From positions 1-60,655 of IMG/VR virus record IMGVR_UViG_3300020442_003253: a DNA stretch of 60,655 nt. One strand, given 5' to 3'. Position 1 is the stretch's first letter. Every line of letters starts with the position of its first letter. Position numbers and translations under genes: made by a program. Positions 1 through 60,655 of the stretch are shown piece after piece. This DNA comes from a virus. The notes under the pieces are model-generated. The model saw only the letters and a list, made by a program, of their open reading frames with translations. It did not search any database and was not told where the DNA came from.

Positions 1-1
1 A

Positions 2-730
2 GTACATTGGGAAGATATTCACCTCCTCAAACCTAGCCAGTATGCCTGGCCTGCCGAGCTTGGTCGCCTCCTAGACTGTGAAACGGTTAATTACGCTCGC
101 CGTGGAGCCTGCTTCCAGCAGATAGCTAGACAGTGTGCTGAGGCACACAAAGCTATCAAGGCTACGGATACTGTCATAGTAATGTGGACATATTTAAGTA
201 GGATTAGTCTACAGTGGCCTGCTAGGACAGCAGTACCATTTGCAACTGTATGCGATAGAAATTGGGGATGGCAAACTGTGCAGCTAGGATTTAATAAACT
301 GTTTGGGCTAAGTCGTGCAGCTACTGCACAAAAGGATCACGATGAAGAGATACACGAATATATAGAAACTTCCGTACGCAACACCTATACTCCACCATTA
401 GGCGCATTTGATAGATACTATAACAACATGTTACTACAGCAGATGACTGATGGATTCTTACAGTCAACAGGAGCAAGGATAATACATTTATCTGTAGAAC
501 CAACTACATGTTTAGATCAGTTAAATCGCACTAGACTTGAACTTCATAAGTCACTGCAGCAATATGATCGCATATCTGAACCCACAGCATGGTATACACT
601 ATCTGTAGATCATTCTAGTTCACATGTGATACTAGATCCCCAAATTCCACTAGCACCAAATGACATGCATCCATCAGAGCAGCATCATCGTAATTTTGCA
701 CTGCATATTTGCAAGAAATATTTTACTTGA
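2..730 (+). CDS. SGNH/GDSL-like hydrolase-fold protein, 5' end outside window
   Basis: An open frame runs from the left edge (base 2) to the stop at 730, so the gene begins upstream of the window; the ATG at 182 is internal. The edge-proximal residues SQYAWPAELGRL and TVIVMWTYLSR match SQYAWPSVLGRL and DIVCVMWSYIER in the gene at 1310-1921, so the two are paralogues. The C-terminal NDMHPSEQHH is the SGNH block V position, where the usual DxxH reads NDMH, so the catalytic Asp appears replaced by Asn. Block I (the nucleophile Ser) would lie outside the window. The family acts on acyl or sugar esters; whether this member is active is unclear. It overlaps the convergent gene at 723 by 8 nt. Confidence 0.6.
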   Translation, partial: VHWEDIHLLKPSQYAWPAELGRLLDCETVNYARRGACFQQIARQCAEAHKAIKATDTVIVMWTYLSRISLQWPARTAVPFATVCDRNWGWQTVQLGFNKLFGLSRAATAQKDHDEEIHEYIETSVRNTYTPPLGAFDRYYNNMLLQQMTDGFLQSTGARIIHLSVEPTTCLDQLNRTRLELHKSLQQYDRISEPTAWYTLSVDHSSSHVILDPQIPLAPNDMHPSEQHHRNFALHICKKYFT

Positions 731-1130
731 GTAATTGTACGGGCATTTGTGACACTGTAGCTTGTACAAGGTCTCCCGCCAAATCCCAATGTTCACTCAT
801 CATTTCAAACGGTTGTCTATGAATGCGTGAGTATGCTGAACGGCCTATTTCTCTATAGTACGAACGATGCATACCACGATGCTTCCTATATTGGGGGAAC
901 GCTCCGTAGACTAGCAGAGCTGCATCTCCTACCGTTTTACAGTCACGTGCTGATTCAGCGGTTAAATAAAGCTCTGCGAAAGTCTTGTCTAGCGTCACTC
1001 TAGGCTTATCAGTGTATTCAGCCATTACTGCTGTTGTGTACTGTTGCAGTTCGTATGGTAAGCACAGTCCTTGGGTTCGGATCACTTCTCTAACCAACTG
1101 TTCAAACATTTCTAAGTACTCTGCTTGCAT
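723..1130 (-). CDS. Hypothetical protein, 135 aa
   Basis: I do not recognise this protein. It has a central helical segment (ELVREVIRTQG..., AELYLTAESARDCK) and a basic, Tyr/Arg/His-rich stretch (QYRKHRGMHRSYYREIGRS). The frame is open to an ATG at 1214, but I prefer the ATG at 1130. A perfect T4 late box TATAAATA lies only 4 nt upstream of it, an arrangement repeated at several other genes here, and the extra 28 residues look unstructured. It sits between two plus-strand SGNH genes and overlaps the first one's stop by 8 nt, convergently. Confidence 0.5.
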   Translation of the reverse strand: MQAEYLEMFEQLVREVIRTQGLCLPYELQQYTTAVMAEYTDKPRVTLDKTFAELYLTAESARDCKTVGDAALLVYGAFPQYRKHRGMHRSYYREIGRSAYSRIHRQPFEMMSEHWDLAGDLVQATVSQMPVQLLK

Positions 1131-1134
1131 ACTG

Positions 1135-1142
1135 TATTTATA
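1135..1142 (-). promoter_or_regulatory. T4-type late promoter box TATAAATA
   Basis: Forward TATTTATA reads TATAAATA on the minus strand, the T4 late consensus. Only four bases (CAGT) separate it from the ATG at 1130. Confidence 0.5.
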
Positions 1143-1309
1143 AGTAGGGGGAAGGAATATAAATGTGCCTAAAATTGTCAACCATTGTGTAAGGGGTGTT
1201 TTATCGTGTTGCAAATGGTGTTGAGTAAAGGTTGGAGAAAAATTGCGTTAATCGCCTGCGGGCTTACCGCTTAACGCTTCGCGCAAGAAATACTGCGCTA
1301 AATATCCAT

Positions 1310-1921
1310 ATGAGAATAATTGCTTTTGGATGCAGTATGACATTTGGTCAAGGACTGCCAGATTGTGTACAAGGTAAGAAAAGAGATTTGCCTAGTCAGT
1401 ATGCTTGGCCTAGTGTGTTGGGAAGATTAACAAGGAGACCTGTGATTAATCTTGCAGTACCTGGTGCAAGCAATTTAGAAATTTTACATACAATAAAAAA
1501 ATTCAGCAACACAATTGGATCCCATGATATTGTGTGTGTGATGTGGAGTTACATAGAAAGAAGTTGCGTAATCAAAAATGATTCTGTATTACAGATTGGG
1601 CCATGGATAGATAAGCCTTACAGTAGAGAATATTATAGATTACTTCATGATGCCAGTCATGATAGATTTATGTATCAATTGTATGTGCATCACGCAGACT
1701 ACACGTTAAGATCACATACAGATAATATCTTATATACTGAAGTTTTAGAATCTGGTGCTTTTCCTTTACAACTGCAATGTATGCCTGTAAATTATGGTAA
1801 TATACCAGTAGCTGAAGATCAACCTGCACATGATCTAGGAATAGATGGAATGCATCCTGGCATCATACAACATGAACGATTAGCAAAACAAATCCTGCCT
1901 TATGTCAGACCTTTTCTATAA
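1310..1921 (+). CDS. SGNH/GDSL-like hydrolase
   Basis: A 203-residue protein that starts cleanly with MRIIAFGCSMTFGQG, the SGNH block I strand and nucleophile turn (GCS in place of GDS). It ends with LGIDGMHPG, which keeps the block V DxxH pair. VPGASNLEI fits the glycine-containing block II. The frame is open from 1232, but those 26 residues are not family-like and come from a GC-rich stretch, so the ATG at 1310 is chosen. Family members are esterases or acyl/acetyl hydrolases; a role in trimming acyl groups from a glycan is inference. The next gene starts inside its end (20-nt overlap), which suggests translational coupling. It is a paralogue of 2-730 and more distantly of 8049-8765. Confidence 0.65.
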   Translation: MRIIAFGCSMTFGQGLPDCVQGKKRDLPSQYAWPSVLGRLTRRPVINLAVPGASNLEILHTIKKFSNTIGSHDIVCVMWSYIERSCVIKNDSVLQIGPWIDKPYSREYYRLLHDASHDRFMYQLYVHHADYTLRSHTDNILYTEVLESGAFPLQLQCMPVNYGNIPVAEDQPAHDLGIDGMHPGIIQHERLAKQILPYVRPFL

Positions 1922-2438
1922 TCCACAACTGTATTTTACACCAGCTGATTGTGCAGAAATATTTGCAAACCCTTTGCAATTTACTAAAGGTTGTTGGAGT
2001 AAATTCAATACCTGCATTAGGAGTGATTTAATAACAGATTTTTATACAACTAAGCATTGGAGTATAATCAAAAACAAAATGCCAGGATCGCATCTACATC
2101 GGATGGATCACCTCCATGCAGGGTTCACCTTACACTGTTTACCTCCTGGAACTTATTATGGTTGGCACACGGATGAGATTTCAAAAAAAGGTGTAAGTGT
2201 TAGATCAAGAACAGTGGTTATAACAGTTAAAAAAGGAATCAGCAGTTTACTGGAAACTGAAAAAGGTATTTTTGATTTACCAGAGGGTTGGGGTATACAG
2301 ATACCAATTGGAGATCAATATCAGATATTAGGACCACAGATTACGAAAGATAATCACGATAACGATCACTGGGTGTTAATAGGCTGGGGAATGCAAAGAC
2401 TAAGCGATTATTATTGGAAAAAGAATTTTGATAACTAG
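1902..2438 (+). CDS. Conserved unknown, possible 2OG-Fe(II) oxygenase-like fold
   Basis: A 178-residue protein translationally overlapping the SGNH gene. Around residue 82 PPGTYYGWHTDE gives an HxD pair (His89, Asp91) in a context typical of 2-oxoglutarate/Fe(II) dioxygenases. The later pattern RTVVITVKKG, then PEGWGIQIPIGDQY, then HWVLIGWG resembles the remaining jelly-roll strands. The distal iron-binding His is not clear: the expected place holds Tyr140, and His152/His156 are off position. The assignment is tentative. If real, the substrate could be an amino acid, nucleotide or sugar, and nothing in the sequence decides. The end overlaps the convergent gene at 2435 by 4 nt. Confidence 0.4.
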   Translation: MSDLFYNPQLYFTPADCAEIFANPLQFTKGCWSKFNTCIRSDLITDFYTTKHWSIIKNKMPGSHLHRMDHLHAGFTLHCLPPGTYYGWHTDEISKKGVSVRSRTVVITVKKGISSLLETEKGIFDLPEGWGIQIPIGDQYQILGPQITKDNHDNDHWVLIGWGMQRLSDYYWKKNFDN

Positions 2439-2944
2439 TTAGGTCGGTTTTGTTTAGGAGGTAATAATCTTGTTGAGTCGATCTTATACAAGTCGAACAT
2501 TTCTCCGCCTTCGGATTTACTAGTTCCTAAACCACCTAGAGAATCACCTTCTTCACCAAATAAACTTTCCTCATCTTCTGTAGCTTGATTGAATGCACCT
2601 TCTACCCATGTGCCATTACGAGCCTGTTGCATCGCTGCTTCTAGCTGTGCATGCTGTTCTTCTGTGTAGGGTAATGAGTATGCACGGGGTTCTGTTTCAT
2701 TATCGTGCAGCACCCACATGAATATACGTGTATCAGAATTAATATAACCTAGCAGTGTAAATTTGTCTAGTGCATAACGTGTGGTAGGATAACCTAATAC
2801 GCTACCATAGAAAGTGTACAACCCAATTGCACAAGCTAAAGATACAGGTATTATATAATAGAGATGTACACTGCCTCTTGTGCTGATCATAGCATATATA
2901 ACTATCAATACAGCAACTATCGCGATAATTAAAAGGTATGTCAT
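2435..2944 (-). CDS. Small membrane protein of stator-like cassette
   Basis: A 169-residue protein with an N-terminal hydrophobic helix (MTYLLIIAIVAVLIVIYAMI) and a second one at about residues 31-50, then a soluble C-terminal part. That part includes an acidic, Gly/Ser-rich linker (about 120-150) and a basic proline-containing tail ending LPPKQNRPN. It does not match a family I know. Its start shares bases with the stop of the ExbD-like gene at 2944, and that gene in turn overlaps the channel gene, so the three are almost certainly co-translated and probably form one membrane complex. Predicted location is the inner membrane. Confidence 0.55.
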   Translation of the reverse strand: MTYLLIIAIVAVLIVIYAMISTRGSVHLYYIIPVSLACAIGLYTFYGSVLGYPTTRYALDKFTLLGYINSDTRIFMWVLHDNETEPRAYSLPYTEEQHAQLEAAMQQARNGTWVEGAFNQATEDEESLFGEEGDSLGGLGTSKSEGGEMFDLYKIDSTRLLPPKQNRPN

Positions 2945-3591
2945 TAAAATCCTCCTGAACCTTGTGTTGTTGTTGGGCCTGTAGGAGCTTGAACTAATCT
3001 CTTAGGCAGTCTGTTAATTTTCACAGCAGCACCGTCCTTGTTTAGTGTGAATCTCACAAATGTTTCTTCCTGCCCACGAGCTTGTAGTGTTTTACTGTCA
3101 GTAAAAATAACCTGGAATGGATTTAGCCTGATAACTTCAATGTTAACATCAGCCGGAATACCTGTACCGTAAGATTCGGAACCAATGCTTGGACTACTGT
3201 AATAATGAGCATTAACTACATAGTCGCCTGGTTGTAGTGCTCGCAGTGTTACAATTTCTCTATTAAGGAATATCTTTTCCATCTTTCCGTTTGGCATTAC
3301 GTAATAATCATTACGCACTCCAAGATCGTCTTTGTCTAGATGTACATGCCCGGCGACAGTGTTTATGTAGCTGACTTTGCCATTAGGAGTTTCTACCCAG
3401 AGGTCAATATCGCCTTCGTGATCATCCTGCCAGCTCATTACGATCATTATCTCTGCTTTGTATTCTATTTCAGATGTTTTGGCAGGATTGTTAATCAATA
3501 AGAAGCTGATTAGGAACAGCATCACAAAACCAAGTATTAAGTTGAACAGTAAATCTATAAAGGCAAGATTTGATACGTAACGTCTATCCAT
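2944..3591 (-). CDS. ExbD/TolR/MotB-like stator protein with YfaP-like domain
   Basis: A 215-residue protein. Residues 9-33 form one membrane helix beginning AFIDLLFNLILGFVMLF. The Asp at residue 13 is placed like the proton-carrying Asp of ExbD (PFIDVML) and MotB. The periplasmic part starts around residue 47 with IMIVMSWQDDHEGDIDLWVETPNGKVSY, a pattern resembling the YfaP/DUF2135 beta-sandwich rather than the ExbD or OmpA-like peptidoglycan-binding domain. The C-terminus is Pro/Thr/Gly-rich. The gene overlaps the MotA/ExbB-like gene upstream by 8 nt and abuts 2435-2944. I infer a proton-driven two-component stator in the host inner membrane; its mechanical partner is unknown. It has a good ribosome site context only by coupling. 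Confidence 0.7.
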   Translation of the reverse strand: MDRRYVSNLAFIDLLFNLILGFVMLFLISFLLINNPAKTSEIEYKAEIMIVMSWQDDHEGDIDLWVETPNGKVSYINTVAGHVHLDKDDLGVRNDYYVMPNGKMEKIFLNREIVTLRALQPGDYVVNAHYYSSPSIGSESYGTGIPADVNIEVIRLNPFQVIFTDSKTLQARGQEETFVRFTLNKDGAAVKINRLPKRLVQAPTGPTTTQGSGGF

Positions 3592-4057
3592 CTACGTGCT
3601 CATCCACTAACACAAGTTGTAACTTTAATAGCACACTCGCAATCAAGCCAACCAGTGTAGTCCATAGAGCAGTTCCCATTCCTGTAGCCATCATACCTAG
3701 TGCTTCCTGTACACTTGCGGTATCTTCTACATTAATACCTGTAAACACTGTAGTCAACATATAGATAAATCCTACCACAGTTCCTATCATTCCTAAGCTC
3801 AGCATGGTTTCACCAGCGAACCATTCTGGATTGGTGCTAAATGTGTATCTGTCTTTATCACGGTCAAATCGGTGTAATCTGTAGCCTAGTCTTAGAGAGA
3901 ATAAGAAATATAATCCTATTATTACCCAGCTAATCTTAGTAATGTCACTCTTGTACAAGCTGTCTAGGAATCCAAATGTCCAGCTGAGATACATTACCAA
4001 TACACTTACACAGAGTACCGTATACCATTTAAGTCGAGTTTGTATGTTTTCATTCAT
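3584..4057 (-). CDS. MotA/TolQ/ExbB-family proton channel protein
   Basis: A 157-residue membrane protein with about four hydrophobic helices. The diagnostic last two are LGMIGTVVGFIYMLTTVF and LGMMATGMGTALWTTLVGLIASVLLKL, the MotA_TolQ_ExbB signature with its channel-lining Thr residues. It is short for the family (ExbB about 240, MotA about 295) because the cytoplasmic part is reduced. Paired with the ExbD-like Asp13 protein next door it would form a proton-conducting stator. A late box GATAAATA lies 4 nt before its ATG, inside the end of the upstream polymerase gene, which suggests late expression. Confidence 0.8.
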   Translation of the reverse strand: MNENIQTRLKWYTVLCVSVLVMYLSWTFGFLDSLYKSDITKISWVIIGLYFLFSLRLGYRLHRFDRDKDRYTFSTNPEWFAGETMLSLGMIGTVVGFIYMLTTVFTGINVEDTASVQEALGMMATGMGTALWTTLVGLIASVLLKLQLVLVDEHVDG

Positions 4058-5700
4058 CAGTTATTTATCTCACCCCATTGTTTAAAAGTGTAACACTTGG
4101 TGTCTACGGTGTGTATATAATCCGATCTATCCTGTGTGCGGATGCGTCCTTGGCCATATACGATGTCATAATCTCTATATGCTACTGGTCTCTGTACTGT
4201 AACGTCTATGTATTCGCCATAACCTGTACCTAGTGTAAGGAATGTTACCCAGCGGCCATTAGTACCGCGGAATGCACGACCATTAGCTACAATGCCTGCA
4301 AACTCTACACGGTCAAGCCACTGCTGCCGTACACCCAACCCATCCGGAAATCCTCGATGCCACCAGCCCGGCTCTGCAGGTACTTTCACCCTGTGTGCTT
4401 CACAGTTGTACACCCAGCGCCTGTAACTGCCTTGGCAATGTTTTAGACATGCTGCCCAGAACTTACGTTTGTTATGTGCTTTCTGATATGCCAATGCCCA
4501 GATAAGTCTTCCTAAGTTAACAGCATGCGCCCTGCACAATCCAAAGCCACTTAGCTCTTGTAGTGCAGCAATAGCTTCCTGCTTGCGTGGGTGATCGCCT
4601 ATCCGCTGCATAAATTCAAGTATCCTTGAATCGTTCTTCTTTGCAAATGCACGGCGATACATGTCTGCTTCGTAGTTGTCTACATCTATTATATCACTGA
4701 TAATCTCAATAGCATCATCCTCAAACACTATTGAGTCCTGTACTGCTTCTCTGCTCCAGTCGTGGAACATAGCAGCCTTCTGCCTACCTGACAGTGCTAC
4801 TGGACGTATCAGTGCAGTAGCAAACACACAATCTTCTACGCTCTGTGGTTGTAGCGCACGGAATAGCCTACGCATCGCAGGGGACTCGCCTTGCGTAACA
4901 CCTAGTACATCTCCCCTGCACAACAGTTCACTTGTAGCAGGATCCGTGCGTGGATAGTCTGCAAGTGCTGTATCCGGATCTATCTCTAGCAGTTGCGACA
5001 ATCCACGATTAGCTAGGATATCTACCTTAAGGTGCTCTAGGTCTTCTACTTCGTATTTGTCCAGTAGTATTTGATTATCTGCTGATATAAGGCTTTTAGG
5101 TAACTGGCGTGTAAACATTACTACACCGCCACAGTGCTTGCTTATACAACGCTTCTTGCCCAAGAGCTTGCGTTCTATACGTTTAGCTTCTTTAGGATCC
5201 ACACCCGCAGATTCATACGTAAATCCACGCTTTAGTGCTCCTGTAGCGCCCAAACGCTTTGCTGCTTCTCTACGTGCGCTCTTTTCTTTATATGTAACGT
5301 AGTTGCTTAAACGTGCAGTTTTACCAGGCCATTTTTTAAATATCCTCTGCATAACTTCATTCTGCCTGTGATGTTCAAAGTCTATGTCAACATCAGGCAA
5401 GTCGTCACGCATTGGATTCATAAAACGTGCAACTGGTATACGCCACTGTACAGGATCAACATCTGTAATACCAAGTAGGTAACAGATGAGGCTAGAGCCT
5501 GCGCTGCCACGTGTCATGTGTGTGAGGTCGTCTGTGAGATCTATTATATCACATATTTGGAGGAAGTAATCTGTGAAGCGTTGATTGAGGATTAGTTCGA
5601 ATTCTTCTACTAGTCTTAGCTTATATTCTTCGCCTTGTGGTATGGGTCTTTTGAAGCGACCCATGAGCCTTTCTATATTATCTAAATCTGTATTTGCCAT
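4057..5700 (-). CDS. PHP-less DnaE-like (family C) DNA polymerase
   Basis: A 547-residue protein matching the bacterial Pol III alpha core but lacking the N-terminal PHP domain. Residues 64-82 (RGSAGSSLICYLLGITDVD) and PDVDIDF at 102-108 are the palm; Asp105 and Asp107 correspond to catalytic D401/D403 of E. coli DnaE, and Asp227 (HLKVDIL) to D555. About residues 255-300 (GVTQGESPAMRRLFRALQPQSVED...ALIRPVAL) match the finger region. FGLCRAHAVNLGRLIWALAYQKAH matches the conserved HhH-side helix, and the last ~80 residues look like an OB fold. All three catalytic Asp residues are kept, so activity is plausible. A repair, primer-extension or accessory role is inference: T4-like phages normally replicate with family B gp43, which is not in this window. 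A large inverted repeat covers its start. Confidence 0.8.
   Translation of the reverse strand: MANTDLDNIERLMGRFKRPIPQGEEYKLRLVEEFELILNQRFTDYFLQICDIIDLTDDLTHMTRGSAGSSLICYLLGITDVDPVQWRIPVARFMNPMRDDLPDVDIDFEHHRQNEVMQRIFKKWPGKTARLSNYVTYKEKSARREAAKRLGATGALKRGFTYESAGVDPKEAKRIERKLLGKKRCISKHCGGVVMFTRQLPKSLISADNQILLDKYEVEDLEHLKVDILANRGLSQLLEIDPDTALADYPRTDPATSELLCRGDVLGVTQGESPAMRRLFRALQPQSVEDCVFATALIRPVALSGRQKAAMFHDWSREAVQDSIVFEDDAIEIISDIIDVDNYEADMYRRAFAKKNDSRILEFMQRIGDHPRKQEAIAALQELSGFGLCRAHAVNLGRLIWALAYQKAHNKRKFWAACLKHCQGSYRRWVYNCEAHRVKVPAEPGWWHRGFPDGLGVRQQWLDRVEFAGIVANGRAFRGTNGRWVTFLTLGTGYGEYIDVTVQRPVAYRDYDIVYGQGRIRTQDRSDYIHTVDTKCYTFKQWGEINN
4062..4069 (-). promoter_or_regulatory. Late promoter box GATAAATA for the stator cassette
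   Basis: Minus-strand GATAAATA followed by ACTG and then the ATG at 4057. It overlaps the last codons of the DnaE-like gene, so it would uncouple the membrane cassette from that gene late in infection. Confidence 0.5.
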
Positions 5701-5759
5701 TGTGCCTTTCTTTGCCTCTATGGCAAATATTTACTTCCTAGTAGGTGTAAGGCACAATG
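5698..5759 (-). promoter_or_regulatory. 5'-leader stem-loop overlapping RBS and start codon
   Basis: Perfect 11-bp inverted repeat: CATTGTGCCTT (5698-5708) and AAGGCACAATG (5749-5759). The 40-bp interior holds a second 6-bp hairpin, TTTGCC-TCTAT-GGCAAA. On the minus-strand transcript the 3' arm contains both the AAGG ribosome site and the ATG of the polymerase gene, so folding would hide the start. Confidence 0.45.
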
Positions 5760-5765
5760 ATCTGA

Positions 5766-6599
5766 TTAGCCTACAAAAGCTTTCTCTACTACATAATCTC
5801 CTGGAGTTCCTGTGTTACCTTCTGCAAATCCATTTGCATCAAGTACACGTTTTAGATCTTCATTAAACTCCATACTGCCACAAAGCATTACACGATCTTG
5901 TTGAGGATCCATTTCTCCTAGCAATACCTTATCATCGATAAGTTCTGTGATGCGTTTTTGATATCCTATGAACAATTCGTCTCTTGTTACAATAGGAAAT
6001 AAATTTAAATCATAACCTGTTAAGTCTGCTCTATATGCTTTAAGTTCATCTTGCTCTCTAACACTCCATGCCACGTTAACTTCTGCAAAGACATTAAAGA
6101 TATCTTTCTGTCTTACTAGACTCATAAAAGGTGCAATACCTGTTCCTGTTGCAAGTAACCAAAGCCTGCGACCTGGCTTTAGGTTTTCTAATAACAGGGT
6201 GCCTGTTGCCTTAGTACCTACTTCAACTGTATCACCAGGCTGAATATTTTTTAGCCTTGAAGTAAGTGCTCCGTCAGGCACCTTGATCGAATAAAATTCT
6301 AAATGATTATCTGTAGGAGAACTGGTAATCGAATAAGCCCTGCGTACCTTATCACCAAGGCCAATCATTACAAACTCACCTGCTTTAAATGTGTATCCTA
6401 CTGGCTTGTCTGTAACAAATCTAAACAGTGTATCGGTATAGTGTTGTACTTCTCTAACCATTACAACATGTTTATCGTTTTTTGGTTTTTCAGCAACCTG
6501 TTCTGCTTGCAGTACTAATAGTTCTGCTTGCCATTCTGCTTCTGATAAAGCATGCCATCCTCTACAAAAATCTGGACTTCGTCCGCATCCACACGCCAT
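5766..6599 (-). CDS. Ferredoxin-NADP reductase-like flavoprotein with Cys/His-rich N-terminus
   Basis: A 277-residue protein. The reductase part starts near residue 44. RRAYSITSSP (86-95) is the FAD-binding RxYS motif, ATGTGIAPF (150-158) binds NADP, LCGS lies near the end of the nucleotide domain, and the C-terminus YVVEKAFVG resembles the terminal YVEKYW-type tail of bacterial Fpr. The first 16 residues, MACGCGRSPDFCRGWH, give C-x-C-x6-C-x3-H, reminiscent of CDGSH-type iron-sulfur ligands but with a loop two residues shorter. The expected reaction is electron transfer between NADPH and ferredoxin or flavodoxin. AAAGGAG lies 5' of the ATG and overlaps the gp41 stop, so it is probably co-transcribed with gp41. 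Confidence 0.8.
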   Translation of the reverse strand: MACGCGRSPDFCRGWHALSEAEWQAELLVLQAEQVAEKPKNDKHVVMVREVQHYTDTLFRFVTDKPVGYTFKAGEFVMIGLGDKVRRAYSITSSPTDNHLEFYSIKVPDGALTSRLKNIQPGDTVEVGTKATGTLLLENLKPGRRLWLLATGTGIAPFMSLVRQKDIFNVFAEVNVAWSVREQDELKAYRADLTGYDLNLFPIVTRDELFIGYQKRITELIDDKVLLGEMDPQQDRVMLCGSMEFNEDLKRVLDANGFAEGNTGTPGDYVVEKAFVG

Positions 6600-6608
6600 A
6601 GTTCTCCT

Positions 6609-8036
6609 TTAGTCTGATTCAGTGTTTAGGTTATTTAAGAATTCTTTAAGTTTTGTACTGTCAGTCTTGGCTTTGATCTTACCTACTGTATCTCCTTCTG
6701 CAGGATCCTCTCTTACTGTTTCCTGTTGTGTTTGTGCAGTCCTTTTGATCTGATCAAACACTGTGCTCTTACGTTTGTTAAATTCTTGATAGTCTTCGTC
6801 TTCATTCATATCACGTATACGCAGATTATCAATATCAAATTCTAAATCTACTTTACTACCGACACCACTTGAGTTACGTGTTTTCATTAGCTGTATCTGA
6901 TATCTACCACGCTCTCGCATAGCCCTACTTGTAAAGATACCTATTACATTATCCGCAGTTTGTATCTTACTAAGTCCGCCAGATATGTGCGAATGATCAA
7001 ACTCTATCTCCTCTACGCTTGCCCTGTTTAACTGACTAGCTGTAACAAACAGTGTATTAGTTTCCATTGCTAGATTACGTAGTTCTTCACTTACATATTT
7101 GTCCTTAACAAACAAGTTCTCTGCTGATATACGTTTAGCAATAGGCATCATTAGATCTAAGTAATCAACAAGTATTACTTCAATCTTACGTCCTGTCTTA
7201 ACTTCAAACTCTTTAATGTAACTACGTAGATCATTTGCAGTCTTACCGCTTGGCATATACTTGACCTGGAAAGCACCGGACTTCTTCCCTATCATCCTTA
7301 CTTTCATTTCCACATCGTCTATGCTTTTAAATATTTCTCTGCTGGGTATGTCAGTAACCATACTGTCAAGCCTCATGCTTACAATATTTTCACTAAGCTC
7401 AAATGTTAAGTATAGCACATTAAGTCCCGCAAGCGCCCAGTTCACTCCTAGATTAGCTAAGAACAAACTCTTACCAGCACCACTACCGCCTGCAAATATG
7501 TTAAGCTCTCCCCTGTTAAATCCTCCAAACAATCTTTTATCTAGTGTAGCCCAACCTGTGCTAACCTGTCCGTTGCGGCTTTTTATTTCTTCTAGTCTTG
7601 TACGAGGATCTCTCCAATAGTCTGTTCCTAGGTCTTTCTGCAATCCTATCTGTACTGCTTTCTTAACTAAATCTTCAACAGGTCCATACTCGCCTTTCTC
7701 TAGTAAGTCTGCTGACTTGAGGATTGCATCTTCTAATGCTTTATGCCTGCTAAATGTTTCAAACTCCTGTAACAGCCAATCATAGTGTTGTTCTTGTAGT
7801 GTACCAGGATTTTTTAAATCACATTTAGCTGCAGCATTAATCATGTCAAACGTAGGCAATGCGTTATGCTCTGCTACATAATCTTTTAAGAATTCTGCAG
7901 CAGGTTGCAAACGCCTATCAAACGTCTTTGGTTCAAATACACCTTGACATCTTACATAGCTTTCGGCATCTGTAAGGAACATCTCAAGATATACCTTTTG
8001 TATATCGTATCCGTAATCTACATTTTGTCTTGACAT
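6609..8036 (-). CDS. 41: Replicative DNA helicase, gp41/DnaB family
   Basis: A 475-residue protein. GWATLDKRLFGGFNRGELNIF leads into Walker A GGSGAGKS (183-190), then LNVLYLTFELSE, and Walker B EVILVDYLDLM at about 286-296, the RecA-type core of DnaB/gp41. The C-terminal 70 residues are charged and probably flexible. The length equals T4 gp41 (475). It would form a hexamer that unwinds the lagging-strand template and partners with the gp61 primase encoded about 3 kb away at 10805-11785. It is part of the minus-strand replication block. Confidence 0.92.
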   Translation of the reverse strand: MSRQNVDYGYDIQKVYLEMFLTDAESYVRCQGVFEPKTFDRRLQPAAEFLKDYVAEHNALPTFDMINAAAKCDLKNPGTLQEQHYDWLLQEFETFSRHKALEDAILKSADLLEKGEYGPVEDLVKKAVQIGLQKDLGTDYWRDPRTRLEEIKSRNGQVSTGWATLDKRLFGGFNRGELNIFAGGSGAGKSLFLANLGVNWALAGLNVLYLTFELSENIVSMRLDSMVTDIPSREIFKSIDDVEMKVRMIGKKSGAFQVKYMPSGKTANDLRSYIKEFEVKTGRKIEVILVDYLDLMMPIAKRISAENLFVKDKYVSEELRNLAMETNTLFVTASQLNRASVEEIEFDHSHISGGLSKIQTADNVIGIFTSRAMRERGRYQIQLMKTRNSSGVGSKVDLEFDIDNLRIRDMNEDEDYQEFNKRKSTVFDQIKRTAQTQQETVREDPAEGDTVGKIKAKTDSTKLKEFLNNLNTESD

Positions 8037-8048
8037 TTATTCAAATAT

Positions 8049-8765
8049 TTAAATATATTTTTTTTCTTGCAACCAAGGTATGATAACCTGGTCTGTAAAT
8101 AGTTTATGCTGTTCACTTGTTGGGTGAATACCGTGTTTCGGAATTATAATATCAGTATTTTCTTTACACCATTCGTAGCAACCTTTATTACCTAGTATAA
8201 AAGGATTCCAGTTTATTAAATTTATAAGATGCTCTGTTACAGGACTAGCATGTATATCTTCTAAGACACTATCCATATAAGTAAGCATAAAATATTTAAT
8301 GTTGTACTTTTCTAACAACAATTGTGTATATAAAATATATTCTAAAGTTTTTATAACACCGAACATAGGATCATAAAATCTATAAGTATTCATGGCATAC
8401 GGATTTTTCCAGCGAGCATTTTGTATAACCCATCCACCTGGATCATTTTCTACAAAATTGTCAGGATTTACCAACCAACCATCATAATTCCGTGATCTCA
8501 ATTTATGTATGATATGTTGATCAGTTGTATAAAATTCACTTCGACTAGTTCCACTCCACATGATGCCAACAAGGATATTTTCATAATCATCTTGCTGTGA
8601 TATTTCATAAATTAATTTTCTGGCAATTAGACCGTTACCTTGACTCCCCATAGAACAGTTAGTCCATGAAGACGGTTGTAAAATTTTATTCAGTTGTGCA
8701 GTCCACGGTTGTACCCCTCCTGTATATGTTTCTCCAAAACTACAGGCACTAGTTATTAAAATCAT
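8049..8765 (-). CDS. SGNH-like protein, third paralogue
   Basis: A 238-residue protein that starts MILITSACSFGETYTGG, the SGNH block I position. NILVGIMWSGTSRSEF corresponds to the VMWSY segment of the other two SGNH genes here, and near the end PKHGIHPTSEQHKLF marks block V. The DxxH Asp is replaced by His (HGIH), so catalysis may be altered or lost. It overlaps the phosphoribosyltransferase gene upstream by 17 nt and lies just before gp41. A role in modifying a glycan or small molecule together with the adjacent carbamoyltransferase is inference only. Confidence 0.6.
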   Translation of the reverse strand: MILITSACSFGETYTGGVQPWTAQLNKILQPSSWTNCSMGSQGNGLIARKLIYEISQQDDYENILVGIMWSGTSRSEFYTTDQHIIHKLRSRNYDGWLVNPDNFVENDPGGWVIQNARWKNPYAMNTYRFYDPMFGVIKTLEYILYTQLLLEKYNIKYFMLTYMDSVLEDIHASPVTEHLINLINWNPFILGNKGCYEWCKENTDIIIPKHGIHPTSEQHKLFTDQVIIPWLQEKKYI

Positions 8766-9159
8766 AATTTATCCCCATCGTAAATAATGCATTTACTGCA
8801 TTTTCAGTTGGCTTACGTGCAAACACACACCATTGTAACACTTCTTCGTCTGGATAGTTTTCTGCAACATAATCTCGGAAGCTCTTACCTGTTGTGTATA
8901 CATCGTCTACAACAAGCACAGGATCGTCTATGTTCTGTGTACCGTATCGATTAAGTGCTTCGCCTAATGCTACACCGCCTCTGGGTATACCTACAGCAGC
9001 TCGCCAGTTACGAGGTTCAAACTCGCGGATAATATGTGCAAGGGCAATCCATTCTTCTGGTGATATAGCATCACACTCAATTTTCCATGTAAGTGGTAAG
9101 CCTGCATGGCTTATAAAATTTATTTTTTGGAATAGGTCTATGTTAATGTTTTTATTCAT
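8749..9159 (-). CDS. Phosphoribosyltransferase-fold protein
   Basis: A 136-residue protein carrying the PRPP-binding signature VLVVDDVYTTGKSF, with the two acidic residues followed by the TTGKS phosphate loop, and an upstream VGIPRGGVALGEAL matching the PPi loop of type I PRTases. It is short for hypoxanthine or orotate PRTases (about 170-210), so the hood domain is minimal. The family uses PRPP to attach ribose phosphate to a base or to regulate genes; the substrate here is unknown. RBS AAAGGT precedes the ATG. It overlaps the carbamoyltransferase stop by 4 nt and the SGNH gene start by 17 nt, so these three are one operon. Confidence 0.75.
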   Translation of the reverse strand: MNKNINIDLFQKINFISHAGLPLTWKIECDAISPEEWIALAHIIREFEPRNWRAAVGIPRGGVALGEALNRYGTQNIDDPVLVVDDVYTTGKSFRDYVAENYPDEEVLQWCVFARKPTENAVNALFTMGINYDFNN

Positions 9160-10679
9160 GAAAATACCTTTACATTGTATAGTTTACTAAATTCTTGTGC
9201 ATCTGTCAATGTGTTTACTATAGGTTTGCCTTTTATATTGAGGCTAGTGTTTAACAGCATAGGACAGCCTGTTAGTTCGTACCATCTTTCCAACAATAAT
9301 CTAAAACCAGGGTGATCTTCTTTTGTAACTGTTTGAACTCTGCTTGTTCCGTCTGCGTGGATAACTGCAGGGTATCGTTCAGGATCCTTACAATGTGCGG
9401 TGTACTGCATATAACGTCCGAAGGGCGGCTCAAATAAACTGGCTGCATATTCTTGAAGAACTGCGGGTGCAAATGGTCTAAACTTCTGTCTGCGTTTGAT
9501 GGCATTGACTTTATCTTTAATATCCATACGCTGAGGGTCAGCAAGAAGGCTGCGAGCGCCAAGGCTACGAGGACCGAACTCGGCTCTTCCTGACGCAACC
9601 CCTGCAATACCCGTTTGCATAAGTTCATTAACGATTTCATCTACTGGATATTCTCCTTCTATATCGTAACCTAAATAAGGTCCAGGCCACTCTGTATGTG
9701 TACCTCTGTGTGCAAGTACTGCTCCTATGCAACTGCCTGCATCACCTGGATTAGGCATTATCCAAACGTTATCAGCACCGTTCCAATGCTCAACTATCTT
9801 GCTGTTAGCACTACAATTCAAAGCACAGCCGCCCATAAACACTATATTACTGCTAGTGTATGTCCTGGCTACAGCCTTACTTATCCTAGTTAAAATATAT
9901 TCATATGCCCATTGTGTTCCGGCTGCTACATCATATGCCCATTGGGTAAACTCTTGCTTACCGTCTATTATATTGAATGCAATTTCAGTAGGCTCCCACC
10001 ACATACATCCTCTATGTAGATTGTGTTTCAAATGGAAATTAGGCAAACGATCAAACATATTAAGAAGATTTGAACTCTTATCCCAAAATGCATTTAATAT
10101 CTTTTCTCCATACTGACTGGCATTGCCATATGCTGCCATGCCCATTAATATGTACTCTTCCTCATTTGGTTTAAGTCCAATACGTTGTGTCATCGCACTA
10201 TACCAAATGCCTATACTGTTAGGATAGTTCCAGGTACGCTTACATGTAAGTTTATCGTACTCACCTTCCCATACGCTAAGAGTATTCCATTCGCCAATAG
10301 CATCAATAACTAGCACAGTTGCATGATCAAATCCGCTAGTATAGTATCCAGCTGCTGCATGTGAATGATGATGCCCTACTGTTGATATAGGTGCTGTTAA
10401 GCCAAAAGATTTTAAATATTTTTTTATACAATTCTTGTTTAATAAATCTTTTTGCCCAGCATATAGTTGCCGTGTAGTTTTAAGGAAAGGTTTTTCGTAC
10501 CATACAATCCTATCAGGTTCTCCCCATTGTAATGCGTAATTGACAATATCTTTATTTAGATGTGGATCATTTTTTATTCCACTAAACCTTTCTGTATGAC
10601 TAGCAAATTTGATAACATCATTATGATGTACAGATATTGCCGCATCGTGACTATTTGCGCTCACGCCCCATGTTATCAT
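9156..10679 (-). CDS. Carbamoyltransferase, NodU/CmcH/TobZ family
   Basis: A 507-residue protein. It begins MITWGVSANSHDAAISV, then HTERFSGIK, HHHSHAAAGYYTSGF (His-rich metal site of the Kae1-like domain), FMGGCALNCSANSKI, PNPGDAGSCIGA, EFGPRSLGARSLLADP and MLLNTSLNIKGKPIV. This is the full order of motifs in NodU/TobZ, which make carbamoyl-adenylate from carbamoyl phosphate and ATP and pass the carbamoyl group to a sugar or other hydroxyl. All visible motifs look intact. Marine T4-like phages often carry one; the acceptor could be a surface glycan or a modified nucleotide, which is inference. A second member lies at the right edge of the window. Confidence 0.9.
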   Translation of the reverse strand: MITWGVSANSHDAAISVHHNDVIKFASHTERFSGIKNDPHLNKDIVNYALQWGEPDRIVWYEKPFLKTTRQLYAGQKDLLNKNCIKKYLKSFGLTAPISTVGHHHSHAAAGYYTSGFDHATVLVIDAIGEWNTLSVWEGEYDKLTCKRTWNYPNSIGIWYSAMTQRIGLKPNEEEYILMGMAAYGNASQYGEKILNAFWDKSSNLLNMFDRLPNFHLKHNLHRGCMWWEPTEIAFNIIDGKQEFTQWAYDVAAGTQWAYEYILTRISKAVARTYTSSNIVFMGGCALNCSANSKIVEHWNGADNVWIMPNPGDAGSCIGAVLAHRGTHTEWPGPYLGYDIEGEYPVDEIVNELMQTGIAGVASGRAEFGPRSLGARSLLADPQRMDIKDKVNAIKRRQKFRPFAPAVLQEYAASLFEPPFGRYMQYTAHCKDPERYPAVIHADGTSRVQTVTKEDHPGFRLLLERWYELTGCPMLLNTSLNIKGKPIVNTLTDAQEFSKLYNVKVFS

Positions 10680-10682
10680 ATT

Positions 10683-10817
10683 TTAATCATAAATAAAAGG
10701 ATCTTGTTTTCGTAGTTCTTTTAATCTTTTCCTAAACTCTATTTCTTCTTTTATCCAAAAATAAGGATAAGTTATATAATATTTTATTTTACTAACGATT
10801 TTTTTTAACCAAACCAT
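10683..10817 (-). CDS. Small conserved-looking basic peptide, 44 aa
   Basis: An ATG at 10817 opens a 44-codon frame ending at 10683. It has an aromatic front (YYITYPYFWIK) and a charged helix (EEIEFRKRLKELRKQDPF). It overlaps the 3' end of the primase gene by 13 nt and has AAAGGT about 7 nt before the ATG. The amphipathic, charge-rich composition and the tight packing between two genes argue for a real gene; the function is unknown. Confidence 0.55.
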   Translation of the reverse strand: MVWLKKIVSKIKYYITYPYFWIKEEIEFRKRLKELRKQDPFIYD

Positions 10818-11785
10818 TTTTTTACCTTTAATTTTATTTTTAACGATGATCTTTCAGCAGATTTAATAATATTATAAAGAGTTAAAACTCTGCCATAAAT
10901 ATTTACCGCATCTGATATATCATTAATCTTATCTGACCAATTTGGCATGCTTACTTGCCATCCTAAATCAATAGCCTGTTCGGTTAATTTTTTTCCAGAT
11001 TTGTCTTTATCTGGAACTACAATAATATTTTTATTGTAAGTTTCAATTAACATTTTTTGTAAAGATGAAATTTCTGAACCTAAAATGCTTACACCGTTAA
11101 TGTGTAATGCATCAAACGGTCCCTCACAAACTATTATAAAATTATTATCAAATGATTGGTTGTCTAGATTATAAACAAATCCTGGTTGCGATTGTGTTAA
11201 GTATTTTGGTTTTGCATCATTTATACTTCTTGCAGTATAACCTACTATCTTTGAATTAAAAGTAAAAGGTAAAATTAATCTTGTATTGTAACCTACAGAT
11301 GGTGACCAATAAAAATTTGTGTCTTCTAAACATAAATTCCGTTTTGCAATATATTCAAATATAGGAATGATTTTGTTAGGTATATTTGTTACATTATTGA
11401 TACATTGAGACTGTGCTGGTAATTCAATAGTTTTAAATTTTGGCAGTTGAAGTTCTGGAATTTTCTTTGTAGCTATATCTGTTTGCCGCAACAGAGCTAG
11501 AGTTAACTTATTAATTAACTCATCAGTTACATTTATCCATTGCAAAAATTTTTTGAATTTAACTGTTAATTGCCTGCCATTTTGCCAGTTGCATTTAAAA
11601 CCACAATTAAAACAATGGTAGCTTACACCTGATTCAGGATGTATCATTAAGCCACCTCGTCCTCTTGTATCCTGGGCATGCCCATTATTATGGCAACAAG
11701 GTGCATTGAACGAAATCCACCCGCTAGGTGTATTTTTTCTTTTCGCTGGTATGTGTGAAATTACAATATCAGATACAGATAACAT
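10805..11785 (-). CDS. 61: DNA primase, gp61-like
   Basis: A 326-residue protein. The N-terminal zinc-binding region has NAPCCH at 28-32 and CFNCGFKC at 58-65. The Toprim core follows, with IIVCEGPFDALHINGVSILG (catalytic Glu in CEGP) and IIVVPDKDKSGK (DxD), as in T4 gp61 (342 aa) and DnaG. It synthesises RNA primers on the lagging strand with gp41. A good sigma70-type promoter (TTGACT-17-TATACT) lies directly before it, with the -10 box six bases from the ATG. Early expression fits its role. Confidence 0.88.
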   Translation of the reverse strand: MLSVSDIVISHIPAKRKNTPSGWISFNAPCCHNNGHAQDTRGRGGLMIHPESGVSYHCFNCGFKCNWQNGRQLTVKFKKFLQWINVTDELINKLTLALLRQTDIATKKIPELQLPKFKTIELPAQSQCINNVTNIPNKIIPIFEYIAKRNLCLEDTNFYWSPSVGYNTRLILPFTFNSKIVGYTARSINDAKPKYLTQSQPGFVYNLDNQSFDNNFIIVCEGPFDALHINGVSILGSEISSLQKMLIETYNKNIIVVPDKDKSGKKLTEQAIDLGWQVSMPNWSDKINDISDAVNIYGRVLTLYNIIKSAERSSLKIKLKVKKWFG

Positions 11786-11791
11786 TTATAC

Positions 11792-11820
11792 AGTATAGCA
11801 TCAGTATTGTCGAAAGTCAA
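11792..11820 (-). promoter_or_regulatory. Sigma70-like early promoter of the primase gene
   Basis: Minus strand: -35 TTGACT (11820-11815), 17-bp spacer, -10 TATACT (11797-11792). The ATG follows after 6 nt, so the predicted start of transcription falls on or next to the A of ATG. The -35 overlaps the stop codon of the upstream gene. Confidence 0.6.
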
Positions 11821-12581
11821 TTTCTAATTAAAATTTTATTAATTTTATCTGTAGGATCGGCTGCAGCACAAAAACGCACAAAATTATATACACCATTAAA
11901 ATTATAAATAGTAGGTTCTGTTTCGTCCCCAGCTAATGTGATAGTGTCAATTGTTGCCCAATTTGTTGCAGACGAAACTGAATTATCTAATGTAACTTGT
12001 ATGCTTACATCACCTATGTAATCTATATTATAGATTGCAGCAGTATGTAGAGCTTCATTGCCATTGATACTCGGTTCAGCATTTATTGAACCAGTATACC
12101 AAAATTCGTTGTCTTTGGTAAAATTTGATACGCTTTTAGATTCTCTCGGACCTGGAAATGCATAATCATCTACAAATAATGTAGCATTATTATCAAAGTG
12201 ACTGTCGGCAAAAGTAAGATGATTGTCGCCTTCTAAGTCTGTTAGATAAATGTTATAACTTAGATATTGCCTTTGTATGTCTAACAAATCATTTTCTGAA
12301 ATTGTAATTGTAAACGTTCCTTGTACAGAATTTGCTACTGTTCCAGCTCTTCTAATTACTTGTCGTTTTGTTTCGTCAAATGCTACAAATGTAGGCATAT
12401 AATCAGTTATATCCATTGGTTTTTGATCTGCATTCACTATTTTAAACTGTATTTTATTATCAATACCTCTATAGGCTTTTATTTGTCTACTATACACTGG
12501 CATGTACTCCGTGTGAAATCCTGTTTCATATGTTACAATTATATTTGATTCTTTTAATAAATATCTTGGTATAAGTTGCAT
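11817..12581 (-). CDS. Putative virion structural protein
   Basis: A 254-residue protein with no catalytic motif. Residues 35-110 (GIDNKIQFKIVNADQKPMDI...PTFVAFDETKRQVIRR) have the alternating pattern of the beta-sandwich at the N-terminus of baseplate or upper-fibre proteins. The second half is strand-rich, ending VYNFVRFCAAADPTDKINKILIRN. Composition (Asn/Thr/Asp rich) is like the tail proteins at 57-59 kb. A late box AATAAATA four bases before the ATG fits a virion role, though it sits among replication genes. The exact structural role is unknown. Confidence 0.5.
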   Translation of the reverse strand: MQLIPRYLLKESNIIVTYETGFHTEYMPVYSRQIKAYRGIDNKIQFKIVNADQKPMDITDYMPTFVAFDETKRQVIRRAGTVANSVQGTFTITISENDLLDIQRQYLSYNIYLTDLEGDNHLTFADSHFDNNATLFVDDYAFPGPRESKSVSNFTKDNEFWYTGSINAEPSINGNEALHTAAIYNIDYIGDVSIQVTLDNSVSSATNWATIDTITLAGDETEPTIYNFNGVYNFVRFCAAADPTDKINKILIRN

Positions 12582-12585
12582 ATTA

Positions 12586-12593
12586 TATTTATT
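12586..12593 (-). promoter_or_regulatory. Late promoter box AATAAATA
   Basis: Minus-strand AATAAATA, then TAAT, then the ATG at 12581: the same 4-nt spacing as at 1130, 4057, 46190 and 47326. Confidence 0.5.
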
Positions 12594-12612
12594 ACGAAAG
12601 AATTCTTAAATA

Positions 12613-12984
12613 ATGCTTAGAAAAGATATAGAAGAAAAATATCCTTTTATTAGTTTGATACAATACGGAGGCAAAGAATACGTAGGAATTGTTGTTAATC
12701 AAGATCAATTTATCACAACAATATTAGATTATTCTAATTTGAAAAATATTTCGCATAAAAAATATTTTTTAGAACTAGGTGAACTTTGGTGGATGGAAAG
12801 TAATAGAATGATTCCTATTACTATTTTTTTAAGAAATGATATAGAACATTTACGATATTGTTTAAGAAATCTTAATTCAAAAGATGTAAAGGTATTACTA
12901 GGACCTGTAGTAAATTTAGGAAGTATGCATCTAAAAAGGATTAAAAGAAAAAGTATTCAAATGGTTCGTCGCCCTAAAAAATAA
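12613..12984 (+). CDS. Conserved hypothetical protein, 123 aa
   Basis: I do not recognise a family. The protein is small and basic. It starts MLRKDIEEKYPFISLIQYGGKEYVG, has a Trp-rich turn (LGELWWMES), then IPITIFLRNDIEHLRYCLRNL, and ends with a strongly basic tail (KRIKRKSIQMVRRPKK) that could contact nucleic acid. It is the only plus-strand gene in an otherwise minus-strand block and ends one base before the stop of the mini-DnaE gene. The 31-bp gap to the divergent gene is shared promoter space. Confidence 0.55.
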   Translation: MLRKDIEEKYPFISLIQYGGKEYVGIVVNQDQFITTILDYSNLKNISHKKYFLELGELWWMESNRMIPITIFLRNDIEHLRYCLRNLNSKDVKVLLGPVVNLGSMHLKRIKRKSIQMVRRPKK

Positions 12985-13548
12985 TTATTCATGTGATAGT
13001 TTTTTGCATAATAAATTCATGTGTATTACAACAGCAACTGCATAAGATATTGCATGCGCTTTTTTAAAATAATATTCTCCATTAGTAGGTTTAATCCAGA
13101 CTTTTTTTTCTATAACATCCCACTCTTCTTGCAATAAAAATCTTTTTGCAGGTCGAATTATTGCAAGCACAGCAGCGAGTTGTTCTATGTTTCTAGGTTT
13201 AAGTTTTGCACAAATTTCATAATGTCCTGCCAAATGAAACAATAAATCTACAAACTCTTTATGTTCTAAAAGCTCCCACAACGGTTCTTGTTCCATAAGT
13301 TGTAGTAGATGTTCTTCATTTTTTATTTCACTGTATATTGAGACATTTAGAAAATCTAATTTAAAATATCCACGATCTTCTGCAACTTTGTAATCAATTG
13401 TAGCTACATTTGTAAAAGGATTACAAGGTATTTCAGTTACATAAATGCCTGTATTATGCTTTTTATTATTAGGTAATGCAGCTATCCTATGATCTATGAT
13501 AGATAAAATTTTGTTTCTATCAGCAAAATCTATATCAATGTCAGGCAT
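12985..13548 (-). CDS. Mini DnaE-like palm protein, 187 aa
   Basis: The protein opens with MPDIDIDF, the exact catalytic palm motif of family C polymerases (Asp5 and Asp7 equal D401/D403 of E. coli DnaE). Asp65 in YFKLDFLNV corresponds to D555. LAGHYEICAKLKPRNIEQLAAVLAIIRPAKR (about 103-133) parallels the DnaE finger segment LESRGMKDLIKRLQP...ALFRPGPL, and FKKAHAISYAVAVVIHM parallels GFNKSHAAAYALVSYQ. The palm residues before PDxDxDF, PHP, most of the fingers and the OB fold are missing, and a stop lies 10 codons upstream in frame. With all three catalytic Asp residues but almost no scaffold, it may be a divergent minimal enzyme or a regulatory relic. It overlaps the deformylase stop by 8 nt. 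Confidence 0.7.
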   Translation of the reverse strand: MPDIDIDFADRNKILSIIDHRIAALPNNKKHNTGIYVTEIPCNPFTNVATIDYKVAEDRGYFKLDFLNVSIYSEIKNEEHLLQLMEQEPLWELLEHKEFVDLLFHLAGHYEICAKLKPRNIEQLAAVLAIIRPAKRFLLQEEWDVIEKKVWIKPTNGEYYFKKAHAISYAVAVVIHMNLLCKKLSHE

Positions 13549-14035
13549 ATTTTGTATATTTTTTTGCTTTTTTGTTTGCTATTTTCCAAACTAACGGCGA
13601 GACACGATCTTTAAAAGTTATACCTTGTAAATGATCCCACTCATGTAAAAAAACTTTTACGCTATAATCTGTTAGGTGTGTGCGTTTCTTTTCTAAGTTT
13701 TCATCATAGTATTCTACAAGAATTTCTTTTGGTCTTTTTACTTGTGCAAAAACATTAGGAAAACTTAGGCAGCCTTCTACATCAATTACAATTTCTTCAG
13801 TATGTTGTAAAACTGTAGGATTTATAAGCATTGAGCTATTTTCTTCACTGTCACCCATTACAAATAATTGTGCATCTAATCCTACTTGATTAGCAGACAA
13901 TCCGATACCATTGTTAGAAAGCATAAATTCAACCATTTCTTTTTTTAGTTCTACTGGATCAAATGTAGGAACATTAATATCTACATCTGCAACTTTTTTT
14001 GTAAGGAATTCATCCGGATAATATACAAGTTTCAT
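13541..14035 (-). CDS. def: Peptide deformylase
   Basis: A 164-residue protein with the three PDF motifs: GIGLSANQVG (43-52, the GxGLAAxQ loop), EGCLS (87-91, metal ligand Cys89) and HEWDH (131-135, ligands His131/His135, catalytic Glu132). It removes formyl groups from nascent proteins in the host cytoplasm. Phage deformylases are well known in marine T4-like phages. Length is typical (bacterial PDF about 168) and no key residue is missing. It is tightly packed in a minus-strand operon, overlapping both neighbours by 4-8 nt. Confidence 0.93.
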   Translation of the reverse strand: MKLVYYPDEFLTKKVADVDINVPTFDPVELKKEMVEFMLSNNGIGLSANQVGLDAQLFVMGDSEENSSMLINPTVLQHTEEIVIDVEGCLSFPNVFAQVKRPKEILVEYYDENLEKKRTHLTDYSVKVFLHEWDHLQGITFKDRVSPLVWKIANKKAKKYTKYA

Positions 14036-14727
14036 AATTTGCTTTCTTTAATAATTTGTTTTGCTAATTCTAAATCTCTTGTTTGTCTTTTAAATTTTAA
14101 TGCCCAGTGTTCAGGATCAACGATATGATATATCATTTTTAATTGTTCTTCATTGAATTTATCAAGCATCTGTTTTCCGCTTGTGCTATTTAAAACAATC
14201 CATGGAGAAATTTTTCCATCTTTAATATGATATACAGCTCTGTTAGTGCTTACTAAATTAAAATAGTGATTCCATACAGCCGGTGGATTTTCTTTTGCCC
14301 ATTCCGTCATTGTTAATACACTACGCTCTAGTGCTGTTGTTACATCTTCTTTTTTAATAAGTTCTATAGCGTAACGTTCATATAATTCTTCCTTACACCA
14401 TTGCTCTAGCTTTACACCACTTGTAACAACATAGTCAACATATTTTTCTGGATATAATGGTTTAACATTATTAAGGAAGCTACCAAATTTTACAAAGCTG
14501 TTGTAGTAAGGACTCTTGCAAAACTCTTCATATGTCTTATCTTTCTTAGAGCCCATACTACGTTTGTAAAATTGATTGAATGCATGGAAACCTAGCTGTA
14601 CCCTTTTCTCATCTTTCTGTAATGCTCTGCGTTTCTTTTCACATAAATGTGCAAAAAGAGTTTTCTCTCGTGTGTATGATGTATTACAATATTCGCATGT
14701 ATACTTAGATTTTGATATCAAGTGCAT
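14032..14727 (-). CDS. Zinc-finger protein of unknown function, T4-like conserved
   Basis: A 231-residue protein. YTCEYCNTSYTREKTLFAHLCEKKRR at residues 9-34 looks like a single C2H2/C2HC finger (CxxC...HxxC). The rest is an alpha-helical basic protein (HAFNQFYKRSMGSKKDKTYEEF..., KFKRQTRDLELAKQIIKES). I know no function; a nucleic-acid-binding role in replication or late transcription is inference from the finger and the neighbours. It overlaps def by 4 nt and the next gene by 23 nt. Confidence 0.6.
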   Translation of the reverse strand: MHLISKSKYTCEYCNTSYTREKTLFAHLCEKKRRALQKDEKRVQLGFHAFNQFYKRSMGSKKDKTYEEFCKSPYYNSFVKFGSFLNNVKPLYPEKYVDYVVTSGVKLEQWCKEELYERYAIELIKKEDVTTALERSVLTMTEWAKENPPAVWNHYFNLVSTNRAVYHIKDGKISPWIVLNSTSGKQMLDKFNEEQLKMIYHIVDPEHWALKFKRQTRDLELAKQIIKESKL

Positions 14728-15154
14728 GATCCTCGATCAATTGTTCAATTTCTTCTTTTGTTGATATACTAGCCAAGACTTTTATGTCATCTAATTTTTT
14801 ATCTGGAAAAAGTTTTATTAAAATTTTTTCAAACTTATTTGTAGTGTTAGTAACGTTTGATTTCAAACCTTGATATTTATGGAATTCAATGTTTTTTGTG
14901 TTGCCAGATATACACAACAATTGCCATTGCAATTCTGGATGATTATATGCTACCATATAATTTTTATTGAAAAATTCATTAGTTTTCAATACAGCAAGTG
15001 CTTGCTTCTCGGACGATCCTGCAACACTAGAAATGTATCTATTTAGCAGCCAAAAAGACACTGATTTTTTTTGCTCAGTATCTAATTCCTTCCAAACAGA
15101 TTTAGCATTCATATCTATTGCTGCAAGTATATCTTTTACTGGTATTTTTGACAT
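14705..15154 (-). CDS. Conserved hypothetical protein, 149 aa
   Basis: No recognised family. It begins MSKIPVKDILAAIDMNAKSVWKEL, is mostly helical, and ends with an acidic amphipathic segment (STKEEIEQLIEDHALDIKI). It heads the transcription unit that includes the zinc-finger protein, def and mini-DnaE: a sigma70-like promoter TTGATT-17-TATAAT lies immediately upstream with the -10 only five bases from the ATG. Co-expression with replication genes suggests a replication or early regulatory role, without direct evidence. Confidence 0.6.
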   Translation of the reverse strand: MSKIPVKDILAAIDMNAKSVWKELDTEQKKSVSFWLLNRYISSVAGSSEKQALAVLKTNEFFNKNYMVAYNHPELQWQLLCISGNTKNIEFHKYQGLKSNVTNTTNKFEKILIKLFPDKKLDDIKVLASISTKEEIEQLIEDHALDIKI

Positions 15155-15159
15155 AGCCT

Positions 15160-15188
15160 ATTATACTATATAAGTTTACAAAAATCAA
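15160..15188 (-). promoter_or_regulatory. Sigma70-like promoter TTGATT-17-TATAAT
   Basis: Minus strand: -35 TTGATT (15188-15183), 17-bp spacer, consensus -10 TATAAT (15165-15160), then AGGCT and the ATG at 15154. It lies across the 3' end of the upstream gene. Confidence 0.55.
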
Positions 15189-15678
15189 TAATTTCCATTT
15201 GTCGCGATACATCTTTTACAAAAAAAGCACATAATGGATTTTCTTCTTCAGTTATTGGTATAGATAATAGTTGTCCGTTTTTAACTTTGGGAAAATACCA
15301 TTTGACATCATTATAAAAATTTGTAATTTTTATTGTACCATAATCAGCTTTATAGCTTTTTAAAGGATTAAATAGAAAAGCTTCAAAGCCTCTGTCATTA
15401 AGACTAGTAAGAGGTAAAATTTCTAAATCTTTTCCTGTCCTACTATCTCCTACTGCAATATGCCAATCAACAGGCATAATTAATTCTTGATTATTTATTT
15501 CTAATACTATTGCAGGACTGCTAAAAGATTCAAGAAAAATTAGTGGAATGAAAAAGAAATCAGGATCTGTTGGATCACTATTATCTAGTACACTAAATCT
15601 AAAATCTTCTTCAATTTCATCTGGTAAATTGTTAAGGTCATAAGTTTTGTTTTCTAATGTAAGTATTCTCATTGCCAA
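15166..15678 (-). CDS. Conserved hypothetical protein downstream of uvsW
   Basis: A 170-residue, strand-rich acidic protein. Landmarks are ELIMPVDWHIAVGDSRTGKDLEILPL and NDRGFEAFLFNPL; it ends MEIIDFCKLI. I recall similar proteins beside UvsW-type genes in marine T4-like phages but no function. It overlaps uvsW by 10 nt, so translation is coupled. Confidence 0.6.
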   Translation of the reverse strand: MAMRILTLENKTYDLNNLPDEIEEDFRFSVLDNSDPTDPDFFFIPLIFLESFSSPAIVLEINNQELIMPVDWHIAVGDSRTGKDLEILPLTSLNDRGFEAFLFNPLKSYKADYGTIKITNFYNDVKWYFPKVKNGQLLSIPITEEENPLCAFFVKDVSRQMEIIDFCKLI

Positions 15679-17132
15679 TCAACCTTTTCTATTGTAAATG
15701 GATATTGAGCGTCACGATAAAATTTCTTACGCTCTGTTAAATGTCTTTTTGCAAATTTGCAAGTACTAGTAAAATCCCATATCTGTACAAAGTCTTTGTC
15801 CTTAGCTTTACGGACGCCACGACCTATAGACTGTATAACCCGTACAAAACTTTTGCCTGGTTCTATCAAAACAAGATTAAAAATACGAGGAATATTGATC
15901 CCCACAGCAGCAACCCCGTAAGTTGCAACGATAACAGAATTGTCTGCATCTTGGATTTCGTCATACGCTGATTTCCTGTCCTTGAGCTTAACATCACCTT
16001 TTATAAAAACTGAGTTTTCTATACGTTCGTGCAACAATTCTCCAGCACTGATACGATCAATTAGTATAAGTGTATTACCAGACTCCTTAATTTTATTTAA
16101 CATCTTAGCAATGTAGTTTACACGGTTTTCTTCAGTTACAAGATATTTTAATTCACTTTGATAGTCTCGATGTGCAACTGTATCTATAAGCTGTACAATG
16201 TTTACATGACAGTTAGATAGCACTCCTTTGTCCTGTAGTTCTTTAGCAGTAATCTGACCAATAACTGGTCCTATACTTGCGTGTAATGCTTCAAATTCAA
16301 AACGTTCTTTGGGTACTGTACCTGTTAGTCCCCAGCGTATTGGAGCGTTTCGTAGGTTGCGTGTAAGTAAATTTTTCAACACTTCGGCCTTTGCCTGATG
16401 CACTTCGTCTATGATTATTGTGCTTACGCCGTCTAAGAACTCTGCAAGTGTTAGTACTGCTGTACCATCTTTGCTCTTCTTATCTAGTATGTTGAGACTT
16501 TGCCAAGTGCATATGGTATGCGTTTTGGATAGATCTTTCCTATCGCCAAAGTATACGCCGCAGTCCAGCCCGCAATTTTTGTAATCTTCTTCAGTTTGTT
16601 GCACAAGAGATTTGTTTGGTACAACAACAAGTGTTCGTCCATATTTTTCCGCTATGTGTGAGAGTGTTGCAGTGGTAATAGTTTTACCAGCGCCTGTTGC
16701 AATCTCCTGTAGAGACTGCGGATTCTTAACAAAATTATTTATAGCTTCTACTTGATAATCTCTTAATACAATATCTTCTCCTGCTGCAGGATGCCCTTCT
16801 GGCCACTTCACTCCTTGCTGTTTCCAGTAGTCTTCTGTTATGGGTTGTAAGTCTAGTGTAACAGGATGTCTACGATCTTCTATGTCAGCAATTTCTACAT
16901 TATTGTTCTGCAGTATCTCTACAATCGTATCTAGATGATTGACATATCCTGTACCACCTATACCAAAGAATGCTACCTTCCCGTCCCATCTGCCAAGTTT
17001 ATACTGTGGCATATAACGTGCATAAGGAACTTCAAATTTAAGGGCATTGGCAAGTTTCCTACGTATTTCAACAGGTAGTCCTTCGAGCTTTATATTAACT
17101 TCGTCTTCTATAATTAGTTTACATGTTGTCAT
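15669..17132 (-). CDS. uvsW: UvsW-like DNA/RNA helicase
   Basis: A 487-residue SF2 helicase. LRDYQVEAINNFVKNP (Q-like region) precedes Walker A ATGAGKTIT (about 145-153). Then come IIIDEVHQ (DEVH box), WGLTGTVPKE (motif III), VIVATYGVAAVGINIPR (motif V) and QSIGRGVRK (motif VI). The N-terminal ~100 residues match the small DNA-binding domain of T4 UvsW. Length equals the T4 enzyme (about 500). UvsW unwinds R-loops and branched DNA and turns off origin replication in favour of recombination-dependent replication, consistent with uvsX and uvsY in this window. Confidence 0.9.
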   Translation of the reverse strand: MTTCKLIIEDEVNIKLEGLPVEIRRKLANALKFEVPYARYMPQYKLGRWDGKVAFFGIGGTGYVNHLDTIVEILQNNNVEIADIEDRRHPVTLDLQPITEDYWKQQGVKWPEGHPAAGEDIVLRDYQVEAINNFVKNPQSLQEIATGAGKTITTATLSHIAEKYGRTLVVVPNKSLVQQTEEDYKNCGLDCGVYFGDRKDLSKTHTICTWQSLNILDKKSKDGTAVLTLAEFLDGVSTIIIDEVHQAKAEVLKNLLTRNLRNAPIRWGLTGTVPKERFEFEALHASIGPVIGQITAKELQDKGVLSNCHVNIVQLIDTVAHRDYQSELKYLVTEENRVNYIAKMLNKIKESGNTLILIDRISAGELLHERIENSVFIKGDVKLKDRKSAYDEIQDADNSVIVATYGVAAVGINIPRIFNLVLIEPGKSFVRVIQSIGRGVRKAKDKDFVQIWDFTSTCKFAKRHLTERKKFYRDAQYPFTIEKVDWQ

Positions 17133-18355
17133 AACTGTTCAATTTGCTGCGATTTCCATGTTGTAAGAATTTCATCATAATGAATGATTAGATCAGATTG
17201 GTTATAATAAGTAGTTAGAATTTTTTGATGTCTAAAGCTTTCTAATAAAATGGTTGTGTTAAAATTAAATTTTTCTGATAACAATGGTTTTGGAATTTTT
17301 ATGTTATTTAAAAATACTAATTTTGTTTTATCATTTACAGGATTATTTAATTTTAATTCTTGTACAAGCGTGTTAAACGAAATTTGATAGTCATTTGCAT
17401 TAGCAAGTCTAAATAATACTGACATCTCATTCTGCAAAATGTTATTAGAAAAAGCTGAATGTATTTTTTGTAAATATTCTAATTCATTATTATTTTTTAA
17501 AATAACTAGTATTGGCAAACGCTTTAATTCGAGCAACGATGTGCATATGTCTTCAATTGGAAAAATTTTTTTAGAACAAAAGATTTCTTTTTTATTTGAA
17601 TTTGATATTTTTTGAGCAGTAGGAGAAAATAATTTTAGTGATTCATTTAGTACGTCACTGTCAAAATATTTCAACCCTAATGTGTTTCTTCTATCCCAAT
17701 ATAAGGTATAATTGTTCTTTGTAGGTTTACCTAGCAAAGAGTAAGCGTAATCTAATAATTTTTCATGAGTGTTTTTTAACTCAAAATTATATATACCTGG
17801 TTTATACTTTTGCTCATTATCAGTAAAGTATTTTATAGTATCATATAAAAGTTCTACATTTTTATCTATTTCAAAATTTGCTTGTTTAAATTTTTCTACA
17901 ATTTTGTATATATTATCTTCTGTTAATTCTATAAAATGTGTTTTTGTTTTTGTATCATATAATTTTTTATTTTTTTGTAATAGTTTTATAAATTCAATGT
18001 ACTTTATCATCTTGTTAGAATAGGGAAATCGTATTGCTATCATAGTTGTTTTTACATTCCCAAATAAATCAATGTATTCTCTTTCAACAAGAGAAATTGT
18101 TTTTGATCGATCTATTACTCTAAGAGGCAGTCGTAAATTATTTAAATCATTATCAGTAAACTTATAACCTACTTCATCTAATTGCTCTTTGTAAGATATA
18201 ATTTTAAGTTTAGCAAGATTATATTGTCTATCTGTAAATGGAACATTTTTTTTAGTTTGACTTGCTAAACTTTTAATTAATTTTACATCTGCATTATCTA
18301 AAATTATATTTGATGCAGGATCTGCTAGGATTTCTAAATAATCTTCTATATACAT
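17129..18355 (-). CDS. Hypothetical protein upstream of uvsW, 408 aa
   Basis: I do not recognise it. The protein is Lys/Asn/Ile-rich, predicted mixed alpha/beta, with PILVILKNNNELEYLQKIHSA and KTKLVFLNNIKIPKPLLS resembling Rossmann-like strand-helix units, but no Walker, DxD or nuclease motif is visible. It overlaps uvsW by 4 nt (ATGA type), so it is coupled to it and may act with the helicase. The DNA is noticeably more AT-rich than the 4-10 kb block. Confidence 0.55.
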   Translation of the reverse strand: MYIEDYLEILADPASNIILDNADVKLIKSLASQTKKNVPFTDRQYNLAKLKIISYKEQLDEVGYKFTDNDLNNLRLPLRVIDRSKTISLVEREYIDLFGNVKTTMIAIRFPYSNKMIKYIEFIKLLQKNKKLYDTKTKTHFIELTEDNIYKIVEKFKQANFEIDKNVELLYDTIKYFTDNEQKYKPGIYNFELKNTHEKLLDYAYSLLGKPTKNNYTLYWDRRNTLGLKYFDSDVLNESLKLFSPTAQKISNSNKKEIFCSKKIFPIEDICTSLLELKRLPILVILKNNNELEYLQKIHSAFSNNILQNEMSVLFRLANANDYQISFNTLVQELKLNNPVNDKTKLVFLNNIKIPKPLLSEKFNFNTTILLESFRHQKILTTYYNQSDLIIHYDEILTTWKSQQIEQL

Positions 18356-18391
18356 GAGTCAAAAAAAAATAATTTATTAAGTAATTGTACA

Positions 18392-19237
18392 TTAGATCAA
18401 ACCAGAAGTCAATCTTTTTAGCGGAAAACCTGTTTCAATTTCTGGTATTGTCCATTCAGTATATGCTAAATCATTTAACCATTGTGTTCTGTCAAACACA
18501 ATTGGGTTACATATATTCTTCCAAGCTGTATTGCTGACATTATAGGCTAGGCTGTCTGGACCTACAAAAACAGGGATACCTGCTAAAGATGCTATCACTC
18601 CTGGATTGCTTGACCAATTTATAACAGCAGACACATTTGTAAAATGCATATCAAAATCGTCATATGTTCCTATAATTTTATTTGGATTTTGCAATTCTAC
18701 ATTAGCATATTGACTTAGATTTATTTTTAATTTTGATCGAGGATGAGGGCGAATAATAATTTTTTTTCCTGTGTATTTTCTAATTTCAGAAATACTAGTA
18801 TGTAAATGCGAAGTTGCATGATTTTCGTTCATCCATTGACCGCTTTTTTGATGTTGACCAGCATAAAGGATATCCCCATCTTGCAAATTCCTATCTTTAG
18901 CATATAATTTAAGTTCTGTGGCACGTTTACTATCGTTTCCTTTTGGTCCAAAATATGCTTTACTGTTTACTCCGTTCACACCTATTTTCCATGTGGTACC
19001 TCTATATAGGCAACCAACTTCTAACACAATAATTGATTTTTTTTCTTTTTGACATCGGTCCCAAATTATTTTGTTGCGTTGCATCCGTCCATTCCATAGT
19101 ACACTCCATATTACTTCTATATCAGATGGTTTGTTGATTACATATTGATATCCTAATTTTTCTATACCTTTTGCAAATGCTGTAAATACAGGTTTAGAAT
19201 TTAAAGCTCCATTTGCTGTCCATAATCCGAATTTCAT
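18392..19237 (-). CDS. GT-B-like/capsule-synthesis-type glycosyltransferase
   Basis: A 281-residue protein. KKIIIRPHPRSKLK at about 168-181, followed by AVINWSSNPGVIASLAGIPVFVG at about 213-235, is the pattern of the second Rossmann domain in capsule or LPS transferases (nucleotide-sugar or CMP-Kdo site with an S/T-x-PG-like turn). It is a diverged paralogue of 23114-24034, sharing RPHP, SSPGV and GIPVFV. The product would add sugars to a host or phage-directed glycan in the cytoplasm. RBS AAAGGT precedes the ATG. Divergent from the plus-strand transferase at 19276, with 38 bp between starts. Confidence 0.65.
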   Translation of the reverse strand: MKFGLWTANGALNSKPVFTAFAKGIEKLGYQYVINKPSDIEVIWSVLWNGRMQRNKIIWDRCQKEKKSIIVLEVGCLYRGTTWKIGVNGVNSKAYFGPKGNDSKRATELKLYAKDRNLQDGDILYAGQHQKSGQWMNENHATSHLHTSISEIRKYTGKKIIIRPHPRSKLKINLSQYANVELQNPNKIIGTYDDFDMHFTNVSAVINWSSNPGVIASLAGIPVFVGPDSLAYNVSNTAWKNICNPIVFDRTQWLNDLAYTEWTIPEIETGFPLKRLTSGLI

Positions 19238-19275
19238 TGTTAAATACCTTTATAGTATTTACGAAAGATTTTCTA

Positions 19276-20112
19276 ATGAAAAATATTTTAACAGTTACAA
19301 CGTTTAATAAAGAAGGGTTAGATCTTTACGGACAACGATTTTTAAACTCTTTTGCCCAAAATGTAGACAAGGAAATAAAACTAATTTGTTATGCAGAAAA
19401 ATGCAAACCAGAAAACCCTAGTCCAAAAAATATTTTAATTCTAGATCAAGAAGAAGCACTTCCTGACCTAGTAAAATTTAAAAAAACCTGGGGCAATGTT
19501 CCAATGGCAACAGGTACATGTCCTTGGCCGCAAAAGCGTCCAAGGGATCATCATAAAACTTTTAAATGGGACGCTATAAGATTTTCTAATAAAGTTTATG
19601 CAGTGTTTGATGCGTGTGAAAGAGCAAACGATTGGTGTGTATGGATAGATGCAGATACATATGTGCATAGTCCTTGGTCTTATGAAGAATTTTGTTCAAT
19701 ATTGCCAGATAAGGTATGGTTAACATATGTAGGAAGAGGAAAAGTATCTGCAACTTGGCCAGAATGTGGATTTTATGGATTAAAAGTTTCTGATGCAAAA
19801 TGTAGACAATTTATTGCAAATTTTAAATATATGTATGAGAATGCAAATATAGGAATATTTAAATTAGATGAATGGCATGATAGTTTTGTTTTTGGTCATG
19901 TAATAGATAAGTTTAAAAGTATGTATCCTGACATGCATGATTATACTAAAGATATGTTGTTAAAACAAGCTAGCACTGGCGGCGGCGGTCATCCACTTAT
20001 TAACACGATCTTAGGTAAATGGATTGATCATTTGAAAGGCGATAGAAAAAAATTACGTAAAAGTAAAAAAAGTGATCTAACTGTAAAAAGATCTGAAAGT
20101 TATTGGAATTAA
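19276..20112 (+). CDS. Glycosyltransferase-like protein with DxD motif
   Basis: The start is set at 19276 (MKNILTVTTFNKEGLDLYGQ), which begins with the first Rossmann strand; the 21 upstream in-frame residues are not family-like. The 278-residue protein has CVWIDADTYVHSPW, a DxD-type metal and nucleotide-sugar site, and GFYGLKVSD further on, as in GT-A enzymes. A basic C-terminus (KGDRKKLRKSKKSD) follows. Donor and acceptor are unknown. The stop is immediately followed by the ATG of the methyltransferase gene, so the two are coupled. Confidence 0.65.
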   Translation: MKNILTVTTFNKEGLDLYGQRFLNSFAQNVDKEIKLICYAEKCKPENPSPKNILILDQEEALPDLVKFKKTWGNVPMATGTCPWPQKRPRDHHKTFKWDAIRFSNKVYAVFDACERANDWCVWIDADTYVHSPWSYEEFCSILPDKVWLTYVGRGKVSATWPECGFYGLKVSDAKCRQFIANFKYMYENANIGIFKLDEWHDSFVFGHVIDKFKSMYPDMHDYTKDMLLKQASTGGGGHPLINTILGKWIDHLKGDRKKLRKSKKSDLTVKRSESYWN

Positions 20113-21108
20113 ATGGCAAAAGAACAATATCAAGATATATACAAACGTGGCGGACATATAATTCCTGGTATCAGAGAATGTGAATCTAGATACGTAGAAA
20201 TAAAAAAACAATTAATAGGATTCAAAAGGACATTTTCTGTAGTTGATATTGGAGCTAATTTAGGCTATTTTAGTTTTAGGATTGCTGAGGATTTTCCTAA
20301 TGCTACTTGTGTTCTAATTGAGAAAGCATACGGAAATGAGTTAAAAAAACTTGCTTTAGAAAATGGGTTCAATAATATCATTGTATTAAAACACAAAGTT
20401 GACACTAAAGATTTAAATTTACTTGCTCAGTGCGAGCATTTTGATATAGTTCTTGCACTTAACATCATTCATCATATCGGTGATGTGGATAATTGTTTAT
20501 CGGCTATAGAGCAAATTGGAGAAAAGATTATAATTGAAACTCCTGCTCCAAATGACAAAGGAGCTTGTGGTCAAAAAAATTTACAATTAATATTTGATAG
20601 AATACAATCCAATTACACGCACATAGGATCGTTTACAAGGCATACGTCTAGTGCTAAAAGTTTAATGGGTGTTAAACAAAATAAGAAAGAAAAGCTAATG
20701 AAAAAATATTGGGATTGTCCTAAAAAAGGCAGTAAAGGAATTTCTCATATTGCATTAGAAGTAGATAATTCTGTTAAAACTTATATTAAGAGGCGTAACA
20801 AACTTGAAGAGAAGCGAAAGTGGATTGAAGGTATAAATCTACGCACATACCAATATTTAAATGGTGTTTTTCCCTTAAGGACAATACTTGCTCAATCAAT
20901 TTTGACTAATCCTGAAATAAAGAATCATAATGATGTGTCCCCATGGAATATGATTGTTAACGGTGATAGAATCACGCTAATTGATAATAATGATCCAAGA
21001 CAAGGAACTAAAAAAGGACAGCCAAATTTAAAAGCTCAAATGATTGCAAATGAAATCATTAATGAACAAATAAATCCTGTAGAGACTTATGTGCAAGATT
21101 ACTTGTAA
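20113..21108 (+). CDS. SAM-dependent methyltransferase with kinase-like C-terminus
   Basis: A 331-residue protein. FSVVDIGANLGYFSFRIAEDFP is the class I methyltransferase motif I; FDIVLALNIIHHIGDVDN is motif IV with the following helix. The region after about residue 210 is unlike methyltransferases. NHNDVSPWN at 271-279 followed by ITLIDNND at 287-294 copies the HxDxxxxN catalytic loop and metal-binding Asp of the aminoglycoside/LPS-kinase fold, although a full kinase N-lobe is not visible. It could be a fused or relic kinase domain. It starts one base after the upstream transferase stop and overlaps the convergent gene at 21099 by 10 nt. Confidence 0.65.
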   Translation: MAKEQYQDIYKRGGHIIPGIRECESRYVEIKKQLIGFKRTFSVVDIGANLGYFSFRIAEDFPNATCVLIEKAYGNELKKLALENGFNNIIVLKHKVDTKDLNLLAQCEHFDIVLALNIIHHIGDVDNCLSAIEQIGEKIIIETPAPNDKGACGQKNLQLIFDRIQSNYTHIGSFTRHTSSAKSLMGVKQNKKEKLMKKYWDCPKKGSKGISHIALEVDNSVKTYIKRRNKLEEKRKWIEGINLRTYQYLNGVFPLRTILAQSILTNPEIKNHNDVSPWNMIVNGDRITLIDNNDPRQGTKKGQPNLKAQMIANEIINEQINPVETYVQDYL

Positions 21109-21842
21109 TGCTTTATCTTAATATCTTTAGTATGATTATCTACTAAACTTTGTCCAGATCCTTGCCATTTGACTCTCAATCCTTTAGGCATTTTGCTGCC
21201 ATAATGAACTGCACCGAAATCGTAAACATGGAATCCTTTTCCGTAATCAATATTCATAATTTTGTAAGAAGGATACTGTTCGAACATACTTTCTACAGCG
21301 TCGCCGTCATAGGGTTTTCGTAGTTTAGATATTTTACCAGATTCCCATATATCTTCATAATCTAGTAATAGTTGTTCGTATAGCGGATGTTTAGTATTAA
21401 GAATTATCATACCACTATCATGCAATCTACTATGTGATCTACCAGTTGCCCAGACATAGTTACTTACTAGAAATTCATCTAAAATTTGTTTTACTTTTTC
21501 TAGATCAAAGTTGTCTAATATTTCTATATCAGTATCAAGTAGCCAAACAAAATCACATTTAGATTTAAATTCTCTAGCTGACCAAATTTGCGTTTGCATT
21601 TTTCTCCAAAATGACCAAGGCTTTTTATGCGGTCTTTCTTTAATGCGTTGGATAAATTTACTGTTATTATTTGGTACACCGTTCCATTGAATTGTTTGCA
21701 AAAAAGGAAAATTTATTACATCACTATCATGTATAATATATTTAGAACCTGGTAATTTTTCCCAAGAAGGTAAGCAATATTGAGCAATAACTTCGTAATA
21801 AATCTTATCAGCAAGTCCTGTGTAAATTATTTTATGTTTCAT
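21099..21842 (-). CDS. GT-A glycosyltransferase-like protein
   Basis: A 247-residue protein. CDFVWLLDTDIEIL at about 100 is a DxD site, and DSGMIILNTKHPLYEQLL matches the acceptor-side loop of galactosyltransferase-like GT-A enzymes. The C-terminal DFGAVHYGSKMPKGLRVKW ends with the His-containing strand typical of the fold. The substrate is unknown. It is the last gene of a minus-strand cluster of five overlapping genes (24734 down to 21099), overlapping its upstream neighbour by 4 nt. Confidence 0.65.
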   Translation of the reverse strand: MKHKIIYTGLADKIYYEVIAQYCLPSWEKLPGSKYIIHDSDVINFPFLQTIQWNGVPNNNSKFIQRIKERPHKKPWSFWRKMQTQIWSAREFKSKCDFVWLLDTDIEILDNFDLEKVKQILDEFLVSNYVWATGRSHSRLHDSGMIILNTKHPLYEQLLLDYEDIWESGKISKLRKPYDGDAVESMFEQYPSYKIMNIDYGKGFHVYDFGAVHYGSKMPKGLRVKWQGSGQSLVDNHTKDIKIKHYK

Positions 21843-22441
21843 ATATTCTTAACCAAAATTGACTGTTTAATTCTACCTCTTATTTGTTGATAAGTCTTTG
21901 TTTCTATAATATTTAAAGACCAAGGCGAGTATGAAAAATCTAAAGGACGACTTTTTCCTATTTGACAGTCAGTGTTCGTTTCAATTAATTTATCATACAC
22001 ATCGTTTGTAACTAATAGATATTTACTACACAAAGACATTTTTTGTAATAAATCTGCTACAAATGCATTAGGTAAATGTTGCAATACATCTTTACACACA
22101 ATCAAATCAACAAATGGCCATTGCCATTGATCATTGACAGTTTCAAAAGTTACATTATTATTTGAATACTTTTGTTTATTTTCTAAAATTACGCTGTCAA
22201 CAATATCTACACCATAGTATTTGTCTACTATATTGTTCCAATTAATTAATTTGCTAAACTGCCAATCCCCGCATCCATAATCTAAAATTATTTTACTTTC
22301 TGTTTTTTTAATTGTATCAATCAAAAAATTTCTATAATCTTGAGTTGCTTTTGGTGCTGAGCCTGGTCCAGAACCTTTTTTCCATAAATTATTTGAGTAT
22401 ATATGGGAAAATGTTCTTTCAATTAATGCTAGGTTATCCAT
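21839..22441 (-). CDS. Class I SAM-dependent methyltransferase
   Basis: A 200-residue protein. KIILDYGCGDWQFSKLINW is motif I (glycine-rich SAM loop), YYGVDIVDSVI is the acidic ribose-binding strand, and VDLIVCKDVLQHLPN is motif IV with its post-strand helix. Length fits a minimal small-molecule or sugar methyltransferase. Embedded between glycosyltransferase genes with 4-8 nt overlaps, so methylation of a sugar residue is the simplest reading, by inference. Confidence 0.75.
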   Translation of the reverse strand: MDNLALIERTFSHIYSNNLWKKGSGPGSAPKATQDYRNFLIDTIKKTESKIILDYGCGDWQFSKLINWNNIVDKYYGVDIVDSVILENKQKYSNNNVTFETVNDQWQWPFVDLIVCKDVLQHLPNAFVADLLQKMSLCSKYLLVTNDVYDKLIETNTDCQIGKSRPLDFSYSPWSLNIIETKTYQQIRGRIKQSILVKNI

Positions 22442-23117
22442 GCATATTTCCTAAATCTATTTTCCTTTTTCTCCCCCAAAAATGAGTAATAGATTCTTCT
22501 ACTGCTGTATTTAGGAAACCACATGAATTATGATCAGGTTTGCCATTATATAAATTTTTAATTTTATATTTTTTTGAAAAGTCTTCTAATATGTAAGCAT
22601 CCCAAGGATTGTTTAATTTCCATATTGTGCCATTGATATAATAACCTATGTAATCATTTATAAATGAATCAAATTTGGGAAATTTTGTGTTGAAAGCAAC
22701 AATACCTGAATCACATGCGTTTATTCCTCTTATGATAGTAGCAAATAGTTCGTCTTCTGCTGGTAATATATTTGCTAAATTTAATGGTTTATTAATATAA
22801 CAATCAGTATCTAACCAAATTATAAAATCATATTTTTTATAATATGTATTTAATGCATACCAAATACAATATGCTTTTTTAAAAAATTTATAGGCTTTTC
22901 TTTGTTTTTTACTAATAGACTTTTGTAATTGAGGATGGAAAGAACCTATAGCAGATCTTATATCAATTTTTTCTGACGGATAATCTAAGATACTAGGATC
23001 CATTTCACATAGGAAAATTTTATCACCATCTAAGATTTTCCAAGTAGGAAGAGTTATTTTACCTATGTTTGCATAATATTTTTCTGTAAACGATGTTACA
23101 AAACAAAAAGTTTTCAT
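22434..23117 (-). CDS. GT-A glycosyltransferase-like protein
   Basis: A 227-residue protein. YDFIIWLDTDCYINKPLN carries the DxD site, and ACDSGIVAFNTKFPKFDSFINDY parallels the DSGMIILNTKHP segment of the gene at 21099, so the two are diverged paralogues. NHNSCGFLNTAVEESITHFWG near the end supplies the conserved His region. No signal peptide, so cytoplasmic. Overlaps its neighbours by 4 and 8 nt. Confidence 0.65.
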   Translation of the reverse strand: MKTFCFVTSFTEKYYANIGKITLPTWKILDGDKIFLCEMDPSILDYPSEKIDIRSAIGSFHPQLQKSISKKQRKAYKFFKKAYCIWYALNTYYKKYDFIIWLDTDCYINKPLNLANILPAEDELFATIIRGINACDSGIVAFNTKFPKFDSFINDYIGYYINGTIWKLNNPWDAYILEDFSKKYKIKNLYNGKPDHNSCGFLNTAVEESITHFWGRKRKIDLGNMHG

Positions 23118-24034
23118 AAAAATTCTGTCCTCATATAACTCCAGGCTGTACCATTATTTAACTCAGATAACTTATAATGGCACATTGCTAATTTTTCTAA
23201 CCAAGGTTCTCTATCATAAACCTGTGGATTTTCTATTTGTTCTAAATTGGTATTACAAATATCATATGCTTGGCTATCTTTTGGTTTAGGGTCTGTAACA
23301 AACACTGGAATACCTTCAATTGCTGAAGCTACACCTGGACTACTGTTGTAAGTTATAGTTGCCCAAGCATTGTATAAATCGTCTTTAATACATTTGTTTT
23401 TAGAATATCTGTATTGTTTATCTTTTTTAAGATACTGTGATGATTTTTTATCACCTGGATGTGGTCTAATTAGTATAGGTCTATCTGTATATTGGCGTAG
23501 TTTTTTAACGGTCTGATCTATCCAATCAGGTACAGGTAATTTTTTCATACTCCATCCACCGTTTCTTTGACAACAAAGAAGTATATGATTACCTTTATTA
23601 CGCCAAGGCTTTAACTGGATATTTGATTCTTTTAAAATATTTTGCCATCTTTCTTTATCTTTTATTCTATCAAAATAATAACCTGTAGTGGGGAAAATAC
23701 CGTCTACACTGTATCTTAGATACCCTTTATTATCACGTCCTGATGCATAATTGAATAGATTACTATCAACAATAATTGTGTGCTTATTTGATCTATTGCT
23801 TACTATTGATCTGCGTAGATTAAGATGTGGAGTCCTTGCACTGTCCTCATGTACAAAACCTTGCATAATTGCGACATCACAAGGAACTAAATGCATTTTA
23901 TCAAATGCTATACCTATATCTTTGTTTTTTTTTACTCCTTCTATGAAGTTTTTTAATATTTCAACTTTATCAGTGTTACGTATAGGACTAGGAACACCTT
24001 TTAGATACGCAACAACCTTAATCTGTGTAGTCAA
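23114..24034 (-). CDS. GT-B-like/capsule-synthesis-type glycosyltransferase
   Basis: A 306-residue protein. Key segments are RPILIRPHPGDKKSS (about 188-202), ATITYNSSPGVASAIEGIPVFVTD (about 231-254), and a C-terminal NPQVYDREPWLEKLAMCHYKLSEL matching NPIVFDRTQWLNDLAYTEWTIPEI in 18392-19237. The shared motifs define two paralogues in one island. GNHILLCCQRNGGWSM sits at the nucleotide-binding strand. It overlaps the upstream transferase by 17 nt. The donor sugar cannot be read from sequence. Confidence 0.65.
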   Translation of the reverse strand: MTTQIKVVAYLKGVPSPIRNTDKVEILKNFIEGVKKNKDIGIAFDKMHLVPCDVAIMQGFVHEDSARTPHLNLRRSIVSNRSNKHTIIVDSNLFNYASGRDNKGYLRYSVDGIFPTTGYYFDRIKDKERWQNILKESNIQLKPWRNKGNHILLCCQRNGGWSMKKLPVPDWIDQTVKKLRQYTDRPILIRPHPGDKKSSQYLKKDKQYRYSKNKCIKDDLYNAWATITYNSSPGVASAIEGIPVFVTDPKPKDSQAYDICNTNLEQIENPQVYDREPWLEKLAMCHYKLSELNNGTAWSYMRTEFL

Positions 24035-24734
24035 TTGTGTCAGTCCTTAAAAAATCTTTACCTGTCATATCCTTATACTCATTACACCATTCAACTGATA
24101 GATGCTGCATGTAATATTTGTTAAACCAAGGACCACCTTCTGTATAGTGTATAAGCTTAGGAGGTCCGTCTTGTAGATAATAATGCCCAACTAAATAATT
24201 CCATTCGTGATGTAATGTGCCTATTTCGTCATCCTTAAGCCAGCTAAATCTATGGAAGTATGCACCATCTTTTGTTTCATCATTGACTAAATCTTTAGTA
24301 AGAATTTTATTGCTAGGGTGTTCGCAGTTGAATAGCATTACACTAGACCAATTTTTCCTAGGATATCTAGTTTGTTTTCTACCATCCATTTTAACAGTAT
24401 GAGTTGGATAAAATTTGTGTTTAACGACCATTACTGCATATTGTTCGTCTGCTAGATCAAATAATTCAGTTATATCAGATTGCAATAACATATCGCAATC
24501 CATAAACAACGCCCATCCTGTGTAGTTTGTCAAAGCTGGAACTAAAAATCTTGTAAATGTAAATTCTGTAGACGCTAGTTGATCTATTGGTCTTGTATAC
24601 CAACCTTCTTGTTCAAGGAAAGTTTTTACAAGTGGCGTAATATGAGCAGCAGGAGTTCTACGTTCTATGCTATGTTTGCATACTTGATATGCTATATCTT
24701 CTCTATGATCATATCCAATAAAAATTTTCATCAT
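24018..24734 (-). CDS. GT8-like glycosyltransferase
   Basis: A 238-residue protein. MMKIFIGYDHREDIAYQVCKHSI begins a GT-A fold, FTRFLVPALTNYTGWALFMDCDMLLQSD contains the DxD (DCD) metal site, and NWSSVMLFNCEHP and PKLIHYTEGGPWFNKY supply the conserved His and substrate loop. This type is widespread in marine T4-like phages and bacteria. It leads the transferase operon and overlaps the uvsY stop by 4 nt, so the glycan cluster continues from the recombination operon without a visible break. Confidence 0.75.
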   Translation of the reverse strand: MMKIFIGYDHREDIAYQVCKHSIERRTPAAHITPLVKTFLEQEGWYTRPIDQLASTEFTFTRFLVPALTNYTGWALFMDCDMLLQSDITELFDLADEQYAVMVVKHKFYPTHTVKMDGRKQTRYPRKNWSSVMLFNCEHPSNKILTKDLVNDETKDGAYFHRFSWLKDDEIGTLHHEWNYLVGHYYLQDGPPKLIHYTEGGPWFNKYYMQHLSVEWCNEYKDMTGKDFLRTDTIDYTD

Positions 24735-25186
24735 AAGCTTGCGTCCTCCATACCTGCTACTCTAAGTTTCACAATGTTAGTGATTTGCCATTGCTTTTGA
24801 TCTAACCCTTTTAAAATACCTAGCCATTTATTTCTCAATAGTGCAAATTCATTAACTATTTTTTCAAAATCAACTACATCAACTTCTCCGTCAACATACT
24901 TATCAACATCTCTACTCGATAACGCTCGTTGATAATTTTCTAAATATTTTTTGAAAAAAGAGCTTTTTAATTTTCTTAGCTCGATATTTAAATAGTTAAG
25001 TATAGCTTCTATTTCTTGCAACTGATTGAAACGATGTTCTACAATACCCGGAAGCTCTGCTGCAAGTTTTTCTACATTTCCTTTAACCTTGCATTCAAGT
25101 TTTGCGTCTCTTAACTCAGATTCAAAATGCAATATAGCATCTGGAATCTTACTTATATCTCTTGCAACTTCGCTATACCAGCCCAT
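24731..25186 (-). CDS. uvsY: UvsY-like recombination mediator
   Basis: A 151-residue helical protein starting MGWYSEVARDISKIPDAILHFESEL, with a central YLNIELRKLKSSFFKKYLENYQRALSSRDVDKY and a C-terminal LRNKWLGILKGLDQKQWQITNIVKLR. The pattern and size match T4 UvsY (137 aa), which loads UvsX on gp32-covered single strands. Position next to uvsX supports this. RBS AAAGGA lies just upstream of the ATG. Confidence 0.8.
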   Translation of the reverse strand: MGWYSEVARDISKIPDAILHFESELRDAKLECKVKGNVEKLAAELPGIVEHRFNQLQEIEAILNYLNIELRKLKSSFFKKYLENYQRALSSRDVDKYVDGEVDVVDFEKIVNEFALLRNKWLGILKGLDQKQWQITNIVKLRVAGMEDASL

Positions 25187-25194
25187 TTGTCCTT

Positions 25195-25413
25195 TTAATA
25201 AAAATCTTCATCTTCCTGATTATCTAAGTCTAGATAATAGGAAATTGCAATATCAAGAGTACTACAATTTCCTAAACTATTTTTTAAAGTATTGTCTGCT
25301 ATTCCAAAATCTGCAAGTAGTTCTACGAAATGTTCTGCTGCAACAGTTAATTGTTTTTTGTCACAATGTTCCCGAAACAGACTCCAAATCTCGACTATCT
25401 GTTGTTCCGTCAT
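25195..25413 (-). CDS. Small acidic protein between uvsX and uvsY, 72 aa
   Basis: A 72-residue acidic protein (MTEQQIVEIWSLFREHC...; ends LDNQEDEDFY) encoded in another frame across the last 53 nt of uvsX. AGAGG lies right before the ATG. Its position and small size resemble an unnamed ORF found between uvsX and uvsY in related phages, so I accept it despite the overlap. Function unknown. Confidence 0.6.
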   Translation of the reverse strand: MTEQQIVEIWSLFREHCDKKQLTVAAEHFVELLADFGIADNTLKNSLGNCSTLDIAISYYLDLDNQEDEDFY

Positions 25414-26467
25414 CCTCTATAATCTCCTCTTCCATAGATGGAGTATTTATATCTTTTTTCTTTTTTGGATAATCTTGCATTACCATATCTAGTAAGTTTC
25501 CAGTCCAATTTTTCCTGTATTCTTTGTGTTCATTTCCTTCGCTGTCGATATATCGTAGCCTATTACCATCTTTAACAAGATGTCCTTGTTTTTCAAATAG
25601 ATCTACTAGACCGCTATACGGATTCATACCAGTTTCGTAAGGAATCTTAACCTGTACTCCTTCAAACGGTTTTGCATAACGTGTTTTCATTACCTTACAA
25701 GCTGCACGGATGCCTTGCACTTCTGAAGTTTTGTTACCATCTTCGTCTTCTTTTAATTTAAGTTTTTTCATTGCAACTACAATACTACTTGCATAGATAA
25801 AACCTTGTCCGCCTGAAATTTTATCGTCTGGGTCGAACATATCTTGACTAGCATATGTGTGATTAGTTGCCACAAGTCCTACATTATGACTGCCGAACAT
25901 GTTTACGCAATTCCGTACAAGAGCTGTAAGTGCTTTAGGTTTTCTACCCATATCACCTTTAAGATCGCCCTTGCCAAACTGGTCAACATCAGTTGGTGTA
26001 AGTAACATACCTAAACTATCAATAACAAACAGTACTTTAGGTTTGTCTTCTCCTTCGAGATTTTTATAGTCGTCAATAAAGACTGAGATAGTTTTAGCTA
26101 CATCATCAATCATACTCATGTTAAGTTTTAGTAGCTTTTTTTCGCTCGTATCAACGTTTAAATTCCTAAGCCAGTCTTCATCAAGTGCGTTCTCACTGTC
26201 AATAAGCACAACAAAAATGTCTTGGTCTTGTGCTGCTTTTACAATGTTACCTGCACAGATATAACTCTTACCTGCACCGGACTCTCCTGCAAATACACTT
26301 ACTTTACCTAGTGGAATGCCTTTGTGGAAATCGCCTGAAATAAGATAGTTTAGTGCATAGTTGCCAGTTGAGATCCAATCGGTTGGATCATTAAAACCAG
26401 CACTCATGCCTGTGATAGATTTTGTTAATTGTGTTCTAAATTTACTCGGATCAAATGCTTTTGCCAT
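25361..26467 (-). CDS. uvsX: RecA-like recombinase UvsX
   Basis: A 368-residue protein. GIPLGKVSVFAGESGAGKSYI puts Walker A at 61-68; VLLIDSENALDEDWL holds the catalytic Glu region, KVLFVIDSLGML is Walker B, and VGLVATNHTYAS and ISGGQGFIYASSIVVAM are the L1/L2-side motifs. Length is close to T4 UvsX (391). It performs strand exchange for recombination-dependent replication with UvsY and gp32. The sequence AAGGCAC before the ATG matches the ribosome site used at the polymerase gene (5700). Confidence 0.93.
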   Translation of the reverse strand: MAKAFDPSKFRTQLTKSITGMSAGFNDPTDWISTGNYALNYLISGDFHKGIPLGKVSVFAGESGAGKSYICAGNIVKAAQDQDIFVVLIDSENALDEDWLRNLNVDTSEKKLLKLNMSMIDDVAKTISVFIDDYKNLEGEDKPKVLFVIDSLGMLLTPTDVDQFGKGDLKGDMGRKPKALTALVRNCVNMFGSHNVGLVATNHTYASQDMFDPDDKISGGQGFIYASSIVVAMKKLKLKEDEDGNKTSEVQGIRAACKVMKTRYAKPFEGVQVKIPYETGMNPYSGLVDLFEKQGHLVKDGNRLRYIDSEGNEHKEYRKNWTGNLLDMVMQDYPKKKKDINTPSMEEEIIEDDGTTDSRDLESVSGTL

Positions 26468-26488
26468 AATTGTGCCTTAAAAATTTGT

Positions 26489-26561
26489 TGCCGACAGCAG
26501 GATTCGAACCTGCAACCCACTGAATACAATACAATGCCTCTACCAATTGAGCTATGTCGGC
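26489..26561 (-). tRNA. tRNA-Thr(UGU)
   Basis: A 73-nt cloverleaf: acceptor GCCGACA pairs with TGTCGGC, T-arm GCAGG-TTCGAAT-CCTGC is perfect, and the D-loop AATTGGTA is standard. The anticodon loop ATTGTAT gives UGU (Thr). Two flaws: U31-U39 does not pair in the anticodon stem, and the D-stem has G10 opposite G25. No CCA is encoded (A73 is followed by ACA). Lies between uvsX and gp32 on the same strand. Confidence 0.8.
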
Positions 26562-26575
26562 AAAATGTCCTGAAT

Positions 26576-26598
26576 GCTAGGAACAATTTGTTCCTAGC
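26576..26598 (-). terminator. Hairpin after gp32, possible terminator or processing site
   Basis: Perfect 10-bp stem GCTAGGAACA/TGTTCCTAGC with a 3-nt loop, 11 nt past the gp32 stop and 15 nt before the tRNA. No U-run follows on the minus strand, so it may protect or process the gp32 mRNA end rather than terminate. Confidence 0.4.
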
Positions 26599-26608
26599 TA
26601 GTGGTGTG

Positions 26609-27568
26609 TTAGTCTGCTTGTCTTGCTCGGATCATTGCAAGGATGTCTTTTGCGTTATCTCCACCCGCTGAAGTTTCTGCTACTACAGGCTCGCTTACTG
26701 TAACAGTTTCTTCTTTTGTTTCAACTACAGTGGTTGTAGTAGGAGTAGAATTTGCACTAGTATTAGGATCTCCGGTCATTGCTGACATTCCTGCCGGGCG
26801 GAAGTATTGACTCCATTTCTCGCTGTCATACGCTTCGCCGTCAACGCTAGCTTCAAACATTTGCTGCATGATTTTAACTTCAACATCAGTTGGCTTTTTA
26901 GGTAGGAAATCATTCAAATTAAACAATCCAAAAGAGTTAATTGCATGCATTTCTTTGTCATTTAAAGGACGTTCTCTACGTGCCCAATTACTTGTTGAGT
27001 AATCAGCAAATCCACCTTTTGATGTTTTATTAAGTCGGAAGTCAATACCACTTGTATAGTCAGTTGGTAATTCTTCCATATCTGGATCCATCAATGCCTG
27101 CTTGATAATTTGAAAAATTTGCGGTCCAATAATAAATCTACGGATAGGATTTTCTGGTACACTTTCTTCTTTTAGTGGATCATCAGTTACAAAGCCTTGG
27201 AATAGATACGAACGCTTTTTCCAATACCTACGACCCATTTCTTCTAAGCTAGAATCTTTAAACCAGCCACGTACCTCATTAAGGATAGCACAGCTCTCGC
27301 CATACATTTCCATACAAGGAATTTGTACCTGTACTGGCTTACTGTCGGTTTCTCCTTTTACACCTGCAAAAGGAAGTTTGATCATTAATCGCTCACGCCA
27401 GAAAAAAGTATTGTTGTTATCTCCGTCTGGAAGGAACCTAAGAGATGCAGTAGTGCCTTCTGCCATATTCCAAAAGGGATAGATACCGTTATCACCACCG
27501 GATGTGTTTCCACCTTGTCTTGATTCTTGTTCTTTGAGTTTTGCTCGAATTTCTGCTAAAGTTGCCAT
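26609..27568 (-). CDS. 32: Single-stranded DNA-binding protein gp32
   Basis: A 319-residue protein matching marine T4-like gp32. The N-terminus MATLAEIRAKLKEQESRQGG is the basic cooperativity domain, GIYPFWNMAEGTTASLRFLPDGDNNN begins the OB-fold core with aromatic residues, and PRRF-type segments (NPIRRFIIGPQI) follow. The C-terminus is acidic and Thr/Val-rich. The zinc-site region reads CMEMYGESC, with fewer Cys/His than T4 gp32, so zinc binding is probably weakened. It coats single strands and organises UvsX/UvsY. Its leader has a strong promoter and repeated AAGGCA motifs, suggesting controlled translation. Confidence 0.9.
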   Translation of the reverse strand: MATLAEIRAKLKEQESRQGGNTSGGDNGIYPFWNMAEGTTASLRFLPDGDNNNTFFWRERLMIKLPFAGVKGETDSKPVQVQIPCMEMYGESCAILNEVRGWFKDSSLEEMGRRYWKKRSYLFQGFVTDDPLKEESVPENPIRRFIIGPQIFQIIKQALMDPDMEELPTDYTSGIDFRLNKTSKGGFADYSTSNWARRERPLNDKEMHAINSFGLFNLNDFLPKKPTDVEVKIMQQMFEASVDGEAYDSEKWSQYFRPAGMSAMTGDPNTSANSTPTTTTVVETKEETVTVSEPVVAETSAGGDNAKDILAMIRARQAD

Positions 27569-27618
27569 AATATGCCTTTCTATAAATTGTTAAATGTGCC
27601 TTAGCTGTTGCCTTAAAT

Positions 27619-27644
27619 GTGTAGCACAAACATATATGCTACAC
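27619..27644 (-). promoter_or_regulatory. Inverted repeat at the gp32 promoter
   Basis: GTGTAGCA and TGCTACAC form an 8-bp inverted repeat with a 10-base loop, covering the -10 box and predicted start site. It could be an operator or, for read-through transcripts from the lipoprotein gene, an RNA hairpin. Confidence 0.35.
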
Positions 27645-27664
27645 GAGTATTTACCAAATGTCAA
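27636..27664 (-). promoter_or_regulatory. Promoter of gp32 (TTGACA-17-TAGCAT)
   Basis: Consensus -35 TTGACA (27664-27659), 17-bp spacer, weaker -10 TAGCAT (27641-27636). Predicted start near 27629 gives a leader of about 60 nt. Confidence 0.5.
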
Positions 27665-27688
27665 TAATTAAATTACTGATTTGATTGA

Positions 27689-27880
27689 TTATCTGTGATC
27701 ATCTGTGCAGTGTGTATGCCAGTATGATCCACCATGTTGATCGTCATGATCATGATGTTGCCATGCATTGCAATGTTGATCAATATGACTATGCATCCTC
27801 GTCATATGATGGTCTCTATGCGGGTTTGTACATGCCGCAGTAAGTAGTAGGACAGCGCCTACAATAAAAAATAATTTCAT
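27689..27880 (-). CDS. Histidine-rich small lipoprotein
   Basis: A 63-residue protein. MKLFFIVGAVLLLTAAC is a short lipoprotein signal peptide with a TAAC lipobox-like end (Cys17). The remaining 46 residues hold 13 His plus Asp and two more Cys, in clusters such as HRDHH and HHDHDDQH, suggesting divalent-metal binding outside the inner membrane. RBS AAAAGGT lies 5 nt before the ATG. It sits between gp32 and a structural gene. A role in metal scavenging or in excluding superinfecting phage is inference. Confidence 0.6.
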   Translation of the reverse strand: MKLFFIVGAVLLLTAACTNPHRDHHMTRMHSHIDQHCNAWQHHDHDDQHGGSYWHTHCTDDHR

Positions 27881-27889
27881 ATATACCTT

Positions 27890-29875
27890 TTATGCTATTC
27901 CAGCAAGCTTCAAGATATCCTGAGCTTCTGTACTATACTTATCTTTAATTCTGCCAAGTTCTTCTTGATTGGCTCCATCTCGTCCTGCTTGAGCAAGAGC
28001 TTTCATACCATCCTTACCATATTTCTTTTTACCGATATGATATTGTAAGCCGGACTCGTCTACATCATCTTCATAAGTTTTTGTAAACTGTGGATCAACT
28101 TCATGTACCTTACTACCGTACATCATTTTTAATTTATGAAAGCGTGAGTTAGGCAAAACCATTACTTCAGAATTTTCGTCTGCAACTTCTATATAACCAG
28201 CAAATCTCCTGTCATTCTGAATATCGTAATAATCTTCCATATCTGGAACCACAAAATATCTTCTATCGCTTTTTGGTTTAGGATCGATTAAATCTTCTTC
28301 AACATTTTCAGTTGCTTGTCTATTAAGAGTTTCTGCTGTTCCTTCTGCTTCATGCTGATTATATGCTTTGTGTACGACCTGCTTAGTTTTCGTATCAAAT
28401 ACTTTCCATTCTCCGTTAGCTGATTGTACAGCCTTAAAACGCATAGGAGTTTCGCTCAATATTCCATCACTGTCTGTATCATAACCGTGGTATTCACGGA
28501 ACTTTTGATTTATAGCTTCAATGAACTGTTTAGCTGGATTGATTAAACTTTCGCCATAATCCTTTTCTACTGCAGTCAAAACAGCAGTTTCTCCTTTTGG
28601 AAATTGTCCTGTTTGTCTGTCATACATGCTTAAAATAAATTCAGTAATAGGTAATTTTTTTTCTATTTTAATATCTGGTTCATCTGAATCTGGATGGGGT
28701 ATAGTATCACCTTTCTTTTTGCCGTTCATTTTAGCCTTGCGTACTGCATGGACATATGCATTGCCATCATGTATTTCACTGTCTAATGCATTTTCTATTG
28801 TTTCTTCAGCCCAATTTTCAAATTCTGTAAACATATCTTCATTTTTAACATCAGTTTCATCTTCACTTTCATCTGAAACTTCGTCTATAATATTATCAGG
28901 TGTAATTGTTTTAGCTTGTTTTTCACTAATTAATTTGTAAATGTAAGGAAAAACTTCTTGTAGTTCCTCATTAAATTGTTTAATAGTTAGCTGATCAATC
29001 CAGTTTTCTGCAACATCTTGCGGAACTTCTTGTAAGTCTTCATTACTGAAATTTTCAACCATTTCTTTATATCTATTTTCTTTTTGAATACTTTCAATCG
29101 TCTTCTTTACCGTTGCAATACGCTCGCTTACAATATCTGCATATTCAGATAATCCTTCTGCCATTACACTTGATCTACTTACATAATTTTTGAATTTCTT
29201 TAATTTACCTAGCTCTTCGCTGAGACTTACAATGTGTTTTCCGAAATCATCGTGCATTGTACCGCCTTCTGATATATGTCTAGCCATTGCTCTAGCACCA
29301 TTTAAATGCTTAATAGGATACTTAAATCTTTCACCCTCTGCATTTTCTACATAAATGTTCTCAATATATTGTGTGCGGCCACTTGCTATATTATTGTTAA
29401 CTGGTTGTGAATGCTTAATGCTTAACCTTGCAGCCCCTATATCTTGGTAACTTGTTTTGCTAGTTCCATAAAGTCGTGATTCTGTCATTGCTCCTTCTCC
29501 GGCGTTTTTTGCTAAAAATTTATAATCTCGTCTATCTAAATTACTTTTTGTTATATCTCTAACATCAAATGTCAGTAAACGTTTTTTTGAAAAATTTCTT
29601 AATTCTCTTAGAAATGCATACCAATTTTTCTTTGTTGTTGAGCTTTGATTTTCAACAAAATTTTGTGCATACATTATATTTAAACTTGTTTCATCCAACG
29701 CAATGCTTACATTTCCTAATACATTGTTGTTATCTTTAAATTCAAAATCAAAAAATCTTGCTTCTGTAGGATCATTTGTGACCATACCTTCTTGGTTTCC
29801 TAACGTCACTGAAGGAAACTTACTCCTGATTTTATTGAAAAGCTCTTCGCCTATAAAATTAATGTTCTTTTCCAT
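27890..29875 (-). CDS. Large late protein, putative head/virion-associated, 661 aa
   Basis: A 661-residue acidic protein with no catalytic motif I recognise. Start set at the ATG at 29875 (MEKNINFIGEELFNKIRSKFP), because an upstream TTG-initiated frame overlaps the late box GATAAATA five bases before this ATG. The middle is Glu/Asp-rich, and the end repeats short basic/acidic helices, finishing AQDILKLAGIA. It lies downstream of terminase gp17, overlapping nothing, and is a late gene by its promoter. A scaffold, head-decoration or packaged-protein role is possible. Confidence 0.55.
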   Translation of the reverse strand: MEKNINFIGEELFNKIRSKFPSVTLGNQEGMVTNDPTEARFFDFEFKDNNNVLGNVSIALDETSLNIMYAQNFVENQSSTTKKNWYAFLRELRNFSKKRLLTFDVRDITKSNLDRRDYKFLAKNAGEGAMTESRLYGTSKTSYQDIGAARLSIKHSQPVNNNIASGRTQYIENIYVENAEGERFKYPIKHLNGARAMARHISEGGTMHDDFGKHIVSLSEELGKLKKFKNYVSRSSVMAEGLSEYADIVSERIATVKKTIESIQKENRYKEMVENFSNEDLQEVPQDVAENWIDQLTIKQFNEELQEVFPYIYKLISEKQAKTITPDNIIDEVSDESEDETDVKNEDMFTEFENWAEETIENALDSEIHDGNAYVHAVRKAKMNGKKKGDTIPHPDSDEPDIKIEKKLPITEFILSMYDRQTGQFPKGETAVLTAVEKDYGESLINPAKQFIEAINQKFREYHGYDTDSDGILSETPMRFKAVQSANGEWKVFDTKTKQVVHKAYNQHEAEGTAETLNRQATENVEEDLIDPKPKSDRRYFVVPDMEDYYDIQNDRRFAGYIEVADENSEVMVLPNSRFHKLKMMYGSKVHEVDPQFTKTYEDDVDESGLQYHIGKKKYGKDGMKALAQAGRDGANQEELGRIKDKYSTEAQDILKLAGIA

Positions 29876-29880
29876 AATTG

Positions 29881-29888
29881 TATTTATC
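29881..29888 (-). promoter_or_regulatory. Late promoter box GATAAATA
   Basis: Minus-strand GATAAATA followed by CAATT and the ATG at 29875 (5-nt gap). Lies over the end of gp17. Confidence 0.55.
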
Positions 29889-31467
29889 AATAATTGGTAC
29901 TTACAAAGATAGGCATAGGTGCCTGATAATCTTCTTCTTCGTCCATACTTTTAAATGAGTTATATATTCGTGGATCCCAGTCTCGCAATACGCTGATAAT
30001 TCTTAAACATAATAACATTGCGCTTACTAGATCGTCGCTTTCTTCTAACTTTCCTCTGTATGTTGTACCTACTGCAACAAAATTTTTAAGCTCGCTTATT
30101 AGAGCTGCACTATTAATATGTAATTTATCATTTTCTATCATTACTTTTAATTTACTACAAGCTGTAAGCTTACTGCTATGTGTAGTATTAAATCCTTTGC
30201 GAAATTTTCTTACGTGACCTTTTCGCATTGGTTCACTTAAGAATAATCCCGGAATGTTTTCTTCTCCGAAATCATTTATTACTAATAATGCCGCTTCCCC
30301 AATAGCATTATTTTCTACACTCCAGTAAATTCCTGTAGGATTATTTAAACTTTTTGCAATGTAATCACAAATATCTTTTAACACCCTTATTTGCCCTGGT
30401 ATAGCAGTTGTGTTATGTCGCCATTCTCCTATCTGTCGGTAAGTCGGCAATTCAATAACTTGTATAGCAGCAAAGTCTCCTCCTGTCCCCATGCTAGGAT
30501 CTAAACCTACTACATATGTTGCATCTGGTTTTATTTTTTCATACCATCTAGTTTGCCCCATGTTTACTATAACATTCTTAGATTGCATATTCGCAAGAGT
30601 AATACTGTTTATCAATGTTTCGTCATAGACTAAAAATTCGCAGCCATATTCCCTCCGGAATCTTTCTTCTCCAATACGACCCATTTCAGCTTCGCGCCAC
30701 TCCTCATCTCGATCAGGATGTTCATCCCAATGCACTGTAAAGCTATGGAATCCGTTTATGCCTAATTCTTGTTCGTTGCCATGATCGTCAAATTTTTGCT
30801 CAGCTTGTTTCCAGATCGTTGCAAATGTATCTTCATCTGAATTAGGTGTACTTGTAATAATTGCTCTACCACCTGTTGCTAATGTAGGAGAAATAGATGT
30901 CCAAAATTCTTCTGCTATATTTGGTGCAACAAAAGCAAACTCATCGCAGTATAATAATGATATACTCATACCTCTACCAGTATTATCAGTAGTTGTAGCA
31001 CTTACAATACGGCTTCCATTTTCAAATTCTATACTACCTTTATTGTAACTTGTAACTCCGGCACGTATATAATCAGGGCAGCATTCATAGACATACCTCA
31101 CTCTTTGCATAATTTCTTGTGCGCCTGTATACTTATGAGCAGCAATAAGGATTGTTTGATCAGGATTAAACATTGCAAACCATGTTAGATATATGGCTGC
31201 ACAAGTTGTTTTTCCTGTTTGTCTTGGTAGCATGTTGATATTAAATCTATGATTATGATATGTATTAAATAATCTTACCTGATAATCATAAGGATCAAAT
31301 TGCAACTTTCCTTTGACAGGATGTTGTATAAATGCAAAGTTTTTTGAAAAGTAAAGATATCCGTCTTGAGGATCCATACATTTCATAAGATCCTCAATTT
31401 GTTCGTTGGTGTAAGTTTCTGTTTGATTTGCTTTTTTAGTAATTACACCGTCAAGCGATTTACTCAT
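29887..31467 (-). CDS. 17: Terminase large subunit gp17
   Basis: A 526-residue protein. Walker A is LPRQTGKTT (80-88), Walker B LLYCDEF (171-177) with catalytic Glu176, and the coupling motif is ITSTPNS. The RNaseH-type nuclease domain starts VVGLDPSMGTGGD (Asp323) and includes WSVENNAIGEAAL and the late acidic ESDDLVSAML. This is the DNA-packaging motor that cuts concatemers and pumps DNA into proheads. Length is a little under T4 gp17 (610). Unusually, two genes separate it from the small subunit gp16. Confidence 0.94.
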   Translation of the reverse strand: MSKSLDGVITKKANQTETYTNEQIEDLMKCMDPQDGYLYFSKNFAFIQHPVKGKLQFDPYDYQVRLFNTYHNHRFNINMLPRQTGKTTCAAIYLTWFAMFNPDQTILIAAHKYTGAQEIMQRVRYVYECCPDYIRAGVTSYNKGSIEFENGSRIVSATTTDNTGRGMSISLLYCDEFAFVAPNIAEEFWTSISPTLATGGRAIITSTPNSDEDTFATIWKQAEQKFDDHGNEQELGINGFHSFTVHWDEHPDRDEEWREAEMGRIGEERFRREYGCEFLVYDETLINSITLANMQSKNVIVNMGQTRWYEKIKPDATYVVGLDPSMGTGGDFAAIQVIELPTYRQIGEWRHNTTAIPGQIRVLKDICDYIAKSLNNPTGIYWSVENNAIGEAALLVINDFGEENIPGLFLSEPMRKGHVRKFRKGFNTTHSSKLTACSKLKVMIENDKLHINSAALISELKNFVAVGTTYRGKLEESDDLVSAMLLCLRIISVLRDWDPRIYNSFKSMDEEEDYQAPMPIFVSTNY

Positions 31468-31480
31468 AATTGATTATTTG

Positions 31481-33499
31481 TTATAAACCTGCTAAAGTTT
31501 GTAAATCATTTACTTCAGTTGTAGTAACAATTTTCTTTTTTTGATTTATTCCTGCAAGAGATTTCATTTCCTCTACTTGTTTATCATCTACATTTTGATC
31601 ATCGAATAAACCGCCAAGGAATCCTTTTTTCTTAGGAAATTCTCCACCATTCGCTTGTCTAATTTTATCAAGTAAAGCATCTGCTGCTTTGTCAGCATAT
31701 GGCATACAATAGTTGGTTGTTTCTAACAATTTTTGTACCATAAATGCAGCATATTGCCAAGGACGTTCTTTGTCTTGAAAACCTATTTCTAATTTTTTTT
31801 GCAATTTTTGTGCTGATTCTCGTGTATATCCTTCTCCCGGAGGACAAGGCAATCCTTTCATACTTGGTGGTTTTTCTGTAGACATATTACTTCCATCACT
31901 GCTAGCTGGATTTTTTGGAATGTCTAATTCTTTTAAATACTTTTCTTCTAAAGATTTTCTGAGTTTACTAATATATGTTTCTGTAGTTACAGATGGATCT
32001 TTTACTTTAATAGCAGCAATATCTTTTTTTCTGTTTATTCCGCCTGACAAATCGTTTAACATATACGAATCATCTTGATATTCCTCATCTGGTGAATTAA
32101 CCCATTCTTCTTCAACAGATTCTCCGCACGATGATCCATCTGCATGCATAGCACCGCATCCACATGGGCTAGGCTTTGGCTGGAACATTCCCATAGATGC
32201 TACAGGTTTTGCATCTTCCATTCCAGCATTTCTTAAAAGTGCCATAAGCTCTGCAACTTCCTGACTTGTGTTGCCTGTCATAGACACATTCATACTTGCT
32301 TCATTTATCATTTTAATTTCCTTATTTTTAAAGTCTTTATTTGAGGTCATTGTTTGCGAATAACTATCAAATGAATCTTTAGATTTTTTTGTAGGTTTCA
32401 TTGTGTTAGAATAACTATCAAATGAACTCTTTCCAAATTTTGATCCTGCTTTGGCTGCATTTGTTGGTGTTGGTTTTTTATCCGGTGTTGGTTTTTTATT
32501 TTGTTTTGCAGGAGCATTTGTTTTTCCTGTTAGCAACGGTGTACCATTTTTTGTCAGCCATGTTGATAACAATTTATATTTGTCTCCGAATCTAGCATCA
32601 ATAATTAATTTAGGAGGAATTTTAGGTTTAGGATTTACACCGTCAGGTGCATACCTTATGTTGATACCTCCGTCTATAGGAGATCTGTCAATCACATATG
32701 GAAAAACTTTCTTATTGTTTACGGTCTTAGGTCTGCTTAAACGTAGTAACCATTTGATTGCAGGATCAGATCCATCTAAAGGTATACTTACATATTGAGC
32801 ATTACTTTTTCCTGCTGTACTGGTTTTATCAGTATTTGACTTAGTTCCTAATTTATCACTTGCTGGGTTTTCCGGCGATACAGCAAGAGGTTTCCCGTCA
32901 CCTGGTTTTTTTAATTTCATGTTATTATTAAATGGATGACCAGGAACACCTTTTTGAAGTAGTTGACTAGGTTCTTTATCATAAGTATATTTTTTTTCAG
33001 GCGGCTCTTTTAATTCAGCACTTGGAGGATTTGGGTCTAGCTCGTCTTTTTTACTTTTGTCAACGCCAAATTCATCTGCTAAATCGTCTGGTAGTAATCC
33101 ACCATCGTATTGTAATTGCGCTATATCTCTGTGTTTCTTTGGATCAAAATCCTGCGTAACATGCTGGCCCTGTGGCATCAGTTCTGGATTGTTTTTTGAT
33201 TTTTGGGTTTTCTGAGTTGCTACAAAAGATACTTGTCGATTTTGAAACGTTCCCGGTTCTAAGTGAATCAGTCCTCTAATTCCACCTAGTTCTTTTGCAA
33301 GCATTCCGTAAAATTGATTTAGTTTAGACGAGTCAGTGTAAAATTTCCAATCTACACTCACATCTTTGGCTTGCTCAATAGCATTCCTTAAATTATCAAG
33401 TGTAGGCTTTTTTTTAAAATTGCTTATTATTTTTGAAAATATTCCGTAATTTACTTCATCTTTTTCTAATAATAAAAAAATTTCCTTAACGCTTTGCAT
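31481..33499 (-). CDS. Large low-complexity late protein between gp16 and gp17, 672 aa
   Basis: A 672-residue protein. The N-terminal ~130 residues are compact (MQSVKEIFLLLEKDEVNYGIF..., GGIRGLIHLEPGTFQNRQVSFVATQ). A long Pro/Lys/Ser/Asp-rich section follows, including the repeated SSFDSYSNTMKPTKK and DSFDSYSQTMTSNKD. A short Cys-rich cluster SPCGCGAMHADGSSCGES lies near residue 450. The C-terminus ends in small hydrophobic motifs MKSLAGI and LQTLAGL. No enzyme motif is visible. Position among packaging genes and composition fit a scaffold, core or packaged protein. Overlaps the upstream gene by one base. Confidence 0.5.
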   Translation of the reverse strand: MQSVKEIFLLLEKDEVNYGIFSKIISNFKKKPTLDNLRNAIEQAKDVSVDWKFYTDSSKLNQFYGMLAKELGGIRGLIHLEPGTFQNRQVSFVATQKTQKSKNNPELMPQGQHVTQDFDPKKHRDIAQLQYDGGLLPDDLADEFGVDKSKKDELDPNPPSAELKEPPEKKYTYDKEPSQLLQKGVPGHPFNNNMKLKKPGDGKPLAVSPENPASDKLGTKSNTDKTSTAGKSNAQYVSIPLDGSDPAIKWLLRLSRPKTVNNKKVFPYVIDRSPIDGGINIRYAPDGVNPKPKIPPKLIIDARFGDKYKLLSTWLTKNGTPLLTGKTNAPAKQNKKPTPDKKPTPTNAAKAGSKFGKSSFDSYSNTMKPTKKSKDSFDSYSQTMTSNKDFKNKEIKMINEASMNVSMTGNTSQEVAELMALLRNAGMEDAKPVASMGMFQPKPSPCGCGAMHADGSSCGESVEEEWVNSPDEEYQDDSYMLNDLSGGINRKKDIAAIKVKDPSVTTETYISKLRKSLEEKYLKELDIPKNPASSDGSNMSTEKPPSMKGLPCPPGEGYTRESAQKLQKKLEIGFQDKERPWQYAAFMVQKLLETTNYCMPYADKAADALLDKIRQANGGEFPKKKGFLGGLFDDQNVDDKQVEEMKSLAGINQKKKIVTTTEVNDLQTLAGL

Positions 33500-34008
33500 T
33501 ACTTTTCTTTCGTTATGCCCTTCGTAGGATCAAACTCATTTTCTTTTTTTGCTGTTTCTAATTCTTTTAATAAATCCATCACCCTATTTTGACCTACCTT
33601 GTCTTGAGCAGATTCGCTTTCTAATTCTTCTTTTGTTAAAAGAGTTTGATATTCTGTATTAGGTTTTTCTTCTTGATATTTTTCAGTTTCGTCATTTTCT
33701 CCACGTACCTTAAGATGACTAGCAGGATAGTCTGTATTAAGAGTTAAATAACTTTCAAGTACATGACTTGTTGTTGGATAACTTACTTCTGCATCAAAAG
33801 TTGTTACTTCGCAATTTGTTAGCTGTGGAAAGTCCAAAGGTCTTTCTGTAATAGGTGTTGTTTTACCTTTAGAAAAACTAACAACTTCGTATTTGTTAAG
33901 TGCAGTTTCTAATTTATCTACAAATCCTTCTGGTAATTCGCCAGCTGCACGAATTTTAAATTTATAAGTTTTTTTTGATTCTGTTAAAAGTTCTTTGAGT
34001 GATTTCAT
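33499..34008 (-). CDS. Conserved late protein next to terminase small subunit
   Basis: A 169-residue protein. MKSLKELLTESKKTYKFKIRAAGELPEGFVDKLETALNKY starts with a short amphipathic helix and a ferredoxin-like beta-alpha-beta pattern. ERPLDFPQLTNCEVTTFDAEVSYPTT continues it, and the C-terminal third is charged and probably disordered. I recall counterparts in marine T4-like phages, without known function. The late box GATAAATA is 21 nt before the ATG, with AGGATT as the ribosome site. Confidence 0.6.
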   Translation of the reverse strand: MKSLKELLTESKKTYKFKIRAAGELPEGFVDKLETALNKYEVVSFSKGKTTPITERPLDFPQLTNCEVTTFDAEVSYPTTSHVLESYLTLNTDYPASHLKVRGENDETEKYQEEKPNTEYQTLLTKEELESESAQDKVGQNRVMDLLKELETAKKENEFDPTKGITKEK

Positions 34009-34028
34009 TGCAATAATCCTAGTTTTAT

Positions 34029-34517
34029 CTATTTATCCATATTTTTTAGTTTTTCTAATAGACTGTTACGATCTGTAACTAGATACCCTTCGCCTTGTAC
34101 AACATTATTCTCTGTTGTAGATTCTTTATCTAACTTTTCTTTTTTTAATTGGAGTTCTACCATCTTTAGTTTTTTATCTAGTTTTGCAACTTTACTATCT
34201 AGATTTGTTTTTAACATTTGTCCTGCTACTTCAAAGATCCTACCACTATATCTAGCCTCTACGTTCATCCCTAAATCCATTAAATCTTCATAAGCTGCCA
34301 TAGATTTTTCAGATACTTCGTCGAGCTCAATGTCACCCATATCACCAAGTCCATTTACTTTGGGCAAGGCTGCAGCAATTTTGTCAAATTCTTCTATCTG
34401 TTCTAAAGTATGAGATTGGACAGGTATACTTTTTTGTTTCTTGTTTTTTTTACTATCTTCGTCAATAATTTCTTTTGATTCTGGCAGGTTTAGTAACTCT
34501 TCTAATTTTTTTGTCAT
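34029..34517 (-). CDS. 16: Terminase small subunit gp16
   Basis: A 162-residue protein. AALPKVNGLGDMGDIELDEVSEKSMAAYEDLMDLGMNVEARYSGRIFEVAGQML is the conserved oligomerisation region, followed by the coiled-coil KTNLDSKVAKLDKKLKMVELQLKKEKLDK, as in T4 gp16. The N-terminus is charged. It recognises DNA for packaging and stimulates gp17 ATPase. A late box AATAAATA lies 21 nt upstream of the ATG. Confidence 0.8.
   Translation of the reverse strand: MTKKLEELLNLPESKEIIDEDSKKNKKQKSIPVQSHTLEQIEEFDKIAAALPKVNGLGDMGDIELDEVSEKSMAAYEDLMDLGMNVEARYSGRIFEVAGQMLKTNLDSKVAKLDKKLKMVELQLKKEKLDKESTTENNVVQGEGYLVTDRNSLLEKLKNMDK
34030..34037 (-). promoter_or_regulatory. Late promoter box GATAAATA
   Basis: GATAAATA on the minus strand, 21 nt upstream of the ATG at 34008, overlapping the gp16 end. 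Confidence 0.55.
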
Positions 34518-34538
34518 GGTAAATACTCTAATAAATAC

Positions 34539-34546
34539 TATTTATT
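34539..34546 (-). promoter_or_regulatory. Late promoter box AATAAATA for gp16
   Basis: Minus-strand AATAAATA with a 21-nt leader to the ATG at 34517, the same spacing as the next promoter at 34030. Confidence 0.5.
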
Positions 34547-34547
34547 T

Positions 34548-34985
34548 TTACCGCTTTTTACCATAGTGAAAAATGTCATTTTCAGTAATAACTCTAAAAA
34601 GAATACCTTGAGGTTTGCACCACGCTTTAGCCGCATTCCATTTTGCTTGATTTAAAGCGTAATGTGCTTGATTGTTACGACTCCTACCAATTTTTTCTTG
34701 TATTGCTTGATTTGCGGGTTTAACCTCAATTAATTCTGTTCTTATTTTACCTGTTTTATCACTAAACTGTATTAGGAAATCTGGTACGTAGATTGTCTTT
34801 TTGCCTGTTAAAGGATTTATATATGGTATTTTAATCCCTTCAGAAACCCATTGGGTTATACTAGGATGTTCGTCACAAAAACGCATCATAGTAAATTCCC
34901 AACTGCTTCTATATAACGGCGTGCTTCCACCTATGTATTTTTCAGGATTTTTGCAGCGAAATCTGCCTTGAGCAAAACGTGCCAT
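34548..34985 (-). CDS. 4: Head completion protein gp4 (TnsA-like nuclease fold)
   Basis: A 145-residue protein. Conserved order: RFAQGRFRCKNPEKYIGG, YRSSWEFTMMRFCDEH, VSEGIKIPYINPLTGK, YVPDFLIQF and ELIEVKPANQ. The PDFLI...EvKP pair with the upstream SSWE is the PD-(D/E)xK nuclease site of the T4 gp4 family (150 aa). gp4 is needed to finish filled heads before tail joining. It abuts the subtilase gene upstream by one base. Confidence 0.88.
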   Translation of the reverse strand: MARFAQGRFRCKNPEKYIGGSTPLYRSSWEFTMMRFCDEHPSITQWVSEGIKIPYINPLTGKKTIYVPDFLIQFSDKTGKIRTELIEVKPANQAIQEKIGRSRNNQAHYALNQAKWNAAKAWCKPQGILFRVITENDIFHYGKKR

Positions 34986-34986
34986 C

Positions 34987-37900
34987 TTAAGTTACAGTAA
35001 TTGGACCATTCATTCCTGAATGATTAACACAATTATAATGGAATGAGCCACTGTTGGGAATAGTCCAATCAATATTACCACTGTAGGCACCATTATTCAC
35101 TACACCGCCTGCTTGGTTTCCTGTTCCTGTGCTATTCATAGTTTTAACATACATTGAATGTATTGAGGATACATTCATAGCAAACCTTACCTTGTCACCG
35201 CTAGCAAAAGTCAATGAAGGATCTGTGCCGCTTACACTTCCGTTTGCGTCTGTTCCTGACATAGTATAGTTATTACTATCTAGAGCTGTAACATTAATTG
35301 TGTAATCAGGTGTAAATGTCGGGGTCTGACTAGTGTCATTAATAGTAATATTTTGTGTTTGAGCTACAATTGTACCACTTGTGCTTCCTGTCCTGACCTG
35401 CGCTTGGAAAGTTTCTGCAACTGCTTCTGTTGTTGCATCTGCATCTGGTTGCACAGAAAAAGAGCCTGTATTTGAAGTAATTGTAAAACTTCCACTTGAA
35501 GTAGTAAAATCGCCTGCATTTGTCACTGTCCAATATAAGGTAGTTGCATCATCTACATTTGTTGTAGTGACATTCATTAACAATGTTGTTCCTTCATCAA
35601 CATCAGTTGCATTATTTTGAGGAACAACTGAGTATGTAGGATCAGCAGTAAGGCTTGTATCATTAATAGTTATTGATGATGATGTTACAACAATTGTACC
35701 TCCTACACTTCCAGTCCTAATTTGTGCTTCAAATGTTTCTGCACCTTCTGTAGTTGTATCTGCTGTAGGTACCACACTGAATGATCCTGCATTTGCTGTA
35801 ATTGTAAAACTACCTGACGAAGTTGCAAAATCTCCTGCATTAGTTAGGGTATAATACAAAGTAGTTGCATCGGCGACATTTGTTGTAGTAACATTAAAAG
35901 TCAACGAACTACCTTCATCTATACTTGTTACGTTGCCAGCGGTAGCTATATTATACGATGGACCTGGAGTTTGACTTGTATCATTTATAGTAATAGCGTT
36001 AGATGTAGCAACAACAGTACCTGATACACTTCCAGTCCTTACACTTACGGTAAAGGTTTCTGCGCCTTCTGTAGTCGCATCTGATGTAGGAGTGATATCA
36101 ATCGTTCCTGCATTACTTGTGATGTTAAAAGAACCTGTTGAAGTAGCAAAATCACCAGCATTACTAACACTCCAGTACAAAGTCGTACCGTCAGTTACAT
36201 TACTTGTTGCAACATCAAATGTCAGAGTGCTACCTTCATTTACACTTGTAGCTCCACCTTGGGCTGTTACAGAATATGTTGGAGTATTACTTGCTGAAAC
36301 AACAATATCGCCTGTCATACTATTATGGGTTGTGCAATAATAATAATATGTGCCTGCAGATTGTGGATTAAATTGCACACCGCCATTTTCGGTTAATAGA
36401 CAATTTGCTGATATTGGCCCAGCACTTGTTGCAGATATAATGATAGGATGTGTAGCATAATAAGGATTAACCATGCTTAACACATCATTCACAACCATAT
36501 TAATTGTATAATTTTGTTGTCCAGTAAAATAACCGTTTGTGTCTTGACCTGTAAGAGTTATGTAACTGTTTGCTGAGTCTGCCTTGTGTACATATACCCT
36601 ATGCCAATCACCTATTTCTAATTTTTTTGTTCTTGTTTGCAGCTTTACCCTAGGAAAAACCAGTCCTGATTCTTCTCTTTTATTATTTAATACTGAAAGC
36701 GATGTGCCTGATGTTGTTCTTTGCTGTACATGATACAAGTATCTATTTGCTTCTCCACTTTCATTGACTAGGTCATAATATCCGTCAAGATCTAATCCTC
36801 CGTCATACATTTGATTTTTCTTAGATCCCGGTCCATGGAACCAATCTCGTACTTCTTCATGAGTCATATTTTGTTGAGTTTCTAACAAGCAAGCTATTAC
36901 ACCTGACATTTGCGGACTTGACATACTTGTACCTTGATATTTTCCTACCACAAAATTACTATTCCTTGGATCAGCATATTTTGTTGTATTAGTATCGTCT
37001 CCAGTTTGGTGTAAACTTGATGCAATAGCCATACCTGGTGCATAGCAATCTATAGCAGATCCTTTTGCACTAAACCAAGCTTTTCTATCATTACCATAAT
37101 AATCAGCAGCTCCGGATATGATCGCTCCGCCCATTCTCTTACTATCGCCTCTACAATAGAAGTAATCAGTACCGCCACTTGTTGTAAGCTTATTATTATA
37201 ATCAGCTTCAGATGGAAGTGCATAAATTTGGTTAGCATTCCCGCCAGACCCTATCATTATAACTCCGGCTGCCAACATATCTTGAATATCTGTTATTTCG
37301 CTGTTTAGTATCTCGGGAGTCTTTATTAATGTCCCGTCTATTTCGCCATTAAGACCGTAACTCCGTAATTGAGCAGTAGTTAATGAAGATGCATCGTTAG
37401 TTACAACTGTTCCCCGAAATGTAATAGATGCATTTGTCATATTTCTCCACCACTGGCTACCATAACTGGCATTTATTAAAGTAGGATTTTTCCTTCCAGT
37501 AACTGGATTGATTGGTTTTGTTTCATGAAATTCTTGGATAAAATTATACTTATACTGATAAAATGTAGAAGTGTTTATTCCGCCTGAATAGGGGCTTATG
37601 TTGTAAATAGTTGCACTCCTTGCCCAACCTTGTGTGTTTCCTGCAACAGTTCCTGCAACATGCATTCCATGATCTGCTCCGTAAATCGTACTGTTTGTAT
37701 CGCCATATAAATAATGGCTAATTCTAGGAACAGCTGAGCTGACAGCATTTCCAAATATATTCCATGAAAAAACATCCCAGTCAAGTTTTACAAATCTTAT
37801 GTTACCTGTTCCATCTGCATTTACTGTAAATTCAGGATGATTTGGATTTATCAATCCGTCTACTACAATAACATCAACATGTTCGCCTGACAATGTACTG

Positions 37901-38292
37901 GTTATTTCTCCAGTCCTATTAGAGTATGATGTACCCCACGATCCATCTTGTGTTCCTTCTATAACTCTCAGCAAACCCCAATTTTTGTGTTCGCTTGCCA
38001 TTGTATTAGAACGCCACCAATAATCACTATCTTGGATCCAGCCTTCAGGTTCTACTTCTATCCGTTTTTTGTGTTCTTCTACTGATATTATATCTAATAC
38101 ACGAGGATCATTCCTTATCAGCGCAACTTCATTTTCTTCTAAAATGTAGTTAGTATTTCTATTTCTAGGCCTACGCATAGCAACATCTACATTCCTATCA
38201 GGTATGTATAAATTACCGCCAGGTGTTTCCATGTCATCATAAAAATCATCTAGATCTTCAAAAGAATGTAGGGTAATAATGTATTCTTGCAT
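34987..38292 (-). CDS. Subtilisin-like protease fused to beta-repeat and copper-site-like domains
   Basis: A 1101-residue protein. Residues 1-75 resemble an inhibitor I9-type propeptide. The S8 protease follows with Asp145 (VIVVDG), His208 (DHGMHVAG), oxyanion Asn352 (GSGGNAN) and Ser456 (GTSMSSP), so the full triad is present. Residues about 565-668 form a beta domain ending YYCTTHNSM (Cys653, His656, Met659). Three ~105-residue repeats follow (each with EGxxLTF, TTLYW, NAGDF and ITINDTS), like Calx-beta or Ig modules. The last 90 residues repeat the copper-site pattern, CVNHSGM (1088-1094). No signal peptide, so it probably acts on the virion, degrading host surface protein or maturing a tail part. 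Confidence 0.88.
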   Translation of the reverse strand: MQEYIITLHSFEDLDDFYDDMETPGGNLYIPDRNVDVAMRRPRNRNTNYILEENEVALIRNDPRVLDIISVEEHKKRIEVEPEGWIQDSDYWWRSNTMASEHKNWGLLRVIEGTQDGSWGTSYSNRTGEITSTLSGEHVDVIVVDGLINPNHPEFTVNADGTGNIRFVKLDWDVFSWNIFGNAVSSAVPRISHYLYGDTNSTIYGADHGMHVAGTVAGNTQGWARSATIYNISPYSGGINTSTFYQYKYNFIQEFHETKPINPVTGRKNPTLINASYGSQWWRNMTNASITFRGTVVTNDASSLTTAQLRSYGLNGEIDGTLIKTPEILNSEITDIQDMLAAGVIMIGSGGNANQIYALPSEADYNNKLTTSGGTDYFYCRGDSKRMGGAIISGAADYYGNDRKAWFSAKGSAIDCYAPGMAIASSLHQTGDDTNTTKYADPRNSNFVVGKYQGTSMSSPQMSGVIACLLETQQNMTHEEVRDWFHGPGSKKNQMYDGGLDLDGYYDLVNESGEANRYLYHVQQRTTSGTSLSVLNNKREESGLVFPRVKLQTRTKKLEIGDWHRVYVHKADSANSYITLTGQDTNGYFTGQQNYTINMVVNDVLSMVNPYYATHPIIISATSAGPISANCLLTENGGVQFNPQSAGTYYYYCTTHNSMTGDIVVSASNTPTYSVTAQGGATSVNEGSTLTFDVATSNVTDGTTLYWSVSNAGDFATSTGSFNITSNAGTIDITPTSDATTEGAETFTVSVRTGSVSGTVVATSNAITINDTSQTPGPSYNIATAGNVTSIDEGSSLTFNVTTTNVADATTLYYTLTNAGDFATSSGSFTITANAGSFSVVPTADTTTEGAETFEAQIRTGSVGGTIVVTSSSITINDTSLTADPTYSVVPQNNATDVDEGTTLLMNVTTTNVDDATTLYWTVTNAGDFTTSSGSFTITSNTGSFSVQPDADATTEAVAETFQAQVRTGSTSGTIVAQTQNITINDTSQTPTFTPDYTINVTALDSNNYTMSGTDANGSVSGTDPSLTFASGDKVRFAMNVSSIHSMYVKTMNSTGTGNQAGGVVNNGAYSGNIDWTIPNSGSFHYNCVNHSGMNGPITVT

Positions 38293-38298
38293 TAAGAA

Positions 38299-39171
38299 TT
38301 ATCCTTCTACTTGAACTAAAGTGAGCGTGACAGTAATTGCTGCAGATGCACCTGATTTGTTAACAACTTTTAAAGGTATATCTGTAGTCACAGGTGATTC
38401 ATTATTGAAGCCAAATACACCAGGACTTATGAGTAAAGTATCTGCTCCTGTAGTAATTGCTTCTGCAATAACTCCACTTCCAGGTAAAGGGTCAGTAGTT
38501 TCAGCTCTTGCTGCATCAGCAGTTCTACTTGCTGTGTCTGAATAGACAGTAACCCATGCTGCAGCCGATGTTTCTATTTTTAAGAGATAATAACTTTTGA
38601 ATCCTGTTATAGTTATGTTGTCTGCTGATCCATCTAATATTGAAGTTGTGGTTGCATTTGCAGTAGATCTTGATAAAGTGGCATTGTCAGCTTGATTTGC
38701 AATTGCTACCCAAGCTCCGCTATGGGCAAAATACATCCTACCGTCTTGATGACTATGCAATATTGCTCCATGATACGTTGATGGAGAAGGAAATGTAGCT
38801 TGTGAACTGTAATAAAACGGTATCACAGTTCCTTCTACTGCTGGAGCTACAATTGCTCCTACATCACTAATTGTAACAAGACTATTTTGTAAGGTATCTC
38901 CTGTAGTGCTATCAAATCGTACAATTGCATTATCAGTTGAATTAGGCGCTTTGTTCACATCTCCTGAAGCAATAGATGATATTGTTCCGTCTCCGGTCAC
39001 AGTTATTGTAGTATTGTCAACTTTTACAACACCTACATCTGCTGCAGTTGCTATAGGTAGGGCTGCGCCGGCATTATTTGCATTCCAGCTGGTACCGTCC
39101 CATGTCCAAGTAATATCACCTACTACATGCGTATCGTTAACTAGCGGTGAATTTGGAAAATTAATTGCCAT
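38299..39171 (-). CDS. Virion/tail fibre-like protein
   Basis: A 290-residue protein. MAINFPNSPLVNDTHVVGDITWTWDGTSWNANN is the N-terminal module common in marine phage fibres, then VVKVDNTTITVTGDGTISSI, and a C-terminal jelly-roll-like half (FKSYYLLKIETSAAAWVTVYSDTASRTADAAR..., PLKVVNKSGASAAITVTLTLVQVEG). Ala/Thr/Ser-rich. RBS AAAGGA is present. Adjacent genes are the subtilase and another fibre gene. Confidence 0.65.
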   Translation of the reverse strand: MAINFPNSPLVNDTHVVGDITWTWDGTSWNANNAGAALPIATAADVGVVKVDNTTITVTGDGTISSIASGDVNKAPNSTDNAIVRFDSTTGDTLQNSLVTISDVGAIVAPAVEGTVIPFYYSSQATFPSPSTYHGAILHSHQDGRMYFAHSGAWVAIANQADNATLSRSTANATTTSILDGSADNITITGFKSYYLLKIETSAAAWVTVYSDTASRTADAARAETTDPLPGSGVIAEAITTGADTLLISPGVFGFNNESPVTTDIPLKVVNKSGASAAITVTLTLVQVEG

Positions 39172-39189
39172 GTTTGTTTATTCCTTTAC

Positions 39190-40401
39190 TTATAAATCAT
39201 AGATTATGATCATAATTTCGCCTAAGTTTAATGGATCTTCATTCCAGCGTCTAATTATAAATTCTACTCTGTCGGTAAATCTAGTTGTACCAATTTGTGC
39301 GCCATTTCCTGCTACCCAATTAGTACCATCATAACAAGCATTAACAATGTAATCTGTTCTAGCTGAGTATGAGGATGGAAACGTAAGGGTGTAAATTACA
39401 TCTGTACTTTGAGCTGTTCCATCGCCTCCAGACTTTGCTACAGTATAGCCTGTGGTGCCGCTCCATGTCGGAGAGTTAGCATTCATATCAATAAATCCAA
39501 CTGCAGTTGGTAAATTTTGAGCTGTGCTATAACCAGTTTGGGGTGTAGCATCTACCCATTGCAAACTGGTTCCATCATTGTAATATACTTTTAGAACTCC
39601 GACAGTTGAATCCCACCAAAGATCTCCACTGTCTGGATTTGACGGAGTAGTGTCACTAATTGTTACACTGGCACTATTGATTGATGTTGGAACAAATCTA
39701 TTATTACTTGCAGACCATTCTAATACTTGCCCATCTGATATTCCTGCTAAACTTACATCACTATGATTTGCAACTGTTCCATATTGCGTCAGGTATCCAG
39801 CTACACTATGATCCCCCCATCCGTAAGCAGTATTCCAATCTGTAATGTTTTGTGCTGTAATTCCACCAGCTGGATCACTTGGTCCTATATATCCAGCTAC
39901 ACTATGATCCCCCCATCCGTAAGCAGTATTCCAATCTGTAATGTTTTGTGCTGTAATTCCACCAGCTGCACTAGCTGTAAAGACTGGGTCAGTTTCTGTA
40001 ACTGTATTAACTGCTGATACCCAGATTGTGCCGTTGTATTGTAAGACATGTCCAGGTGTAGGATTAGATATGGATACATCTCCTAGGTCATTTAAATTTG
40101 TATCCCCTAAACTTGTTAAATATCCTTGGGTAGCGTGATTGCCCCAATTGTATGCGGTGCTCCAATTGGTAATATTTTGAGTAGTAATATTATATGCTGC
40201 ACTTGCTACAAAAATTGGATCAGTTTCTTCATAAAATGTAATATATCCTTGGAGAGAATGATCCCCCCATCCGTAAGCAGTATCCCAATTAGGTTTGCTT
40301 GTTTCTAAGGTAGTTGTGCGGGTATTTAACTCAGAAAAATTACCATCTAATTCTTCAAATGTTAAAGCTTCGCCTTTTGTCAATCTTAAAGTTATTGCCA
40401 T
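39190..40401 (-). CDS. Tail fibre-like protein with WGDH repeats
   Basis: A 403-residue protein. After MAITLRLTKGEALTFEELDGNF it carries four copies of a ~32-residue repeat, W-[DNS]-TAY-[GN]-WG-[DN]-H-[SA]-xx-GY (e.g. WDTAYGWGDHSLQGY). A tip half follows with GDLWWDSTVGVLKVYYNDGTSLQWVDA, a common carbohydrate-binding or fibre turn. Two of the repeats are identical at DNA level over 79 bp. It ends with its stop overlapping the next gene's start by one base. Confidence 0.7.
   Translation of the reverse strand: MAITLRLTKGEALTFEELDGNFSELNTRTTTLETSKPNWDTAYGWGDHSLQGYITFYEETDPIFVASAAYNITTQNITNWSTAYNWGNHATQGYLTSLGDTNLNDLGDVSISNPTPGHVLQYNGTIWVSAVNTVTETDPVFTASAAGGITAQNITDWNTAYGWGDHSVAGYIGPSDPAGGITAQNITDWNTAYGWGDHSVAGYLTQYGTVANHSDVSLAGISDGQVLEWSASNNRFVPTSINSASVTISDTTPSNPDSGDLWWDSTVGVLKVYYNDGTSLQWVDATPQTGYSTAQNLPTAVGFIDMNANSPTWSGTTGYTVAKSGGDGTAQSTDVIYTLTFPSSYSARTDYIVNACYDGTNWVAGNGAQIGTTRFTDRVEFIIRRWNEDPLNLGEIMIIIYDL
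39794..39872. repeat. 79-bp exact direct repeat, copy 1
   Basis: Identical to 39890-39968 and offset by exactly 96 bp (32 codons), inside the fibre gene. Confidence 0.9.
39890..39968. repeat. 79-bp exact direct repeat, copy 2
   Basis: Second copy of the fibre repeat. The absence of any mismatch indicates recent duplication or gene conversion. Confidence 0.9.
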
Positions 40402-40868
40402 TATAGTACATATCCTTGTTCAACATATCCTGTTGTAATATATTGTGAATCTGGGTCCTCTACTTGGTCCTGCCCAAAACCAACATTATCAGGTTCAGTA
40501 TTTACTTTATCTCCAATTGATCGCAATTCGGTAAGGGAATTATTATTTGCTGTCCTATAACCTAATTGTGAAGTTTTACCTCTGCTGGCATTTAATATTT
40601 TTGTAACCACAGTAGATAAACTTGGTTCATTCAATTTTCCTAACGAGTCTATTAGTGTAAAAACAGATATGCTTTCTTTTTTTGCCTGGGTCATTATAAC
40701 CTGGCTAACTGTACGTGATGCAGTTTCACCAAAATTTCTTTTATCAAAAAAACCAACAACCGCATCGTATTCGGAAACTGGAAATTGTATTTTTTTAGTA
40801 AAATATGAATCAAAAAATTCAACAACTTTCTGTTCTGATTTTTTTTCTTTTGTTGGTAATGATGACAT
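40401..40868 (-). CDS. Conserved virion-associated protein, 155 aa
   Basis: A 155-residue protein, MSSLPTKEKKSEQKVVEFFDSYFTKKIQFPVSEYDAVVGFFDKR..., mostly helical in the first two thirds, with a polar C-terminal tail (DPDSQYITTGYVEQGYVL). Position between tail tube-like and fibre genes and its late context suggest a virion part. I do not recognise a T4 equivalent. AAGGA lies before the ATG. Confidence 0.55.
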   Translation of the reverse strand: MSSLPTKEKKSEQKVVEFFDSYFTKKIQFPVSEYDAVVGFFDKRNFGETASRTVSQVIMTQAKKESISVFTLIDSLGKLNEPSLSTVVTKILNASRGKTSQLGYRTANNNSLTELRSIGDKVNTEPDNVGFGQDQVEDPDSQYITTGYVEQGYVL

Positions 40869-40876
40869 AAAAATCC

Positions 40877-41935
40877 TTATAAACTTGGAAATTCTAAATT
40901 CTGTAATCCACTTACTGTATTATCGTAAAAATCTTCATTTGCTCCGGTAATGATATTCGTTATATCTTCACGGATTCCTTCTTCTGTTAAATCCTGGATA
41001 TTACCTATTAAATTTACACCTGCAAGCACTGCTGCAATTGGATTGTTAAATCCTTTACCAGTTCTTGTGTAATCAAATAAATCTACTCCACCTGATAATA
41101 TTGCACCTAATGATACTGAACCTCCGCCTACTAATGTGTTTGGGCTAGGAGTTGCATCATAATGCGCTAAATCTCCAAATCCTACCGGTTCTCCTTGTCC
41201 GCCTTCTGTTACTCCGCCTCTGTCAATCCACACAGTCTCATATGCAACTGTCATACTGTTTTCATTTGTATCACTTCCAGGGGAAGAATCTACATTACCA
41301 TGATTCCACTCTGTTATTATAGGGTTGACTAGAGTATAGGTAGTGTAAGTATGCCTTGTCATTTGGCTAATTTGAATATTTACAATAAAAGGATCTGTTA
41401 CGCCATTATGTAATCCGAATGCATATTTGTTGCGAACTTCTCCCTTGTATGTGCTATCTCCTGCATCAGCTTGGCCGTACAATTTATTGTAAGCGCCCTT
41501 GGCCATATCAGATAATCCATAATTTCCATCTAGATAATAGTATCTATAATAAGCCTCTAACATTCCTGTTATAATGCCTAAATTGTCATCATGGAAATTT
41601 ATTGTAATAGGATTGTAAGTAAGTCCTGTTTGGATTTGTTTTGTTCTATTATATTTTTTTTTTGCTTCTACATTTGCAGTAAAAGATGGTAATGTAGAAT
41701 TTTTTACAAGTAAACCTGCTTCTAATTTATGTTTTTGATCCCATGACAGCAATGTCTTTTGCATTGCAGGACTAAAAGTAAAAGCGACATGGTATAGAAA
41801 CTTTACTTTAGGAGCAAGTCTAAATGAATTTTTAACAAAGGTCCTGCTAGCATGCCTAGCATCACCTAAATTTCCTTTTGGATTTAGGGTTCCTGATAAA
41901 AGATTATCAAAGAATCCATTAAATGCATTACTCAT
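40877..41935 (-). CDS. Tail-tube-fold baseplate/tube protein
   Basis: A 352-residue protein. KVKFLYHVAFTFSPAMQ, LPSFTANVEAKKKYNRTKQIQTGLTYNPITINFHDD and LGIITGMLEAYYRYYYLDGNY follow the strand order of gp19-like tail-tube folds, as in T4 gp54/gp48 tube-initiation proteins. The C-terminal third is Gly-rich. It lies directly beyond gp19 in the operon. The assignment to a specific T4 gene is uncertain; gp54-like is my best guess. Confidence 0.55.
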   Translation of the reverse strand: MSNAFNGFFDNLLSGTLNPKGNLGDARHASRTFVKNSFRLAPKVKFLYHVAFTFSPAMQKTLLSWDQKHKLEAGLLVKNSTLPSFTANVEAKKKYNRTKQIQTGLTYNPITINFHDDNLGIITGMLEAYYRYYYLDGNYGLSDMAKGAYNKLYGQADAGDSTYKGEVRNKYAFGLHNGVTDPFIVNIQISQMTRHTYTTYTLVNPIITEWNHGNVDSSPGSDTNENSMTVAYETVWIDRGGVTEGGQGEPVGFGDLAHYDATPSPNTLVGGGSVSLGAILSGGVDLFDYTRTGKGFNNPIAAVLAGVNLIGNIQDLTEEGIREDITNIITGANEDFYDNTVSGLQNLEFPSL

Positions 41936-41985
41936 AATTTACTTTACTATTGAAAGGGCAGGGTTACTGCCCATTATTGAAATTT

Positions 41986-42612
41986 TTATGAACCGCCACC
42001 AGTAGCTAATGTGCTAACATTTCTACCTATAGCAGTACCTATACCTGTACCTTGAGGCGTTTGTATAGCATTATCATAGCGTACATTTAATGTTATGGTG
42101 ACTGGAGCAGATTCAGCATAGTTTAAAGAATTATAATTTGCACTTTCTAAGTAGCATCCATATAATTCAAACGTTTCTAAAATACCCGGAGTATTTGCTC
42201 CGTTGCCGCCATCTAGAATTTCTATTTTGGTAGTAAATTTGTAATCTAATCCAGATGCTGCACTTGATTGCTCATAAAAATCAAATTGCTTTTGGAGTTG
42301 TTCACCTACTAACAGTTGGACTTCATTATTAACATCTTCTCTTAAATTAATTGTAATCGGTTCCCAATTGTGCTTTCCAGCCAAATATACCCTTGAGTTA
42401 TACACATCTAATGTAATTTGATCAAAAGTTAAATTAGGTTTTGTAACATCTACAACTTGCTTTGTTAATTCTGTTGTAGGGGTACTGTTGCCAAAATTTT
42501 GAAAAGATACCCTAAATCTATATTGTAATTTTGGCATCAATAGTGACTGCGAACTGGGGCTATCCCCAGTTGCAAGTGGCACTGTCATTTTTGATAAAGT
42601 TGCTATAGCCAT
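41986..42612 (-). CDS. 19: Tail tube protein gp19
   Basis: A 208-residue protein. MPKLQYRFRVSFQNFG, LTKQVVDVTKPNLTFDQITLDVYNSRVYLAGKHNWEPITINLREDVNN and ESANYNSLNYAESAPVTITLNVRYDNAIQ are the classic gp19 segments. It polymerises into the inner tail tube. A late box GATAAATA and AGGAG ribosome site precede the ATG, and it follows gp18 as in T4. Confidence 0.9.
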   Translation of the reverse strand: MAIATLSKMTVPLATGDSPSSQSLLMPKLQYRFRVSFQNFGNSTPTTELTKQVVDVTKPNLTFDQITLDVYNSRVYLAGKHNWEPITINLREDVNNEVQLLVGEQLQKQFDFYEQSSAASGLDYKFTTKIEILDGGNGANTPGILETFELYGCYLESANYNSLNYAESAPVTITLNVRYDNAIQTPQGTGIGTAIGRNVSTLATGGGS

Positions 42613-42634
42613 TAAATCGCTCCTAATTTATTAT

Positions 42635-42642
42635 TATTTATC
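42635..42642 (-). promoter_or_regulatory. Late promoter box GATAAATA for gp19
   Basis: Minus-strand GATAAATA in the 33-bp gp18-gp19 gap, 22 nt before the ATG at 42612, with AGGAG between. Confidence 0.65.
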
Positions 42643-42645
42643 GTA

Positions 42646-45600
42646 TTATAAACCAGATATTTCACCTGTGTTTTTAATTCTTAAAGGTATGTAAATAAAT
42701 TCGATAGCTTTTACAGGCTCTATTGCAATATCTACATACAACTCATTTCTATCAATTCTTGCAGGTGTATTATTTGATTCATCACAGACAACAAGGAAGT
42801 CATATAGTGCTCTAAGACCAACTAATTCTAACAGTAATGTTTCTACCTGCTGTTTGATTTCATCACGTGTGATTTTATCATTTGGTTCAAATAAGTATGG
42901 TTTTGCTAATACTTTTAGTTGACTTCTAAGATAGATAATTAACCTAGCAACATTTATTCTATCTAAAGCACTTGCAGTTAGTTGTCTAGTTTTTTGTCCA
43001 AAACATACTAAACCTGCACCAGTAATGAAAGTAATTGGATTAACATTATTTGAATATAATGTGTCGCGCAGTCCTTCGTTCATTGCAAGACTTTTAAATT
43101 CACCCTCTGATGTAATAAATCCGCTTGCTGTAGCATTTGTGATATTTCCTCTCCGTGTTCCTGCTGGCGCAAACCATGGATAAGCAACTTGATCACTCAA
43201 AGCAATAGTTCTTAACATCATATGACTTGCAGGAACAACTATGTTATTACCAAAATTGTCGCTTGTGAATCCAGATGGATAATAAACAGCCATGTAAGGA
43301 TCTGAACTAACAAGTCCTGCATCATTATCTTCAGTTGCATTGTTAACATTGGTTGCCCAATTATTTAAATTAGTTCCTGTAGCTTCTAATCTAAATGGTG
43401 AGTCACCTACTATAAATGCTGTTAACCCTCTATCATAATTTAGCGTATTAAGTTCACCTATAAGTTCTGGATAACCAGGACATGCCATAAGATTAAACAA
43501 TCTTGACTCATCATCACGTATTTCTTCGTTACTGTTAACTAAAGCTTGAAGAGATTGTACAACTACTTTACGCTGAGCAATCCTGCCAAAAGAACCTGAT
43601 CCGTCTTCTTGATTTCCAGATTCTGTAACCCATCGATCAGGTACATACCCGTCCATAGGTTCGTCGTTATATCTGATATTTTTTGTAGCAGTGTTTACGT
43701 AATTTTTTCTAAATCGCTTAACATTAAAACCACTTCTACGTAAGTTCCATAACAACATTCCTTTAGGATATAGAGCTGGATCTGGACCATCTGGATCCAT
43801 ATAATCGGAATATAGTAAATCATTAATTTCTCCAGGCGTATCGCTATTTGCTCCTGCAGTATTATAACGAGCGTCAGCAAATAAAACTCCATTTTCAGAC
43901 GTCTGATCAGTAGTATCAACTGTAAACCATCTCCTTACAAGAGGAATATCAGTTCTGCCTGCATTAAACTTGTACATAACTGGATAATTTTCTATATCTG
44001 ATGTATCTATCCACAAATCGCCTGTAACTAAAGCAGTTCCGTCACTTTGAGTAAGAGGTATACTTGCACTAACAATTGGTCCATTTGGGTCGGTTTGAAC
44101 AGTTTCATCTGCATCATAAAATGGACTTGCTGTTGCGCTTTGACCACTTGAACCATCATACAAATATCCAACAAATTCGCTACCATTATGCACTAAGATA
44201 TCAACTTCATCAACTATAGAATTATACCAAAGTGTTTGGTCTGCAGTTGCACCTAATACTTCATTATCGCTAGCTGTATAGGTTAATACTTGCCATAAAG
44301 ATGCTTGTAGTTCCGAAGGACTCGTAGTATTATCGGTTCCCGGTGCATAGTACAAGTTAGGAGTTCCGCTATTTTCATCTACAAAAGGAGTAAATCCTGC
44401 TTCTGCTAAACTACCATCAGTATCAACAAATTTAATTTCACCTCCAAGGCTATGTGATATTTGAACTTTATTTTGACTTGTTACTGTAGCACTTACATTG
44501 TCTACACCAGCATCACTTATTGCAGAAGCTAGTAAAGTTGCATCAGTTGCTTGTCCTGTTGGATCAAAACTAACAGTAATAGGACTACTCATTGCTATTG
44601 ATCCGTTATCTGTAGAACTCATTGTAAAAGTTTTTGTTCCTGCTGTAAGGGATCCTGCAGAAATCTTTGTTCCAGTAACTGTGGTAGGTGCTATATTATC
44701 TCTTCTATATAGTTTTATTGTTGCTGTTGGTCGAAAACCTTTGCCTACATCTGAAAGTGCATATAGTTGGCCTGTGAGTAAATTTATTCCACCACCGGAT
44801 CTATCCATTTCGTATAATGCTTCAGCATTACTTGAATAAATGTCAACGTCTTGACCTTCCCATAGCTTTGTACTATCATTCCATTTTTTTACATCAAGCT
44901 TTGCTCCTAAATTAGGTATAGTAGTTTTTAGCCATATACTTCCAGTTGGTCTAGGCTTAGCATCTAACGCCTTAAATTCTGGTATAGATGTGTGTTTTGA
45001 TATTTGCAATTTTGGAATATATCGTGTTGCAATTGTAGGAGTACCTGTATCTGCTGTAATTCCAATTTCAGCAAATCCATCTATATCTGCACTAGGCACA
45101 TTTGTGATTGTCATATGCGATACCCAACCGCCGTTGCTAAATCTACCTGTTGAGTAAATTTCTAATCTACCATCAACAGCTTGGGCACTAACATTGCCTG
45201 CTACATAAACAGTGTTAATTGTTAGGGCAACATCAGCAGCAGTGTCTCCAGGATTTAAAGCAATTGATACTGCTTGTCCAGATTCTACGTGAGGACTTCC
45301 GTCTTCATTGTACAATGTTATTTCTATTGCTGCAGCTTGCGCTCCTGCAAACTCAAATACATTTGTTCCTTTTGCAGTTGGCCAACTTTTTACCCATGGA
45401 TCACTTCCAACTAAAACCCAATCTCCTGATCTATTTCTATAAAATGCGCGGTTCAAAGTAGATGTTGCAACAACTGCATACTGTCCAATTGACCCTACTG
45501 TTTTTGCTGGGATATAACCGGCAAATCCGTTTACAGATAATGACCCTGTATTTGATGTTTCAGTTTCATCTGTAATTACAATAGGTTCTTTGTTTGTAAA

Positions 45601-46080
45601 CACCTGTCCGTCATTAATTAATGATTCACCATTCCATTCTTGCAAACCCCATAATGTTGTGCTCGTGTCAAACCAATACGCACCGTCCATTGGCGCAGCA
45701 CCTGGTGCTGTAGGTGATCCTTCTAATTCTGCCAAATCAATATCGGCTCTAACTACATATGCTCTGTTTGCTATGCCTAGAAAACTGTAAGCTGTTTGCA
45801 ATCCATATTCATTTAATTCTGATCCATGGATAGGGTTATTATTATTGTCTGTTTTAAAAATAGGATCTCCAAATGTATCTACTAAATCACGCTGAGATGT
45901 TAGTAAATAGGGAACACCTGCGTTGCTGGCTAAAGTTCCTGCTGCTGTTCCTGATCCTGATCCGTTAGGTTTGTTGCCTGCTGTTGCAACAAATATACAA
46001 GGTAATGTACCTGGTTCTGCTGGGGTATAAAAACTTTCGTCAACGACTTTAACTTCTACACCTGGTGATACTAGTGCCAT
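42646..46080 (-). CDS. 18: Tail sheath protein gp18 (enlarged)
   Basis: A 1144-residue protein, well above T4 gp18 (659). MALVSPGVEVKVVDESFYT is the sheath N-terminus, and the conserved core is in the last ~400 residues (ESRLFNLMACPGYPELIGELNTLNYDRGLTAFIVGDSPF, YYPSGFTSDNFG, LVCFGQKTRQLTASALDRINVARLIIYLRSQLKVLAKPYLFEPND, AIEPVKAIEFIYIPLRIKNTGE). The extra ~450 residues in the middle are Thr/Asp-rich insertions that should be on the outside of the contracted sheath. AGGAG lies 9 nt before the ATG; an imperfect late box ACTAAATA is further upstream. Confidence 0.92.
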   Translation of the reverse strand: MALVSPGVEVKVVDESFYTPAEPGTLPCIFVATAGNKPNGSGSGTAAGTLASNAGVPYLLTSQRDLVDTFGDPIFKTDNNNNPIHGSELNEYGLQTAYSFLGIANRAYVVRADIDLAELEGSPTAPGAAPMDGAYWFDTSTTLWGLQEWNGESLINDGQVFTNKEPIVITDETETSNTGSLSVNGFAGYIPAKTVGSIGQYAVVATSTLNRAFYRNRSGDWVLVGSDPWVKSWPTAKGTNVFEFAGAQAAAIEITLYNEDGSPHVESGQAVSIALNPGDTAADVALTINTVYVAGNVSAQAVDGRLEIYSTGRFSNGGWVSHMTITNVPSADIDGFAEIGITADTGTPTIATRYIPKLQISKHTSIPEFKALDAKPRPTGSIWLKTTIPNLGAKLDVKKWNDSTKLWEGQDVDIYSSNAEALYEMDRSGGGINLLTGQLYALSDVGKGFRPTATIKLYRRDNIAPTTVTGTKISAGSLTAGTKTFTMSSTDNGSIAMSSPITVSFDPTGQATDATLLASAISDAGVDNVSATVTSQNKVQISHSLGGEIKFVDTDGSLAEAGFTPFVDENSGTPNLYYAPGTDNTTSPSELQASLWQVLTYTASDNEVLGATADQTLWYNSIVDEVDILVHNGSEFVGYLYDGSSGQSATASPFYDADETVQTDPNGPIVSASIPLTQSDGTALVTGDLWIDTSDIENYPVMYKFNAGRTDIPLVRRWFTVDTTDQTSENGVLFADARYNTAGANSDTPGEINDLLYSDYMDPDGPDPALYPKGMLLWNLRRSGFNVKRFRKNYVNTATKNIRYNDEPMDGYVPDRWVTESGNQEDGSGSFGRIAQRKVVVQSLQALVNSNEEIRDDESRLFNLMACPGYPELIGELNTLNYDRGLTAFIVGDSPFRLEATGTNLNNWATNVNNATEDNDAGLVSSDPYMAVYYPSGFTSDNFGNNIVVPASHMMLRTIALSDQVAYPWFAPAGTRRGNITNATASGFITSEGEFKSLAMNEGLRDTLYSNNVNPITFITGAGLVCFGQKTRQLTASALDRINVARLIIYLRSQLKVLAKPYLFEPNDKITRDEIKQQVETLLLELVGLRALYDFLVVCDESNNTPARIDRNELYVDIAIEPVKAIEFIYIPLRIKNTGEISGL

Positions 46081-46177
46081 AATCTATTCTCCTCTAAGGC
46101 TGATATTTCTACTAGTATTTAGTTATTTTTTTAAAAATTACATTTTGTAACGCCTTAAAAAGGGGTGGAAAAGGTTA

Positions 46178-46185
46178 GATAAATA
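46178..46185 (+). promoter_or_regulatory. Late promoter box GATAAATA, plus strand
   Basis: GATAAATA then GGAT, then the ATG at 46190 (4-nt gap). Confidence 0.55.
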
Positions 46186-46189
46186 GGAT

Positions 46190-46528
46190 ATGAGACCTTT
46201 GTGCATATGTGGATTTAGACCTGCAGCTATTAATTATGTAAAAAACAATAAGATATACTATAGAAAAAAATGTGAGCGTTGTTTAAAACACAATAATGTT
46301 GCCGTAGGAATACCTTTATGGAAACAACGGGGATATTTAAAAAAAAATGTATGCGAAAAATGTGGATACAAAAGCCAATATGAAGAACAATTTAATGTTT
46401 ACCATATTGACGGAAATTTAAAAAATTGTAAAGTAAGTAACCTTAAAACAATTTGTGCAAATTGCCAACGGATTCTTTACAAAGAAGGAATAAAATGGAA
46501 GCAAGGTGATTTAATTCCTGATTTTTAA
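46190..46528 (+). CDS. HNH endonuclease-like zinc protein
   Basis: A 112-residue protein. MRPLCICGFRPAAINYVKNNKIYYRKKCERCL gives two Cys pairs. VCEKCGYKSQYEEQFNVYHIDGNLKNCKVSNLKTICANCQRIL is an HNH-type beta-beta-alpha-metal core, with HIDGN as the catalytic His and two CxxC pairs holding zinc. It is inserted on the plus strand between gp18 and gp13, overlapping gp13's stop convergently by 4 nt. It may be a homing-type or packaging-related nuclease. Its late box points to late expression. Confidence 0.7.
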   Translation: MRPLCICGFRPAAINYVKNNKIYYRKKCERCLKHNNVAVGIPLWKQRGYLKKNVCEKCGYKSQYEEQFNVYHIDGNLKNCKVSNLKTICANCQRILYKEGIKWKQGDLIPDF

Positions 46529-47283
46529 CCTATGATAAATGAATAACCTGTGCCTCCTGGTACAGCGGTTGCTACTTCTTGCTCTAATTTTTCTAGTTCT
46601 GCACTTGCTTCATTTTTTAATGTATCACCATTAAGTTGACCTCCGCCTTGCGGTCCTGCTATCGTTGCAAATTTACTCCTAGCTTCTCCTAACATCATCT
46701 TACTAATGGCTAAAGCATAATCTCTTATCCAGGATTTTGCCATGTAATCGTTTAGTAATTGTTCATCTGGTCTGTAATTGTAACATTCTAAAAGTAAAGT
46801 TTCTTCTGCTCTAGGCCTTTGTAATATTGTTAATTTGTGTGTAGAACTATTCCAGTTAAATTCTATAAATGATCCAAACATTCTTCCAACTAATTCTTGA
46901 TATTGGCTAAAAAAATCATATGTAGCCAATCCTCCTAAATTAGAACTCGCAAGTAAATACGTGTTTGTGTAAGCCAAATTAAAAGGCTCAAATAAACTAC
47001 CACCGTCGCCGCCGCCTGTTCGTGATCCTATACTTCTACGAAAAATCTTTTTAACTTCTACTATCTCTTTTGGTAAAGTATATTGGTTTTGGTCAACTAT
47101 AGTAGGCATAAAAAAATAGCTTTCTTCTATGCTGTTGTCTGATCGTTGTCTAAATCTAGTTAGAGCTTTGTCTAAAGCAGTAGCATAGTGTACAGGATCA
47201 AGTTCTACATCCACCATTCCTCCGCCGAGCATGTTGTGGATATAGTCATAAACCTCTTGTCTATAGGTTGTTAAATCATTCAT
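46525..47283 (-). CDS. 13: Neck protein gp13
   Basis: A 252-residue protein. LTTYRQEVYDYIHNMLGGGMVDVELDPVHYATALDKALTRFRQRSDNSIEESYFFM is the gp13 N-terminal helix bundle, followed by YTLPKEIVEVKKIFRRS, FFSQYQELVGRMFGSFIEFNWNSSTHKLTILQRP and RDYALAISKMMLGEARSKF. It forms part of the head-tail connector with gp14. The late box on the minus strand and AGGAG give an 18-nt leader. It is on the opposite strand from gp14, unlike the usual collinear order. Confidence 0.88.
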   Translation of the reverse strand: MNDLTTYRQEVYDYIHNMLGGGMVDVELDPVHYATALDKALTRFRQRSDNSIEESYFFMPTIVDQNQYTLPKEIVEVKKIFRRSIGSRTGGGDGGSLFEPFNLAYTNTYLLASSNLGGLATYDFFSQYQELVGRMFGSFIEFNWNSSTHKLTILQRPRAEETLLLECYNYRPDEQLLNDYMAKSWIRDYALAISKMMLGEARSKFATIAGPQGGGQLNGDTLKNEASAELEKLEQEVATAVPGGTGYSFIIG

Positions 47284-47300
47284 AGGTCATATCTCCTATT

Positions 47301-47322
47301 GTATTTATCGTAAGATAAATAC
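47301..47322. promoter_or_regulatory. Divergent palindromic late promoters between gp13 and gp14
   Basis: GTATTTATC-GTAA-GATAAATAC is a perfect 9-bp inverted repeat around a 4-bp centre. It gives a late box on each strand: 47302-47309 for gp13 (leader 18 nt) and 47314-47321 for gp14 (4 nt from its ATG). Confidence 0.75.
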
Positions 47323-47325
47323 AAT

Positions 47326-48492
47326 ATGCCAAGATTATCTTTATACCGGCCCAGCAAGGGCAATGATTATAATTTTATAGATGCTAGAATTTTTGAAATG
47401 TTTACTGTAGGTGGAACTGATGTAAACATTCACAAATATCTAGGACCTAAAAATCCAACAGACGAGCAAGCAACCGCAGATATACCTCAGTATGATGTCA
47501 TAGCAGAGACAAATATTCAAGATCTACTGTTTTTAGAAAATAGAGATAGGAAATATGATCCAGATATCTATACTATTCGTGGTATATATAATGTACAAGA
47601 CATAGATTTTAATCTTAGTCAATTTGGATTATTCTTAAACAATGACACTCTTTTTATGACTATACACATTAATAGTTCTGTTAAAACTCTTGGTAGGAAA
47701 ATTATGAGTGGTGATGTTATAGAATTACCTCACATGAAAGACGAATATGCCATGAATGATTTTCATGTAGCATTGAAAAGTTATTACGTAGTAGAAGATG
47801 TGAGCAGAGCAAGTGAAGGTTATAGTCCTACATGGTACCCTCATCTTTATAGATTAAAATGCAAACAAATAGTAGATAGTCAAGAATTTAAAGATATATT
47901 AGATTTACCAATGGATGAAGAAGCTCCTGCTGCAGGAAGTTTACGTGATTTATTATCAACTTACTCAAAAGATTTAGAAATAAATCAAGCAATTGTAGCA
48001 CAAGCAGAAGCTGATGCGAAAAAAAGCGGGTATGAAACTGGACACTTTTTTACCCTACAAACCGGTGATGATGGCAAAGTTGAACTTGTTACAACTGATT
48101 TGACCGAATTAGATGCAAGCACAGCCAACGAATTGGCCGATAGAGTTATGCAAACTCCGGAACGGACTGGATACACTGGTTACTTATTAGGTGACGGTAT
48201 TGCTCCAAATGGAGAAATTTTTGGTCATGGAGTTATTTTTCCCGAGGGCAGTGTCAATGGTGATTATTTTTTGAGGACAGATATGATTCCAAATCGATTA
48301 TTTAGATACGACGGTCGTAGATGGATAAAAATTGAAGATGCAGTTAGAATGACTATGACTCAAACAAATGATAGAAGCACTCAAAAAGGCACATTTATTA
48401 ATAACACAAATACAACAACTGTAGCTGGCGAAACTATACCCGAGCGTCAAAGCGTAAGTAAAGCTTTAAGAGCAAAAACTGACAATCTTTAA
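47326..48492 (+). CDS. 14: Neck protein gp14
   Basis: A 388-residue protein, longer than T4 gp14 (256). DARIFEMFTVGGTDVNIHKYLGP, DIQDLLFLENRDRKYDPDIYTIRGIYNVQDIDFNLSQFGLFLNNDTLFMTIHI and GRKIMSGDVIELPHMKDEYA are typical gp14 segments. Then DVSRASEGYSPTWYPHLYRLKCKQIVDSQEFKDIL. The C-terminal ~150 residues (YETGHFFTLQTGDDGK..., FRYDGRRWIKIEDAVR) are an extension typical of marine T4-like gp14. With gp13 it forms the neck ring. Confidence 0.88.
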   Translation: MPRLSLYRPSKGNDYNFIDARIFEMFTVGGTDVNIHKYLGPKNPTDEQATADIPQYDVIAETNIQDLLFLENRDRKYDPDIYTIRGIYNVQDIDFNLSQFGLFLNNDTLFMTIHINSSVKTLGRKIMSGDVIELPHMKDEYAMNDFHVALKSYYVVEDVSRASEGYSPTWYPHLYRLKCKQIVDSQEFKDILDLPMDEEAPAAGSLRDLLSTYSKDLEINQAIVAQAEADAKKSGYETGHFFTLQTGDDGKVELVTTDLTELDASTANELADRVMQTPERTGYTGYLLGDGIAPNGEIFGHGVIFPEGSVNGDYFLRTDMIPNRLFRYDGRRWIKIEDAVRMTMTQTNDRSTQKGTFINNTNTTTVAGETIPERQSVSKALRAKTDNL

Positions 48493-48503
48493 TAGGATCA
48501 TAT

Positions 48504-49967
48504 ATGCAACATTTTTATGACGGACAGATAAGAAGGTATATAACTCAAATAGTCCGTATGTTGAGTAACTTTAGTTACAAAGACTTAGAAGGAAACATAA
48601 AAATAATACCAGTGGTTTACGGAGATTTGGCAAGGCAAGTAGGTTCTATATTAAAAGATAATTCAGAATTAAAGTTAGTCGGTGCTCCAAAAATGAGTGT
48701 TTATATCACAGGTTTAGAATTAGATAGAAGTAGATTATCAGATAGTAGTTTTATCAGCAAAGTTAATATCCGAGAGAGAGCATTTGACGAAAATAACAAT
48801 GAATATTTAAATTTCCAAGGAAAAAATTATACAGTTGAAAGGCTTATGCCTACACCTTATAATTTAACTGTGAATGCAGATATATGGTCAACAAACACTG
48901 ATCAAAAACTACAAATACTTGAACAAATTTTAATGCTTTTTAATCCAAGTTTAGAAATTCAGACTACAGATAATTTTGTTGATTGGACAAGTTTAAGTGT
49001 TGTAAATTTAGAACAAGTAACATTTAGCAGCAGATCAATAGGAACAAGCACAGAAACGGAAATAGATATTGCTACTTTAGGATTTAGTACACCGATTTAT
49101 ATTTCTCCACCTGCAAAAGTAAAAAAGTTAGGTATTATCCATACTGTTATAACAAGTATTTTTAACGAATCTTATGGCAATGTAGATCTTAATCAAACCA
49201 TGCCAGAACTGCTAGCATATGCAGATGGTAGGTACAAGTCTGATTCAATTCATAAAACTGTAGTAAATGAAGATGGAACAACTGAAGAAATTTATGATCA
49301 TTTGCCTGCATCGAAACCTGATACAGATGCTGTTATAGCTACTACTTTTGGTAACTATGATTTATTTGTTCTAAATAATACTGCAAAATTAATTGATAAA
49401 AATCAAATAGGATCTGTATCATGGGAAGAATACTTTAAGGCATATCCAGAAATCTTTACACCGGGCATATCTGAATTACGTCTATATAGGAATGATCTTA
49501 ATACGGATATTGTAGGTAGTGTAACAATAAATCCATTAGACGGTTTTAGTTTGTCTATCAATTGGGATTTAGATACTTTACCAAGTGATACAATAATCAA
49601 TGGTCCGTTAGGAGACAAAACAAAAATTGATTATATAATAGATCCTACAAAAACTAATCCTACCAATTTAAAATTTCCTGGTTTACGAATACTTTTATTA
49701 GATGAAAATATAGGTAATATAGATAATTTAGACGGTGCTGACGCTTGGAAAAACAACAACGGAACTGATTTTGTTGCTGGCGCTAACGACATAATAGAAT
49801 GGGACGGAACTGCTTGGCACGTTGTATTCGATGCAAATGAACATACTGGTGATATAATATACACAACAAATTTAAATACAAATATCCAATATAAATTCTT
49901 AGAAAAAGAATGGGTACTGTCATTTGAAGGTGAATACCCATTTGGCACATGGCGTATAGCATTCTAA
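48504..49967 (+). CDS. 15: Tail completion/sheath stabiliser gp15 (extended)
   Basis: A 487-residue protein against 272 in T4. Residues 1-225 (MQHFYDGQIRRYITQIVRMLSNFSYKD..., VYGDLARQVGSILKDNSELKLVGAPKMSVYITGLELDRSRL, GKNYTVERLMPTPYNLTVNADIWSTNTDQKLQILEQILMLFNPSLEIQTTDNFVDWTSL) are a full gp15. The last ~240 residues are an added domain of unknown role with WDLDTLPSDTIING-type strands. gp15 caps the tail and connects it to the neck. It follows gp14 by 11 nt, with AGGA before the ATG. Confidence 0.85.
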   Translation: MQHFYDGQIRRYITQIVRMLSNFSYKDLEGNIKIIPVVYGDLARQVGSILKDNSELKLVGAPKMSVYITGLELDRSRLSDSSFISKVNIRERAFDENNNEYLNFQGKNYTVERLMPTPYNLTVNADIWSTNTDQKLQILEQILMLFNPSLEIQTTDNFVDWTSLSVVNLEQVTFSSRSIGTSTETEIDIATLGFSTPIYISPPAKVKKLGIIHTVITSIFNESYGNVDLNQTMPELLAYADGRYKSDSIHKTVVNEDGTTEEIYDHLPASKPDTDAVIATTFGNYDLFVLNNTAKLIDKNQIGSVSWEEYFKAYPEIFTPGISELRLYRNDLNTDIVGSVTINPLDGFSLSINWDLDTLPSDTIINGPLGDKTKIDYIIDPTKTNPTNLKFPGLRILLLDENIGNIDNLDGADAWKNNNGTDFVAGANDIIEWDGTAWHVVFDANEHTGDIIYTTNLNTNIQYKFLEKEWVLSFEGEYPFGTWRIAF

Positions 49968-49980
49968 GCTAACTATACAT

Positions 49981-50415
49981 ATGCGTGAAATAATATGTAG
50001 TGGTGCTTTAATATTTTCTAAATCAACAAATAAATTTCTTTTCTTACACCGTGCAAAAGGTAAAAATAACAATTTATGGGGTCTAGTTGGTGGAACCAAC
50101 GAAGATAACGAAACACCTTGGTCTGGTTTGCAAAGAGAAATAGTTGAAGAAATAGGAAATATTAGAATAGTGAAAAGAATACCTTTAGAAATATTTGTTA
50201 GTAATGATGATCATTTCTTATTTCATACGTACCTGTGCATTGTAAATGATGAATTTATACCTAAATTAAATGACGAACATGACGGTTATGCATGGGTTTC
50301 CTTTTGTAAATGGCCTAAACCATTGCATCCAGGACTTCGTAACACACTTAGGACAAAAATTAATCAGGCAAAATTAGAAACTGTTATAAAATTAATAACT
50401 CATTTAGACAAATAG
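49981..50415 (+). CDS. NUDIX hydrolase
   Basis: A 144-residue protein. GGTNEDNETPWSGLQREIVEEIGNI is a complete Nudix box (G-x5-E-x7-RE-x2-EE-x-G). The N-terminus ALIFSKSTNKFLFLHRAKGKNNNLWGLVGGTN is the usual lead-in. It cleaves nucleoside diphosphate-X compounds; the substrate could be a damaged nucleotide or a nucleotide-sugar, and the sequence does not decide. It sits directly after gp15, 13 nt downstream. Confidence 0.9.
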   Translation: MREIICSGALIFSKSTNKFLFLHRAKGKNNNLWGLVGGTNEDNETPWSGLQREIVEEIGNIRIVKRIPLEIFVSNDDHFLFHTYLCIVNDEFIPKLNDEHDGYAWVSFCKWPKPLHPGLRNTLRTKINQAKLETVIKLITHLDK

Positions 50416-50419
50416 ATAA

Positions 50420-50734
50420 ATGGAAAATACAGAATTACATTGGGCAAATAATGAAAATTATTCGGCAAAAATTTTAATTTTTGAAAATGCAGGATTTAAA
50501 ACGCAAACTATGTTGCACAGTAAAACTTCGAAAACATGGTTTGTAAATTCCGGCAATTTTATTTTAAAGATTATAGATACAAAAACAGGAACTCAAGAAG
50601 TTCACGAAATTGGTGATGGGAAAACCATACATTTTCATCCTCTAAGTCCGCATAGTTTAGAAGTTATCATACCAGGAACAATTACTGAAGTAGCAACTAG
50701 TGATCCAAACACTGATCTATATATATTAGGTTAG
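50420..50734 (+). CDS. Small cupin-fold protein
   Basis: A 104-residue protein following the NUDIX gene by 4 nt. KTWFVNSGNFILKIIDT and GDGKTIHFHPLSPHSLEVIIPGTITEVATSD have the two cupin motifs in RmlC/mannose-6-phosphate isomerase style, with HFHPLSPHS supplying His ligands. It may bind or isomerise a sugar or a small ligand. Overlaps the convergent fibre gene by 4 nt. Confidence 0.7.
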   Translation: MENTELHWANNENYSAKILIFENAGFKTQTMLHSKTSKTWFVNSGNFILKIIDTKTGTQEVHEIGDGKTIHFHPLSPHSLEVIIPGTITEVATSDPNTDLYILG

Positions 50735-53700
50735 GCTTGCGCTTCACCCCAACGTAAGATTATACTAGAATTAATTGCTGTTCCTGTTACCTTTGTAACA
50801 TTTATTGCTAAAATGTCAGGACCATTTGGATATGTTCCTCTACCTCCTAATGGCGTATTTGTAAGTTCTTTTAATTCTCCTAAATCTAATGAACTACTAT
50901 TTCCTGGATTTGTGATAAAAGAAAAGACTGTTTCACCGGGTTCAGCAAATGATGATGCACCTAATTCAAAAATTACATTTTGACTAGCTGTTAAATTACC
51001 TATAGAAGTTTGACTAAATGTAACTTCATAAAAAGAGACCGTGCCTAGTGTAAGGAATTTTATATTTGATACTGCTGTTCCTGCAGGCCAATTTGTGTCA
51101 GTTGCGGAAACCTTTGTACCTATTGTAACATTAGAGCTGTCAAGATCAGCATTAAAAAACAATAACCTGTTTGTAAATCCTGTATAGTTCCTATAAACAA
51201 ATCTGTATGTAGTACCAAGGTTCTGATTACCTTGGGCAAGACTGTTACCTAAACTTGACTGATAGTAAATTTCAGCTCCAAATGGACCATTGTCATTAAC
51301 TGACGTTACAGTAAATATTTCGCTAGGATCTGTGAATCTATCAGGATTTTGTGAATAAATTACAGACCCAACTGCTATTGGATTTGCTTGAACCTGACCA
51401 CTATTTAGGTACAACGGGTTGTAATTTCCTCTATACAAACCGTTGTAGATAAAACCAGTGTCTACGTCCGATGCTAGGGTTGAAATTGTTACCGTTGAAG
51501 CAGTTGTATTCCCCCAATCTATACCTCCTGCAGGTGCAACCTGAGCAAAACTAGGTTGTCCTCCTAAAGCTTGACTACTTAAAGCTGACCAAGCAACATC
51601 ATTAGGATTGGTTGGATAATTGTTTGGATTTAAGATACCTTCAACAATTAAAGCACCCGAACCTGTATCTGATGTTACTTCTATAGATTTCAACAGCATT
51701 TGTGCTCTGTTTAATAATTCCCGTTCGCCTAAATCTCCTATGATTGCATTTGATACACTAGGTGCAAGTCTTATTAAAAAAGCAGTTTTAGGAGTTGTGC
51801 TAATTGATAATCCTGTTGCTGCATAGGAGAAAATATAACCTCTATCTTCGTCAAAACCACCATCAGTAAGGAAAGCACTACCCCAATGGCTTATCAAAGG
51901 TGTGATAGTTTGAGATATTAAAATTACACCTTCTCCTGCTGTATGAGTAGCTGCTGCTCCTGCACTAAATGATCTAAGAGCGCCTGCTTGAAATACCGAA
52001 TAACTTGCTGCCCTAAGAAGTCCTGTTAATTTATTGTTGTCCTTATCATTTCCAGTAAATTCTATAACTTCATTTTCGATATATACATATCCTGCGTCTG
52101 GAAAAAATGAAGAATCGTATAATGTTAGCTCTGTTGCAGAATCTGTCAAATCTACTTTTAATCTGCCTGGAGGACCTTCATTTGTAACTTCATACCTTAC
52201 TGGCAAGTTGCCAGATCTCATAAAAGCTTCTGTGTTAATATTTGAATTACGCATCCTGTGAGCAAAAACAAAATTTCCATCTGACCCACGTAACATGAAA
52301 TCAATAAATCCAGCGCCATACCAACTATATTGAATTCCTATCATCTGCATAGTTGCAACATCTATTTCGTATCCAGATGGGCCAGTTCCGTCTAATCTGT
52401 CCATATTGAATTCTGATTGTTTAACCTTTTTATCAACAATCAAAGCAACCTTTGCTCCTGTTATTGCAGATACACCTCTAAAATCAGGTGCAATGTAGCA
52501 CACTGTTTGAGAATCTACTCCTGTTACTAGATGAGTCATTCCTTTTATGATAATCCTGTCACCATTTTTTATTTGATCTAAAAATCTAGTATTAGTACCT
52601 GTAACTAAATTTGTATCTGGATTACAAGAAATTGTTCCTGCTATTTGTTTTGTTCCAGTACGTTGTACAACTGAAATTTGTGTTCCATCGTTTTCCCAAA
52701 AAATTCCATTTTGATCATCAAATATTCCAGCACGGACTGTGGCTCCATGCCAAGATACAACACTCATTTGAGCACCAAATCCTAGGACAGCGTTTAAGGC
52801 TCCTAAACGTCTTTGAGCTCTTACAGTAAAGGTTTTTTCGTCTATGACACTTGTAACGGTGTAATCAAAATTTGGTGGCACAGCAGTATAAGGTCCACTG
52901 TTATAACCTGGTGTTTCTATACCTAATAATCTAATTACACCTCCTTCTTGAACACCGTGATCATTATTATCTGTTGTAATTGTTATTATACTTCCAACCT
53001 CATTGCCAGTAGAAACCACTGACGCTAAATCATAACTTGGTGCAAATAAAGCACCGGTTGTGTACATAATTCCTTTACCAGATTGATAACGTATATATTT
53101 TTTACTTTGTCTTATAGCTTGTGCCCCGTGTTGCGGTCCTCCAGTTCCTAATTGAACACCACCGTCATAGGGCCTATGTACAAAAAATGAATCAGGTCTT
53201 GGGTAAACAGAAGCTACTATTGGATCTTGTGCTTCATCTTGTGTAATAGTTTCATCTAATTCGTAAAGGCTAGATGTATTTCCCCATTCATTAGTAAATG
53301 AATTTTGTAAAGTTCCCCTTTCATAAAAATATGCAGTGCCAGTATACACCCATTTTGGCGGTACGAATGATAAAATTTCCGCATATTCTGTTGCATCTTC
53401 TATATCATTTACGTCAACTAGAGTTGTTGAGTTTTTCCTAATTTTAACGTAATTTGCATTTGCACCTTGCACTAATTTAACTCCTGATTCCCACCAAGTT
53501 GGATCTTGACTATCAAATAATGTAGTTGTAGTTTGGACTGCTTGAATATCTTCATCTATGAATCCAACTGCTCTTGCTGTAAAAGTTAGTTGGTCAAGTG
53601 CAGGTATATTAGTTGCAAAGAAAGATCCTGCAGCTAAATTGTGATTATTTAACCCATCATCAGATGTCACTCCTACAATAAAAGTATTGCCTGGCACCAA

Positions 53701-56700
53701 TCCATGCGGATTATCAAATGTAATCAGTAAAGTAGCAATTGCAGTAAAATCTACAGTTTCGGCAGATAGCAATGGTTGTGTAGTAGGTTCCGAAATTGTA
53801 ATTGTTGATATAAAATCTACCGTATCGCCAGTTGCCGTAGAACTATATTCTAAAGAAATTGTACCACTTGAATCATCTTGTATTGCTCCATTTAATTCCT
53901 CATTTATAATTATTGTTAAACTATTAGTTTGATCGCCACCTAATAAATTACCCGCAATTAGTATCCTATCACCTACAGCATAATTTTGTCCACCTGATGA
54001 TACAGTAGCAGTGTAAGTTCCACTAGATCTAGTTACTTCGAATGTAGCACCGTTACCGTTTGGTGTAATATTTGTACCACCTACATTGTTTACAGGAGAA
54101 ACACCTGTGCTTGCAATACCTGTATTAACTGCGACACTCACTAGCCTATTCATATCATCTACTGCAGTAACATCTAGTATTAGATCGTTAGTAGGTGTAG
54201 CTCCTAACAGTAAATTTCCTGGAATTGTGATAGTTTGTCCTACATAAAACAAAATACCTGGCGACACTACAGTAACACTTGAGTATGCACCCGCTGACAG
54301 TGTAATATCAGCTTGTGCTCCTATACTTGTAACAACGTTGCTATTCGCTCCTGACACAAATCCATAATTGTAAGCAGTTCCGGATAATGTGGTACTTGTA
54401 ATTGCACCAGCGTCTACTTGTGTAATAGTAATGGTTAAATTATTTGTTGGATCATTACCACCTAATTCAGATCCTAATATCTGTATTTGGTCGTTCTGAG
54501 CAAACCCTGTGGCATCTAGCTGATCTAAGAAATATTGTGTACCGACCTGACTAATAACAATTGATGTAATTGCACCTGATCCTGTTATTGAGTATTGAGG
54601 ATTATTATAAACTGCTGTTTGATCTGGTCCAGTGCCACTTTCAACTGTAAATGTTTCTATATTACCTATGCCTGTTACACTAGCTACACGGATCACAAGG
54701 GTATTAGACGCACTTGTTCCTGTAATTCCTAACGCAGTGTAAGGAATAATTATTCTATCGTCAATATCAAAATCTTGGCTCAGATCCGGCGACACTAACG
54801 AAACAGTGTAAACATTATTCAGCCACTCAATATCCCACACTGCATTTGTTCCAGTTGCTCCTGTGCCTGGCAAATCAAAATTTGTTAAGGTTGCTTCTCC
54901 TGCAAATGCAGTTCCTGATGCTGTAATATTTGTTATTCCTCCGACGCCGTCTACTGAATCTACAAAAATATTAATATCATTAATAATATCTTGACTACCA
55001 ATTAAAAATCCAGCTATTTTAATCCTATTTCCCGGAAAGTAATCTTCACCTGCGGTATTAATTGTGACAGTGTAAGTAGTTCCCGTAGCTGTTATGTCGA
55101 AGGTAGCATTTGTTCCAACAGGTGCTAGAAGAGCTCCAGTTAAGTTGCTGTAAACGCTGGTTTCTCCTATAAAAGTTCTTTCTACTTCACTTGTAAAAGT
55201 AACAGTATTTCCCACCACACTTTCAACAAATACTGCAGTTCCATTACCATTGTCGATTGCTAAATTATCAACAATACCGGTAACATCTACAAAATCTATT
55301 TGATTTGTAAATGTATTGTAATCATTGAATACTTGCGCTGTTAAGTAAAGCCCACCTCCGGTGCTCGTAGTCTGCACAGCAGTTACTTGGGCGCCTGTTG
55401 TTATCTTTGCATTAGATGCAGGCGACCCAACATCAGGAGCTGGGCCATCGAATGGAATAATATAGCTACCTGAGTCAGTGTCTAATTCTACTGTAATTGT
55501 TGTGTTTGCGCCTTGTGATAAGACTGTGAATTCGGCTCCGCCGATATCGGCTCCAGTATAAAATCTTCCCTTTCTAAGTTGAGAATAGGTATTCGTTAAA
55601 TCTTCGCCTGCTGTAGAACCTACTTTTGCTTTTGCATAATATTCTAAAGTGGTGTTTGATGGTACATTTATAACTACAAATGATCCTTCTGCTCGTGCAA
55701 CTCCAGTAACACCGTCATTTAATGCCTTAATAGTAATCGGATCGCCTACATCTATACCATGCGCACCTACCGTAGTAACTGTAATTAAACTTTGTCCTAC
55801 ACCATTTGTTCCTGAGCTTGCATCTGTTGTAATAGAACTTACTAAGATATCTGATCCAGGAATTTCATATATAGAAGGATATCCTCGTAAGGTAGATATT
55901 GCAGCCCATTTTGTAGGTTGGAGACCATATTCAAAATCTGCATCAAGCATAGACAAAGGTTCTGCAATCCTGTTCCTTTCAATTGCATCTGTACCAAAGT
56001 TGTATGGACGGGTTACAACAACACTTTTAGCATTTTCTACAGTTTCTACAAAAATTTGTATATCGTCAGTTGCTGACATAGTATTTGTAGAGTTACGGAA
56101 TTTTAATGTTGTAATTCCGTCTGTAGTTTGTAGATAGGTCGGAAAATCTGTATTATAATCTCTAAAACTATCTGTAATCTCAATTTCACCGCCTTGATCA
56201 AAATTATTAAAAGAATACATAATTGTATTCGTTGTTGCGTTGTTGATTAGTAATATCTCTGATAAGTTGTACTTACCTTGAATTTGAATGTAACCTAAGG
56301 CATTGCTACTTAGTTCTGGTATAAAATCTAATCCTCCGCGAATGACTTGAGTAGTAATATTAACAAGGTTGTTTATAACATTAAATGCAGAACTTTCAGC
56401 TTGCTTACTTTCGTCAATTGTTTGTGATATTCCACCTAAATTTGTCCACGCTACATTTTGGAAAATATTTTCAACAATCAAATCACCGATAAAAAAATGT
56501 GTCATAATTTCTGGTATTCTATTACCGTCTATTTGGGCAACATCTTGGTCCCAATAGTATTTTACAACTTTTCTAGTCTGCTCATTACCACCATATTTTA
56601 AATCAGTGCTATATGCATCTAACACATATCTAACATCTCTTTGACATTTTTCTTCATTGTATGTATAATTTTCATCAAATGTGTTATTCTCAATAATTTC

Positions 56701-57729
56701 ATTTTTCCTAGACAAAATTGCTGTCGTTGCATCAATTGTTTCTTGGTTTGCCCATAAGCTTATACTAGGCGCTGTCCTGATAATAGCATCTAACACTACT
56801 GTTGCTTCTGCTAAATCATTTGCACCAAGAACATCTATTGTAATTTGTACTAGAGTTTCAACGTAAGATGTTTCTGATATTGTACCATTATTACCACTTG
56901 TTATTTGAACTTCGTTATTACCTGTACTCGGTGTAATAGCTGTGCCTGTAATAATGTCTGGTAAAATTGCTTTTAGATGTGTATATGCAGCTACTGTTTG
57001 TTCTTTGTGCGAAGGATCAATTCCAGGATCATTATTATCTAAATGATAAAAGAAGAACTTGCTTTGATCATAAGTTGCAGCATTGCCACCATATAAAACA
57101 TCATAACAACAAGCCTCAATTATATAAATTATATCTCGAGTGCATTTTGACACATCGTGATCTGTAGGAGCATAATTAGCTTCTACATAGGCATTTATCT
57201 CTGCGGTTATAAAATCTATATTCGCAAGTAATTTATCTTTAGTTGCAATAGCATTTGAACCTGCGGTAATAGGATTAGTAAAGTCCAAAGCACTTGCTGC
57301 TGTTTTACCATTTTCTATTATGTTTATCAGCTCAACTTTGTAACTTTCTATTTTGTCTATTATCGTTTGCGATAGTGGACCTGCAAATTCTCCAGTACCT
57401 ATTTGTACTGTTTTAGTTTCTTCGATTGTATTTGTTATAATCCTAGAAACTGTATTTGATAAATCTAAACTATTTGTTTCTGTAAAACCTAAAAATCTTG
57501 CATTATAGTTAGTGTCAAGACCAACATCATATACTAAACCATCAAATATGTAATCTAAATCTCTTTTACATTTAACTGTATTTTGAACTTCGTCGTTGAT
57601 ATATGCAATGATTTCTGATACTATAAAATCTTTATTTGATTCTAATAAACTGCTAGCATTTGGTTGAAGGTCTTCTGATAAACCAAAACCTGGTTTAAAT
57701 ACATAATTTTTAACTAAAGTTTTTGCCAT
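50731..57729 (-). CDS. Giant virion structural protein, 2332 aa
   Basis: A 2332-residue protein, the largest in the window. The N-terminal 700 residues hold repeated helical segments of the form KC-x-RD-[IVL]-x-YI-[FIL]-[DE] (e.g. CKRDLDYIFDGLVYDV, CTRDIIYIIEACCYDV, CQRDVRYVLDAYSTDL). The middle (about 830-1340) has several ~100-residue beta modules with a common YxVGDRI-x-I-xGNLLGG core. The C-terminal ~900 residues contain fibre-like domains (VHRPYDGGVQLGTGGPQHGAQAIRQSKKYIRYQSGKGIMYTTGALFAPSYD, ending SIILRWGEAQA). This resembles the very large structural proteins of marine T4-like phages, probably baseplate or long fibre. No lyase or hydrolase motif was seen. Confidence 0.8.
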   Translation of the reverse strand: MAKTLVKNYVFKPGFGLSEDLQPNASSLLESNKDFIVSEIIAYINDEVQNTVKCKRDLDYIFDGLVYDVGLDTNYNARFLGFTETNSLDLSNTVSRIITNTIEETKTVQIGTGEFAGPLSQTIIDKIESYKVELINIIENGKTAASALDFTNPITAGSNAIATKDKLLANIDFITAEINAYVEANYAPTDHDVSKCTRDIIYIIEACCYDVLYGGNAATYDQSKFFFYHLDNNDPGIDPSHKEQTVAAYTHLKAILPDIITGTAITPSTGNNEVQITSGNNGTISETSYVETLVQITIDVLGANDLAEATVVLDAIIRTAPSISLWANQETIDATTAILSRKNEIIENNTFDENYTYNEEKCQRDVRYVLDAYSTDLKYGGNEQTRKVVKYYWDQDVAQIDGNRIPEIMTHFFIGDLIVENIFQNVAWTNLGGISQTIDESKQAESSAFNVINNLVNITTQVIRGGLDFIPELSSNALGYIQIQGKYNLSEILLINNATTNTIMYSFNNFDQGGEIEITDSFRDYNTDFPTYLQTTDGITTLKFRNSTNTMSATDDIQIFVETVENAKSVVVTRPYNFGTDAIERNRIAEPLSMLDADFEYGLQPTKWAAISTLRGYPSIYEIPGSDILVSSITTDASSGTNGVGQSLITVTTVGAHGIDVGDPITIKALNDGVTGVARAEGSFVVINVPSNTTLEYYAKAKVGSTAGEDLTNTYSQLRKGRFYTGADIGGAEFTVLSQGANTTITVELDTDSGSYIIPFDGPAPDVGSPASNAKITTGAQVTAVQTTSTGGGLYLTAQVFNDYNTFTNQIDFVDVTGIVDNLAIDNGNGTAVFVESVVGNTVTFTSEVERTFIGETSVYSNLTGALLAPVGTNATFDITATGTTYTVTINTAGEDYFPGNRIKIAGFLIGSQDIINDINIFVDSVDGVGGITNITASGTAFAGEATLTNFDLPGTGATGTNAVWDIEWLNNVYTVSLVSPDLSQDFDIDDRIIIPYTALGITGTSASNTLVIRVASVTGIGNIETFTVESGTGPDQTAVYNNPQYSITGSGAITSIVISQVGTQYFLDQLDATGFAQNDQIQILGSELGGNDPTNNLTITITQVDAGAITSTTLSGTAYNYGFVSGANSNVVTSIGAQADITLSAGAYSSVTVVSPGILFYVGQTITIPGNLLLGATPTNDLILDVTAVDDMNRLVSVAVNTGIASTGVSPVNNVGGTNITPNGNGATFEVTRSSGTYTATVSSGGQNYAVGDRILIAGNLLGGDQTNSLTIIINEELNGAIQDDSSGTISLEYSSTATGDTVDFISTITISEPTTQPLLSAETVDFTAIATLLITFDNPHGLVPGNTFIVGVTSDDGLNNHNLAAGSFFATNIPALDQLTFTARAVGFIDEDIQAVQTTTTLFDSQDPTWWESGVKLVQGANANYVKIRKNSTTLVDVNDIEDATEYAEILSFVPPKWVYTGTAYFYERGTLQNSFTNEWGNTSSLYELDETITQDEAQDPIVASVYPRPDSFFVHRPYDGGVQLGTGGPQHGAQAIRQSKKYIRYQSGKGIMYTTGALFAPSYDLASVVSTGNEVGSIITITTDNNDHGVQEGGVIRLLGIETPGYNSGPYTAVPPNFDYTVTSVIDEKTFTVRAQRRLGALNAVLGFGAQMSVVSWHGATVRAGIFDDQNGIFWENDGTQISVVQRTGTKQIAGTISCNPDTNLVTGTNTRFLDQIKNGDRIIIKGMTHLVTGVDSQTVCYIAPDFRGVSAITGAKVALIVDKKVKQSEFNMDRLDGTGPSGYEIDVATMQMIGIQYSWYGAGFIDFMLRGSDGNFVFAHRMRNSNINTEAFMRSGNLPVRYEVTNEGPPGRLKVDLTDSATELTLYDSSFFPDAGYVYIENEVIEFTGNDKDNNKLTGLLRAASYSVFQAGALRSFSAGAAATHTAGEGVILISQTITPLISHWGSAFLTDGGFDEDRGYIFSYAATGLSISTTPKTAFLIRLAPSVSNAIIGDLGERELLNRAQMLLKSIEVTSDTGSGALIVEGILNPNNYPTNPNDVAWSALSSQALGGQPSFAQVAPAGGIDWGNTTASTVTISTLASDVDTGFIYNGLYRGNYNPLYLNSGQVQANPIAVGSVIYSQNPDRFTDPSEIFTVTSVNDNGPFGAEIYYQSSLGNSLAQGNQNLGTTYRFVYRNYTGFTNRLLFFNADLDSSNVTIGTKVSATDTNWPAGTAVSNIKFLTLGTVSFYEVTFSQTSIGNLTASQNVIFELGASSFAEPGETVFSFITNPGNSSSLDLGELKELTNTPLGGRGTYPNGPDILAINVTKVTGTAINSSIILRWGEAQA

Positions 57730-57731
57730 TT

Positions 57732-58640
57732 TTATATTCCGAATATGATAGAAAATCCAATAGCTGCTGAATCTACATAAGTTCTATTTGCAATCGCTGC
57801 AGGAGATGTAGTTATTTCAGTAACTGTGCCGTTAGTGAAATTACCTGTAGACGGAGTAGTTTGTCCTATTGGACTATTGTCTATCTGAGCATTTGTTAGG
57901 ACTAAATTAGAACCAAACGTATTATAGAACGGAATTGTTGAACCAATGTCAGTAATTTGCCCTATAGTAACGTCATCAATTTTAATTGTAATATTTGTAG
58001 TAGGATTTATTTCTATGGAAGATATACTTGTTATTGCCGGTGAAGATGTGCTTAAAAATTGCAGATTGTTTCCTATGCTTACATTTTTGTTAACTGCTAC
58101 TCCGCCATCAACAAACAGAGCACCCGTGCTTAGATCTGTTGATTCTGTGATATTTTTAATTGTTACAGTATCAAAAATTCCAATAGCTTCAGTAACAACT
58201 ATAGTGCCAAATTGTGTTCTAGCTTCATTGCTATAAAAAAGTTGTGTAATATCGCTAGATGTAGGAATGTTAATTGTATAATATCCATTGCTTTTACCTT
58301 GAGCGTCTCTGCCTCTAAGTCCTGTATCATGCACCATATTACCAGAAAATAATGTTTCTCCATCATCTTCTAAAATATATAGTCCTGTATTTGTTAATGT
58401 AAGACCAAAATATACAGTTTCAGTTTTTGAAATTGTTATGGTAGGAAAACTACCAGTTTGTCCTACAATAGAAATAATACCGTCAACTGTTTCTAAAAAT
58501 TCAAAATCAAACTCAATTCCTACACTTTCCTCACTCAGTGTTAAGGAAGTTGCAGTAATATTTCCTAAAGAATCTACATTAAAAAAAGGACTAGTATATC
58601 CAAAATCTGATTGTACAGGTTGTTTGAATGATTTCCGCAT
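57732..58640 (-). CDS. Tail/virion structural protein, 302 aa
   Basis: A 302-residue protein. MRKSFKQPVQSDFGYTSPFFNVDSLGNITATSLTLSEES is a typical marine phage fibre N-terminus, then beta-rich segments, then a C-terminal module with NSPIGQTTPSTGNFTNGTVTE and IANRTYVDSAAIGFSIIFGI, common in phage fibre tips. RBS GGAG before the ATG; the late-like GCTAAATA is upstream. It abuts the giant gene by two bases. Confidence 0.65.
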   Translation of the reverse strand: MRKSFKQPVQSDFGYTSPFFNVDSLGNITATSLTLSEESVGIEFDFEFLETVDGIISIVGQTGSFPTITISKTETVYFGLTLTNTGLYILEDDGETLFSGNMVHDTGLRGRDAQGKSNGYYTINIPTSSDITQLFYSNEARTQFGTIVVTEAIGIFDTVTIKNITESTDLSTGALFVDGGVAVNKNVSIGNNLQFLSTSSPAITSISSIEINPTTNITIKIDDVTIGQITDIGSTIPFYNTFGSNLVLTNAQIDNSPIGQTTPSTGNFTNGTVTEITTSPAAIANRTYVDSAAIGFSIIFGI

Positions 58641-58670
58641 TAATTCTCCATTATAAAATATTTAGCTGAT

Positions 58671-59075
58671 TTAAAAACTTATAGGAGAAAGAGTCTTAAA
58701 GTAGTTTGCGGAATAGATAAATTTTGCTGTTTCTATTTTTTTATTAACAGGTGTAATTGTCACGTCTACATATGATCTATTCACTGTTGCTTCTAATTTT
58801 ACAAGTTCTCTATTTAATTGAGATCTACCAAAAACTTGTAAATTTGCAATTTCAGTGCTGGCAACAACCATGCATTTTATAATTTCTTTATTCTCTGTTG
58901 ATTCGTCAATTAGGATTGTATATTCTGCTGCACATACTTCTCCTATATACCAACGGTCAAAAGAATTAGAACGGCCAATTAATTTCCATGGACCAGAATG
59001 CGTAAATCCGCCATTATTATAAAATGTTAGGGAATTATTAGTACCTAACCCAAAAAATTTTCTAAAAAAATCCAT
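58671..59075 (-). CDS. Conserved virion protein, 134 aa
   Basis: A 134-residue beta-rich protein (MDFFRKFFGLGTNNSLTFYNNGGFTHSGPWKLIGRSNSFDRWYIGEVCAAEYTILID..., ending AKFIYSANYFKTLSPISF). The shape matches small baseplate-side proteins found next to giant fibre genes in marine T4-like phages; no T4 homologue named with confidence. Late box CATAAATA 26 nt upstream. Confidence 0.6.
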   Translation of the reverse strand: MDFFRKFFGLGTNNSLTFYNNGGFTHSGPWKLIGRSNSFDRWYIGEVCAAEYTILIDESTENKEIIKCMVVASTEIANLQVFGRSQLNRELVKLEATVNRSYVDVTITPVNKKIETAKFIYSANYFKTLSPISF

Positions 59076-59101
59076 ATAATCATTATTCCAATTTATGATT
59101 A

Positions 59102-59109
59102 TATTTATG
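59102..59109 (-). promoter_or_regulatory. Late promoter box CATAAATA
   Basis: Minus-strand CATAAATA with a 26-nt leader to the ATG at 59075, containing GGAATAA. Confidence 0.5.
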
Positions 59110-60655
59110 CAGTATTTTTTATAAAAATAAGTTTAGATAATTCTGGTAGATACAAATATTCAATATTACTGTTAGTCAAAGTCCGTATCGCATCATCAAG
59201 TGTTTCGACTAAAGGTTCGCCTCCTAGATTGAAACTCGTATTGAACAAAATTGGAATATTTGTTTGTTTATAAAATTCTTTAATCAGGTTGTAAAAATGT
59301 AAATTTTGTTCTGCTGTAACAGTTTGAATCCTACATGTTCCATCAGTATGGATAATAGATGGAATTTTTTCTGCTGTACCTTCTTTACAATTTACAGCAT
59401 ACATCATAAATGGCGAATTTTCCATACCTCTTAGGTCAAACCATTCGTGAACATGTTCTTCAAGGATAGTTCCTGCAAATGGTCTAAAATATTCTCTATT
59501 CTTTACTGTATTAACAAAGTCTTTTCCGTCTTCAAAAGTTGGATCAAATAATATGCTGCGATTGCCTAATGCTCTTGGTCCGTTTTCACTTTTGCCTTGG
59601 AAAATACTCACAATATTTTTTTCTCTAATCAGCTGTATAACTTTTTTATAATCTGCATCAAATATTTCAGCATTTGTGTTTTTTAACCTGTTCTCTACAT
59701 CCTGTATACTATAGTTATACTTTGGTCCATAATAGAGTGTTTCTGCTTTAGGATACGATTCACTTTGATTTACTTCGTTCCAAAATAAAAGAGCTGCACC
59801 CATTGCTGTTCCAGCATCGTTACTTACTGGTTCTACATATATGTCTATATTTTCATCTCCAAGAGATTCTAGATAGTGGTAATTAGCTACACAATTTAAT
59901 CCATATCCACCACTTATAACAACATTTTTTCTACCTGTTAATAAAACTGCATGCTTTATAAATTTTGTTACTTGGTCTTGGGTTTCTATCTGACAAGCAT
60001 AAGCTAGATCTCTCCTATTTTGCAATGTTGTTACATCACCTTCTATATTATCCTGTAAATACTCGAATAAATTAGCATTCACTGAAGCAGCCATTGGATA
60101 TAGTGGACAAATTAAATTTCTATTTGATATAGGCACAATTGAATTTGATTCGAACAATTTTGGTATTTTAGAATTTTCATTACCATATGGAAACAAACCC
60201 ATAGTTTTTCCAGCTTCAATTGCTGAAAAATTACAATATTGCGTCACTGCTTCGTATACTTTAACGATACCAGCTCTGTCAGTAACCCAAGCTTGGTGTG
60301 TTCCTTCTTCTATAATATTCCTAGAATCTAACTCATCATAATAACTAGCAACAATAGGTTCTTTACAACCATAATTTTTAAAAATTGTTTTTAGATTATT
60401 AGGATAAGAACAATCTATTATAGATTCAGTTTCAAATACGGTAATAGGTTCTCCACCGTATTGAATGTTAAAAAATGTTCCACAGCCATCAACTACTACT
60501 GCAACAGCATCATTATATCCTGATCTGTAAAAAGCACAAGCTGCATGCAATTTATGATGGATACCACTTAAATCAATTACTTGAGGGTGATTCCTGTTAT
60601 CTATGTTTACATTTGATTCTATTAGTCCTAACTTTCTAGCTAAGCCAGTATATAT
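59105..60655 (-). CDS. Second carbamoyltransferase (NodU/TobZ family), 5' end outside window
   Basis: The frame stays open through the right edge, and the in-frame residues before 60550 read SGIHHKLHAACAFYRSGY, the HHxxHA metal motif, so the gene begins beyond the window. Further motifs are VVISGGYGLNCVANYHY, VEPVSNDAGTAMGAALLFW, FQGKSENGPRALGNRSILFDP, CRIQTVTAEQN and PILFNTSFNLGGEPLV. It matches the order of 9156-10679, but the sequence is clearly divergent, so it is a separate lineage rather than a recent copy. Carbamoylation acceptor unknown. Confidence 0.88.
   Translation of the reverse strand: MYTGLARKLGLIESNVNIDNRNHPQVIDLSGIHHKLHAACAFYRSGYNDAVAVVVDGCGTFFNIQYGGEPITVFETESIIDCSYPNNLKTIFKNYGCKEPIVASYYDELDSRNIIEEGTHQAWVTDRAGIVKVYEAVTQYCNFSAIEAGKTMGLFPYGNENSKIPKLFESNSIVPISNRNLICPLYPMAASVNANLFEYLQDNIEGDVTTLQNRRDLAYACQIETQDQVTKFIKHAVLLTGRKNVVISGGYGLNCVANYHYLESLGDENIDIYVEPVSNDAGTAMGAALLFWNEVNQSESYPKAETLYYGPKYNYSIQDVENRLKNTNAEIFDADYKKVIQLIREKNIVSIFQGKSENGPRALGNRSILFDPTFEDGKDFVNTVKNREYFRPFAGTILEEHVHEWFDLRGMENSPFMMYAVNCKEGTAEKIPSIIHTDGTCRIQTVTAEQNLHFYNLIKEFYKQTNIPILFNTSFNLGGEPLVETLDDAIRTLTNSNIEYLYLPELSKLIFIKNTA

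Follow-up and report, generated by a model that had tools for sequence, protein, structure and literature searches.

Three adjacent genes in a 60,655-nucleotide stretch of viral DNA, the whole of which is called the window here, probably encode a minimal proton-driven stator-like complex that sits in the inner membrane of the Gram-negative host during infection. We base this reading on the first protein, A, which belongs to Pfam family PF01618 and whose profile finds the families of 5:2 motors before others; on pore threonines that are mostly kept in A and an aspartate, Asp13, that is invariant in the second protein, B; and on the order of the three genes, which is kept even in chromosomal operons.

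Results

Layout of the locus

The trio occupies positions 2435–4057 of the window on the minus strand, in the order A-B-C. The first-pass annotation had described three overlapping open reading frames at this place, namely a MotA/TolQ/ExbB-type protein, a partner with a transmembrane aspartate and a third membrane protein with two helices, all led by a late box. The three genes proved to be as described, overlapping by 8 nt (A/B) and 1 nt (B/C), and the start of A shares 1 nt with the stop of a DNA polymerase III alpha-like gene. The features are as follows.

4057..5700, minus strand: DNA polymerase III alpha-like protein, neighbour upstream of A
~4062..4069, minus strand: GATAAATA, the supposed late box, overlapping codons of the upstream gene; unsupported
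3584..4057, minus strand: gene A, 157 aa, MotA/TolQ/ExbB family (Pfam and profile matches)
3779..3781, minus strand: codon of A Thr93, aligned to ExbB Thr148, the TM3 pore threonine (hhalign against E. coli ExbB)
3656..3658, minus strand: codon of A Thr134, aligned to ExbB Thr181, the TM4 pore threonine (same alignment)
2944..3591, minus strand: gene B, 215 aa, N-terminal TM helix and predicted periplasmic beta-sandwich (open reading frame, AlphaFold2)
3553..3555, minus strand: codon of B Asp13, candidate ion-carrying carboxylate (conservation)
3493..3585, minus strand: B TM helix, residues 3–33 (AlphaFold2)
3013..3456, minus strand: B periplasmic domain, residues 46–193, TerD-like sandwich (VIA-align, invariant columns)
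2435..2944, minus strand: gene C, 169 aa, predicted two-helix hairpin (AlphaFold2)

The late box found no support. The nearest motif, GATAAATA, lies 4–5 nt before the start codon of A, where it falls within the final codons of the gene upstream; a relative has it at the same place. We rejected it as a late box for A, given the wrong distance, the position inside the upstream gene and the under-representation of the motif in the window, where TATAAATA was found 5 times against 12 expected and ATAAATA 21 times against 41 expected, both rarer than by chance.

A is a small channel-type subunit

By sequence, A is a member of the MotA/TolQ/ExbB proton channel family. It scored 26.7 bits against Pfam MotA_ExbB (PF01618; curated cut-off 22.9), and every one of 13 diverged homologues matched the same family at E ≤ 1. 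When the A profile was searched against solved structures, ZorA, MotA, PomA and TolQ came first, with E-values down to 7e-7. Four TM helices were predicted (windows 14–30, 39–55, 85–101 and 135–151). Only about 25–30 residues separate TM2 from TM3, the distance from D38 to G89 in phage A proteins has a median of 47 residues with TM2 included, and the C-terminal tail is nearly absent; phage A thus lacks the sizeable cytoplasmic domain of the family. The two polar pore helices that the family requires are present, marked by Thr93 and Thr134. Among 49 homologues the first position is Thr in 40, and the second is Thr in 46 and Ser in the other 3.

B joins an aspartate-bearing helix to a beta-sandwich

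The first-pass annotation had made its reading depend in part on the conservation of Asp13, and the check favoured it: none of the 50 non-redundant phage B proteins that span this position lacks the residue, not even those of only 24–30% identity. The AlphaFold2 model of B (pLDDT 88) consists of a single helix and a beta-sandwich, so that sequence and model together suggest the partner with one TM helix bearing an Asp that 5:2 motors have. Kinship of B with ExbD or MotB was not significant by sequence and was rejected: a single-sequence profile comparison with ExbD (hhalign) gave no signal, and the weak hhalign alignment of Asp13 with MotB Asp32 (probability 2%) covers the Asp-bearing stretch only.

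The modelled periplasmic domain appears closest to the TerD fold, with a distant link to DUF2135/YfaP. VIA-align gave Z scores of 10.6, 9.7 and 9.6 to 3ibz, 2qng and 2qz7 (3.4–3.7 Å rmsd over 127–136 residues), well over unrelated structures; the Foldseek E-values were weak. Eight residues of the domain are invariant (Trp54, Asp61, Asp63, Asp88, Asp89, Gly91, Glu112 and Asn127) and may form a Ca2+ site. The earlier label "YfaP-like" has indirect support only: neither B nor its homologues matched Pfam DUF2135 or TerD at E ≤ 1, but the B profile does match one DUF2135-carrying bacterial protein at its end. The accompanying claim that the domain is neither OmpA-like nor ExbD-like stood. Pfam gave no OmpA-like match, no alpha/beta domain of the ExbD/TolR type was found with Pfam or hhalign, and the model is all-beta, with no helix outside the TM segment.

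Sequence searches of the PDB returned nothing at E ≤ 1 with a B profile of 13 sequences, and weak matches only with one of 44 sequences (best E 0.017, a subtilisin-like protease). Against a viral structure library, B had four matches at E ≤ 1e-3, of which an uncharacterised protein from a Cellulophaga phage ranked highest. PHROGs and Pfam provided no name for B or C; the B protein of phage AF3 is annotated "Bll5685 protein".

C is a conserved third subunit

In 48 of 51 loci the trio is completed by C. AlphaFold2 predicts a hairpin (residues 2–50) of helices 2–21 and 26–50, then a small beta domain, a disordered linker and a conserved C-terminal motif, FDLYKI. We take C to be a third, conserved subunit of the complex, in which a flexible tail would follow the predicted periplasmic domain. 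The best fold match of the beta domain was to eIF5A-type barrels (Z 7.1), which is within background, and this identity was rejected.

The trio is widespread in phages and occurs in chromosomes

A search of further phage contigs, marine ones included, recovered the trio in about 50 diverged phage loci, in nearly all of which the order A-B-C is maintained. Among the carriers are uncultivated contigs of up to 360 kb, members of the T4-like Pootjesviridae, and temperate siphoviruses, Rhizobium phage 16-3 being one of them. All named phages with B infect Rhizobium or Sinorhizobium (27 of 50,697 records).

Chromosomal operons of Bradyrhizobium and Comamonas carry the trio too, likewise in the order A-B-C, with A and C each present in 79 of 80 loci. 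These operons make up one clade within a much broader phage diversity. In chromosomal A (about 226–300 aa), unlike phage A, TM2 and TM3 are joined by a cytoplasmic loop some 90 residues long. In Bradyrhizobium B, the residue aligned with phage Asp13 is Val and another Asp lies about 4 residues upstream, so the position of the charge is not universal.

Some gene neighbourhoods include envelope genes

In three phage loci (L031, L033 and L039), genes for an endolysin, an Rz-like spanin and a lipoprotein lie just upstream of A. A lysozyme/endopeptidase cassette precedes the trio in RHph_TM3_3_14B, RHph_X2_25 has a lysozyme, and trypsin-like peptidases occur in 14 of 51 loci. An SbmA/BacA-like importer gene stands closely downstream of the trio in six marine loci. 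Because such genes lie near the trio, we favour a role in the envelope. The link to lysis is not general, since the neighbours of the trio are DNA-metabolism genes, not lysis genes, in the window, in Pootjesviridae and in the RHph_N3 group.

Discussion

Flagella, nutrient uptake, the upkeep of the envelope and Zorya defence all run on ion-driven 5:2 motors, and it is with proton-driven motors that bacteria exert force on their outer envelope. Recent surveys of these motors cover cellular ones only (PMC12505986, PMC12204202). Our literature search found no report of a phage-encoded MotA/ExbB/TolQ complex or stator, and the AP-16-3 paper does not name the trio genes of phage 16-3.

The trio resembles each of the known systems in part. 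With ExbBD-TonB and TolQRA it shares a single-helix Asp partner, a third envelope protein and, in A, two pore helices that align to those of ExbB and have equivalents of Thr148 and Thr181. It differs from them in the loss of the large cytoplasmic domain from phage A, in the all-beta sandwich that B has in place of the ExbD/TolR domain, and in C, whose two-helix hairpin is not TonB- or TolA-like. ZorAB of Zorya is among the closest solved structures by the A profile (8qyh, E 1.1e-6) and is the best NCBIfam subfamily; however, phage A lacks the long ZorA tail and falls far below the curated cut-offs, and ZorAB is a defence island of hosts, whereas the trio is carried by phages. MotAB/PomAB shares the four-helix topology and is matched by the A profile (8gqy, E 1.2e-6), yet A has no cytoplasmic torque-generating domain and B no OmpA-like peptidoglycan-binding domain. 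The sandwich modelled for B may have the fold of TerD and DUF2135 (YfaP) proteins, but in B it is fused to a stator-type helix and has no Pfam match to either family.

The analysis establishes the family of A, the conservation of the key residues and of the trio, and the predicted folds of B and C; we infer the stoichiometry, proton flow, topology and purpose of the complex, and the part played by C, as follows. A would form a ring about the helices of B, like that of ExbB around ExbD, and protons would travel via Asp13 of B and Thr93 and Thr134 of A. The motion would pass to the periplasmic TerD/DUF2135-like sandwich of B and to C, which would act as transducer through its membrane hairpin, periplasmic domain and flexible tail with the short conserved end motif. 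As it has no cytoplasmic loop, the trio should act outwards only, with either the outer membrane or the cell wall as its target. Its purpose would most likely be to remodel or weaken the envelope in infection, the likeliest time being near lysis; a role near lysis in particular is put forward tentatively. More speculative, and unlikely as a whole, is the proposal that in phages infecting alphaproteobacteria or uncultivated marine hosts the trio assists lysis as a motor exerting force on the outer membrane or wall alongside holin, endolysin and spanin, and is the first virus-encoded 5:2 motor.

Superinfection exclusion or envelope conversion is a somewhat unlikely alternative, in which the stator-like complex would block injection by other phages during infection or lysogeny and have no part in lysis. 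The presence of the trio in temperate phages (16-3 and a 16-3-like prophage), its place among middle-type DNA-metabolism genes in several lineages and its clustering with other envelope genes would all suit such a function. However, we found no exclusion gene marker, and exclusion leaves unaccounted for the adjacency to lysis cassettes in two unrelated groups.

It is rather doubtful that the trio is cargo of host origin, a stress-sensing operon acting with phosphoesterases and kinases. In Bradyrhizobium, genes for a metallophosphoesterase and for a Ser/Thr kinase-Usp protein do come after A-B-C, and phosphoesterases lie near some phage trios, but no kinase was recognised among the annotated neighbours of phage trios, and the restriction of the chromosomal operons to one clade amid far broader phage diversity also speaks against it.

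There is a small chance that the trio energises import across the envelope in a Ton-like manner, in some phages together with the SbmA/BacA-like importer; the six marine loci and the resemblance of A to ExbB/TolQ are consistent with this, but neither a TonB-like protein nor a TonB-dependent receptor was seen, and most loci have no SbmA/BacA near the trio. Similarly improbable is a regulated leak, in which a channel made of A and B would lower the proton-motive force so as to time lysis or to blunt defence and would do no mechanical work. Conservation of the pore module with loss of the cytoplasmic loop would fit a leak, but B's periplasmic domain and all of C are conserved too, and a leak would not need them. 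Least probable is a decoy, a truncated ZorA/MotA-like A that poisons host motors such as Zorya: the best NCBIfam match of the window protein is indeed the ZorA subfamily (NF033917; E 1.3e-5, 24.3 bits against a curated score of 500 and thus far under cut-off) and PADLOC ZorA models match it too, but the invariant Asp13, the kept pore threonines and the co-conservation of B and C suggest a working complex, and the same trio exists as a chromosomal operon.

The stator-like complex remains our preferred reading. As the same trio is found in many unrelated viruses, viruses may build a force-generating machine of their own inside infected cells. A trio conserved across so many phage lineages would make viruses owners of ion-driven 5:2 motors, and would offer both a pore module that is very small and lacks a cytoplasmic domain, and a periplasmic effector domain of a new type. 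Sinorhizobium meliloti phage 16-3, with genes p038, p040 and p042, provides a cultivable model for its function.

Predicted subunits of the gene trio

Three overlapping ORFs, forming the cassette reported by the first-pass annotation, span window 2435-4057:

3584-4057, minus strand: A, 157 aa
2944-3591, minus strand: B, 215 aa
2435-2944, minus strand: C, 169 aa

The trio likely works like a stator, and as a system it is not a member of MotAB, ExbBD, TolQR or Zorya. A passed the Pfam MotA_ExbB model, which 13/13 diverged A homologues also matched at E≤1, and A profiles (13 and 36 sequences) placed motor proteins first among solved structures, with E down to 7e-7 (MotA 8gqy, ZorA 8qyh, 8vvn, PomA, TolQ and ExbB), bearing out the MotA/TolQ/ExbB signature noted earlier. 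Thr148 and Thr181 are important residues in ExbB; in alignment with E. coli ExbB they correspond to Thr93 and Thr134 of A. Among 49 non-redundant phage A proteins, position 93 is Thr in 40 and position 134 is Thr/Ser in all 49. Phage A proteins have a median length of 156 aa; A has four predicted helices, a TM2-TM3 gap of just ~25-30 residues (~90 in chromosomal relatives) and a short tail. Judged by sequence, A is a MotA/TolQ/ExbB member, atypical because the cytoplasmic domain is missing.

Non-conservation of Asp13 in B, the candidate ion-carrying carboxylate, had been set beforehand as a refuting outcome; the residue is in fact Asp in 50/50 phage B proteins covering the position, some just ~24-30% identical. 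The B model (44 sequences, pLDDT 88) comprises a single helix (3-33) and a beta-sandwich (46-193). Foldseek found no strong match to this model, and VIA-align ranked TerD-like proteins top (3ibz, Z 10.6; 2qng, 9.7; 2qz7, 9.6), followed by calcium-bound and DUF4425 domains (Z ~6). The predicted all-beta fold speaks against an OmpA-like or ExbD-like periplasmic domain, in agreement with the first-pass annotation. The YfaP-like label fared less well: the B profile hits a single bacterial protein at its DUF2135-containing end, a distant, indirect link, and since VIA-align ranks TerD first, a TerD-like fold is the better-supported description of the model. Invariant acidic residues suggest a putative calcium site.

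The model of C has helices at 2-21 and 26-50, then a small beta domain and a disordered linker; a fold search returned no match above background. Positive residues between the two helices suggest a periplasmic C-terminal domain. Many marine phages have a Gly-rich or charged linker followed by an FY-[WFL] motif at the very end of the tail; in relatives of the temperate siphovirus 16-3 the tail is also conserved, but different. By position and build, C is a candidate transducer of the TonB/TolA sort. Directly 3' of C, four marine phages (L023, 6304-6537; L028; L034; L041) carry a small lipoprotein gene, a possible outer-membrane partner.

Genomic context and transcription

The window, a 60.7-kb uncultivated virus record, is by our own reading equipped with T4-type structural and replication genes, and its terminase is nearest to those of jumbo myoviruses such as PA5oct. 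Three close relatives, one a 144-kb contig, also carry the trio. A DNA polymerase III alpha-like gene lies directly ahead of A, its stop overlapping the A start. Two separate pieces of this kind occur in this T4-type phage (4057-5700 and 12985-13548), one matching NTPase and finger, the other finger weakly, which suggests a split or unusual replicase.

The late box thought to lead the trio did not hold up. The sole candidate, GATAAATA, lies 4-5 nt ahead of the A start, too near it and within the last codons of the upstream gene, and both late-box motif forms occur less often in the window than expected by chance; late control lacks support. Because GATAAATA falls within the upstream gene's codons, its retention in a relative is not independent evidence. 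Elsewhere, ATAAATA lies ~20-30 nt upstream of structural genes (34030, 34539, 42635, 47302, 59102 (-)), as expected of T4-type late promoters.

Distribution and ancestry

In IMG/VR the B profile hit 63 loci, on contigs as long as 360 kb; A accompanies B at all of them and C at almost all. Among 50,697 records searched with five diverse B queries, the named phages with B all infect Rhizobium or Sinorhizobium (27 records at most) and span several unrelated groups: the T4-like Pootjesviridae, the 16-3 group, the RHph_N3 group, RHph_I1_18 and RHph_TM3_3_14B. Several Rhizobium phages (L009, L016, L019) have homing endonuclease genes (Seg-like, GIY-YIG or HNH) inserted between the genes of the trio or close by.

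Bacterial genomes also carry the trio, with at least 560 B matches; of these, 80 were retained, largely from Bradyrhizobium and also from Comamonas, and A and C were each present in 79/80. In the phylum to which the Comamonas genome belongs, 398 sampled genomes gave 17 B matches, one a 16-3-like prophage and one a DUF2135 protein only. In a quick tree, chromosomal operons formed one clade (SH-aLRT 99) within wider phage diversity, and two other bacterial rows grouped among phages. The residue aligned with Asp13 is replaced in the Bradyrhizobium operon; Comamonas retains Asp. In Bradyrhizobium a metallophosphoesterase, then a Ser/Thr kinase, follow the trio. At L126 (7099-11452) the chromosomal operon precedes a metallophosphoesterase gene and one for a fused Ser/Thr kinase-Usp protein; this arrangement is widespread in Bradyrhizobium and, apparently, undescribed.

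Gene neighbours and possible role

At three loci (L031, L033, L039) A is immediately preceded by genes for a GH108 endolysin, an Rz-like spanin and a lipoprotein; a few kb upstream of the trio, RHph_TM3_3_14B has a lysozyme and an endopeptidase, and RHph_X2_25 a lysozyme. In 14/51 loci the trio has a trypsin-like peptidase gene nearby, and in 6/51 an SbmA/BacA-like importer is downstream. DNA-metabolism genes adjoin the trio in the window, Pootjesviridae and the N3 group. This neighbourhood speaks for an envelope function, with a lysis role in some groups only.

Nearby Trypsin_2 peptidases include those of L028 (6968-8104, with an additional PDZ match and a lipoprotein-type start), L012 (8567-9259) and L010 (6247-7146). 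The SbmA/BacA-like peptide importer of L035 (6607-7602; PF05992, E 1.5e-135) is full-length; other marine phage loci with such a gene close behind the trio are L023, L046, L048, L049 and L062. A full-length Hsp70/DnaK gene lies just 5' of the trio in L035 (2413-4305; PF00012, E 1.7e-275), and one also precedes it on L046; one of these two virus contigs is 328 kb.

The literature searched, a limited collection whose silence does not prove novelty, yielded cellular 5:2 motors and no phage-encoded one; the retrieved portions of two recent surveys of this motor class name phage only as the Zorya target (PMC12505986, PMC12204202). The role of the trio would be envelope remodelling, perhaps near lysis.
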